This document shows, one piece after another, positions 1-40,539 of a stretch of DNA of 40,539 nucleotides. The notes under the pieces are model-generated. The model was not told where the DNA came from. It did not search any database and was given only the letters and a program-made list of their open reading frames with translations. Each line of letters starts with the position of its first letter. The first letter of the stretch is position 1. The DNA lies in NCBI RefSeq assembly GCF_024220515.1, contig NZ_JAMXOT010000073.1, positions 1-40,539 of the forward strand, written 5' to 3'. The DNA comes from Oscillatoria sp. HE19RPO. Lineage in GTDB: Bacteria; Cyanobacteriota; Cyanobacteriia; Cyanobacteriales; Laspinemataceae. Made by a program: the position numbers and the translations under genes.

Positions 1-250
1 CACCCACTTCAAGGGCACCAGAAACCGGGTTTGGTGCATAACTTTTGCCACATCGCCTAAATTTACGAAAGAAACCCGGTTTCTAACCCACTGCAAGGGA
101 GTCAAAAACACCCACTTCAAGGGCACCAGAAACCGGGTTTCTGCGACAACTTTTGCTAAGTTACCCAAATTGTTGAAAGAAACCCGGTTTCTAACCCACT
201 GCAAGGGAGTGAAAAACCGGGTTTCTGCGATGATTTTTGCCAAATTACCG
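1..250. repeat. 108-bp tandem repeat with AGAAACCGGGTTTCT palindromes
   Basis: Positions 1-108 and 109-216 are two copies of one unit, followed by a partial third copy to about 250. Each unit has two near-palindromic blocks of the type AGAAACC(C/G)GGTTTCT, separated by the phrases ACTTCAAGGGCACC and ACCCACTGCAAGGGAGT. The copies diverge most between the blocks, around 33-70 and 141-178. The array sits directly downstream of the rsgA stop codon on the minus strand. It may continue left of the window. It has no coding pattern; whether it is mobile or structural cannot be judged here. Confidence 0.8.
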
Positions 251-257
251 CATTGTT

Positions 258-1319
258 TTATCCTTTACTCAGCTTCCGGATTTGTTGGTGAATCTTTTTC
301 CAGCGTTTCTTTTCTGCTAATTGAGCCGTTTGGTCCTGTTTTCGGGCCAAATAAGCTAACTCGCTTTGCAGCTTTTGATAACTGAAAAATCGTTCAAAAT
401 CCAAGGTTCCCTCTGCGATCGCCTCCTGGATGGCACAACCGGGTTCGGAGTCATGTTGACAATCCCGAAATCGGCAGTGTTGCGCCAAACTTTCGATATC
501 CGCAAAGGTTTCCGGTAATCCCTCTTGATGGTTCCAAGTTTGAATTTCCCGCATTCCTGGGGTATCAATCAGCATGGCACCGGAGGGTAATATCATCAAT
601 TCTCGCTGGGTGGTGGTATGCCGTCCCCGACTATCGGTTTGGCGCACTTCCTGCACTTTTTGAGTGGCAGTCCCGAGTAATTGATTGGTGAGGGTGGATT
701 TGCCGACCCCGGAGGACCCGAGTAAGGCAACGGTGTTTCCCGATCGCAGGTAGGGAGTTAAGGCATCTAACCCGACTCCGCCGATCGCACTCAAAGGAAT
801 AATCGGCACTCCCATCGCCACTGCTTCAACTTCAGCAATGTCGTCTTCCAGGCGATCGCACAAATCCGCCTTATTCAACACAATCGCTGGTTTTGCACCG
901 CTTTCCCAGGCTAAAATCAGATACCGTTCAATGCGTCGCAGGTTAAAATCTCGGTCCATTCCTGACATTAACAGGACTGTATCGATATTAGTCGCGACGA
1001 TTTGTTCTCGGGTTTTGACTCCCGTCCCTTTCCGGGAAAACTTAGTTTTTCGGGGCAAAATAGCCTGAATAATCGCTTTATTTTCCCCCTCGCGCAGTCC
1101 CATCGCGACCCAATCTCCCACTGCCGGAAAATCGTTTTCACTGGTGGCGTGATAGCGCATTTTTCCGGTAATGTCGGCTAAGAGTTCTCCGCTTTCGGAG
1201 TAAATGACGTAGAGATGTTTATGGGCGATCGCCACCCGTCCGGGAAGATAGCCTTGTTCCCGATACGGTGCAAATGATTCGTTAAAAAATGGAGTCCAAC
1301 CCAGTTGTTCTAGGTTCAT
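258..1319 (-). CDS. rsgA: Ribosome small-subunit-dependent GTPase A (RsgA)
   Basis: Late 30S-subunit maturation GTPase of the circularly permuted YjeQ/RsgA family, acting in the cytoplasm on nascent 30S particles. The G motifs appear in permuted order: NKAD (G4) precedes the P-loop GSSGVGKST (G1), which precedes DTPG (G3). A C-terminal zinc-binding motif [14 protein letters not shown] follows, as expected for the family, and an OB-like N-terminal segment precedes the GTPase domain. The open frame extends upstream to 1400, but the extra 27 residues are not family-like, so I place the start at the ATG at 1319, giving 353 aa, a normal RsgA length. It is transcribed alone, followed by the tandem repeat at 1-250. 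Identification is secure; the start is likely. Confidence 0.95.
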
Positions 1320-1634
1320 GATAGATGAGAGTTCCTCGATTTGTCTGGTGTGTCGATTCCCAGGCATCCCGAAAAACCCGCATGGAGGTTTCCAATGCAA
1401 AATTCATTGTCAAAGTTTCTCGGTTAATGCCCGGTTATGGGTTTGCATAGTTTTTGATTAGAAATGCCAACTAACTCAGACATTGGTTTCCTCCCGATTC
1501 GTTCATGGGTGAGTGAATACTCTCTCAGCTTTTTCCCTTGAGAGACTACTATATTTTCTATTAAAGCCTAAAGAAAATCAGATGTCAATAGGGAATTTTC
1601 TACCAAATCCGACTATCGAAAGTCGTTTTTACTC

Positions 1635-1698
1635 TTCAGCCCGCGCAGGCGGGCTTCGTTTGTATAGCCCCACCCTTTAGGGTGCGGGTTTTTATAGA
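1635..1698 (+). repeat. Two-hairpin repeat element, diverged copy
   Basis: This is the distant copy of the ~62-bp element clustered at 33461-34107. It begins TTCAGCC and ends GGGTTTTTATAGA like the others. Its two stems have different sequences: stem 1 is GCCCGC/GCGGGC and stem 2 is CACCC/GGGTG, against GCCTGC/GTAGGC-type and CAGGC/GCCTG in the cluster. Pairing is preserved. The flank before it (AGTCGTTTTTACTC) also resembles the flank of cluster copies (AGGTCGGTTTTCTC). Confidence 0.75.
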
Positions 1699-1737
1699 TT
1701 TTGAACACCGGATTCCGGATTAGAGGAATTTTCCGGT

Positions 1738-1766
1738 AAAAAAAAGCCCCTTAAAAAAGAGGCTTT
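1738..1766 (-). terminator. Rho-independent terminator of the seven-repeat gene
   Basis: Read on the minus strand, AAAGCCTC, a T-rich loop and GGGGCTTT form an 8-bp stem with one mismatch, followed directly by a run of U. It lies about 90 nt past the stop codon at 1854, a good position for the end of that transcript. Confidence 0.75.
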
Positions 1767-1853
1767 GTTTCTATATAGCTTGTCCAAATTCTATCCGTAG
1801 GGGCTATGGATGGACTGCCCCTACAAAGGAGAGGAGGAATGGGTCAGCGTAGG

Positions 1854-4800
1854 TTAGTACAGAACCCGTGAAGTCAGAAGCACACCTAGAGCACCGGCAC
1901 CGGCAGCCGCAATCCCCGAAACCAATGCGGTGAAGAACAGCCACCAAGAGGCGACTTCTGCCGCTTTGCGGGTTTCTTCCACTTGGCGTTCTGCTTCGTG
2001 TTTCATCTGTTCGAGACGGCGTTGGGTTTCCAGTTGCATCCGTTCAGCACGACGGAGTATATTATTGCGAACCCCTTCGATTTGAGCCACCATCCGGTTA
2101 GCATCCGCTTCGGAGATATCATCGCGAGAACTAATCACGGCGATCAGGGTATCGCGATCGAAGTGACTGAGGCGATCGCGCAAGGCATCAAATCCCGCTT
2201 GTGGATCGTCGAACAAGGTCCGAACATCATGCTTGAGTCCTTCGTAGTTGAGTTCCGGACGTTCCAAGGAGTTGAGGTAGTTGCGAATCCGGCCAAAAAT
2301 GCCATCAACAACCGCTTTAATGCGGTCTTGAACCTTCTGCACCTGGTGCAGGAATTGGTCACGAACCGACATCATCCGATTGACAATTTCCTGGGCTTCT
2401 TGTTCCGAAATATCGGAACGTTGTGCCAACAATGCCCGGACTGTCGTGCTATCGATATGGGCAACACGTTGTCCGAGGTTTTTGGCACCCAGACGCGGAT
2501 CGGCAATCAGTAATTGTAAGTCGCGTTTGATGCCCTCGGGATTGAGTTCGACCTTACCCGTATTTCGCAAGTAATCTTCAAAAGCCTGTTCAAACTCAAA
2601 TGTTTGTTGTTGAACCCGCGTCGCCAGTCGGCGCGGTGCTCGCAGGACCTTGCGAATATTTTGCTGTAATTCGTCAATAATCCGGTTGACATCTTCTTCG
2701 CTCAAGTCTTGGCGTTGTGCCAGCAATTGGACCAACGTATCGCGGTCCATCTGGGCGAGGCGATCGCGAATGGCGAGCGCACCGGCTTGGGGATTATCGA
2801 GAAGTTTCTTCAAATCCCGCTGAATTCCTTCCGGGTTGAGTTCCTCTTTCCCCGTGCTTCGCAGGTACTCAGTAATTGCAGAAGTCGCCTGATCGTACTG
2901 TTCCTTCGCTTGTCCCGCAACCTGTTGCGGGAGATGAGAAACATCGTACCAAGTATGTTCCACTCGGTCTACGATCGCGTTCACTTCATCTTCATTGAAC
3001 TCTTGCCGTTGGGAAAGCAACTTCACCAGAGTATCGCGGTCAAAGTGCGATAACCGCGCCCGAATCGCCCACAAACCGGCTTTGGGGTTATCCAATAATG
3101 TACCCAAATCCCGCTTGATGCCTTCAGGATTGAGTTCTTCTTTCCCCGTATTTCGCAGATAATCCTGGACATGGTTCCACTGAAGATCCAGATTAGCTTG
3201 GGCCGCTTCTTGGAGTCCTTTGGACTCTTCTAAAACCACATCCCGGGTCTGTTCCAACGTCACCAGCATTTCCGCTGCTTCATCCCGAGTCAGATCATTG
3301 CGATCGCGCATCATTTCAATCATCATCGCCCGGTCAATATGTGCCAAGCGATCGCGCATTTCCCGATAATCTGCCGTCGAATCGGAAATCAACTTCTTGA
3401 AATCCCGCTCAATATCCGCCTGTTTCAGGGTATCCTTGGGACTATGGCGCAAATAGCGTTCTACCCGCTTGCGGAGATCCTGCGCTTTTTGCTCTTCCTC
3501 CGCCCGAGTCACGGTTTGCAATACCTGCAACCGCACCCCCTCCAGATGACTGGCGATTTCTTGAATCCGCTTTTGGGTAAACACTCCCCGAGAAGCCAGC
3601 ATATCAACAAAATTGCCGCGACGGAAGCGTTCCAACTCTTGGCGAATCAGTCCCGGATCCGCTTCGGGATCAAATAGAACATCCCGGAATTCCCGCTCAA
3701 TATTTTCCGGCGTCATCTGCCAGGAATATTTATTGAGGACGTAATTTTCAATATCGGCACGCAAGGCGCTGTAAGGTTCAGCCGGTTTACCCTGAATTTG
3801 TCGGGTGACTTTATCCGTTCCCTCGGTCACTTTGTATTTGGCTTCCTGTAACTGAGAGAGGACTTTTTCCACATCGAAATCGGATACATCCGTCCGTCCC
3901 ATCAGCATCCCCAAGGCAGTATTAAATGCCAGCATCATTCCCTGCTGCATCATCCCGGATTGTGGATTGCCTTTGTTCTGTTTATTCTGACCCTGATTAC
4001 CGATCGCATCAATCAGGCGATCGATTTTACTATCCAGGCGATCGGAAATTAAATCCGCCGGTGAAGCGTCCTTAATATAATTCACCAATTCCCCCATCCA
4101 ATCTGTCTGGGGTTGTAATTTTTGCTTGGTTTTATTCCAGGATGCTTCCAACTCATCCACAATGCGATTGATATCCCGCTTTGATAAATCCGTCCGTGAA
4201 CTCACCAGAGATACCAAAGACTCCCGGTCCACATCCGGCAGCGTTCCTTGGGTCGCCAATTCATGCAGTTGGGGTTCATTTAGCAAATTTTCAAATTCTT
4301 GTCGGATTCCTTTGAGGTCCAACTGTGCCGGTTTTAAAGCCTGAATGTAATCTTCTAAATTCTCGCGAATATCCTCGGGATCAAGCGCTTGACCGAATTC
4401 GCGGCGCACTGCTGCGGCTGCCGCTTCCGCCGTTGCCACCACCTGATTAGAGGCCGCTTTTGCACCAATGGCGCTCGTAGCTGTTCCCACAATCGACTGA
4501 AAGCCGGAAGTCGCCGCATTCACCACCGAACCAACTAACGAGCCCACAGTAGTAGAACTGACCCAAACCAAGATGGAAAAATAGGTGGCCCAAATCACCA
4601 ATCCCACAATCGCCCCTAACCCAACACTGACCATCAGGCTGAGTTTAACCGCCAGTAATGCCGCACAAAATAAAGCAATACTGACGGTAACCAAAGTCCA
4701 GACGCCAACTGCAGTCTCTACTTTCCGAATCGTACCCCCTAGGGTATCTCCCGAGTCAGAATGTGAGCTTGACGACTTGGAAGTATTACCCATGTAGGAA

Positions 4801-4976
4801 ATACCCGCAGCAACCGAAAGATTTGTTAATAAAAGTTGAAAACCAAAGGCTAAGAGGACCCCGGACACTAAAGCCGCAAAAAATTGGGGTCCTGAAAATA
4901 AAACGGAAGACTGTTCTGGCGTCGGGACCTGAGCCAGTCCGCCAAACTCTATCATCCTTTGTACAATTTGAAACAT
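1854..4976 (-). CDS. Large membrane protein with seven ~75-residue helical repeats
   Basis: I do not recognise the family. From the ATG at 4976 it is 1040 aa. The N-terminal 140 residues hold three hydrophobic segments (about 32-56, 88-112, 114-140); an alanine-rich linker follows, and the C-terminus ends in one more segment (about 1011-1039). Between them lie seven copies of a charged helical repeat, at about 206-278, 403-483, 501-580, 600-673, 698-773, 796-868 and 895-970. The pattern is YLR..GK.ELNPEGI.RDL, then a DNP.AG..AIR.RL segment, then FDRDTLV.LL.QR.D.SE.... The last five are spaced by about 98 residues. The start was chosen for its GAGG ribosome-binding site in CGAGGTAGCTACC; the frame runs on to 5192, but that stretch crosses an inverted repeat and looks non-coding. 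The topology suggests a scaffold tethered at both ends; this is inference. Confidence 0.85.
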   Translation of the reverse strand: MFQIVQRMIEFGGLAQVPTPEQSSVLFSGPQFFAALVSGVLLAFGFQLLLTNLSVAAGISYMGNTSKSSSSHSDSGDTLGGTIRKVETAVGVWTLVTVSIALFCAALLAVKLSLMVSVGLGAIVGLVIWATYFSILVWVSSTTVGSLVGSVVNAATSGFQSIVGTATSAIGAKAASNQVVATAEAAAAAVRREFGQALDPEDIRENLEDYIQALKPAQLDLKGIRQEFENLLNEPQLHELATQGTLPDVDRESLVSLVSSRTDLSKRDINRIVDELEASWNKTKQKLQPQTDWMGELVNYIKDASPADLISDRLDSKIDRLIDAIGNQGQNKQNKGNPQSGMMQQGMMLAFNTALGMLMGRTDVSDFDVEKVLSQLQEAKYKVTEGTDKVTRQIQGKPAEPYSALRADIENYVLNKYSWQMTPENIEREFRDVLFDPEADPGLIRQELERFRRGNFVDMLASRGVFTQKRIQEIASHLEGVRLQVLQTVTRAEEEQKAQDLRKRVERYLRHSPKDTLKQADIERDFKKLISDSTADYREMRDRLAHIDRAMMIEMMRDRNDLTRDEAAEMLVTLEQTRDVVLEESKGLQEAAQANLDLQWNHVQDYLRNTGKEELNPEGIKRDLGTLLDNPKAGLWAIRARLSHFDRDTLVKLLSQRQEFNEDEVNAIVDRVEHTWYDVSHLPQQVAGQAKEQYDQATSAITEYLRSTGKEELNPEGIQRDLKKLLDNPQAGALAIRDRLAQMDRDTLVQLLAQRQDLSEEDVNRIIDELQQNIRKVLRAPRRLATRVQQQTFEFEQAFEDYLRNTGKVELNPEGIKRDLQLLIADPRLGAKNLGQRVAHIDSTTVRALLAQRSDISEQEAQEIVNRMMSVRDQFLHQVQKVQDRIKAVVDGIFGRIRNYLNSLERPELNYEGLKHDVRTLFDDPQAGFDALRDRLSHFDRDTLIAVISSRDDISEADANRMVAQIEGVRNNILRRAERMQLETQRRLEQMKHEAERQVEETRKAAEVASWWLFFTALVSGIAAAGAGALGVLLTSRVLY

Positions 4977-5565
4977 GGTAGCTACCTCGAACGTAGTAAA
5001 TAAAATTGACTCCCACAATTTGATAAATGGGGTGAGCCACTGAGGATGAAGTCTTTTAAAGTTTTTTTTTGACACCTCCTTTAGACAGCATTGTTCTATA
5101 CCCCGGTAAAAACATCCCCCTGAAGGCGGATTTATCAAAAATCCGCCTGATCCATTCAGATTTCCGTTCCCACATTTGGCGCATCGAAACAACCTAAAAG
5201 ACCTCCAATGGCCTGCAAACTCGGCTTTTTCGCTCCGATGAGTCTGGTTCTAGCCAAATGACAACAGATCCGAGAGCGACTAACGTACCTGCATCAGTGG
5301 CATTGTCAAGTTCTGTTGAGATTAAGATAGAGATACTTTGTATGAGTCACTCCCGAGATCTTCCGTTGCGGTATTAGATTCAGGAGACAAACAACCGATT
5401 TTCAGATCCTAATATTGGCAGCAACACAGGTTCAGGACTTACCCATCAGCACTCTAAACCAATCTATCCTTTAGAGGTCAATCTCAAGATTTGCGTTAGT
5501 CCCGTTTGCTTTCCTGCACAGCACCAGCAGGACAAGGCAGTGCCTTGTCCCAACCGTAATAAAAT
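4977..5565. other. Long intergenic/leader region with an inverted repeat
   Basis: This 589-bp region is upstream of the seven-repeat gene and downstream of the SDR/CIA30 gene, both on the minus strand. At 5124-5148 a perfect 10-bp inverted repeat, AGGCGGATTT / AAATCCGCCT with a 5-nt loop, would lie in the leader of the seven-repeat gene, about 150 nt before its start. At 5530-5550 is the gene-end palindrome described separately. The rest shows nothing I can name. Confidence 0.5.
5530..5550. repeat. Gene-end palindrome (GGACAAGGCA type)
   Basis: A perfect 10-bp inverted repeat, GGACAAGGCA / TGCCTTGTCC around one central base, 15 nt beyond the stop codon of the SDR/CIA30 gene. A sister copy with one compensated base-pair change is at 10412-10434, also at a gene end. 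It could act as a terminator or 3'-end stabiliser, but no strong U-run follows. Confidence 0.7.
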
Positions 5566-7086
5566 TTAGCTAACGGCTTGGCGATCGCGCTCCAACCGGG
5601 CAAATAACCCCCGCCAGTCCCCTGCCGGACTTCCGGCTGGGTCAGCTTTCACCTCAAAGGTCATGTTACAGGCTTCCGGGAGTTCTAACGCCTGCACGCA
5701 CAACTCGGCGATATCCTCTCGACTCACTTGACCCTTGATATTATCCCCTTGCTCAAACATTAATCCGTCGCCTCCTGGTTCTTCCGTGAGCGCACAAGGG
5801 CGGATAATCGTATAAGGCAAGCCACTGGCGCGAATCGCGTCCTCACCCCGTAATTTCCAAGTTAAAATCCCCCCCAATTGCTCATTCATTCTCACCGCTG
5901 GCGGTTCTGACTCTAAATCCAACCCCGGACGACCTGGACGAGTCACCCCTGCTGAACTCACTTGAATAAACCGGGGTAAGCTTGGACCACCATAGGCTTT
6001 CAACGATTGAATTTGCAATTGAAACAGTCCGGGGGTAAATTTGGGATTCAAGTCGCCATCATACTCAAACTTACTCAGCATAATTTGCACCGAGCGAATT
6101 TGACTCGCATCTAAAGGCGGGCAATCTTTCAAGGTTTTAGCGCGAAAAACTGGGATAAATTCTGAAAAAGGAATCCGAACCGTAAATTCGATATTAGCCA
6201 CCGTATCAAAGGAATAGCAGTAGGAAATACTATCCCATTTCGGGTCCGTGCGAAGTATAAATTTATACCGATTGCCATCGCCTTTGACGCGAATATCAAT
6301 CCCTTGATAGGCGGATAAATCCAACGGGGGTTCAAAATTGCGGGTGCGAATGGAGACAAATCCACCGGAATTTGAGGTGGAAACGTTCCCAGAAAACAAA
6401 GCCGTTGCGTTCACCAGGCGGACATTACTTTCGCTGACTCCACCCATGACGACATCATCTAGCGCACCCCAAATTTCTTTGAGGTTGTCCGTGGGTTTGC
6501 TGAAATCAAAGATGATTTTTTCATGGGGTGCACCCAGGGTCGCGAATTGACAACGGGTGGCATCGACTAAATTTTGAATGCCACGATATTCCACTTGTTC
6601 GGGTACATCCAAGACTTCCGGGGTATAAAATTTGATGCCTTGATAATATTTTTCGCGGGTTGGGGTATCCCCTTCCACGGGTTGCACTCGGGTGCCGATA
6701 CAGGAAATCACGGCGGTGACATCTTGCAGCAGGCGATCGCTCAAACTATCCGCCAGAGTGATATCTGCATCCACCAAGTCCACTCCAGTCCCCAGCATTT
6801 CCCGTCCCCGCGTGAGATCCCGAACTAATCCTCTAACGGCGTAACCTCGCTGTTGAAGTTTTTGCACAACCCGCTTCCCCACGCCTCCCGTGGCACCGGC
6901 AACGAGAATGACTCCAGGTTTTTCCGGTGTGCTGATGGTACTTTTCCCGCCAGCGATCAGATTTCGGATCCAGGAAATATTCCCCAAAAATGGGACCACT
7001 CCAAAATAGGATAGGGTTTTCCAGAATCTGCCTGCATCCCATTTAGGACGTTTTTGTTTAGTCATGGTGATTGTTTTCGAGTCCAT
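5566..7086 (-). CDS. Atypical SDR with inserted CIA30 domain (HCF173-like)
   Basis: A 506-aa NAD(P)-binding protein whose Rossmann domain is split by a CIA30 (complex I intermediate-associated protein 30) domain. The nucleotide-binding glycine motif GATGGVG is at residues 64-70. The CIA30 domain covers about 190-367 (DFSKPTDNLKEIW, DDVVMGGVSES, later SVQIMLSKFEYDG), and the SDR fold resumes with FIQVSSAGVTRPGRPG. This architecture is that of Arabidopsis HCF173, needed for psbA mRNA translation and photosystem II biogenesis. A related role here is inference; a redox or assembly role is also possible. A short hydrophobic stretch near residues 28-45 could aid membrane association. The start may be the ATG at 7086 or the one at 7065; neither has a strong ribosome-binding site. 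Monocistronic by context. Confidence 0.88.
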   Translation of the reverse strand: MDSKTITMTKQKRPKWDAGRFWKTLSYFGVVPFLGNISWIRNLIAGGKSTISTPEKPGVILVAGATGGVGKRVVQKLQQRGYAVRGLVRDLTRGREMLGTGVDLVDADITLADSLSDRLLQDVTAVISCIGTRVQPVEGDTPTREKYYQGIKFYTPEVLDVPEQVEYRGIQNLVDATRCQFATLGAPHEKIIFDFSKPTDNLKEIWGALDDVVMGGVSESNVRLVNATALFSGNVSTSNSGGFVSIRTRNFEPPLDLSAYQGIDIRVKGDGNRYKFILRTDPKWDSISYCYSFDTVANIEFTVRIPFSEFIPVFRAKTLKDCPPLDASQIRSVQIMLSKFEYDGDLNPKFTPGLFQLQIQSLKAYGGPSLPRFIQVSSAGVTRPGRPGLDLESEPPAVRMNEQLGGILTWKLRGEDAIRASGLPYTIIRPCALTEEPGGDGLMFEQGDNIKGQVSREDIAELCVQALELPEACNMTFEVKADPAGSPAGDWRGLFARLERDRQAVS

Positions 7087-7313
7087 TAAGGGTTACTCTC
7101 TAGTGGTAGCAAATATTTGCGGATGGGGTGGGGGTGGTTTGCCGCACCGATCGCCATCGGAGTTTCTCGATTTTTAGCCGGTTCTCTTTTAGCCCAAATT
7201 GTCAAGGCTTCCAATCAGGAACTTTCTAATTAGAATGGTCTGATTTGCTATCTTAGGCTATAGTTTCCCGGAATAATTAGGCTAAAAAATGGCCTGTCAA
7301 AATTGCCAAAATT

Positions 7314-8648
7314 ATGATTGGAGTTAGGAATTTGAAAAGTTCAATTTCATGGGTAACAACGGCTATTTTCCTGGGGGTTTTAACCGGAACTTTACCGGCG
7401 CAAGCGCACAACCACCAGACTGTTTTTGACCCTTTCCGAGAAACGACGAGGACAAATGAGCAAAATTTTGCCGAATTTGGAGCAAAAATAACCCTTGCAC
7501 AACGAAATCAAACAATAGACAGAATTGCTCAGGCAAACTTGCCGACTTTAGAAGAGGCATTAGAGGTTGTTAATACCCTAGAAGAACCGGAAGCCAAGGC
7601 CCGATTATTAACTGAAATTGCCTTAAAGTATGGGGCGATTGCCCAAGAAGAACGCGCCCAAATGCTCTTGGCTGATGCCTTAATCGCCGCCAATGATATC
7701 GAAGCAGACTCGGTGCGGGTGAGGGCCAAAACTGCGATCGCCCGAGCCTATTTTCAACTCGGACAACCGGAAACCGCTGCGGACTTGCTCTCGGACGCAT
7801 TAGCAACGGCAAATAGCCTAGATGACCCCGGGGTAAAATCCAGCTTATTAGCCGAGATTGCCCTCTCTTATGACACCCTTGGATTCGGCGATCGCTCCCT
7901 AGCCATTTTATCAGAAAGTCGTGACATTGCCAGTCGCACTCAATTGGAAGAATCTCGCCCCATCTTTCCCTTTGAACCCACCGGGTGGCAAGGTCGAGTG
8001 GGACTTGGTGCTTTCTTCTTTTCGGGGACAAAAATCACCAGTCAAACCCACTTTAACTTCGCACTGGAACGCCAATGGCCGACGGATCGAGTAGATTTCG
8101 GAATCAGTTTCACCAATGACTATGATGATAGTCGAGTTTCTCCGGAAGACGATAATCAAATCAAGGGTCAAATTGATACAGAATATCGCCATCATTTCAC
8201 GGAACGCTATCAATATTTTATCAGTTCCTTAGTCCGTCGGGATGAACCCGATGGCATTGATGTTCGGACCAATTTATATACGGGTCCAGAGATTAACATT
8301 TGGCGCGCTGGTCCCGATCGCTCCTTTGATATGCAGTTGGGTCTAGGGATTCGTTATGAAGATTCCACCCGCAGCCGAGATGATTTGGATTTTCCCGTGG
8401 CTCAGTATCAGACGCGCTATAAAGATCTGTACTTTGATTTCCTCAGCTTGGGTCAGGTACTCACCTTTGAACTGCCCTTTAATGATTTTGAGGATTATTA
8501 TATGGAATCTTCGACTACCTTGGGAATTCCTCTTATTCAAAGATGGTCATTTAATAACTCTTTGATTTTGAGATATGCTAATAACCCCTCTGTGGATGAA
8601 AGCAATTTTCAGGTCGATTTCATCACTGGAATTGAGTATCAATTTTAG
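7314..8648 (+). CDS. Secreted TPR-like protein with DUF481 outer-membrane beta-barrel
   Basis: A 444-aa exported protein. Residues 1-31 form a signal peptide (ISWVTTAIFLGVLTG, cleavage after AQA). Residues about 65-205 are TPR-like helical hairpins with repeated phrases such as DDPGVKSSLLAEIALSYD. From about 220 to the end is a DUF481-type (YdiY) beta-barrel: alternating strands, many aromatic residues, and a terminal phenylalanine (IEYQF) typical of BAM-inserted outer-membrane proteins. Family precedent is a salt-induced outer-membrane protein of unknown function. The fusion to periplasmic TPR hairpins suggests protein binding beneath the outer membrane (inference). No clear ribosome-binding site precedes the ATG. 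A repeat array begins at the very next base after the stop codon. Confidence 0.88.
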   Translation: MIGVRNLKSSISWVTTAIFLGVLTGTLPAQAHNHQTVFDPFRETTRTNEQNFAEFGAKITLAQRNQTIDRIAQANLPTLEEALEVVNTLEEPEAKARLLTEIALKYGAIAQEERAQMLLADALIAANDIEADSVRVRAKTAIARAYFQLGQPETAADLLSDALATANSLDDPGVKSSLLAEIALSYDTLGFGDRSLAILSESRDIASRTQLEESRPIFPFEPTGWQGRVGLGAFFFSGTKITSQTHFNFALERQWPTDRVDFGISFTNDYDDSRVSPEDDNQIKGQIDTEYRHHFTERYQYFISSLVRRDEPDGIDVRTNLYTGPEINIWRAGPDRSFDMQLGLGIRYEDSTRSRDDLDFPVAQYQTRYKDLYFDFLSLGQVLTFELPFNDFEDYYMESSTTLGIPLIQRWSFNNSLILRYANNPSVDESNFQVDFITGIEYQF

Positions 8649-8726
8649 GGAAGGATGGGAGAGATGGGGAGATGGGGAGATGGGGGAGATGGGGAGGATG
8701 GGGAGGATGGGGAGGATGGGGGAGAT
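8649..8726 (+). repeat. GGGGAGATG purine-rich microsatellite
   Basis: About 78 bp of degenerate 8-9 bp units (GGGGAGATG, GGGGAGGATG), starting immediately after the TAG of the DUF481 gene. The same array type occurs at 18619-18662 and 27453-27496, and in the opposite orientation at 27703-27755 and about 36001-36064. All bases on this strand are purines or T, so short spurious frames cross it. Confidence 0.85.
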
Positions 8727-8794
8727 GTTCAACGTCCCGACTTCAGTCGTTCCCTCCCCCGTTCAACGTCCCGACTTCAGTCGTTCCCTCCCCC
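8727..8794 (+). repeat. 34-bp direct repeat x2 with CGACTTCAGTCG hairpin
   Basis: Two identical 34-bp units (8727-8760 and 8761-8794), each GTTCAACGTCC, then CGACTTCAGTCGTT, then CCCTCCCCC. They share the small hairpin core of the adjacent terminal inverted repeat but have a different left half, so they look like a degenerate tandem expansion of the element's end. Confidence 0.8.
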
Positions 8795-8949
8795 GTTTGT
8801 AGTAACGACTTCAGTCGTTTCCGCGTTACTTGGCATAAAGCCAAGTAACGCCCCTGTGGAGGCCAAGCATCCAGTCCCCATACAAGCGCAGAGTGCGTGA
8901 CTTGGCTGACGCCAAGTCACGAGTAACGACTGAAGTCGTTACTACAAAC
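8795..8949. mobile_element. MITE-like element, 155 bp, 25-bp perfect terminal inverted repeats
   Basis: The left end (8795-8819) and right end (8925-8949) are perfect 25-bp inverted copies with the core AACGACTTCAGTCGTT. Inside lie two hairpins: GCGTTACTTGGC / GCCAAGTAACGC at 8823-8851 (loop ATAAA) and CGTGACTTGGC / GCCAAGTCACG at 8896-8921 (loop TGAC). Between them is a core (CCCCTGTGGAGG...CCAGTCCCC) that recurs in reverse orientation in the element at 27535-27702. No transposase frame is inside. It could be a non-autonomous element or a structured RNA gene. Confidence 0.75.
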
Positions 8950-8980
8950 AGGGGAAGAAACGACTGAAGTTTTCATCCCC

Positions 8981-9016
8981 CAAGGACCAAGGACCAAGGA
9001 CCAATGACCAATGACC
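8981..9016 (+). repeat. Heptamer STRR (AAGGACC / AATGACC)
   Basis: Three AAGGACC units are followed by two AATGACC units just upstream of the FAD hydroxylase gene. These are short tandemly repeated repetitive heptamers of the kind known in filamentous cyanobacteria. Related units occur at 23226-23450. Confidence 0.8.
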
Positions 9017-9106
9017 CCCATCCTCCCCTAGCCTGAAATTGCAATTTGCGGCACAATGATAAGGAATAGGACCTATCTTTATTTGCTTTGAGAACCCTCG
9101 ATAACC

Positions 9107-10396
9107 ATGCCCTTACAGCAGCTTACTCGCAAAACACCTGTTACTTCCGGATCGGAATCGGCTTTTGATTATGATGTGGCGATCGCCGGTGGTGGAATTG
9201 CTGGGACAACTTTAGCCGCCTCTTTAAAAGATTCCGGATTAAAAGTTGTGCTAATTGAGGCATTGCCTCCTTCCGTTGCCGCTTCCCGAAATCAAGTCTA
9301 TGCTTTGTCCCTGTTGTCCGGGCAAATTTTCCAGGCGGTGGGGGTGTGGGAGAAGATTTTACCGAATATTACCCCGTTTAATCAAATTAGTCTCTCCGAT
9401 TCAGGACAAGAAGGGGTGCGCTTTCAACCGGGAGATTTAGGTCGAGACACCCTCGGTTATGTGGGGGAACATCAGGTATTACTCTCGGCGTTGCAGGATT
9501 TTCTCACCGATTGTTCTAATGTCACATGGAACTGTCCGGCGGAGGTTTTGGGAGTGGACTACCAACCCGATGGCGTGGTGGTAGAAGTTCACTCAAGGGT
9601 TGAGGAAAACCCCGAAACCCAACGAATTCGCACCCGGGTGTTAATTGCTGCGGATGGGGTGCGATCGCGGATTCGGGAAGCAGCCGGCATCAAAACTCGC
9701 GGTTGGAAATATTGGCAATCTTGTATTACAGTCCAAGTTAAACCGGAAAAACCTCACGGCAATATTGCTTACGAACGATTTTGGCCCAGCGGACCCTTTG
9801 CCATTTTACCCCTGACTGAAAATCGCTGTAATATTGTTTGGACTGCACCCCATGAAGAAGCCAAAGCCTTAGCTGCCTTGGATGAGGCGGAATTTTTAGG
9901 GGAACTCCAGAAACGGTATGGCGAACAAATGGGACGAGTCCAACCCATTAGCGATCGCCGGGTGTTTTCCGTGCAACTGATGCAAAGCAGTCGCTATGTG
10001 CAACCCCGCCTTGCCTTAATTGGAGATGCGGCCCATTGTTGCCATCCCGTGGGGGGACAAGGGCAAAATTTGGGGATTCGAGATGCAGCGGCGATCGCCG
10101 AAATTCTCACCCAAGCGCATCAACGGGGAGAAGATATCGGGTCCCTGGGAGTCCTCAAACGATATGAACGGTGGCGAAAACTGGAAAATCTCACTATTCT
10201 AGGATTTACTGACCTGCTCGATCGCCTCTTTTCTAATCAATTCTTACCAGCAGTTATCCTCCGTCATCTCGGATTATGGGGATTGCGAACCCTTCCCCCA
10301 GTCAAGCAGTTCGCCCTCCGATTAATGACAGGACAACTGGGACGACATCCTGAAACCGTGAAAGCGTTATCCGTCCCATCCAGTTCATCCTTGTGA
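9107..10396 (+). CDS. FAD-dependent hydroxylase, UbiH/COQ6 family
   Basis: A 429-aa flavoprotein monooxygenase of the UbiH/UbiF/COQ6 group. The N-terminal dinucleotide-binding motif is GGGIAG at residues 28-33. The middle motif with aspartate (VLIAADGVRSRIREAAGI) and the FAD-ribityl motif IGDAAHCCHPVGGQGQNLGI around residues 304-323 are both intact. In bacteria such enzymes hydroxylate the quinone ring; cyanobacterial members are usually annotated as 2-octaprenyl-6-methoxyphenol hydroxylase-like, but since these organisms make plastoquinone rather than ubiquinone the true substrate is uncertain. It lies alone between a repeat array and the convergent M23 gene. The ATG at 9107 gives a normal family length. 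Confidence 0.9.
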   Translation: MPLQQLTRKTPVTSGSESAFDYDVAIAGGGIAGTTLAASLKDSGLKVVLIEALPPSVAASRNQVYALSLLSGQIFQAVGVWEKILPNITPFNQISLSDSGQEGVRFQPGDLGRDTLGYVGEHQVLLSALQDFLTDCSNVTWNCPAEVLGVDYQPDGVVVEVHSRVEENPETQRIRTRVLIAADGVRSRIREAAGIKTRGWKYWQSCITVQVKPEKPHGNIAYERFWPSGPFAILPLTENRCNIVWTAPHEEAKALAALDEAEFLGELQKRYGEQMGRVQPISDRRVFSVQLMQSSRYVQPRLALIGDAAHCCHPVGGQGQNLGIRDAAAIAEILTQAHQRGEDIGSLGVLKRYERWRKLENLTILGFTDLLDRLFSNQFLPAVILRHLGLWGLRTLPPVKQFALRLMTGQLGRHPETVKALSVPSSSSL

Positions 10397-10411
10397 GGGG
10401 ACACAAACGAA

Positions 10412-10434
10412 AGGACACGGCAATGCCGTGTCCT
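10412..10434. repeat. Gene-end palindrome (GGACACGGCA type)
   Basis: A perfect 11-bp inverted repeat, AGGACACGGCA / TGCCGTGTCCT around one base, between the convergent FAD hydroxylase and M23 genes. Against the copy at 5530-5550, one base pair in each arm is changed in a compensated way (A-T to C-G). A shared bidirectional terminator or mRNA 3'-end hairpin is plausible. Confidence 0.7.
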
Positions 10435-10491
10435 CAATCACCCTGCCACCCTGGAAAAATGCTGATCCCTGACGCTGTTGCCCTTAAAACT

Positions 10492-12342
10492 TCACCGCGA
10501 ATAGACCGCTTGTCCTACCGTAGAATCGACGCGCAGTTTCTGACGATCGCCAGGAAGATAGGCTAACGGATCCGCTGCATCAGTACCCGGAGGATAAAGC
10601 TCAAAATGTAAGTGAGGACCCGTACTATTGCCCGTACTACCCATTTCTGCAATCAGTTGACCTTGAATCACTTCCTGACCCGGGCTGACCAAAATGCGAT
10701 GATTGTGAGCGTAGCGAGTGAGACTGCCATCGGGATGCTCAATTTCCACTAAGTTTCCATATCCGCCCGAATTCCAGCCCGCAAAGGTGACAATGCCAGT
10801 TGCTGCCGCCATAATCGGTGTACCAATCGGTCCAGCAATATCAATCCCCTTGTGCATTCGTCCCCAGCGCATTCCGAAACCGGAGGTAAAGACGCCTCTG
10901 GCAGGCCACATATAGCCTTGAAAGAGTTCAGCGGGTTCTGGAAGATAGGAACCGGCTGCGGCTAGAGGGGGCAGTTCTGGAACCGGGGAGGGAGTCGCTT
11001 GAATTCTGCCGCGTAAGGTTTCCAAACGGAGGCTGATGCTGTTTTCCAGGGGGTCTGGGGACGCTTCAGAGAGGGTAGGGGTGACGGGACGAGGGGGTAA
11101 CAGGGCGTTGAGGCTTTCCGAGGGGTCGGATCGGCCTTCCCAAGTGGGTTGAAAGCGATCGCCAACGGTCACCGTCTCATCCGTGGGAACCGCTTGGGAG
11201 TCGAGATCCAAGGAAGGTTCGAGAGGGGTTTCGGTCATGGCAAATCCCTCTCCCCCAATCCCCCAAAGGTTACTGGGTGGGAAGAATCGGGACTCGACGG
11301 CGGGGCGATCGTTCTGATGGAAGTTCTCCAGAGAGTCATCCGGATTCTCATGGGTTTCTGGGGATTGAGGAAACAGAGTGACCGCGCTTTCTGCGGGTAA
11401 GGGGGGAAACAGGGATGCAGTTATTTCCGGACTTTCCCCGGTGGGGGTTAAAGATTGAGACTCAGAAACCGGGGGAACCGAGGTTCCGGAGGATTCTGCC
11501 TCGACGATCGCCAGGGCCTGGTAAATAAAAGCGGCGACTTCCCCACGGGTAGCGATGCGATCGGGATTGGAAAACCAGTCATTCGGAGTTGTCCCTCCAT
11601 AAAGATGCTGATGCTGTTCCAGTTTCTGCAAGAGGAGAATCGCCCCCGCTAGGGGTGCTTGTGCATAGGGGGGAATAGATGCCGATGATGAAAAATAAGT
11701 GTCTACATTTCCCAGGATGTCCCTGGGGGGTTTTAAGTTTAAGCCCTTGACTAGGGCGACTAACACTTGCAATCGGGGAAGCGGTTGGTTGGGTTCAAAC
11801 CCTTGGGTGGGATCTCCTCCCATCCATTCTCTGAACGATGCGAGGGCGATCGCCCTTTGTGCCCAGTCATCCTCCGAAACCTCTCCACTCAATGACTCAT
11901 CCTCCCCGAGATAACGGTCTGGGAAGGCTCGTTGCAGCACTGTCGCAAATTGCGCTTGGGTCATCGCTGCATCGGGTTGAAAACTCCCATCGGGGAAGCC
12001 GAAAATAATTCCCTGCGCTTGCAGCACTTCAATAAATTCTCGGGCCCAGTGACCTTCTAGGTCGGTTAATGGCATTTGAGGCTCCAAAGAGGCCCTCAAA
12101 GTCGGATCGCCAGGATTGAAGTCAGTGAGACTCGGATCCAGGGTTTTGTCCCGATCGCCCGGGGTGACTGCCGCATAGTGTTGTAATGCATCCTCGCCAG
12201 GGTGGTGAGGATCGCGGACTTCATTACTCGCAGGGGATGCCAGTGCTGGGGACCTTCCACCGGGACTGACACTGGCATCTTGGATTAAATCCGCTGTAAC
12301 AATGGCCGCTAAAGTGCCAATTGCAAGCTGTTGAATGTTCAT
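10492..12342 (-). CDS. Exported M23 peptidase with three SLH domains
   Basis: A 616-aa cell-envelope peptidoglycan hydrolase. The first ~25 residues resemble a weak signal sequence. Three S-layer-homology-like modules follow (about 92-140, 155-205, 224-280); the first has the classic pattern LTDLEGHWA...GFPDGSFQPDA. A proline/serine-rich linker spans about 285-475. The C-terminal lysostaphin/LytM-type M23 domain retains its zinc ligands H497 and D501 (HKGID) and H579 (HLHFE), with the catalytic histidine in YAHNH (546/548), so it should be an active endopeptidase. SLH modules probably tether it to peptidoglycan-linked polymer (family knowledge). The start at 12342 has a strong GAGGAGG ribosome-binding site. 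A structured leader lies upstream. Confidence 0.92.
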   Translation of the reverse strand: MNIQQLAIGTLAAIVTADLIQDASVSPGGRSPALASPASNEVRDPHHPGEDALQHYAAVTPGDRDKTLDPSLTDFNPGDPTLRASLEPQMPLTDLEGHWAREFIEVLQAQGIIFGFPDGSFQPDAAMTQAQFATVLQRAFPDRYLGEDESLSGEVSEDDWAQRAIALASFREWMGGDPTQGFEPNQPLPRLQVLVALVKGLNLKPPRDILGNVDTYFSSSASIPPYAQAPLAGAILLLQKLEQHQHLYGGTTPNDWFSNPDRIATRGEVAAFIYQALAIVEAESSGTSVPPVSESQSLTPTGESPEITASLFPPLPAESAVTLFPQSPETHENPDDSLENFHQNDRPAVESRFFPPSNLWGIGGEGFAMTETPLEPSLDLDSQAVPTDETVTVGDRFQPTWEGRSDPSESLNALLPPRPVTPTLSEASPDPLENSISLRLETLRGRIQATPSPVPELPPLAAAGSYLPEPAELFQGYMWPARGVFTSGFGMRWGRMHKGIDIAGPIGTPIMAAATGIVTFAGWNSGGYGNLVEIEHPDGSLTRYAHNHRILVSPGQEVIQGQLIAEMGSTGNSTGPHLHFELYPPGTDAADPLAYLPGDRQKLRVDSTVGQAVYSR

Positions 12343-12383
12343 TGTTCGCCTCCTCAGTCGGACAAAGCGTTAAATTCAGACCC

Positions 12384-12530
12384 AATCTGGGCATAAAAAA
12401 ACCCCCCAGACCGTCCCCTGATAGGGTTCGTCATTGGGAAACGCCTTTGAAGAAAGTCGTACCCTTCAGGTGGTCGGGTCCTCTTCTGTGAACAACCGCC
12501 AGGGGTCTAGCAGAAATCACCTCGCTCACC
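12384..12530 (-). promoter_or_regulatory. Candidate structured 5' leader with terminator upstream of the M23 gene
   Basis: On the minus strand, AGACCCCTG (from 12508) can pair with CAGGGG...GTCT (12420-12408), closing a domain that contains further pairing (GAAGA/TCTTC and ACCC/GGGT). Directly after it GGGGGGTTTTTTT (12407-12395) forms a terminator-like end; AACCC at 12428-12424 can pair with GGGTT at its base. The two pairings compete for overlapping sequence, as in an attenuator. Envelope hydrolases are often under c-di-AMP (ydaO) riboswitches, but the conserved ydaO core is not convincingly present. Confidence 0.4.
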
Positions 12531-13147
12531 TAAATTAGGGTTATCTCTTGGTCATCAATCCTGCCGATCCCGTGTTTCTACGGAATTTCCCGATCGACTC
12601 AGGTTAATCCCTGAAGAATATTGCAATCTAAATGCCGTTTTAGGGAACCGAAATTCCGCAAAACGGGTCTTCTTGCAACATTCCCTCTTTTATGGGAAAT
12701 GCAGGCGATCGCTCGATCAAACCGGGTACTTATTCAAGCTCTATACTCAGATTCCAACCCCCAATCCGTACAGTTTTATAAATTAATTTTCCTGAAAATC
12801 ATTTTCGGGGGTTTTTTTGCGGTGAAAATTCAAGGTTTGAGAAATCTTAAGAATTAATTAAACTGCACTTTTTTGAAAAAAAATCATTGCATCTTCAACA
12901 GAACCAAAAAGTAGTAGGTCCCAGCAGGAAATCAGCTATTTTCTCTAAAAACAAGAGCCGTTACAGCGGTGATCCGACCCCTTATGCTTGAGAGTAGTTG
13001 TTGCTACAATTACAACCACAACTATCCCGACTTGTTTCAAAGGTCCCCCTCAGCGGTGTGAACTTTAAACTACAAAAAGCGAAGGGATAACCCAGTCTGT
13101 TTTCCTCTAGGGAATGGCAAAATAAGGACAACTAAAATCGACTTTCG
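12531..13147. other. Intergenic region between divergent M23 and MscS genes
   Basis: The region between the divergent genes is AT-rich in the middle (12780-12900) and must hold both promoters. A small GCCGTTACAGCGG hairpin lies near 12957-12970. A 78-residue frame at 12621-12857 has no recognisable features and I do not call it. Nothing else stands out. Confidence 0.4.
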
Positions 13148-14935
13148 ATGTCCGGTGAGTCCAAAATCAAGCCATTGAGCTTCCTCGTGAAACCAAGAAG
13201 AACCGTTAATCCCTCCCGAATTGGGAACTTTCAACCCCGGTTCAGGGCAACCATCATCCCCTTGCTTGCCCTGATCGGACTCCTGTCCCTAACTCCGATT
13301 CACAGTGCTGGAGCCACCGGAAACCTTTCCCCTCTGAAGTGGGTTGCGCCAGTGGGACAGTTCCAGGAGGCGATCGCCACGGTCCCACCCGAACCCTACA
13401 TCGCCCAATTCCGCTCGGAATGGCTCAATCAGGAACTCCAACAAGCACAAGCTGCCGTGAGCTTGGATGGCAGACGCCTGTTCTTTGTCACTCGTGCAGG
13501 GGAATATCCCGCCGATGTTCGCGCCAACGTGATTGAAACTCAGCTCCAATCCGTTGCAGATTCGGCCATGCCCTTTGAACTAGAGGTGCGCGAAACGAAT
13601 CAACTGCCTGCCATTTACCTCAACGATCGCCTCTTAGTCACCGTCACTGCCGGGGATACGGAGGATAACTTCACCCCCCAAGCTCAAGCTGAAGTTTGGA
13701 TGCGGGATATTCAAGAGGCCCTAGAACAAGCCAGAAGAGAACGGCAGGGTCGATTTATCCAGCGATCGCTGATTCACGCCATTGCCATTATCATCGCCAT
13801 CTTGGTCCTAAATCGCGGATTAACCCAACTGTGGCGACGGTATCGCCAACCCTTACGCGATCGCCTCAGAGGTACAAACTCCGAGGGAGAAACCGACAAC
13901 TCCATCGGGGCGATCGATGTGTTATTCACCCTCCTCGGAACACTCTTTCGCATCGTCTTGGCAGGGGGGACCCTTCTTTATATTGCCAACCTCTTCCCCT
14001 TAAGCCGACAATGGAGCTACCAGATCACCACCGTCCTGATTACCTCCTTTACCACCCCCATTATCACCCTGACCGAACGCTCTTACAACGTCATCGATCT
14101 GCTGATGATCGCCGCGATGCTAATTGCCGTAGTCGCTGTATCCGGAATGGCAACCAATGCCTTGCGATCGCGGGTTTTGCGTCTCGCCGGACTAAATCGC
14201 GGTGCAGAAGAAGCCATCTCCATCATCACCAAATACTCCTTAATCATCATCGGCAGCGTCGTCCTTCTGCAACTCTGGGGACTAGATATCACCTCCCTCA
14301 CCATCGTTGCTAGTGCCCTAGGTGTAGGGATTGGTTTCGGGTTTCAGGATATCGCCAAAAACTTTGGCAGTGGCATCGTTCTGGTTTTTGAGCGTCGCAT
14401 TCAAGTCGGGGATTTTGTCGAAGTCGGGGAATATGTCGGCACTGTTGAGCGCATCGGGGGTCGCAGTACCACTATCCAAACCTTAGACCGGATTTTTATC
14501 ATTGTGCCGAATTCCAAGTTTTTGGAAACCGAGGTGATTAACTGGTCCCACCGCAATCCCGTCTCTCGATTGCATCTGCCCGTTGGCGTCGCCTATACTT
14601 CTGATGTTCGCCAGGTCGAAAATGCCCTCTTAGATGCCGCCAAGGGACATCCCGATGTCTTGCTGGTTCCCCCACCCCGGGTATTTTTCAAAGGGTTCGG
14701 CAGCAGTTCTTTAGATTTTGAACTCCTGATTTGGATCTCGGAACCGAGTCAGCAGTTTGGGATTAAAAGTGATTTGTATTTCCGGATTTTCTCCTTGCTA
14801 CACCATCTCGGGGTGGAAATTCCCTTTGCTCAACGAGATTTGCACGTTCGGTCCGGAACCTTGCCGGTGCAACTTTCCCCGGAATTGGAACAGGCATTAT
14901 TGAAATGGCTCGATCGCAATGGACATCGGAATTAG
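13148..14935 (+). CDS. MscS-family mechanosensitive channel
   Basis: A 595-aa inner-membrane channel of the MscS superfamily. A hydrophobic export segment near residues 37-55 is followed by a periplasmic region of about 140 residues. Membrane helices follow around 206-226, 258-280, 298-345 and 360-400. The conserved pore-lining and beta-domain block is clear from about residue 390: LGVGIGFGFQDIAKNFGSGI, then VGDFVEVGEYVGTVERIGGR and FIIVPNSKFLE. Glycine/alanine spacing in the pore helix is retained. Such channels relieve osmotic downshock. The protein is about twice E. coli MscS length, in line with cyanobacterial long forms carrying a periplasmic sensor. The convergent cyclase gene ends 55 bp away. 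Confidence 0.92.
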   Translation: MSGESKIKPLSFLVKPRRTVNPSRIGNFQPRFRATIIPLLALIGLLSLTPIHSAGATGNLSPLKWVAPVGQFQEAIATVPPEPYIAQFRSEWLNQELQQAQAAVSLDGRRLFFVTRAGEYPADVRANVIETQLQSVADSAMPFELEVRETNQLPAIYLNDRLLVTVTAGDTEDNFTPQAQAEVWMRDIQEALEQARRERQGRFIQRSLIHAIAIIIAILVLNRGLTQLWRRYRQPLRDRLRGTNSEGETDNSIGAIDVLFTLLGTLFRIVLAGGTLLYIANLFPLSRQWSYQITTVLITSFTTPIITLTERSYNVIDLLMIAAMLIAVVAVSGMATNALRSRVLRLAGLNRGAEEAISIITKYSLIIIGSVVLLQLWGLDITSLTIVASALGVGIGFGFQDIAKNFGSGIVLVFERRIQVGDFVEVGEYVGTVERIGGRSTTIQTLDRIFIIVPNSKFLETEVINWSHRNPVSRLHLPVGVAYTSDVRQVENALLDAAKGHPDVLLVPPPRVFFKGFGSSSLDFELLIWISEPSQQFGIKSDLYFRIFSLLHHLGVEIPFAQRDLHVRSGTLPVQLSPELEQALLKWLDRNGHRN

Positions 14936-14989
14936 AGGGAAATGTTGTGAACTCCTTGGGATCACCTCCCCTGAGAATACAGGCTATTT

Positions 14990-15697
14990 TCAAGGCAAAA
15001 ATGCCAACACCGTAGCGGGAGAACCGGAACCCTGGACCAACTGCAACGGCGCGATCGCCAGGGTTGTTCCCGTGGGAGGCAACTGGTCCAAATTTGTGAG
15101 ATTTTCCAGGACAATGCGCGGTTGTGCCAACACTTGCCGGTTGGTGGCAAAGGTGAAATCTTGTCCCCCATCGACTCCGTGTGTATCGATGCCTACGCCG
15201 CCAATTTGACGGCGATCGAGCAAAAATCGGCTAGTTTCTGGTGCAAACCCGGGAAAGTGCTGCTGGTTGATAAAGGCATCGGGGTCGGACCATTTGTTCT
15301 GCCAGCCGGTATATAATAAGACGACGGTCCCGGGAGAGATTTCTCCCTGTTGTGCTTCCCAGGCCAAGACATCAGCGCAAGTCAGGGTATAATCGGGATT
15401 CTCATCGGCCATCTCAGAGATATCGATCGCCACAGCTTTGACGATTAAGGATTCAGCAGCATAAGCCTCAATTCCTACTCCTTCGGGATAAAAACTATTG
15501 GGTGCATTCAGATGGGTGGCGCTATGTTCTCCCATCGAAAACCGGCGTAAATAATAGCCATCGGTTGTTAAGTTGGCGATCGCCTGGAACTCAACAGGAG
15601 GGTCTCCCGGCCATTGGGGGATATTCGGGGCGATCGGGTGACTCAAGTGAATTACTTGGGAATAATTAATTGTTTTAGGAGAAAATCGCGGGTTCAT
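14990..15697 (-). CDS. Cyclase-family metal-dependent hydrolase (kynurenine formamidase-like)
   Basis: A 235-aa cytoplasmic member of the cyclase family (PF04199), which includes kynurenine formamidase and polyketide-cyclase-like hydrolases. The metal-binding signature HxxTHxxxP appears as HSATHLNAP, with asparagine where many members have aspartate. The second family block is GVGIDTHGVD, and the N-terminal strand DLSHPI-type motif appears as HLSHPIAPNIPQWPGDP. The precise substrate cannot be read from sequence. The gene stands alone; there is no tryptophan-catabolism neighbour, so formamidase activity is only one option. The D-to-N change may alter metal coordination. Confidence 0.85.
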   Translation of the reverse strand: MNPRFSPKTINYSQVIHLSHPIAPNIPQWPGDPPVEFQAIANLTTDGYYLRRFSMGEHSATHLNAPNSFYPEGVGIEAYAAESLIVKAVAIDISEMADENPDYTLTCADVLAWEAQQGEISPGTVVLLYTGWQNKWSDPDAFINQQHFPGFAPETSRFLLDRRQIGGVGIDTHGVDGGQDFTFATNRQVLAQPRIVLENLTNLDQLPPTGTTLAIAPLQLVQGSGSPATVLAFLP

Positions 15698-15847
15698 GGC
15701 AATGAATGGGGGTCAAATATTCTTGCTAATCATAAGCTATCAACAAAAATTTTCTTCAGGGTAACCGGATGGAGGGGGATTGTTTGAGATATAGTGACGA
15801 GCGATTGCGATCGCCAAAGTCAAAGCTGACCATTCAATGGACCAAAA

Positions 15848-16258
15848 ATGGAGTCTATGCAAATCTCGACTTGGGTTACAGAACAATATGCAGAAACCTA
15901 CTTGCTGACTTGGTTGCTCAGTCAGGGGGAATTGTGGTGGTGCGAGGGAGAAGTTTACCAAGCCACTATTTTTCCTGATGGCGATCGTCTCCAAGCCTTC
16001 GTCCAAGATAGCGAAGAGGACGAACTGATTCAACAAATTGCTCAAAAATTGACAGACAAAGCCAGTTGGGATAGAATAGCGACTTCATTAAACCGGATTT
16101 TCAAAATTTATCGACAAGAATTGATGCACCTCCCCGTGCTTCGTTACCAACAAGAGGCAAAACTAGAAAAAAACTCGGAAAACGGCAAGAGTCCGGCCCT
16201 ACTCCAACCGGAATTTATTAATCCCTACGCGGACAGTCTAACCGGATTCAATGATTAA
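15848..16258 (+). CDS. Small acidic protein of unknown function
   Basis: I do not recognise this 136-aa protein. It begins MESMQISTWVTEQY, is rich in tryptophan and acidic residues in the first half (GELWWCEGEVYQATIFPDGD), has a helical middle (IAQKLTDKASWDRIATSLNRIF) and a polar tail. It has no signal peptide or membrane segment. The sequence is protein-like with normal codon use for the window, so I call it real. The start is either the ATG at 15848 or the ATG at 15857. It is divergent from the cyclase gene and is followed by a perfect palindrome. Confidence 0.6.
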   Translation: MESMQISTWVTEQYAETYLLTWLLSQGELWWCEGEVYQATIFPDGDRLQAFVQDSEEDELIQQIAQKLTDKASWDRIATSLNRIFKIYRQELMHLPVLRYQQEAKLEKNSENGKSPALLQPEFINPYADSLTGFND

Positions 16259-16306
16259 AAAAGCTGGATTAAATTCTGGAAAAACCTCTAGTATGCCGGT
16301 GCAATA

Positions 16307-16340
16307 AATGTAGAGGCGATTCGCGAATCGCCTCTACATT
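16307..16340. repeat. 34-bp perfect palindrome (GGCGATTCGCGAATCGCC)
   Basis: A zero-loop perfect palindrome with 17-bp arms (AATGTAGAGGCGATTCG and its complement), lying 48 bp after the small unknown gene and before the convergent DUF2157 gene. A shorter relative, GGCGATTC / GAATCGCC, is at 35922-35939. It could serve as a bidirectional terminator; a short T-run follows. Confidence 0.8.
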
Positions 16341-16391
16341 TAGGGTTTAATGTTAAAAATTGCATCAATCCTGGCTTAGATTTTTAAACAA

Positions 16392-17450
16392 TCAGGAACG
16401 CCGACGAGGTAAAATATCTCGAACACTCATCGGCAGATTGCCCACTATCAATCGCTCGATCGCCTCCTCGTTGCGCTGATATTGAATCCCGGCATAAATC
16501 ACCAACAGTCCCAACACCATGATAGTTAACGGAAACAACAAAGACCCCTGAAACGTTCGATAAGATAAATCATATAATAAATAGGAAACTCCTAGGGTTC
16601 CAAACACGATAAAAACCCGTCGATGCAACAAAACGGACAGCAAAATCAAGCCAATATTAATGAATAAATAGATCAAAGGATTCCCGTAGTAGCCCCTTCC
16701 CATGAAGCTCAGACTAAACCAAAACGACATCAAGCCAAATAAATAAAGCCAAAAGGCATAATCTTCTTCAATGCGACTTGTTTTGACATCCACCCAGTAG
16801 GCCACCATCAAACCAATTAATCCAAACCAGAAAAATACCCAATAATCTTGGTAGGACCACCAGGTTTGTCCGGTAGTATAAAAAACAATTACAGCAGTGA
16901 GATGAATGGATAAAAATCCTGAAGCTAAGGTAATCGGAGCCATCAAAAAAGGAAATTTTATAAATCTCAGGGTGATAATTCCGGCTAGAATAGTCCCTAA
17001 TTCCATTAAAATAAAACTACTTTTTTCCTGAATAAAGTAGCTGGATTGACTGTCAAAAACATATTGGAAAAGCCATGATTCTGCCTGGGTTATCAATCCC
17101 AAAATAGCCAGGGGAGTCATGCAAACTGCAATGGTAAACAGGAGTCCACCCGGGATTTTTAAATTTTGCTTAAACCAGAGAGTTTGACCGGCCAAGATAA
17201 ACAAAAAAGCGTAAAAGCAAGCTAAAAATAATAAACCCTTGCCCCCAAACTCCTCCCAAGCTAAACTCATAAACCAAGTCATCCCGGAAAGCACAATGAA
17301 GGCCCCAAAATAGTAAGCAACATTAGCGAAATTAAACTGAGGACGGTTGCTTGTCCGCTTTTGGAGTGCATTCCAAAGAGATTCTCCTTGTTCTGAGGAG
17401 AGAATTCCTTCCGAGACTGCCCAATCGATGTCCTTTTTTAAAATCTTCAT
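16392..17450 (-). CDS. DUF2157 polytopic membrane protein
   Basis: About 352 aa from the ATG at 17450. The soluble N-terminus (MKILKKDIDWAVSEGILSSE) is the typical DUF2157 opening, predicted to be a small helical cytoplasmic domain. About nine to ten hydrophobic helices follow, and the protein ends in a basic tail (RDILPRRRS). Function of the family is unknown. The frame extends upstream to 17531, but the extra hydrophobic residues precede the family's normal start, so I exclude them; neither start has a clear ribosome-binding site. Convergent with the small unknown gene. Confidence 0.8.
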   Translation of the reverse strand: MKILKKDIDWAVSEGILSSEQGESLWNALQKRTSNRPQFNFANVAYYFGAFIVLSGMTWFMSLAWEEFGGKGLLFLACFYAFLFILAGQTLWFKQNLKIPGGLLFTIAVCMTPLAILGLITQAESWLFQYVFDSQSSYFIQEKSSFILMELGTILAGIITLRFIKFPFLMAPITLASGFLSIHLTAVIVFYTTGQTWWSYQDYWVFFWFGLIGLMVAYWVDVKTSRIEEDYAFWLYLFGLMSFWFSLSFMGRGYYGNPLIYLFINIGLILLSVLLHRRVFIVFGTLGVSYLLYDLSYRTFQGSLLFPLTIMVLGLLVIYAGIQYQRNEEAIERLIVGNLPMSVRDILPRRRS

Positions 17451-17715
17451 AAAACTTGTGAAAGAAAGGGTAGATAGGTGGGTTATAACATAGATTCCAA
17501 AGAGAACCATCGGGAGCGGATGAGATGGCAAGATTGCCTTTGTAAAGGGGTGTAAAGTTCTGGCATCCCAACCGAAAAAGAGCCAAGAGTGGAAACATTA
17601 TCCGGCCAAAAGCGATCGCCCTAAACTTGGGGAGTCAGCGCCACCACAGGTCCCCATTTGTGGCGATCGCTCCCTAAAATTAAAATAAAGTTTCGCAAGA
17701 GAAATCAGGATAGTG

Positions 17716-18618
17716 ATGAAACCGTTAAAAAATCGGACCATTCTAGGGGTAGGACTGGGCCTCTGGGCGATCGCCTCCACGGGATTCCACCCCCCCGCCA
17801 CCACCGCGCAATCCTCCTTACAACTGGCGCAGGCAACCGGCACCCTCTGTCGGCAAGTCACGGAACAACAGGGACTGGCAATCCGTTCTCAACCGAACCC
17901 CAACTCGGAGGCGATCGGAGGGGTCGGTTTTAATGAAACCCTAACTCTCTCTGCCGGTGCTCGCCAAATTCCCGGTCCCGATGGACGAGTTTGGTTTGAA
18001 ATCACAGCACCTGTCCGGGGATACGTCTCCAACGGCGAACCCGGAAGTTCCGGCAATTTTGTCCCCTGTACCGGCACCGCCCTCACCCCTGGCCCCTCTC
18101 CCAACCTCGGCACCTCCCTCTGCCGTCGGATTGACCCCAATTTGGCCCCCCAAGGCATCAGCATTCATGCCGATGCCAACCGATTTGCCACCAATCGCGG
18201 TGGATTAGCACCCGGAGCTCAAGTTTTACTCGCACCGAATGCTCAACTTCTGCCGGATCAAAATCGTGAACCCCGGACTTGGATTGAAATTTCATCCCCA
18301 ATCGTCGGATATATCCCCACGGAAAGCTTGGTCTACTGCAATGGATCCGTTTCTGCGAATCCCTTCAATCCAACTCCCGTAACCGCCAATCTCTGCCGTG
18401 AAGTAGAAGGTCGAGAGGCACCGAATGGATTGGTCATTCGCGCTGAACCCACCCGTTCTGCTGCCTCTTTAGGTGTGGTCCCCCCGAGAGCTCGGGTGAG
18501 TCTCATCCCCAATTATCAAATCCTCCGCGATCGCAACTCAGAAGCAAGAGAGTGGGTACAAATTACGAACCCGGTATCGGGGTTTGTGTCTACAGATAGT
18601 TTAATTATGTGTAAATAG
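17716..18618 (+). CDS. Secreted protein with three bacterial SH3-like domains
   Basis: A 300-aa exported protein. A signal peptide (ILGVGLGLWAIASTG, ending near TAQSSLQLAQA) precedes three SH3b-like modules at about 44-118, 136-212 and 225-299. Each module opens with LCR(Q/R/E)(V/I) and closes with a second cysteine (VPC, VYC, IMC), so each may be closed by a disulphide; the inner phrases (GL.IRS.P, W.EI..PV.GY(V/I)) repeat. SH3b domains usually bind cell-wall peptides. The ATG at 17716 is preferred over the GTG just before it because AGGA lies 5 nt upstream. The paralogue at 19051 follows. The stop codon abuts a purine-rich repeat array. Confidence 0.85.
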   Translation: MKPLKNRTILGVGLGLWAIASTGFHPPATTAQSSLQLAQATGTLCRQVTEQQGLAIRSQPNPNSEAIGGVGFNETLTLSAGARQIPGPDGRVWFEITAPVRGYVSNGEPGSSGNFVPCTGTALTPGPSPNLGTSLCRRIDPNLAPQGISIHADANRFATNRGGLAPGAQVLLAPNAQLLPDQNREPRTWIEISSPIVGYIPTESLVYCNGSVSANPFNPTPVTANLCREVEGREAPNGLVIRAEPTRSAASLGVVPPRARVSLIPNYQILRDRNSEAREWVQITNPVSGFVSTDSLIMCK

Positions 18619-18662
18619 GGGAGATGGGGAGGATGGGGGAGATGGGGGAGATGGGGGAGATG
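18619..18662 (+). repeat. GGGGAGATG purine-rich microsatellite
   Basis: An array of 8-9 bp units of the GGGGAGATG type that starts at the base after the TAG of the SH3 gene, as at 8649. It leads into the partial hairpin element. Confidence 0.85.
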
Positions 18663-18686
18663 GGAATCTGAGTCGGTTCTTCCCCT

Positions 18687-18825
18687 GTTTGTAGTAACGA
18701 CTTCAGTCGTTACCTCGTGACTTGGCTGAAGCCAAGTCACGAGGATGAGGGTGAGAAACGGCAGATCGGGGAAATGGAAACTGAAGTCGTTTATTCCCCC
18801 GTTTGTAGTAACGACTTCAGTCGTT
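18687..18825. mobile_element. Partial or rearranged copy of the MITE-like hairpin element
   Basis: Two direct copies of the 25-bp terminal repeat (18687-18711 and 18801-18825) flank one inner hairpin, CTCGTGACTTGGC / GCCAAGTCACGAG (18714-18743, 13-bp stem, loop TGAA). A broken inverted end, CTGAAGTCGTT, is at 18781-18791. The conserved central core and second hairpin of the full element are missing. The remaining ~200 bp before the next gene shows nothing I recognise beyond presumed promoter sequence. Confidence 0.7.
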
Positions 18826-19050
18826 TCCGGCTTTCCATCACCCCGCAAAAAAATTACCCAACTACAACTAAAAGAGTAAATGAATTGAGCTAAAAACCCT
18901 CCATCCAATGGATTAAACTATTTACCCTGTCATCCTGGCCAATTCCCGATATAAATCCCGGTAAAATCCTGAAAACTTTCCCATTAAAATCAAGAATTTC
19001 TACTAAAATTAAAACCTGAAACTGTTGGAATTGGAGACAAAACTCAACCC

Positions 19051-19713
19051 ATGAAATTGTTAAATCTGTGGACAATCCCGATCGCCCTCCTGAGTGTCCT
19101 AACCAACACCCTTCCCCAGGCGATCGCCACTCCCCTGGCACAGGCAGAACCCCCTGATCTATGCCGTCGCGTCACGGAACGTCGGGGTTTAGCGGTCCAC
19201 CGCACCCCAGACCCCAGTCAAACCCAAATTGGCGGCGTAGACCCTAACGCCACCGTGACGTTAGCGCCTGATGCCGAACCCATTGTCGGTTCCGATGGTC
19301 GCATCTGGATTAAAATCACGGCCCCTGTTGAAGGCTATATTTCCAATGGTCCCCCGAATAGTGGGGGCAATCTCGCCTACTGTTCCGGAAGTGCCAGACC
19401 CTCTCCACCACCCCCTGCAACCCCACCGACTTCTACCACCCCATCCCCGGTTTCCGAGACGCCTGAGATTCCCAATGGTCAGTTTTGCCGCCAAGTGAAT
19501 GGATTGGTAACCCCCCAGGGTCTGGCGATTCGTTCTGCTGTTTCCGGTCCTTCTCAGTATCTCGGAGGAGTTCCCGCTAATGGACGAGTTCAATTGGTTG
19601 AAGATTACGAATATATTCCCGATCCAGGGGGAATCCAACGCTCGTGGGTGGAGATAGAAGCTCCAATTAAAGGGTTCGTTTCCGTGAATAGTTTGATTCG
19701 CTGTTTTAACTGA
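19051..19713 (+). CDS. Secreted protein with two bacterial SH3-like domains
   Basis: A 220-aa paralogue of the preceding SH3 protein. The signal peptide (IPIALLSVLTNTLPQAIA, cleaved near AQA) is followed by two SH3b-like modules at about 47-115 and 146-219, joined by a proline/threonine linker (SPPPPATPPTSTTPSP). Module 1 (LCRRVTERRGLAVHRTPDP...GSDGRIWIKITAPVEGY) aligns with module 1 of the neighbour (LCRQVTEQQGLAIRSQPNP...GPDGRVWFEITAPVRGY). The cysteine at each module end is kept. Tandem duplication with loss of one module is the simplest reading. A periplasmic or wall-binding role is inferred from the family. Confidence 0.85.
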   Translation: MKLLNLWTIPIALLSVLTNTLPQAIATPLAQAEPPDLCRRVTERRGLAVHRTPDPSQTQIGGVDPNATVTLAPDAEPIVGSDGRIWIKITAPVEGYISNGPPNSGGNLAYCSGSARPSPPPPATPPTSTTPSPVSETPEIPNGQFCRQVNGLVTPQGLAIRSAVSGPSQYLGGVPANGRVQLVEDYEYIPDPGGIQRSWVEIEAPIKGFVSVNSLIRCFN

Positions 19714-19803
19714 TAATTTCGCCAAATTTAAATCTATTATAGTTAATCAGGGTGCATGATTTTACGGGATTGAGTTAAGGGCAAAACATCAAAGAAACAT
19801 CAG

Positions 19804-20826
19804 CTATTGCGGGAAAACTGAGACTAGATTCTGGTCGGGATTAATCTCTATTTTGGCTAGACCAAATTGTTCGATGACTCCGGCATTGGTGGTTAAATGT
19901 AAAGAAATGGCTTGGGCATGATAGTGGGTGGGAGAAGTGGCTAAGGCGGCGGGTAATAATAATTGGTCCGCGAGATAGACATCAACAGCGGCACTGCTGT
20001 GATGGAATTGCAACAAGGCATCACAGGCGCGATCGGCGACTTGATCCGAGGGTAATCCCTGTTTTCCCAGGGCACTAAATCCAGCGATGCTATTGCTATA
20101 GTGCGCGGTTAGAAAGAGGCCCGCACCGGGAGCGATTCCTTTTTCTCGGGCGGTTTTGACCTGAACTTTCATTTGGGCCTCGCGCAAGCGATTTTCGGCA
20201 CGGTTGGCCATGCGTTGGGGGATGTGAGAGGGGAGTTCAGTGACGGCAGCTAATCCTCGGACCTGTTGGAGTTTACCGCGTTCCTGGAGATTGAGTCCGC
20301 AGAGGGGCTGGCCCCCAGTGACCCGCAGTTCAATTTCGCCCCCACCTCGGGGATACCAGCCCCACTTGACTAAGGTAACTTCGGCGCAGACTCCCATGCG
20401 GGCGATCGCCGGTAAATAAACCTCCTGAATGTAGGGAAAAGTGGGACTAAAGGCTACATGGGTCCCCCCGCAGAGGGTAATCCGGGATTCTCCTGGGGTT
20501 AAGGCTAACGGCAGCAAAATCGTCTGTAGGACTAAACTCACGGACCCGGCGGTGGTCACATCAAACCGATAGTGACCCGGTTGAGGGGGGGATTGGGGAA
20601 CGAATTCTAAAAATTGGGAACCGAGGGAGTCCCCGTAAACTTTGGCATTGCAGAGGGTCGCTGCGGCGCGGACCCCGGTGAGGTGTTGGGCGGCTAAACC
20701 AGGTTTGGGGCGTCCAGCGCGAATGCGATCGAGGGTAAGCGGAGTCCCCGTGAGGGTGGCGAGACTCAGGGAAGTCCGGAGGACCTGACCCCCACCTTCT
20801 CCAAACGAGCCGTCAATATGAATCAT
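19804..20826 (-). CDS. rtcA: RNA 3'-terminal phosphate cyclase
   Basis: A 340-aa RtcA-family enzyme that converts RNA 3'-phosphate ends to 2',3'-cyclic phosphates through an adenylylated histidine. The N-terminal signature DGSFGEGGGQVLRTSLSLA, the RPKPGL block and the glycine-rich HVAFSPTFPY region are intact. The catalytic histidine is probably H310 in SLHLTTNAG, which aligns with the conserved LL(T/L)TN block of E. coli RtcA. The ATG at 20826 has GGAG 7 nt upstream. No rtcB ligase lies nearby, unlike the enterobacterial operon. It is divergent from the Tab2 gene with about 70 bp between starts. Confidence 0.93.
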   Translation of the reverse strand: MIHIDGSFGEGGGQVLRTSLSLATLTGTPLTLDRIRAGRPKPGLAAQHLTGVRAAATLCNAKVYGDSLGSQFLEFVPQSPPQPGHYRFDVTTAGSVSLVLQTILLPLALTPGESRITLCGGTHVAFSPTFPYIQEVYLPAIARMGVCAEVTLVKWGWYPRGGGEIELRVTGGQPLCGLNLQERGKLQQVRGLAAVTELPSHIPQRMANRAENRLREAQMKVQVKTAREKGIAPGAGLFLTAHYSNSIAGFSALGKQGLPSDQVADRACDALLQFHHSSAAVDVYLADQLLLPAALATSPTHYHAQAISLHLTTNAGVIEQFGLAKIEINPDQNLVSVFPQ

Positions 20827-20895
20827 AGATCAACTCCAGTTAATGATACGATCGCTCATAGAGATAGTAGGCTGGGAAAACGGCGCAAAATATCG

Positions 20896-21774
20896 ATGAG
20901 CAAAACGTGGGAACTAGATTTTTACTCCAAACCGATTCTCGATGAGAATGGCAAAAAGCGCTGGGAAGTGCTCATCTGTGAGACTCCGACTGATACCTGC
21001 TCCACAGAAGAGTTGTTGCGCTTTTCAAAATATTGTTCCAATAGCGAAGTCAATTCGATGTGGTTAGGAAATGCCATCAATGAAGCGATCGCCACTGCGG
21101 GCAAACCGCCGACACAGATTCGCTTTTTCCGTCGCCAGATGAACAATATGATCACCAAAGCCTGCAAGGATTTGGGAATTACCTCCAAACCCTCCCGGCG
21201 GACTGTCGCGCTATACCGTTGGTTGCAGGAACGGATGGACACGGTTTATCCCCTAGAAGAGGGGTTCCAAGGGGCCGGGTTAACCCCTTCGGTGCAATTT
21301 GAAACGCCGAAACCGGAACGCCTTCCCGATGCGCTACAGGGCGATCGCTGGGCATTCGTTACCTTGGAAGCGAGTAGCTTTGCAGAAATGAACGAATGGG
21401 ATATTGGCTTTGGAGAAGCCTTCCCCATTTTAGGTGAAAAAAGTTTAGTGCCTCAGCTCACCCCTGAAACTATCATTCCGGGGATGATTGTCTTCTCAAA
21501 CCGGGCGAAAGCCCTAGCGGGATGGATGTCAGGACTAGAGTTAGGGTTTTTGAAACCCGAACTGGAAGAACCCGGACAGGTGGTTTTAGAAACAGGGTTT
21601 AATGAGCGGTGGATTCTGGCGAATTTAACCGATAAAACCACTCGCGCCGAAGCGGCTGGATTTGCTGAAACCAAGGATAAAGCCCAAGGGGTGCATTTTT
21701 TAGCCATTCAAACGGATCCCAATTCTGAATCTTTTGCAGGATTTTGGCTATTACAGGAACTCAACTTAGCGTAA
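20896..21774 (+). CDS. Tab2/Atab2 family RNA-binding protein
   Basis: A 292-aa member of the Tab2/Atab2 family (DUF1092), found only in oxygenic phototrophs. In Chlamydomonas, Tab2 is needed for psaB mRNA translation; in Arabidopsis, ATAB2 supports both photosystems. The family opening MSKTWELDFYSKPILDENGK is clear, as are ICETP, GKPPTQIRFFRRQM and the C-terminal W-x-LANL block. I start it at the ATG at 20896, because the 26 upstream in-frame residues overlap the rtcA start and are not conserved in type. It is an independent gene, and the second photosystem-expression factor in this window after the HCF173-like protein. Confidence 0.9.
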   Translation: MSKTWELDFYSKPILDENGKKRWEVLICETPTDTCSTEELLRFSKYCSNSEVNSMWLGNAINEAIATAGKPPTQIRFFRRQMNNMITKACKDLGITSKPSRRTVALYRWLQERMDTVYPLEEGFQGAGLTPSVQFETPKPERLPDALQGDRWAFVTLEASSFAEMNEWDIGFGEAFPILGEKSLVPQLTPETIIPGMIVFSNRAKALAGWMSGLELGFLKPELEEPGQVVLETGFNERWILANLTDKTTRAEAAGFAETKDKAQGVHFLAIQTDPNSESFAGFWLLQELNLA

Positions 21775-21874
21775 AGTTGTGAAGTGTGAAGTCTTGTCGC
21801 GTCCGCAACATCGGGTTGCGCTCTACAAGTGTGAACCGTTGGGGAAAGATATTTCTGATTTGACTCTAGCTGTT

Positions 21875-21905
21875 TCACCCTTCACCCTTCATCCTTCATC
21901 CTTGA
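21875..21905 (+). repeat. Heptamer STRR (TTCACCC / TTCATCC)
   Basis: Two TTCACCC units followed by two TTCATCC units run up to the start of the pmbA-like gene. Upstream, at 21780-21840, short GTGAAGTGTGAAG repeats and a GCAACATCGGGTTGC hairpin fill the rest of the gap. Confidence 0.75.
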
Positions 21906-21911
21906 ATTCTC

Positions 21912-23225
21912 ATGGGGTCTGAACATTTGCAAACAGAGGAACTGCCAGAACAGCTCTTAGATCTGGCAAAGCAAGCGGGGGCCGAGGCGGCAGAGGTGTT
22001 TCAGTCGCGATCGCACTCTCGCCCTGTTTATTTTGAGGCAAATCGTCTCAAACAACTCGAAAGTGCTCAATCTGAAGGCACGGCGCTGCGACTCTGGAAG
22101 AATGGGCGTCCGGGTTTAGCGGTCGCTTATGGGCCGGTAGACCCGAAATCCTTGGTGGACAAGGCGATCGCCTTGAGTACCTTGGCACAGCCGGAAACCA
22201 TTGAAATGACAGACAACCGTTCCGCATCCTATCCCGATTTAGGGGAAATGGTGCCGGTGGAACAGTTGCTCGACTGGGGAAAAGAGGCGATCGCCTTGAT
22301 TCGCGATGCCTACCCGGAAATTCTCTGCAATGGAGAATGGGATTGCGACAGCGAAACGACCCGCCTGCTGAACTCCAATGGTCTCGATTGTAGCTATAAA
22401 GACACCACTTTAAGTTGCTATCTTTCCGCCGACTGGATTCGCTCAGAAGATTTCCTGAGTGTATCCGACGGCCAAACCCAACGGGGACGCCTAGAACCCA
22501 GGGGAGTCGCAGGGCAAATTTTGCAGCGCTTAGGCTGGAGTCAGGACAATGCTCCGGCAATTAGTGGCCGAGTGCCCATTTTATTTACCGCTAAAGCGGC
22601 GGATATGCTGTGGGGAACGGTCCAGGAAGCCATCAATGGTAAGCGAGTCTGGGAGCAATCCTCTCCCTGGAGCGATCGCCTCGGTGCAGCGATCGTCTCT
22701 GAGTCTCTAACCATTTCCCAAGAACCGGATGCGGGGCCTTATAGTTGTCCTTTTGATGATGAAGGCACGCCCACCCAACGGATTATTTTTATTCAAAATG
22801 GGGTGCTCCAGCAGTTCTACAGCGATCGCACCACCGGAGGATTACTGGGAATCGGCACCACCGGCAACGGATTTCGCCCCGGTTTAGGCAGTTATCCCAC
22901 GCCGGGTCTATTTAACTGGCTGATCCAACCGGGTTCTAAATCTTTAGCTGAACTAATTGCCGGATTAGATGAGGCGATCGTCGTGGATCAAATGCTCGGG
23001 GGTGCGACGGGAATTTCTGGGGATTTTTCCATTAATGTAGACCTCGGTTTCCGGGTCAAAAACGGCCAGGTCATTGGGCGCGTTAAAGATACGATGGTGG
23101 CTGGAAATGTCTATACCGCTCTTAAACAAGTCATCGATATCGGGGGGGATGCGGAATGGAATGGCGCTTGCTATACTCCTTCTCTGATTTTAGAGGGCCT
23201 CTCGGTTACGGGAAAAACCTATTAG
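21912..23225 (+). CDS. pmbA: TldD/PmbA family protein, PmbA (TldE) type
   Basis: A 437-aa member of the TldD/TldE (PmbA) family. In E. coli the TldD-TldE heterodimer is a metalloprotease that matures microcin B17 and degrades unfolded peptides; TldD carries the HExxxH zinc site and TldE does not. This protein has no HExxxH and ends with the TldE-type blocks GGATGISGDFSINVDLGF and VIGRVKDTMVAGNVYTAL, so I assign it as the TldE/PmbA partner. N-terminal AEAAEVFQSRS fits the family opening. The tldD partner is not in this window. Heptamer repeats lie on both sides. The ATG at 21912 gives normal length. Confidence 0.9.
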   Translation: MGSEHLQTEELPEQLLDLAKQAGAEAAEVFQSRSHSRPVYFEANRLKQLESAQSEGTALRLWKNGRPGLAVAYGPVDPKSLVDKAIALSTLAQPETIEMTDNRSASYPDLGEMVPVEQLLDWGKEAIALIRDAYPEILCNGEWDCDSETTRLLNSNGLDCSYKDTTLSCYLSADWIRSEDFLSVSDGQTQRGRLEPRGVAGQILQRLGWSQDNAPAISGRVPILFTAKAADMLWGTVQEAINGKRVWEQSSPWSDRLGAAIVSESLTISQEPDAGPYSCPFDDEGTPTQRIIFIQNGVLQQFYSDRTTGGLLGIGTTGNGFRPGLGSYPTPGLFNWLIQPGSKSLAELIAGLDEAIVVDQMLGGATGISGDFSINVDLGFRVKNGQVIGRVKDTMVAGNVYTALKQVIDIGGDAEWNGACYTPSLILEGLSVTGKTY

Positions 23226-23450
23226 ATTTGATTGTTCTTTGTCATTGGTCATTTGTCCTTGATCCTTTGTCCTTTGTTGTTTGTCAATGGTCATTTGTTG
23301 TTTGTCATTTGTCATTAAACGAAAGAACCAATGACAAAGGACAATTGTCAATTGTCAATTATCAATTATCAATTATCAATTATCAATTCCTGCCTCCCAA
23401 TGACCCATGACAAAGGACAGAAGACAAATGACCAATGACGCAAATTCCCT
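23226..23450. repeat. STRR cluster (CAATGAC/AAAGGAC and TTATCAA heptamers)
   Basis: Almost the whole gap between pmbA and the ClC gene is degenerate heptamers: TTTGTCATTGGTCA-type units on the left, their inverted form (CCAATGACAAAGGAC) from about 23323, then (TTATCAA)n at 23355-23387, then more CAATGAC units. The inverted arrangement could form a long imperfect hairpin. There is no coding sequence. Confidence 0.85.
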
Positions 23451-23477
23451 GACTTAAAACTCAGAGCAAACGAGATT

Positions 23478-26180
23478 ATGTGGCTCCAGTCTCTTTCCTC
23501 GCATAGTTGGGTAGTGGCAAGGCTTAGAGCGTTTTTCCTGAGACCGAAACAGCTTGCTATGTTTGAAGCCTGTTTAATTGGTTTGGTCTCAGGACTGGCG
23601 GCGGTTTTCCTGAAACAAGGGGTGGGATGGTTAGGTGGATGGCGGATCTATGCGTCGTTTAATCTGCCTTCTTGGATTGGATTGCCGATGATTGGACTGA
23701 TGGGAGGGGCGATTGCCGGATTTCTCGTCGAACGCTTTGCCACGGAAGCATCCGGAAGTGGCATTCCCCAGGTGAAGGCGGCCCTGGCTGGATTTCCGTT
23801 ATCCCTCGATTTACGAGTCGCCTTCATTAAATTAATCACTACCGTGATCACAGTGGGATCCGGGTTGACCTTGGGGCGGCAGGGTCCAACGGTACAAATC
23901 GGCGCGGCGATCGCGGCTGAAATTGGCCGCTGGTTTCCCACCTCCCCAGATTACCGACGACAACTGATCGCGGCGGGTGCCGCCGCCGGTTTAGCTGCTG
24001 GATTTAATGCCCCCCTCGCGGGCGTTCTGTTTGCGGTTGAAGAACTCCTCCATGATATTTCCGCCTTCTCCCTAGGTCCAGCTATCCTCGCCTCCTTTAT
24101 TGGGGCCGTTGTCTCCCGCATCCTGGGGGGAAAAAGTCTGGATTTGAATTTAAGTGCAGGGGGCTTTCAATCCCAATTCACGGCCCCAGAAATCCCGTTC
24201 TACCTGATTTTAGGAATTCTCTCCGGTTTGCTGGGGACCCTCTTCACCCAAGGCATTCTCGCGAGTCTGAAATTCAACCGGAAGGTGCTGCAAATACCCC
24301 TGCCTTGGCGCATGGGACTGGCGGGATTGATTTGCGGCGTGGCGATCGCCCTGTTGCCCCCGTTATTTCGCAATAATAGCGGCTTGCGGGAGTTCCTGAT
24401 CACCGGAACTCCCACCGCTGGCGCTTCGGCGATCGCCTTCCTGACTCACTTTTGCCTGACCATCATTGCCGCTGGATCCGGCGCACCGGGAGGTTTATTC
24501 GCCCCTTCTCTGATTCTCGGGTCCGCCTTGGGATATCTAGTGGGCATTTGGGAATTTTCCATCCTCGATACCGGATTACCCACCACTTACGCCCTAGCAG
24601 GCATGGGGGCTTTTTTTTGTGCGGTCTCCAAAGCCCCCATTACCGCTGTTGTGATGATTTTTGAGATTACCACGGACTTTAATTTAGTCCTCCCCCTGAT
24701 GATTGTTTCCGTGGTGTCTTACCTCGTCGCGGAAATGGCTGAAAGCGGTTCCCTCTATGATAAGTTACTCAAACTTAAGGGCATTGACCTCCAAGAAGAC
24801 GCCACCCCGAATGCGATTCTAAGTGAGATTCGCGCGGCAGATGTCATGCAGCGCCGAGTGGAAACTTTAACCCCCGAAACCTCCATTGAGGAAGTCGTCC
24901 AGGCATTTTCCCGCTCTCATCATCGCGGATTTCCGGTCCTAGATGAGGGAAAATTAGTGGGCATGGTGGCCCAATCGGATTTGGCTAAAATCTCTAAGCT
25001 GAATTTACCCCCAGATACCATCCTGGAAAAGATTATGACTCCCCAGGCGGTGAAAGTTTCGCCTCGGGATACCCTGATGGAAGTGCTGTTTCAACTCAAC
25101 CGCTACAATCTGAGTCGCGTGCCCGTCACGGAAGGCCGAAAGCTGGTGGGGATTATTACGCGCACGGATATCATTCGCGCCGAAAGCGATCGCCTCACGG
25201 GAAAACAGGGATTTGGACCGCACCCAGAAGCCTCCTATCTGGTCTATCAGACGCGATCGCCCGCCACAGGTCAAGGTCGCTTACTCGTCCCCCTGGCTAA
25301 TCCGGAAACGGCCCCAGCATTGCTGCGCTTGGCCGTGGCGATCGCTCATCAGCGCAACTATGAACTGGAATGCCTACAAATCATTGTCATCTCCCGTCAC
25401 CAATCCCCCGATGAAACCCCGGTCAAAACCATTCCCTCTCGTCGGTTATTGCGTCTTGCCGAACGCATGGGTCGGGATTGGAATGTGCCCGTGCATACTC
25501 AAGTTCGGGTAGCCCATGATCTGGCCCAGGCTATGCTGGAAACCATTGATGAGCGACATATCGACCTGGTGTTAATGGGATGGAAAGGCAATACCGGCAC
25601 TCCCGGGCGGATTTTTGGGAATGTGGCGGATACCATGATTCGTCAAGCCCCTTGTGATGCGATTTTGGTGAAAATGGGCAAAACCTCCTTCCCCCCCTGG
25701 CGACGCAGGCGGGAAACCCAGCGTCACCGGAAGATTTCGGTCTCTCAGACCGGACTGGAGCGCCCCCTACCCCGTCCTCAGTCGTTTCAACGATGGCTGG
25801 TTCCCATTCGGGGTGGGCCGAGTGGTTTAGCTACGGTGAAATTACTGCCCGGATTGGTGTCGATGACTTCTAATCCTGAAATTCGCCTCTGTCAAGTGTT
25901 TGGGCCCGGAACTTATGGTGCCGATCAGGGGGTATTTGACCAGGCTCTGGCTTTTCTGGAACGGAAAGTCTCCTGTCCAGTGGTTTCAACGTCCCTCTGC
26001 GCTAACTCCGTTGAGGATGCGTTGATTGATTTGGCTCAAAAAGACCAATGTGATGTGATTGTCCTGGGTGCGAGTCGCGAAGGTTTACTGCACTCGGTGG
26101 TCAAGGGGAATATCCCCGAGGCGATCGCCCGTAATTGTGATTGTACGGTAATGCTGGTTCGCACCGGAACCGCTAGTTGA
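23478..26180 (+). CDS. ClC-type anion transporter/channel with CBS pair and two USP domains
   Basis: A 900-aa fusion. The ClC membrane domain covers about 30-430, with GSGIP (93-97) and GGLFAP (339-344) anion-site motifs. The usual GREGP motif is GRQGP (133-137): Q135 (codon CAG at 23880) replaces the external gating glutamate, and F401 replaces the conserved pore tyrosine; E188/E189 match the inner proton glutamate region. Two CBS domains (about 455-505 and 515-570) follow, then two universal-stress domains (about 600-733 and 772-897). The first USP has an ATP-type G-x2-G-x9-G-N motif (701-715); the second has arginine at the second glycine. In E. coli ClC, E148Q abolishes proton coupling, so a passive anion conductance is plausible here (inference). 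The stop codon lies inside a repeat array. Confidence 0.92.
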   Translation: MWLQSLSSHSWVVARLRAFFLRPKQLAMFEACLIGLVSGLAAVFLKQGVGWLGGWRIYASFNLPSWIGLPMIGLMGGAIAGFLVERFATEASGSGIPQVKAALAGFPLSLDLRVAFIKLITTVITVGSGLTLGRQGPTVQIGAAIAAEIGRWFPTSPDYRRQLIAAGAAAGLAAGFNAPLAGVLFAVEELLHDISAFSLGPAILASFIGAVVSRILGGKSLDLNLSAGGFQSQFTAPEIPFYLILGILSGLLGTLFTQGILASLKFNRKVLQIPLPWRMGLAGLICGVAIALLPPLFRNNSGLREFLITGTPTAGASAIAFLTHFCLTIIAAGSGAPGGLFAPSLILGSALGYLVGIWEFSILDTGLPTTYALAGMGAFFCAVSKAPITAVVMIFEITTDFNLVLPLMIVSVVSYLVAEMAESGSLYDKLLKLKGIDLQEDATPNAILSEIRAADVMQRRVETLTPETSIEEVVQAFSRSHHRGFPVLDEGKLVGMVAQSDLAKISKLNLPPDTILEKIMTPQAVKVSPRDTLMEVLFQLNRYNLSRVPVTEGRKLVGIITRTDIIRAESDRLTGKQGFGPHPEASYLVYQTRSPATGQGRLLVPLANPETAPALLRLAVAIAHQRNYELECLQIIVISRHQSPDETPVKTIPSRRLLRLAERMGRDWNVPVHTQVRVAHDLAQAMLETIDERHIDLVLMGWKGNTGTPGRIFGNVADTMIRQAPCDAILVKMGKTSFPPWRRRRETQRHRKISVSQTGLERPLPRPQSFQRWLVPIRGGPSGLATVKLLPGLVSMTSNPEIRLCQVFGPGTYGADQGVFDQALAFLERKVSCPVVSTSLCANSVEDALIDLAQKDQCDVIVLGASREGLLHSVVKGNIPEAIARNCDCTVMLVRTGTAS

Positions 26181-26239
26181 TAATTGATAATTGATAATTG
26201 ATAGTTGATAATTATCAATTATCAATTATCAATTATCAA
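26177..26239. repeat. 63-bp inverted STRR (TTGATAA)n / (TTATCAA)n
   Basis: Four TTGATAA-type heptamers on the left are mirrored by four TTATCAA heptamers on the right, giving a long, nearly perfect hairpin. It includes the TGA stop codon of the ClC gene and ends two bases before the stop codon of the convergent CobO-like gene, so it fills the entire gap. It could end both transcripts. Confidence 0.85.
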
Positions 26240-26241
26240 AT

Positions 26242-27372
26242 TTAGAAATCAACCCCGCGCTTGAGTTCTACCCCATGATTAGCATAATGTTTGTGACAGA
26301 AGACTTCTGAATGAACACTGGCTAACTCAAAGTAGGCCGGAATATTTTGACAGCGCCCGGTGATAATGATTTCGGTGTCTTTGGGTTTGCGGAGTAAAGC
26401 ATCAACAATCGGTTGCACTTCCAGCAGTTCTAAGTCAACGGTGGGATTGAGTTCATCCAGGACAATGGTTTTGTAGAGTCCCGAGGCGATCGCCGATCGC
26501 GCAATTTCCCACCCCCGTTCTGCCTCCACATAGTCAATTTCTTTCTGTTGACCCCGCCAGACAATGGCATCGCCACCACAGCGCTGATGATCCACCAGAT
26601 TGGGGTAACTGTGACGCAACGCGGCGATCGCTGCATCTTCCGTATAGCCACTTCCCCCCTTCAACCACTGCACAATCAGCACCCGATGGGACTGGTCCTG
26701 ACTGATTCCCTTCCCGATCGCCTGCAACGCCTTACCCAAGGCACTGGTAGACTTACCCTTTCCAGCACCTGTATAAATTTCAATCCCATCAATGCCATTT
26801 TCTACCCCTCCGGCATGATAGTGGGACTTCATTTCCGAATGTAAATCCGCAATCTCCAATAAAGCTGGGGGTGTCGATCGCCCCGTGGCAATAATTTCCA
26901 GATGTTCTGGTTTCTGTTCCAGGGTACGAACCACCTCCTCGGTGGAGAGTAATCCTAAATCCAGAACTGGATTAATTTCGTCCAACACCACCACCGAATA
27001 GAGACCCGAGGCGATCGCCCCTTTTGCCACATCCCATCCCCGTTGCGCCTCCAGTCGGTCAAACCGAGTAATTTCATCCGGTCCAAAAAACTCCGCCCTT
27101 CCCGTGCGAACTTGATCGATCAGATGCGGAAAACCCCGTTGCAAAGCCTCGATCGCCGCATCTTCCTCATAATGCCGCGCCGGACCCTTGAGAAACCGCA
27201 ACAGCAGCACTCTGCTTTGCAGGGGCGTATTAATGCCCAAGCCAATCGAACGCAGCACGACTCCAAGGGCCGCCTGGGATTTCCCCTTTCCCGCGCCATC
27301 ATAAACGTGAATTTGACCTACGATGCGCTCGTGGGAAACCGCCGTGCGAATGCCGATGCCAGTTCTTGTCAT
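26242..27372 (-). CDS. Tandem double-domain CobO/BtuR-like P-loop protein
   Basis: A 376-aa protein made of two cob(I)yrinic acid a,c-diamide adenosyltransferase (CobO/CobA/BtuR) domains in a row. Domain 1 has the P-loop GAGKGKS (26-32), LKG (61-63), VVLDEINP (128-135) and GRSTPP (164-169); domain 2 has GAGKGKS (202-208), LKG (237-239), IVLDELNP (303-310) and GRCQNIP (339-345). Single-domain BtuR proteins are about 200 aa and work as homodimers adenosylating corrinoids. This fusion could act as a covalent dimer. Domain 1 keeps the standard proline-rich loop GRSTPP, while domain 2 differs there, hinting at divergence. The HxxG-type C-terminal tail (HYANHGVELKRGVDF) fits the family end. AGGAG precedes the ATG with short spacing. 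Confidence 0.87.
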   Translation of the reverse strand: MTRTGIGIRTAVSHERIVGQIHVYDGAGKGKSQAALGVVLRSIGLGINTPLQSRVLLLRFLKGPARHYEEDAAIEALQRGFPHLIDQVRTGRAEFFGPDEITRFDRLEAQRGWDVAKGAIASGLYSVVVLDEINPVLDLGLLSTEEVVRTLEQKPEHLEIIATGRSTPPALLEIADLHSEMKSHYHAGGVENGIDGIEIYTGAGKGKSTSALGKALQAIGKGISQDQSHRVLIVQWLKGGSGYTEDAAIAALRHSYPNLVDHQRCGGDAIVWRGQQKEIDYVEAERGWEIARSAIASGLYKTIVLDELNPTVDLELLEVQPIVDALLRKPKDTEIIITGRCQNIPAYFELASVHSEVFCHKHYANHGVELKRGVDF

Positions 27373-27802
27373 AGCTCCTTTGTATTTTATGAATGCCTTC
27401 TCCTCTTATTATCAGAGTTCTCGTCCCCTTTTCCCTAATTCACAGCAGATTGGAGGATGGGGGAGATGGGGAGGATGGGGGAGATGGGGAGGATGGTCCA
27501 AGTTTGTAGTAACGACTTCAGTCGTTTCCGGATCGTTTGTAGTAACGACTTCAGTCGTTGCTATCGTGTCATGGCATACGCCATGACACTCACACTGAGC
27601 GGCTTAAGCGCCTGTTTGGGGACTGGGTGCGATCGCCTCCAATGGGGCGTTACTTGGCGGATGCCAAGTAACGCGGTAACGACTGAAGTCGTTACTACAA
27701 ACATCTCCCCCATCTCCCCAATCTCCCCAATCTCCCCCATCTCCCCCACTCAACCCCCTCCCAGTCAGGTAGAATAGGCAAGATTAGGAGTCAATAGCCA
27801 CT
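27373..27802. other. Divergent intergenic region filled by a hairpin element
   Basis: The 430-bp region between the divergent CobO-like and fraC genes is mostly repeat: a purine array (27453-27496), an extra terminal repeat (27502-27526), the full MITE-like element (27535-27702) and an inverted pyrimidine array (27703-27755). Only about 80 bp on the CobO side and 45 bp on the fraC side are left for ordinary promoter sequence. Confidence 0.7.
27535..27702. mobile_element. MITE-like element, 168 bp, 25-bp perfect terminal inverted repeats
   Basis: The ends at 27535-27559 and 27678-27702 are perfect 25-bp inverted copies, identical to those at 8795-8949. The inner hairpins are GTGTCATGGC / GCCATGACAC (27566-27589, loop ATAC) and GCGTTACTTGGC / GCCAAGTAACGC (27647-27674, loop GGAT). 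The core GGGGACTGGGTGC...GCCTCCA..GGGG matches the reverse complement of the 8795-8949 core, so the two elements lie in opposite orientations. The first stem differs from its counterpart by two compensated base pairs. An extra direct copy of the end lies at 27502-27526, and purine/pyrimidine arrays flank the whole in inverted orientation. Confidence 0.78.
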
Positions 27803-28318
27803 ATGGTTTTTCCTCTGCCGACTATTTTGCTTCAAACCTTTATTTTAACAATTTCAGTCGCCATTGAATCGTCTGTATTTTATGCTCGCTGTCAAGTTAG
27901 CCGGAAAACTAGCGTTGAATATGCCCTATCCATTAATTTAATTTCCACTTGTGTGGGATGGATATTTTTCTTCTATATCGAACCTTTTCTTTCCCCCACC
28001 CTCAAAATCAAACTCATTACCTATGTTTTTTTGAATCAATTAGGAGAGGGCAGTCTTTCTTTAATTTTTGGAATTGGCTTTGTTTTATTCTGGGCCAACT
28101 TTGCTATCAAACTCATTAGTTTGAATTTATTCAATAAAATCATTGACTCCGCTTATCCGCTCAAAACAGAAGCTGAAGTTGACTTAGAAGAAGATGCGAG
28201 ATATTACACTCGCAAAATTAAAAAAGCCCCTGAACGACGACAAGCAATGGCTGTTTTATGGGGTCATTCCTATAGTCATAGCGTGATTTTATTAGTATTA
28301 TGGTTAAAAGACTTTTAA
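27803..28318 (+). CDS. fraC: Filament integrity protein FraC
   Basis: A 171-aa membrane protein matching FraC of heterocyst-forming Anabaena in length, topology and order before fraD and fraE. In Anabaena, FraC localises to the septum and is needed for filament integrity and intercellular molecular exchange. Visible features: an N-terminal hydrophobic segment followed by IESSVFYARCQVSRKTSVEYALSINL, three to four membrane segments, a charged cytoplasmic stretch (EAEVDLEEDARYYTRKIKKA) and a final hydrophobic tail ending WLKDF. The ATG at 27803 has no strong ribosome-binding site. The MITE-like element ends about 100 bp upstream and the pyrimidine array about 50 bp upstream, so the promoter is probably squeezed between them or inside the element. 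Confidence 0.85.
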   Translation: MVFPLPTILLQTFILTISVAIESSVFYARCQVSRKTSVEYALSINLISTCVGWIFFFYIEPFLSPTLKIKLITYVFLNQLGEGSLSLIFGIGFVLFWANFAIKLISLNLFNKIIDSAYPLKTEAEVDLEEDARYYTRKIKKAPERRQAMAVLWGHSYSHSVILLVLWLKDF

Positions 28319-28443
28319 AATCTAAGTTCAGATTACACCAGATAGGGTAATCGGCAACTAGAGCCTGGAATAATCACCAAACCAGGCATCAATATACCCT
28401 GAGTAGCTTCTGGCTCCTATCCTCCACCGTTTCATTGGCTAAA

Positions 28444-29433
28444 ATGCTCAAATACTGGATCGATAGATTAAGACCTCCCCGACCCTTTTGTTGGGAAACC
28501 TTGATTTTATTAAGCATATTTTCTGGGTTGCTCTCTGTCTTTTCCTGGCTACTGGTTCCTCCGGCTTTGAATGCCTATCATTTTACCCATACGGGATTCT
28601 TGATATTTTTTGTGCTGGGAACAGCTTGGTGGCAATGGGAACGACCGATAACAGTATTGGGCATCAAGATCGGTCCTTGGATTGTGGGATTGCTACTTAG
28701 TATTCTCTTGTTAGATGACTTACCCGAGAATTGGCGACATCAAGGGATGATTGTCACCTGGCCCTTGTTGACTGCTTCGGTGCGGTCCGTGCCTAAATTT
28801 TTTAGAGGGCAACTCTTACCCAGTTGGCCTCCTATTTCAATGCTGAAAGAATTAACGGTGATGTTTTTATTTCATGTTTTGATTAGTTTATGGTTGCAAT
28901 TTGGATTTTTACTAAATCAGTGGATGATAAATTATCCGAGCTTATTAACGGAGGATTTAACCCGCAGTTCATTCGCAATTTATCGGGGAATTGAAGCGCC
29001 GGAAATCCCCCAAGGAAATATCCTGATTAACGAGATGGAAGCTTTCCTCCGGGAACAGATAGAGGGGCAACAGTTGCCCAGAGTGGATCAAGTGATTTCA
29101 GGATTGCTAGAAAACCGGATTGAGATGGATAAAACGGTTAAAAAAAGGTTACCGAATATTGAAGAAAATCAATGGTGGGAACTGCGGGGAACGGTGATTC
29201 AGCGTCAGGCTGGATATGGTATCACCTTATTCGCGATTTGGACAGGGTTGCCCTTAACCGGGGAGGAATATTACCTGGAAAAATCCTGCGAAATTTCTCG
29301 AACCTTTCGGCAACCGGAACCCGCCAGCAGTCGCCCTCCGGCAGAGGCGTTAGATCGGGCACAGATGGAGTGCGGACCCACGAGCGATCGCAAATCCGGA
29401 CCCATCCCCTTACTCGGACAAGGTTTCGATTAA
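28444..29433 (+). CDS. fraD: Filament integrity protein FraD (DUF5357 family)
   Basis: A 329-aa protein from the ATG at 28444 (a TTG three codons earlier is the alternative). It has about five N-terminal membrane segments (to about residue 165) and then a mainly soluble C-terminal part with a coiled helix (INEMEAFLREQIEGQQLPRVDQV), the layout of Anabaena FraD, whose C-terminal domain is periplasmic and forms part of the septal-junction plug structure. The core W.ELRGTVIQRQAGYG..LFAIWTG is followed by an unusual tail from about residue 290 (EPASSRPPAEALDRAQ onward) that is low in hydrophobic content and looks like an added extension. It lies between fraC (125 bp away) and fraE, probably one transcript. 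Confidence 0.85.
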   Translation: MLKYWIDRLRPPRPFCWETLILLSIFSGLLSVFSWLLVPPALNAYHFTHTGFLIFFVLGTAWWQWERPITVLGIKIGPWIVGLLLSILLLDDLPENWRHQGMIVTWPLLTASVRSVPKFFRGQLLPSWPPISMLKELTVMFLFHVLISLWLQFGFLLNQWMINYPSLLTEDLTRSSFAIYRGIEAPEIPQGNILINEMEAFLREQIEGQQLPRVDQVISGLLENRIEMDKTVKKRLPNIEENQWWELRGTVIQRQAGYGITLFAIWTGLPLTGEEYYLEKSCEISRTFRQPEPASSRPPAEALDRAQMECGPTSDRKSGPIPLLGQGFD

Positions 29434-29578
29434 AATAGAAAGAGAGAGGCGATTCTCGGCGGCTAGATTGACTGGGCAAAGTCCCGGGATTTTTCTATTG
29501 CATTTTAGCCCCTATGCCTTTAAAATTTGCTCATAGCAAAATCGAGAAAAGTTGAAATTGAAGCGAGGAGGTGTCTTG

Positions 29579-30352
29579 GTGAACCCAGGCAGAACGTTAG
29601 CGATCGCCAACAATGTCTTTTGGGAAGTGATTCGCGCTCGCGTCCTCTATTTTATCATGGTGTTTGGGTTATTTTTTATCGGGGCAATGCGCCTTCTCCC
29701 AGAATATGCTGTTCTCACTGAGGACAAAATTCTGCTGGATTTGGGAATTGCGGCGATCGGCTTTTTGGGATTAATTGTTGCGGCATTTGTCGGAACTGCA
29801 CCGATCCAAAATGAAATCGAAAATCGCACGGTTCTCGTCTTGCTGGCTAAACCCATTAGTCGTGCTGAATTTATCGTCGGCAAACATCTCGGACTCTGTG
29901 GTGTTCTAGCGGTCCTGATTACGGTGACGATGGCGTTGTATTTAGGGTTGATGAGTTTATCTCAGATAGATTATCCCCTGTTGAGTCTGCTCGTTGCGGC
30001 GTTTTATCTATTTTTAGAACTGTCGTTACTCACGGCAGTGGCGATCGCCTTAAGTGTCTTTACCAGTTCATTACTAGCAACCCTCCTGACTTTTGCCGTT
30101 TATGTCATGGGACACCTGAGTGAGGATATTGTTCAAGCCGGTGAACTGAGTAAAAGTCCCACGGTTGAAGCAATTACCCGAGGGTTATATTTAATCTTAC
30201 CTGACTTATCCCGGTTAGACCTCAAAAATCAAGCGGTTTATGGGATATTACCCGATGGGGGGACCTTGGTTCTCAATTTCATTTACGCCTTATTTTACAT
30301 CGTGCTCCTGTTGGCGATCGCCAATTTAATCTTTTCTCGACGGGAATTTTAA
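29579..30352 (+). CDS. fraE: ABC-2 type permease, FraE-like
   Basis: A 257-aa ABC-2-type permease with six hydrophobic segments. Its position behind fraC and fraD, its length and the family identify it as FraE, which in Anabaena is required for filament integrity and normal heterocyst polar morphology. The coupling region NEIENRTVLVLLAKPISRAE, typical of ABC-2 permeases contacting their ATPase, is present. I choose the GTG at 29579 because GGAGG lies 7 nt upstream; the frame reaches back to a TTG at 29552 without a matching signal. No ATPase partner is encoded nearby, so it must pair with an unlinked subunit. Confidence 0.85.
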   Translation: MNPGRTLAIANNVFWEVIRARVLYFIMVFGLFFIGAMRLLPEYAVLTEDKILLDLGIAAIGFLGLIVAAFVGTAPIQNEIENRTVLVLLAKPISRAEFIVGKHLGLCGVLAVLITVTMALYLGLMSLSQIDYPLLSLLVAAFYLFLELSLLTAVAIALSVFTSSLLATLLTFAVYVMGHLSEDIVQAGELSKSPTVEAITRGLYLILPDLSRLDLKNQAVYGILPDGGTLVLNFIYALFYIVLLLAIANLIFSRREF

Positions 30353-30471
30353 ACCGGCATCTTTCTCTCCTGTCCTAGGGGTTCGGTCTTCTGGACAATG
30401 CAACCCTTTTTCTAACGCCGGTATCGCCTCCAAATTTGACTCTGTGACCCTTTGTTTAACTTCAACTCCTC

Positions 30472-31311
30472 ATGCAACAACTTCAACAACTCGAACAACT
30501 TCAACAAATTTTTCAAGAAATGGACCGGGCATTAATTGCCTATTCCGGCGGCATTGATAGTACCTTAGTCGCCAAAATTGCTTACGATACCCTGGGAGAG
30601 AAAGCGTTAGCCGTGACAGCGGTTTCCCCATCTCTGCTTCCAGAAGACTTAGAAGATGCCCGGATTCAAGCGGCAGAAATTGGCATTGCTCATGAAGAAG
30701 TCACCACCCAAGAAATGGCGAATCCCAATTACACTGCTAATCCCGTGAATCGCTGCTATTTCTGTAAAAGTGAACTCCATGATACCCTCAAACCTTTGGC
30801 GATATCTCGGGGATATCCTTATGTGGTAGATGGGGTGAATGGGGATGATTTGCATGACTATCGCCCGGGGATTCAAGCGGCGAAAGAACGAGGAGCGCGA
30901 TCGCCTCTTGCGGAAGTCGGACTCACCAAAGTTCAAGTGCGTCAACTGGCGAAATTCTTAGACTTGCCTTGGTGGGATAAACCCGCCCAACCCTGTTTAA
31001 GTTCTCGCTTTCCTTATGGGGAAGAAATTACTGTAGAAAAGCTCCAAAGAGTGGGTCGCGCCGAGCGTTATTTGCGAAAATTAGGACTCAAAAATCTCCG
31101 AGTTCGGTCCGAAGGAGACAGCGCCCGAATTGAATTACCCCCGGAACAAATCAAGGAATTTGTTTTAATTACGGACTTGCCTGCTTTAGTGGCTGCCTTT
31201 CAAGAGTTTGGGTTTATTTACGTTAATTTAGACCTAGAAGGGTATCGCAGTGGTAAACTCAATCAGGTCTTAAGCCCCGAGGTGTTGGCAAAAGCACCGG
31301 CAGGGGTATAG
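30472..31311 (+). CDS. larE: ATP-dependent sacrificial sulfur transferase LarE
   Basis: A 279-aa PP-loop pyrophosphatase of the LarE family, which in Lactobacillus donates sulfur from its own cysteine to build the nickel-pincer (NPN) cofactor. The PP-loop SGGIDS is at residues 25-30, the NRCYFCKSEL motif at 93-102, and the sacrificial cysteine is probably C175 in PCLSSRFPYG. Single-cysteine context suggests the sacrificial rather than the [4Fe-4S]-dependent form. No larB, larC or larA genes are in the window, so the partner genes are elsewhere or the protein serves another sulfur-transfer role. A glutamine/leucine-rich N-terminus (QQLQQLEQLQQIF) precedes the domain. The GC-rich inverted repeat after it may be a terminator. 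Confidence 0.92.
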   Translation: MQQLQQLEQLQQIFQEMDRALIAYSGGIDSTLVAKIAYDTLGEKALAVTAVSPSLLPEDLEDARIQAAEIGIAHEEVTTQEMANPNYTANPVNRCYFCKSELHDTLKPLAISRGYPYVVDGVNGDDLHDYRPGIQAAKERGARSPLAEVGLTKVQVRQLAKFLDLPWWDKPAQPCLSSRFPYGEEITVEKLQRVGRAERYLRKLGLKNLRVRSEGDSARIELPPEQIKEFVLITDLPALVAAFQEFGFIYVNLDLEGYRSGKLNQVLSPEVLAKAPAGV

Positions 31312-31322
31312 ACGACTACTGC

Positions 31323-31356
31323 GGGGGTCGCTGGCGGATGAGCGCCGGTACCCCCC
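31323..31356 (+). terminator. GC-rich hairpin after larE
   Basis: GGGGGT...GGCG pairs with CGCC...ACCCCC across a short loop directly after the larE stop. There is no U-run at its foot; a T-rich stretch comes about 20 nt later. It could be a terminator or a boundary before the psiE-family gene. Confidence 0.4.
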
Positions 31357-31395
31357 TGGTGGCTGTGCGGAGTTCTTTTATTTTTACGTTAAACG

Positions 31396-31863
31396 ATGAG
31401 ACGCTTGAGAAGATGGTATTACCGAATTAGCGATGGATTTAGAGATGAAAATTTTGTTCATATTACCGAACAAATTCAGATTGCGATCGCCAAAGTCTTG
31501 TCAATTTTAATGATTCTAATCATTTTAGTTGCGGTGGCTGACTTGATTGTATTTTTAACTCAAGTCTTGCTGACTGAACCTGTGGGCTTTTTAACAAATA
31601 CATTATTTGAAATATTTGGCTTGTTCCTGAATGTTCTGATTTCTATGGAAATTTTAGAGAATATTACAGCCTATATGAAAAAACATACGGTGCAAGTGGA
31701 ACTGGTGATTGTCACATCTCTGGTTGCTGTTGCCCGAAAAATTATTATTTTTGACCTAGAAAAATATTCAGAATTTGCCTTACTGGGTTTAGCTGTTGCC
31801 ATTTTTGCCCTATCGATTAGTTACTGGATTGTTCGCAGTCTCAACTCTAACTCACGAGTCTGA
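31396..31863 (+). CDS. PsiE-family membrane protein
   Basis: A 155-aa protein of the phosphate-starvation-inducible PsiE family. It has an amphipathic basic N-terminus (MRRLRRWYYRISDGF) and four membrane helices at about 36-56, 66-90, 107-120 and 126-146. The inner block LISMEILENITAYMKKHTVQVELVI is typical of the family and connects helix 2 to helix 3. The E. coli gene responds to phosphate and cAMP, but the biochemical role is unknown. The convergent chemotaxis gene ends 27 bp away. Confidence 0.85.
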   Translation: MRRLRRWYYRISDGFRDENFVHITEQIQIAIAKVLSILMILIILVAVADLIVFLTQVLLTEPVGFLTNTLFEIFGLFLNVLISMEILENITAYMKKHTVQVELVIVTSLVAVARKIIIFDLEKYSEFALLGLAVAIFALSISYWIVRSLNSNSRV

Positions 31864-31890
31864 ATCTGAAGATACACCCCGGCAGTTTTG

Positions 31891-33249
31891 CTAAACCATT
31901 GTCTTTAAACTCCATGCTGCTTGATTGAGTTGCTGCATTCCCAGTTTGGTTTGACCGATACCATTCACGGTTTCTTTCGTCCCATTGTTGATAGAATCCA
32001 TTGCTTCAACCACTTGCTGAATGGCGTTGGCTTGTTCCTGTGCACTCAAAGAAATGCGGGCGTTGCGGGTGAAAATTTCATCAATGGCATCGGCAACGGA
32101 TTGAAAGGCTGCCGTCATCTTCTGGATACTTTCCACAGATTGTTCTACCTTTTTACTTCCTTCTTGGGTTACCTGTAAGGTGGAACTCATCGCAGCTTGA
32201 ATATCAGCAACCAACTGTTGAATTTCTTCGGCAGATTTTTTACTGTGGTTGGCAAGCTGACGAATTTCAGCCGCTACAATCGTAAATCCCTTGCCATCAA
32301 TTCCGGTACGTTTGGCTTCTATGGCTGCATTTAAGGCTAAAAGATTTGTTTGATTCGCCATGCGACTGACCATATTAGAAATGGTTTCAATACGTCGGAT
32401 GCGTTCTTTAAAGTCAGTAATTTTATGATAAATTGCACTAGAATTATTTTGCACAGTTGCCATTTCTTCTAACAGGTCATGGACGGTTTTACCTCCTTCT
32501 ACGGCTAAATTCATGACAGCCGAAGCGGCTTCTTTTGCGGCGATCGCCTCCTGGGCGGACTCCGCTGAACTGTGACGAATATGGGTGGTGGTGTTGGTGG
32601 TTTGATGGACAGAAGCCGCTTGCATGGAAACCACCAATTCCTGTTGGGTGACGATCGCCGCTATCTCGGTACAAGAGGAGGCGATCGCCACAATCGCTTT
32701 TTTGATTTGAGACTGGAGAATATGGGTGACCCAACAAATCCCTACTAATACGGCCAAATTTAATAAAAACAAAGTAATTTGACTGACTTGAGTTAACTGA
32801 ACTTTCCCCTTGGCAAAATCTTCAGCCGCAAATACAGCCGCATTGGACAATTCAAAAAATAATTCACTCTCTTCCAGGAGAATCTCATCTCCCTGGGGTG
32901 CAGTTCTATGCTCTTGAATGATGGCTTTCAGGGTAAACCACCCGGTTTGAACTGCCTGCATTTTCTGTAAAAAATTGGGGTCGGTTGCTGGCGGAAGTTT
33001 TAAATCGCGATCGCCTTCAATCAATCCCTGGATGATTCGCTCAATTTCATTGATTAAATCATCTTCTTCCACATCAGCCAGTTCTAACTTAACCAATCTC
33101 TGGCCCGCACCTCGGATAATTCCGGCATGATTCACCACTCGACCATCATCACTCATGCGATTAATCAAATAAGAAACCGATGCCACATTAATAAAAGAAG
33201 ACGTAAATAGAGCAACGGCTGCAACAATTAACTGGGTCGTAGTTTTCAT
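31891..33249 (-). CDS. Methyl-accepting chemotaxis/phototaxis transducer, PilJ-like
   Basis: A 452-aa transducer. An N-terminal membrane segment (about 6-28) is followed by a periplasmic helical region with a PilJ/NarX-type sensor motif (NHAGIIRGAGQRLVKLE), a second membrane segment (about 157-178), and a cytoplasmic signalling domain. The highly conserved tip ANQTNLLALNAAIEAKRTG is intact, which is the CheA/CheW-contacting hairpin. There is no clear HAMP module between membrane segment and signalling domain, only a short linker. In filamentous cyanobacteria such PilJ-like proteins drive type IV pilus motility and phototaxis; a lone transducer without che genes here probably joins an unlinked system. 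Confidence 0.88.
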   Translation of the reverse strand: MKTTTQLIVAAVALFTSSFINVASVSYLINRMSDDGRVVNHAGIIRGAGQRLVKLELADVEEDDLINEIERIIQGLIEGDRDLKLPPATDPNFLQKMQAVQTGWFTLKAIIQEHRTAPQGDEILLEESELFFELSNAAVFAAEDFAKGKVQLTQVSQITLFLLNLAVLVGICWVTHILQSQIKKAIVAIASSCTEIAAIVTQQELVVSMQAASVHQTTNTTTHIRHSSAESAQEAIAAKEAASAVMNLAVEGGKTVHDLLEEMATVQNNSSAIYHKITDFKERIRRIETISNMVSRMANQTNLLALNAAIEAKRTGIDGKGFTIVAAEIRQLANHSKKSAEEIQQLVADIQAAMSSTLQVTQEGSKKVEQSVESIQKMTAAFQSVADAIDEIFTRNARISLSAQEQANAIQQVVEAMDSINNGTKETVNGIGQTKLGMQQLNQAAWSLKTMV

Positions 33250-33460
33250 AATTTCGTGATTTAACGGAGTCTATGGGATGGCTTGGAGCTTCTCGACTCT
33301 TCCCCTATCGGGATGCATCAGAGTTCCCCCCAATTACTTTGCCAACCCTAACATTTTCTCGAAAAATTCACGAGGGCATTTTCGCGTAGGTAACTCTCCC
33401 TAAATTTAACTAAAAAAAAGCCCGGTTTATCAACCAGATGGGTTAAATTTTCAAGAATAT
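33250..33460. other. Upstream region of the transducer gene
   Basis: The 211-bp stretch between the transducer start and the first repeat copy presumably contains the transducer promoter. I see no coding sequence and no clear operator. Confidence 0.4.
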
Positions 33461-34107
33461 AAAAAGCCCGCAGGCTTAAGCCTGGGGCTATACGGACAAA
33501 GCCCGCCTGCGCGGGCTCCTCTCTAAACATGACTTGAGACAACCCGATTTGGAAGAAGTCCACAGAAAAAGCCCGCAGGCTCAAGCCTGGGGCTATACGA
33601 ACAAAGCCCGCCTGCGCGGGCTCCTCTATAAAAATGACTTTTCATACCCAATCCGGGTGGTAAAGGTCGGTTTTCTCTTCAGCCTGCGTAGGCACCGCTT
33701 CGTCTGTGTAGCCCCAGGCTTAAGCCTGCGGGTTTTTATAGACTTTTGAAAACCGAATTGGATACCCTACCCAGATTGGGAATAAGAAAAAGCCCGCAGG
33801 CTCAAGCCTGGGGCTATACGAACAAAGCCCGCCTGCGCGGGCTCCTCTATAAAAATGACTTTTCATACCCCATCCGGGTGGTAAAGGTCGGTTTTCTCTT
33901 CAGCCTGCGTAGGCACCGCTTCGTCCGTGTAGCCCCAGGCTTAAGCCTGCGGGTTTTTATAGACCAGATTATGCCTCGACTTCAGCCTGCGTAGGCACCG
34001 CTTCGTCCGTGTAGCCCCAGGCTTGAGCCTGCGGGCTTTTATTTCAGCCTGCGTAGGCACCGCTTCGTCCGTGTAGCCCCAGGCTTAAGCCTGCGGGTTT
34101 TTATAGA
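33461..34107. repeat. Cluster of seven ~62-bp two-hairpin elements
   Basis: Copies on the minus strand lie at 33461-33522, 33566-33627 and 33787-33848; copies on the plus strand at 33678-33742, 33899-33963, 33981-34043 and 34043-34107. Each plus-strand copy reads TTCAGCCTGCGTAGGC, CACCGCTTCGTC, GTGTAGCCC, CAGGCTTAAGCCTG and a T-rich end; the two palindromic parts form consecutive hairpins. Opposite-facing copies form pairs (33566/33678 and 33787/33899), and these pairs are themselves a 221-bp tandem duplication with only about two differences in 177 bp. The cluster ends next to the hcp stop codon. Frames across it (SPQAQAWGYTNKARLRGLL) are repeat translations, not proteins. Confidence 0.85.
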
Positions 34108-34112
34108 CCTTA

Positions 34113-35765
34113 TTATGCCTCGACAGTCGTCCCTAAACAGGCGGCTAAATCTTCCTCGGGAGTGCCGATCGCCTTGAGATTATAAGTCTGGGAAAGCAAC
34201 TCAAACACATTCGGAGAAATAAATGCAGGCAGGGTTGGCCCTAAGCGAATATTTTTAATTCCCAAATGGAACAGCGTCAGCAAAATCGAGACTGCTTTTT
34301 GTTCATACCATGACAAAATCATCGACAATGGCAGTTCATTTACTCCCACCCCAAAGGCATTGGCTAAAGCTAGGGTAATTTGCACGGCTGAATAAGCATC
34401 ATTACATTGACCCACATCCATCAAGCGCGGAATTCCACCAATGTCTCCGAGTTCCTTATCAAAGAACCGGAATTTGCCACAAGCTAGGGTGAGCACAACG
34501 CAGTCTTCAGGGACTTTTTCCACGAATTCGGTGTAATAGTTGCGGCTGGGTTTGGCCCCATCGCAACCGCCGACGAGGAAGAAGTGGCGAATATCTCCCC
34601 GTTTGACGGCGGCGATTACTTCATCGGCAACACCCAAGACGGCATTCCGGGCAAATCCGGTGGTGACTTGGCGGGGGTCGGTGTTATCGGTAAATCCTGG
34701 CATGGATAAGCTACAGGCGATCGCATCGCTAAAGTCGCGGTTTTCAATATGGGCCAATCCGGGCCAACCTACAGGGCCACAGGTGAACACTCTATTAATA
34801 TAGGTGTTGTGGGGTGGCATCAGGCAGTTGGTGGTCATGACGATCGCCCCTGGGAATTTCGCAAATTCGCGGGTTTGATTTTGCCATGCGGTCCCATAAT
34901 GACCATACAGATGGGGATATTTCTGCTTGAGTCCCGGATACCCATGCGCGGGCAGCATTTCCCCGTGGGTATAAACAGAGATTCCCTGATTCGCGGTTTG
35001 TTTAAGCAGTTCCTCTAGGTCCTTGAGATCATGACCCGAGACGAGAATCGCTTTACCCGGTTGGGTTCCCAGGGGAACACGGGTGGGGACAGGATGACCA
35101 TAGTTGCCCGTATTTCCGGCATCGAGGAGTTCCATCGCCAAGAGGTTGATTTCCCCGACTTTTAAGGCCATTTGTACCCAGTCTTCTAGGGTCAAATCCA
35201 CGGCGTCAAGTCCAGCTAAGGCTTCATGACAGAAAGCATAGAGGCGATCGTCTTCCTGTCCCAGTTCTTGGGCATGGTAGGCATAGGCGGCGATGCCTTT
35301 GAGTCCATAAATAATGGTCAGTTTGAGGGAGAAAATATCAACATCTTGGGCGGATTTGGAGATAAATCCATATTCTACATCTCGACCTTGTTGGACTAAT
35401 TGATCGAGGGTGGGGGCGGGTTCCAAGGTGGCGGGACCTTCGGGAAAACGGACCTCGGGGGCGACAGCTTGCAGTTGCGCTTTCAATCCATCCCGCAGGG
35501 CGATCGCCTGATGGATATAGTGAACAAAACTTTCGGGGTCGAAGTTGACGTTGGTGAGGGTGGAAAAGAGGGTTTCGCAGGTGAAGCGATCGGCTTGGCG
35601 GTTAATAATTCCTTGTTTCCGGGCGGCGATCGCCACTTGTCCAAGTCCGCGCAATAAATGGGTTAATAAATCTTGCAGGGCATCCACTTCGGGACTTTTA
35701 CCACAGGCACCCCATTGATAACAGGCTTCTCCACCGGCAGTTTGTTCGCATTGGCTGCAATACAT
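34113..35765 (-). CDS. hcp: Hydroxylamine reductase / hybrid-cluster protein (prismane)
   Basis: A 550-aa hybrid-cluster protein, associated in other bacteria with nitric-oxide and hydroxylamine reduction under nitrosative stress. N-terminal cysteines C3, C6, C15 and C21 have CX2C-X8-C-X5-C spacing, the type that binds a [4Fe-4S] cluster. Hybrid-cluster ligands are recognisable in order: the glutamate in THGEMLPAHGYP, then cysteines in TNCLMPP, VGGCDGAKP, LACGKFRF and VGQCNDAYS, then the glutamate in WYEQKAVS. The ATG at 35765 has a GAGAGGT ribosome-binding site. A perfect Crp/Fnr-type operator lies upstream, and a Crp/Fnr gene is divergent across the 434-bp gap. No hcr reductase gene is adjacent. 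Confidence 0.95.
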   Translation of the reverse strand: MYCSQCEQTAGGEACYQWGACGKSPEVDALQDLLTHLLRGLGQVAIAARKQGIINRQADRFTCETLFSTLTNVNFDPESFVHYIHQAIALRDGLKAQLQAVAPEVRFPEGPATLEPAPTLDQLVQQGRDVEYGFISKSAQDVDIFSLKLTIIYGLKGIAAYAYHAQELGQEDDRLYAFCHEALAGLDAVDLTLEDWVQMALKVGEINLLAMELLDAGNTGNYGHPVPTRVPLGTQPGKAILVSGHDLKDLEELLKQTANQGISVYTHGEMLPAHGYPGLKQKYPHLYGHYGTAWQNQTREFAKFPGAIVMTTNCLMPPHNTYINRVFTCGPVGWPGLAHIENRDFSDAIACSLSMPGFTDNTDPRQVTTGFARNAVLGVADEVIAAVKRGDIRHFFLVGGCDGAKPSRNYYTEFVEKVPEDCVVLTLACGKFRFFDKELGDIGGIPRLMDVGQCNDAYSAVQITLALANAFGVGVNELPLSMILSWYEQKAVSILLTLFHLGIKNIRLGPTLPAFISPNVFELLSQTYNLKAIGTPEEDLAACLGTTVEA

Positions 35766-35802
35766 GATCTTACCTCTCGGTCGCTTTCGTCTTGTTATCT
35801 CT

Positions 35803-35846
35803 ACTGTAAGTTGGCCCTCGGGGAATGTCTTTGACTTAAGTCAAAG
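35803..35846 (-). promoter_or_regulatory. Crp/Fnr-type operator and promoter of hcp
   Basis: CTTTGACTTAAGTCAAAG (35829-35846) is a perfect 18-bp palindrome with the core TTGAC-N4-GTCAA. On the minus strand, TACAGT (35808-35803) is a -10-like hexamer; standard spacing puts the start near 35796, so the palindrome centre (35837.5) falls at -41.5, the class II activation position. The start site is inferred, not shown. Confidence 0.7.
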
Positions 35847-35921
35847 AAAGCCAGATTTATACTCGATTCGGTTCTCATCTCAGATTGAGGCGGATTTGAA
35901 GCATTGATTCTAATTGGCACA

Positions 35922-35939
35922 GGCGATTCTCGAATCGCC
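35922..35939. repeat. GGCGATTC / GAATCGCC inverted repeat
   Basis: An 8-bp perfect inverted repeat with a 2-nt centre, related to the palindrome at 16307-16340 and followed by CCCTACAGGG. It lies between the hcp operator and the Crp gene. Confidence 0.6.
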
Positions 35940-36000
35940 CCTACAGGGATAGAGATCAGGGCTCATATCAAGTTTGCTAGATTAACGTGAAAAACTATTT

Positions 36001-36090
36001 TCCCCTCTCCCCCATTTCCCCCTCTTCTCCCCCATCTCCCCCATCTCCCCCATCTCCCTCTTCTCCCCCTTCCCTTGAAGGGAAGGGGGT
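36001..36090. repeat. Pyrimidine-rich microsatellite and CCCCCTTCCCTT hairpin
   Basis: Units of CTCCCCCAT type (the inverse of the GGGGAGATG arrays) run to about 36064. A perfect 12-bp inverted repeat follows at 36065-36089 (CCCCCTTCCCTT / AAGGGAAGGGGG, one-base loop), then G-rich sequence to about 36104. All of it lies in the leader side of the Crp-family gene. An 8-bp inverted repeat CTGGATCA / TGATCCAG (36135-36142 and 36176-36183) sits just before the TTG start. Confidence 0.7.
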
Positions 36091-36199
36091 TGGGGGGTTA
36101 GGTCCGGTGGGTGTGAGTTTTTCTCAACCCCATTCTGGATCAGCCCGTTTTGCCGGTACAATCAAATCAATGAGTTGATCCAGTCCTGGAAATCCCCTC

Positions 36200-36898
36200 T
36201 TGAAAGACCAATCTTTTGATAAACCCGCATTTCTTGCCCAAACTGCCCTGTTTCAGAGTTTACCCCCAGACCAGCATCAGGCCCTTGCCCAGATTGCGAT
36301 CGGGCAATCCTATCAAAAAGCAGAGGTGTTGTTTTGGGAGGGCGATGATGAAAGAGTTGGTTTTTTCATCGTGATTTCGGGTCGAGTTAAAGTGTTTAAA
36401 CAATCTCCCTTAGGCAAAGAGCAGATTTTGCAAATCTTTGGTCCGGGTCAGCATTTTGCGGAGGTGCCTGCTTTTGATGGTCAACCGTTTCCCGCTTCTG
36501 CTGCTGCCCTAGAGTCCACTCAGGTGTTATTCTTTCCCCGGTCTGCATTGGTGGCCTTGATGCAAGCTCATCCCAATATTGCCATAACTTTGTTAGGAAT
36601 TTTTGCCCGTCATCTGCGTTGGTTGGCTCATGTGGTGGAAGATTTGTCGTTGAAGGATGTCCCGCAACGCTTGGCTGCTTATCTTCTGTACTTAAGTGAT
36701 TCACCCCAGGGTACTTTGGAACAAGTGGAATTGGATATTACGAAAGGGCAATTGGCTGCTTTTTTGGGGACGATTCCGGAGACGCTTTCTCGGGTGTTTG
36801 CGAAACTCAGCAGTGAGGGGGTTTTGGAGATTGAGGGGGCGCGGATTCGCTTGTTAGATTTGGCCCGATTGCGGGCTTTAGGGGGAATGTCGGAGTGA
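36200..36898 (+). CDS. Crp/Fnr-family transcriptional regulator (Dnr/Nnr-like)
   Basis: A 232-aa regulator. The cyclic-nucleotide-type beta-roll spans about 14-125, a dimerisation helix about 122-155, and a winged helix about 160-222. The recognition helix IPETLSRVFAKL carries E194-x-x-S197-R198, the same E-x-x-S-R set that FNR uses to read TTGA half-sites; this fits the TTGAC palindrome before hcp. The protein has no cysteine, so it cannot hold an FNR-type iron-sulfur cluster, and it resembles the NO-responsive Dnr/NnrR branch instead, which binds haem. Sensing of NO is inference from family and neighbour. The start is a TTG at 36200; no in-frame ATG lies nearby. Divergent from hcp. Confidence 0.85.
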   Translation: MKDQSFDKPAFLAQTALFQSLPPDQHQALAQIAIGQSYQKAEVLFWEGDDERVGFFIVISGRVKVFKQSPLGKEQILQIFGPGQHFAEVPAFDGQPFPASAAALESTQVLFFPRSALVALMQAHPNIAITLLGIFARHLRWLAHVVEDLSLKDVPQRLAAYLLYLSDSPQGTLEQVELDITKGQLAAFLGTIPETLSRVFAKLSSEGVLEIEGARIRLLDLARLRALGGMSE

Positions 36899-37582
36899 GG
36901 GTGAGGGGTGATGTTGCCCGGATAGAGTCTTTATACCTGGAGTTGGGGAAAATACAAAGCATAGTTCACCCTCTGGTTTCCGCTGGGGTTGGGGAATTGG
37001 GGATGCCTGACGGGCAGGCGATCGCAATCGGCGATCGCAAGTTTTGTCACTTTTTGTTGCGTGAGTTGATTTTTTCTATGCCTTGTGTTAAAATTTATGG
37101 CTTTTTGTCTAAGTATATATTCTGTTCTCCATTGGGATTAACAAACAGTTGCTCTTGTCCCGATTGTCTTCAAAGGGCGGGAGAACTGGGGGTGTCCAAT
37201 GCGGCATGGGGATATTTTCCGAACCCCTGAGTTAGAGGGAGGTGAGGGGATGAAAATTTTTATCTTTCTAGGGTGCATTTTTTTCCAGGATGAGTGAAAT
37301 ATCTGGGAGGCACTTGATTTTTTATTCAAAGTGCTGATGCATAATCGATAAAATATTGTCAAGTAGCTAAAGAAATAAACAGCCCGAACAGACGCTCTAG
37401 CACCGTCCAAACCACGAGGGGAGAGGGGTTAGAACATTGATTGCTAGGGTGAAAGGGCGATCGCCATCGGTACAAGACTCAATCCGTTAAAAATTTTTGA
37501 CTCGATCGCCGAAGCGGGCAACAAATCGTTAGAAACACAGTATAATGAAAAACGTTGTATCGTTTGTAAAGATTTAGAAACC
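36899..37582. other. 684-bp intergenic region
   Basis: No convincing gene. A 111-residue frame overlaps the Crp stop by four bases (GTGA) but its composition is not protein-like. A hairpin GCACTTGA / TCAAAGTGC lies near 37309-37333. Close to the right end, ATG at 37545 opens a 10-codon frame (MKNVVSFVKI) that stops at about 37577, just before the TTG start of the NB-ARC gene; it could be a leader peptide. Confidence 0.45.
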
Positions 37583-39280
37583 TTGACTAACCAAATTCCC
37601 CCCGAATTTTTAACCGCAGTCGCGAAAGAACGCGGCGTTTCCGATGCTGAGTTAGAAACCGTCATGATGGCACTTGACGGCAATTCCACCGCCGCGATCG
37701 CCACGATCCTAGGGATCAGCAATATTGCGGTTCGCAAACGACTCGGCGAAGTCTACAGAAAATTTAGCATTTACGGGCGCGGTCCGGGCAAATTGGCCGA
37801 ATTGCGGCATCAGCTATTCTATCAATACCAAGCCCAAGAAACAGAAGCACCAGCACCCACAAAAACCAAAGGGAAAGCCAAAGCCGAACCGGCTACAACT
37901 TCCCGCAAAAAAGCTGAACCGGCAGCAGCAGCCGAACCTTCTACCGAAGTCGTCTCTACCGGAAGTCGCAGCCAAGATTGGGGTGAATCGCCGGATGTAT
38001 CCCAATTTTACGGACGCACCGAAGAACTTAAAATCCTAGAAGAATTAATTATCGATGAAAGCTCTCGGTTAGTCACCCTTTTAGGCATGACAGGTATTGG
38101 CAAAACCGTACTTTCCGTACAAATTGCTAAACAACTTGAAAGCGAGTTTGAGTTCGTGGTGTGGCGGTCCCTTGCTGCAACCCCCAAACTCGAAGACTTG
38201 TTAGGGAACCTGCTGCAAACCCTTTCTACCCAAAAGAAACCGGATATTCCCGATGATCTCAGCGGCAGAATCTTACGCCTGCTAGACTTGCTGAAAAAGA
38301 ATCGCTGCCTGATCATCTTAGACGATATCGATGCCTTGCTCCAAGGGGATGAACTCGCCGGGAATTATCGTCCAGGATTTGAAAACTATCGCGATTTCAT
38401 CAAACGGATTGCCCAAACCAATCATCAAAGCTGTTTCGTCCTGGTTACCACGGAAGAACCCGCTGAAATTGCCTTGTTGCATGGGGAAAAAGTCCAGACC
38501 CTGCAACCGATGGATTCCCACGAAATCGCCCGGGAAATCTTTGCCGATAAAGGAGTGGCCCCCACGGAAAAAGAGTGGGGTGAAATGGTTAAACGCTATG
38601 GAGATAATCTCTTAGGGTATAAAGTTGTTGCCACAACCATTAAAGAATTCTTTAATGGAAATACCGCCACTTTCCTCAAAGCGACCGAGTTGTTTATCGA
38701 AGATACGCTGACTCAGTTACTAGAGCAGCATTTCGGGCGCTTATCTCCCTCAGAAGAAGAAATCTTGTACTGGTTGGCGATCGCCAAGACTCCGGTTACT
38801 CTCTCCGGCTTGCGCGAGGATATGTTATTATCCGTATCCCTCTCGGATATGCTCAAAAACCTCGATTCCTTGGATCGCCGCGCCTTAATCGAAAAACAGG
38901 AAACAGCCAGCGACATTTTCTTCACCTTACAACCGTTGATGATGAAGTTTGTCACCACTAAATTAGTGGAAAATGCCTGTGAAGAGATTAAAGAGTTGGT
39001 GAAAACTCAAAAACTCTCAAGTTTAAGAATTTTAATCCAACATAATCTCGGCGCAGTGCAAACTACCGGCAAAAAAGGCAAAGCTGCCGCCGCTCAGAAA
39101 CCCCAAATGGTGCAACAAATTAAAAACCAGTTGCAACTTTTCGTGATGCGAAGTGGGGGATATGATGAGTTGATTGCTCAACTCGAAGCCATTGCTGGAA
39201 AACTCGAAGATAAAACCCAAATGGATGTGGGATATGCCAGCGCTAACCTTCGTAACTTGCTTGCGATTATGGCGGGTTAA
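37583..39280 (+). CDS. HTH-NB-ARC STAND NTPase without C-terminal repeat domain
   Basis: A 565-aa STAND-type ATPase. Residues about 20-62 resemble a LuxR/sigma-4-like helix-turn-helix (MALDGNSTAAIATILGISN). A low-complexity Ala/Lys/Glu/Pro linker spans about 86-125. The NB-ARC domain follows, with Walker A GMTGIGKT (168-175) and Walker B LIILDDID (243-250), FVLVTT near sensor 1, then a winged-helix part (about 385-460). Typical cyanobacterial relatives continue after a GYA.GN..NLL junction into WD40 or pentapeptide repeats; this protein reaches GYASANLRNLLAIMAG and stops. So it is a short form, ancestral or truncated. The TTG at 37583 is the only plausible start. A kinase gene follows after 158 bp. 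Role unknown: regulation by DNA binding or by partner interaction. Confidence 0.82.
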   Translation: MTNQIPPEFLTAVAKERGVSDAELETVMMALDGNSTAAIATILGISNIAVRKRLGEVYRKFSIYGRGPGKLAELRHQLFYQYQAQETEAPAPTKTKGKAKAEPATTSRKKAEPAAAAEPSTEVVSTGSRSQDWGESPDVSQFYGRTEELKILEELIIDESSRLVTLLGMTGIGKTVLSVQIAKQLESEFEFVVWRSLAATPKLEDLLGNLLQTLSTQKKPDIPDDLSGRILRLLDLLKKNRCLIILDDIDALLQGDELAGNYRPGFENYRDFIKRIAQTNHQSCFVLVTTEEPAEIALLHGEKVQTLQPMDSHEIAREIFADKGVAPTEKEWGEMVKRYGDNLLGYKVVATTIKEFFNGNTATFLKATELFIEDTLTQLLEQHFGRLSPSEEEILYWLAIAKTPVTLSGLREDMLLSVSLSDMLKNLDSLDRRALIEKQETASDIFFTLQPLMMKFVTTKLVENACEEIKELVKTQKLSSLRILIQHNLGAVQTTGKKGKAAAAQKPQMVQQIKNQLQLFVMRSGGYDELIAQLEAIAGKLEDKTQMDVGYASANLRNLLAIMAG

Positions 39281-39292
39281 ACTGGGTTTTCC

Positions 39293-39308
39293 CTAGGCGA
39301 TCGCCTAG
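39293..39308. repeat. HIP1-centred palindrome CTAGGCGATCGCCTAG
   Basis: A 16-bp perfect palindrome built on a HIP1 site, 13 bp after the NB-ARC stop. It could form a terminator-like hairpin but has no U-run. It is the only intergenic HIP1 site here that extends symmetrically to 16 bp at a gene end. Confidence 0.5.
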
Positions 39309-39438
39309 AGTTCCCAATCCAATTCGGGGAAATTTGGCTTAAGGTAGACAGCTTTTCACAAAAAAATGCTTTCACCGTTGCAAAAAAGCCAAGTTTCCCC
39401 TCGCTCATCTTCGAGCCAATCATATTCTAAAATGGGTT

Positions 39439-40362
39439 GTGAGTTACTGTATTAATCCCAACTGCATCCAGCGGGAAAACCCCGATACCGAGAGTCACTG
39501 CGGCAACTGCGGTTCTCCCTTACTGATTGGCGATCGCTATCGCATCAAAACCCCCTTGCGAGACCCCAATCCCGCTTATCCCTGCGATATCTATGAAGTT
39601 CAGGATTGGGGAGAACAGGAATGGGGAACCCCCAAAGTGATGAAAGTCCTTAAATTTACCACTCAACCTGATTTTGTCCGCTTGTTTAAACAAGAGGCAC
39701 GAGTCTTGATCTGGTTGCGACATCCGGGGATTCCCCTGGTAGAACCGGGGGGATATTTTATCCTCACCCTGGGCGATCGCAAATCCCTCCAGGGGTTCGT
39801 CATGGAAAAAAAAGCCGGAAAAACCCTAGAACAACTGATTGAGCAACAAGGTCCTATTTCCGAAACCGTTGCTGGCAACTGGTTAGCCCAGTTGATGGAC
39901 ATCATCGGCACAATTCATCACGAAGGGGTGGTGCATCGAGATATTAAACCCAGCAATCTGATTCTCACACCCGATGGACAAGTGCAACTGATTGATTTTG
40001 GCAGTGTCGCCGATCGCCACAATCGAAGTACCCGGGTGGGAACCTCCGGTTATGCACCCCCGGAACAACTCCTCGGGGATACCCAACCCCAATCGGATTT
40101 TTTCGCGATCGCCCGGACTTTTTTATATGCCTTAACTGGATTAACCCCCCTCGACTTTCCCGAAACCCCTCAAGGACAGCTCATCTGGTGCAGTCACCTT
40201 CCGCACCTCTCTCCTGAGTTAGCACAGTTACTCGATGACTTGATGGCACCCGACTGGCACAGTCGCCCCCAAACGGCACAAGCTATTTTAACCCGTTTAA
40301 AGTCATGGGAGATTTCGGCACCCCCTCCTCATCCGTCAGGGTCAGCGCAATCCCCCAACTGA
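39439..40362 (+). CDS. Zinc-ribbon Ser/Thr protein kinase
   Basis: A 307-aa Hanks-type kinase. The N-terminus is a four-cysteine zinc-ribbon-like module (C4, C9, C21, C24), common in cyanobacterial kinases. The kinase domain follows from about residue 30: the glycine-rich loop is degenerate (no GxGxxG), the ATP-binding lysine is probably K69 in VMKVLKF, the catalytic loop is HRDIKPSN (166-173), the magnesium motif DFGS (186-189) and the APPE motif (206-209) are intact. There is no membrane segment or C-terminal sensor, so it should be cytosolic. The start is GTG at 39439; an out-of-frame ATG lies just upstream. It is in the same direction as the NB-ARC gene and may share its signalling route, which is inference. 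Confidence 0.9.
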   Translation: MSYCINPNCIQRENPDTESHCGNCGSPLLIGDRYRIKTPLRDPNPAYPCDIYEVQDWGEQEWGTPKVMKVLKFTTQPDFVRLFKQEARVLIWLRHPGIPLVEPGGYFILTLGDRKSLQGFVMEKKAGKTLEQLIEQQGPISETVAGNWLAQLMDIIGTIHHEGVVHRDIKPSNLILTPDGQVQLIDFGSVADRHNRSTRVGTSGYAPPEQLLGDTQPQSDFFAIARTFLYALTGLTPLDFPETPQGQLIWCSHLPHLSPELAQLLDDLMAPDWHSRPQTAQAILTRLKSWEISAPPPHPSGSAQSPN

Positions 40363-40376
40363 ACATCTCCCTCATA

Positions 40377-40394
40377 TAGGACTATAGGAAGTCC
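40377..40394. repeat. AGGACT / AGTCCT hairpin after the kinase gene
   Basis: AGGACT, ATAGGA, AGTCCT form a 6-bp stem and 6-nt loop, with TATAGGAC-like repeats around it. It may be the 3' end structure of the kinase transcript. Confidence 0.45.
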
Positions 40395-40451
40395 TACATA
40401 GGGGATTGCAAAATATAAATCCTCCAAACGTTCAACTGAAAGGAAGGTATG

Positions 40452-40503
40452 TGTCGGAGTAAATGCTTGCGCCCTCCGGAGGGCGCAAGCATTTACTCCG
40501 ACA
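40452..40503. repeat. 52-bp perfect palindrome
   Basis: Twenty-six bases from TGTCGGAGTAAATGC to GCGCCCTCC are followed at once by their exact complement, with no loop and no mismatch. It lies 90 bp after the kinase gene at the window's end, with no gene visible beyond. A perfect, long palindrome like this suggests a mobile repeat of the REP/BIME kind or a recent inverted duplication. Confidence 0.85.
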
Positions 40504-40539
40504 TTGACGGGGCTACTCTGTTGATCTACAAACGAACGT

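Follow-up and report, generated by a model that had tools for sequence, protein, structure and literature searches.

Compensatory base change is a standard computational sign of structured RNA. The passages of the literature that deal with small palindromic repeats of bacteria read such changes in more than one way. For the stems of REPs, selection for complementary mutations has been suggested (Nunvar et al. 2010, PMC2817692), and compensatory changes in the spacers of REPINs have been read as a need to form the hairpin (Bertels and Rainey 2011, PMC3116915). GTAG-tagged REP families are known from cyanobacteria, and the spacers of the CGTC-3 dimers of A. tumefaciens carry two stem-loops at their ends (Di Nocera 2013, PMC3733652). 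Template switching has been proposed in PNAS to give rise, in RNA genes, to loop inversions as well as compensatory changes (PMC8794818); between inverted repeats it is described as giving two products, arm homogenization and spacer inversion (PMC8604942). Four-base loops are enriched among the instantaneous compensatory changes reported in these two papers, and bacterial template switching is reported to favor transversions (PMC8604942). A compensatory change together with a loop inversion is very rare in rRNA (six cases, not enriched), which the authors attribute to conserved loops (PMC8794818).

The stretch of DNA analyzed here (the window, 40,539 nucleotides) is contig 7 of a 7.67-Mb genome in 511 contigs (G000). 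It carries two copies of a small, non-coding and probably mobile DNA repeat of a cyanobacterium, in which hairpins are nested within hairpins. A reading of the sequence alone (the sequence-only reading) had described two elements whose 25-bp terminal inverted repeats are identical, whose cores match in opposite orientation and which each contain two inner hairpins, and this architecture was confirmed in all three respects: BLAST aligns copy 2 with copy 1 across all 155 nt at 79% identity, on the minus strand. Both copies are intergenic: the neighbors of copy 1 are genes for a DUF481 protein and an FAD oxidoreductase, those of copy 2 a btuR-like gene and fraC. Copy 1, folded as single-stranded DNA, reaches -56.3 kcal/mol (z -13.8), and none of 200 dinucleotide shuffles folded equally well. 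The elements and their relatives in the window are the following.

8795-8949: copy 1, whole element (155 nt)
8795-8819, plus strand: left REP of copy 1, GTAG-tagged, GTTTGTAG-TAACGACT-TC-AGTCGTT
8823-8851, plus strand: inner hairpin A of copy 1, GCGTTACTTGGC (ATAAA) GCCAAGTAACGC
8852-8895, plus strand: core of copy 1, the decayed module hairpins H2/H3
8896-8921, plus strand: inner hairpin A' of copy 1, CGTGACTTGGC (TGAC) GCCAAGTCACG
8925-8949, minus strand: right REP of copy 1
27535-27702: copy 2, whole element
27535-27559, plus strand: left REP of copy 2
27566-27589, plus strand: inner hairpin B of copy 2, GTGTCATGGC (ATAC) GCCATGACAC
27590-27646, minus strand: core of copy 2, CCAGTCCCCAAACAGG... 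as read on that strand
27647-27674, minus strand: inner hairpin A of copy 2, homologue of 8823-8851 with an identical stem and the loop GGAT on the plus strand
27678-27702, minus strand: right REP of copy 2
27502-27526, plus strand: solo GTAG REP adjoining copy 2
18687-18741, plus strand: half element, a REP with a single inner hairpin, CGTGACTTGGC TGAA GCCAAGTCACG
18801-18825, plus strand: solo GTAG REP
8727-8751, plus strand: REP variant with AACGTC replacing GTAGTA (CGTC-tagged)
8761-8785, plus strand: second CGTC-tagged REP variant

The compensated stem differences that had been seen between the two window copies did not survive comparison with related genomes. Copy 1 apparently lost hairpin B, so that its hairpin A' (CGTGACTTGGC/GCCAAGTCACG, 8896-8921) had been set against hairpin B of copy 2 (GTGTCATGGC/GCCATGACAC, 27566-27589), with which it is not homologous. 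The true counterparts, 8823-8851 and 27647-27674, are hairpins with one and the same stem that differ in the loop alone (ATAAA; GGAT, plus strand). Three inner hairpins (A, B and A') are present at the site of copy 1 in two related genomes, G006 and G004, and the loss of B from copy 1 would most simply be explained by a deletion between two CCAGT-type repeats.

The REP elements of the window are flanked by tandem 9-base repeats of the GGGGGAGATG type (8650-8727, 18615-18665, 27450-27495 and 27704-27750). Arrays to the left are rich in G and the one to the right of copy 2 is rich in C, which places that element within a larger imperfect palindrome; judged by eye, G-rich and C-rich flanking arrays recur at many of the other element sites read. 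A further 9-base array at 35999-36078 has no adjoining REP. The window also holds a separate repeat family, GCCCGCAGGCTTAAGCCTGGGGCTATAC..., in direct and inverted copies (33461-34124 and 1598-1702), as well as arrays of 7-base units (TGTCATT and TGATAAT types; 23240-23400 and 26171-26240) on either side of the ORF at 23478-26180. Many GCGATCGC sites are present in the window, which we take to be a cyanobacterial signature.

Each 25-bp end of the element is a hairpin in itself, with a 7-bp stem and a GTAG tag at its foot (GTAG-T-AACGACT-TC-AGTCGTT). Exact matches to an 18-base core of this end number 1,116 genome-wide (577 forward and 539 reverse), and the reversed control gave none. The ends thus combine a GTAG at one foot of a hairpin with high copy number, as GTAG-tagged REPs do, and the whole element consists of two inverted REPs and a spacer that can fold as one hairpin, which is the build of a REPIN. 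The sequence-only reading could name no described family; head-to-head dimers of GTAG-tagged REPs, or REPINs, fit. The pattern of end, spacer and end occurs at 61 places in the genome, some of which are chance pairs of neighboring REPs. The genome contains 87 copies of the CGTC-tagged variant (AACGTC for GTAGTA, same hairpin), and mixed dimers, with GTAG at one end and CGTC at the other, were found (C296 and C57). Whole or half elements are amplified in tandem on contigs 296, 241, 448, 19 and 337 of G000, with four copies spaced 183 bases apart on contig 296 and three spaced 101 apart on contig 448. A literature text search for the 18-base core found no paper, and a whole-word search for repeat-related terms in the Laspinema population-genomics paper (PMC9500459) was empty, a search that plurals and longer words would escape.

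The suggestion to look for a Y1/RAYT transposase with matching ends proved fruitful. A search of the genome for transposases of the Y1 family returned six matches, one of which, on contig 104, is a REP-associated tyrosine transposase (NCBIfam NF047646, 94.9 bits against a cut-off of 80). The HuH motif of its protein reads HYH, the N-terminus is proline-rich, and the gene lies between outward-facing arrays of the REP hairpin of the element. One array consists of six GTAG REPs, the opposite one of six REPs that share the hairpin and bear the AACGTC tag (L034:881-1293). It is the one match among the six with the arrangement that marks a REPtron or RAYT gene, namely inverted copies of the same REP on both flanks; none of these REPs was found in the flanks of the other five. 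The orthologues in G008 and G004 adjoin the same REP as well, with GTAG REPs on both sides and one outer CGTC copy in G008 and with GTAG REPs on the one side read in G004. Of 80 RAYT loci kept, 49 were scanned, and in 39 of these GTAG hairpins lie within 500 bp of the gene; the density of such hairpins is 180 in 47.6 kb near the genes versus 20 in 82 kb farther away. Their stems vary between species, and the plan GTAGT-R-stem-CTT(C/T)AG-stem is often common to them. The CGTC tag was considered as a general marker of the 3' side of RAYT genes and dropped: it holds in G000 and is contradicted by G008, and a CGTC hairpin lies near only two of the 49 loci, one being the same Laspinema locus as in G008 and the other unlike this REP. 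A distant RAYT (32% identity) in G009, a genome of another genus, is flanked by tandem and inverted GGTAGGGTGTGTT(A/G)CGGC repeats (L080:1984-3411), which also bear GTAG and belong to a different family.

Across the genus, with presence of the transposase called at E up to 1e-10, the REP is abundant in three genomes that have it and sparse in four that do not, and one further genome is rich in REPs without a match. RAYT-bearing genomes contain 1,116 (G000), 851 (G008) and 581 (G004) REP cores, versus 121 (G002), 37 (G003), 125 (G005) and 40 (G007) in genomes of the same genus that lack it. G006 has 911 cores and no RAYT match in an assembly that is 87% complete and fragmented. No REP core was found in six genomes of other genera. 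The orientation of the REP loop differs in the same way: flipped loops (TTCA to TGAA, with GTAG kept) make up 1.5% in the three RAYT genomes (13, 13 and 13 copies) versus 10.5% in the four without RAYT (10, 5, 21 and 2 copies; Fisher p 6e-16), and G006 has 14 against its 911 cores. It should be noted that these percentages are approximate: the two search patterns are of unequal length, and the core pattern also picks up a flipped REP with AC after it. Selection on the REP ends is supported by this contrast and by their near-invariance.

The covariation claimed for the inner hairpins, checked over many copies, is present. In 29 copies (a subset of 39 parsed, chosen by spacer length, plus copy 1), 12 of 20 pairs have changes on both sides, and the covariation score is 0.300 versus 0.092 when shuffled. 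Paired cells reach 96.6% versus 85.2%, cells with changes on both sides number 55 versus 15.4, and slid structures score 0.021-0.100. None of 500 shuffles was as high by any measure, which is not a strict p-value, as the copies share descent; the comparison of orthologous sites below is the stronger evidence. Copies of the spacer that lack REPs also have changes on both sides, at 11 of 31 predicted pairs (19 sequences from three genomes).

Variable stems kept as RNA from one strand would be expected to prefer G-U to A-C mismatches, and no such preference was seen: across 264 half elements, G.T mismatches number 23 and A.C mismatches 19 (p 0.64), or 18 and 17 when distinct stems are counted. 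An earlier, apparent wobble preference (15 G.T to 4 A.C among unique hairpins, 11 to 4 among single-sided changes) arose from a hairpin finder that scored G.T kinder. Equal mismatch scoring gave 34 G.T to 20 A.C in 276 half elements (p 0.076) and 20 to 18 among distinct stems, before the removal of 12 rows that were false hairpins between neighboring tandem REPs; the counts after removal were adopted. The counts of paired changes and of loops given below still rest on the finder that is kinder to G.T than to A.C.

To follow change in place, 39 anchors (one beside a chance REP pair) were located in G008, G004, G006 and G002, and most of the sites were fetched; the copy 1 site was read in G005 as well as in G008. 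At the copy 1 site, both arms of hairpins A and A' are changed in G004, from TTGGC/GCCAA to GAAAGC/GCTTTC, and the TGAC loop of A' is kept. For the stems as a whole, we compared 162 genome pairs in 53 site/half groups with at least two genomes (4-base loops, 10 positions, closest copies). At 26 stem positions both arms had changed, and 24 of these are still Watson-Crick pairs, 20 of transversion type and 4 of transition type; two are not paired. Before cleaning, with shifted loops and all copies included, the counts were 42 of transversion type, 10 of transition type and 6 not paired, and GGC/AGC tip changes in 6 site/half groups were excluded from both counts for their one-base shift. A double change of transversion type passes through no G-U pair along a two-step path. 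The excess of transversions in double over single changes gives p 0.088 in a weak test, and changes on one arm (37) outnumber the 24 paired double changes, as stepwise change would also give. In 6 site/half groups, a site has had its hairpin tip swapped in both arms, in one of them with the loop kept. The paired changes recur among few stem variants (T-A/G-C at position 8 and C-G/G-C at position 10), whose spread could also be the work of conversion by other copies.

The loops carry a second signature. The sequence-only reading had them vary freely, which is correct in part: at a given site, replacement of a loop by its reverse complement is about as frequent as retention of the same non-palindromic loop (21 versus 17). 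These 21 reverse-complemented loops come from 136 genome pairs and fall into 13 site/half groups (permutation mean 4.4, maximum 12; 0 of 2,000 permutations as high), and as genome pairs at one site share branches they are not independent events. The other comparisons comprise 12 identical palindromes and 86 pairs of other kinds besides the 17 identical loops. Of 196 genome pairs, 41 had been dropped for more than one loop per genome at the site; among the 155 left, 19 had loops that were not 4 bases long and were excluded. Since the neighboring REP sets the frame in which each loop was read, a flip of the element as a whole cannot produce this result. Spacer inversion at palindromes, a mark of template switching, was thus found on the scale of single hairpins. 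Whole interiors are also inverted. This was seen in 10 of 50 comparisons, 7 of them in G004 and 3 in G008, spread over 9 of 27 sites. At one site (C131), the inverted block takes in a neighboring CGTC REP and ends within the flanking G-rich and C-rich arrays.

The spacer proved to have an existence apart from the REPs. A covariance model built from 25 spacers (E up to 0.001; 150 candidates scored per genome; a palindromic place may count on both strands) gave 118 matches in G000, 106 in G008, 85 in G006, 80 in G004, 71 in G002, 47 in G003, 46 in G005 and 28 in G007, all of the genus. Outside it, there were 7 matches in G012 and none in the other five genomes of other genera. Without REPs, the module consists of four hairpins, H1 to H4, in which H4 mirrors H1 and H3 mirrors H2. 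No REP was present at either end of 22 of the 29 module places read in G003 (11 of 12), G007 (5 of 11) and G012 (6 of 6), and bare modules also make up 5 of 9 places in G002 and 3 of 5 in G005. Of 58 module places in G000, REPs flank 41 on both sides and 57 on at least one, in stretches most of which were fetched because they bore the element. Twenty further places picked by the module search (in G000, G008, G004 and G006) had REPs on both sides in 16 cases and on one side in 4, and in 3 of these 4 the second REP had been clipped by the cut of the script and is visible in the sequence. These capping counts are drawn from differently chosen samples. Single sites show both states: at C1, the module is bare in G002 and REP-capped in G000, G004 and G008, and at C248:6940 it is bare in G002 and capped in G000, G004, G008 and G006.

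Several observations touch on the range of the module. A relative was found in a Spirulina MAG, one of 90 sources searched, and the REP-less module had no match in the plasmid collection. In G002, a larger element with the ends TTACAAGAGTAGG...CCTACTCTTGTAA, or near variants of these, contains pieces like the module interior (L198, L291, L296, L287 and L298). At what is apparently the same site in G003 and G007 (L317 and L318), the H4 loop of a bare module reads TCT in one genome and AGA in its counterpart, a loop flip where no REP is present.

On balance, we consider it probable that this is a REPIN-like mobile element that caps an older module and is spread by the RAYT, with stem covariation that stems mainly from fold-back of DNA and with selection acting on the REP ends. 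In this account, the element would be non-autonomous, with two GTAG-tagged REPs head to head on a four-hairpin palindromic module. The RAYT, a Y1 HUH enzyme encoded elsewhere in the genome, would most likely recognize the GTAG-hairpin ends in single-stranded DNA and so spread the element; its association with the REP is observed, and movement is suggested by it. In the single-stranded state, the palindromes would fold back and a polymerase would copy one arm from the other, homogenizing the arms and making a paired change in one step. Copying through the loop would replace it by its reverse complement, and the whole interior would be flipped when REPs, or the inverted arrays on the flanks, recombine with each other or serve as points of switching. 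Where a RAYT is present, selection would maintain the REP ends, including the orientation of their loop. We infer the replication step and the enzyme, as well as the greater age of the bare module, for which its occurrence in another genus argues. The data favor a mutational origin for a large part of the stem covariation: flipped loops, inverted interiors, double changes of transversion type and the lack of a G.T preference fit fold-back template switching in DNA, and selection for RNA or structure may contribute to the inner stems but is not needed to account for them. Since fold-back copying would change both arms together, matched stem changes alone are no proof of functional RNA.

The sequence-only reading had proposed selection on folded RNA or single-stranded DNA. 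Its premise stands, as covariation exceeds the shuffles and folding is involved; selection on RNA is not needed, and DNA fold-back fits. If the hairpins were kept as folded RNA, either as a small RNA or as a structured end by which an mRNA is protected or cleaved, the high pairing, the strong covariation and the intergenic position of the window copies would be explained, and H1 of the REP-less modules does keep G-U pairs at two positions (11 of 19 and 10 of 19 sequences). However, H4 has the mirror C.A mismatch on the same strand in 11 of 19 (by eye), so no single transcript is favored. The even mismatch counts, the exchange of loops for their reverse complements and the inversion of interiors relative to the genes also speak against it; no Rfam family reached its gathering score in the window, and the REP-less modules matched solely eukaryotic miRNA and UTR models, below their cut-offs. 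We therefore hold this explanation to be quite improbable. Selection on single-stranded DNA hairpins that a RAYT or host protein binds in folded form, with paired changes as filtered stepwise mutations, would account for the near-invariant REP ends, with GTAG tag and loop orientation kept where a RAYT is present, and RAYT enzymes are described as acting on single strands (PMC6006769). We hold it to be unlikely but respectable: the inner stems vary widely, REP-less modules exist, reverse-complemented loops are not predicted, and the double changes are mostly of a type without an intermediate wobble step.

Slightly less likely still is that in-place covariation is an illusion, produced by gene conversion or fresh insertion that swaps whole, already paired copies. 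The few stem variants that recur across many sites, the near-identical tandem and dispersed copies, and the 86 of 136 loop comparisons that are neither identical nor reverse-complementary all agree with such exchange. Yet reverse-complemented loops exceed a permutation that preserves loop frequencies, and at the copy 1 site both arms of A' differ between species, with the TGAC loop and the neighboring spacer unchanged. That the element is an ordinary MITE of a DDE transposase is barely credible: 25-bp terminal inverted repeats without coding capacity would suit one, but each terminal repeat is a GTAG-tagged hairpin and a Y1 RAYT gene, from a transposase search that covered the Y1 family, has the same ends. 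The one short empty site read for a target duplication (C127 in G004) lies in tandem repeats.

Beyond the preferred account of a RAYT-spread element with DNA fold-back, a fuller history can be proposed, to which we give a little less than an even chance: a REPIN formed by capture, in which REPs driven by the RAYT settled precisely on both ends of an older module in one branch of the genus and made a chimeric mobile element of it, and the nested palindromes flip and correct themselves by fold-back copying, so that compensatory change is largely mutational. It is conceivable, though we lean slightly against it, that this operates at nested scales, from 4-base loops through 12-bp hairpins and the whole interior to the block between flanking inverted arrays. 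If the capture history is true, compensatory change, a textbook mark of functional RNA, would here be generated largely by mutation. With about 100 copies per genome in several related species, and with sites that pair stem changes with loop and interior inversions and so point to DNA fold-back, the repeat offers a natural test bed for covariation from mutation alone, for how frequently templates are switched in bacteria and for the acquisition of spacers by REPINs.

Compared with the known systems, the element shares with the REPINs described in PMC3116915 the inverted REP pair, the folding spacer, the tie to a RAYT, the compensatory spacer changes and the tandem clusters. It differs from them in having 105-118 nt between its 25-nt ends (window copies) and in the nature of this spacer, a four-hairpin module in its own right that occurs by itself in other places. 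With the GTAG REP families and head-to-head dimers of PMC3733652 it has in common the GTAG beside a short hairpin, the two-base TY loop, the dimers and the clusters, a likeness in described features. Here, the same hairpin is also CGTC-tagged and such copies flank the RAYT, whereas that paper, in its treatment of CGTC repeats, found no transposase beside them. The RAYT resembles TnpA-REP subclass 2.8 as outlined in PMC6006769 (HYH in the HuH motif, a proline-rich N-terminus, cyanobacterial hosts and GT[AG]G hairpin flanks), a tentative assignment made by motifs read from the sequence. Finally, arm homogenization, paired changes and spacer inversion are shared with template switching at inverted repeats (PMC8794818 and PMC8604942); the cases presented there are RNA genes and yeast protein genes, whereas ours is a dispersed bacterial repeat with several nested scales.
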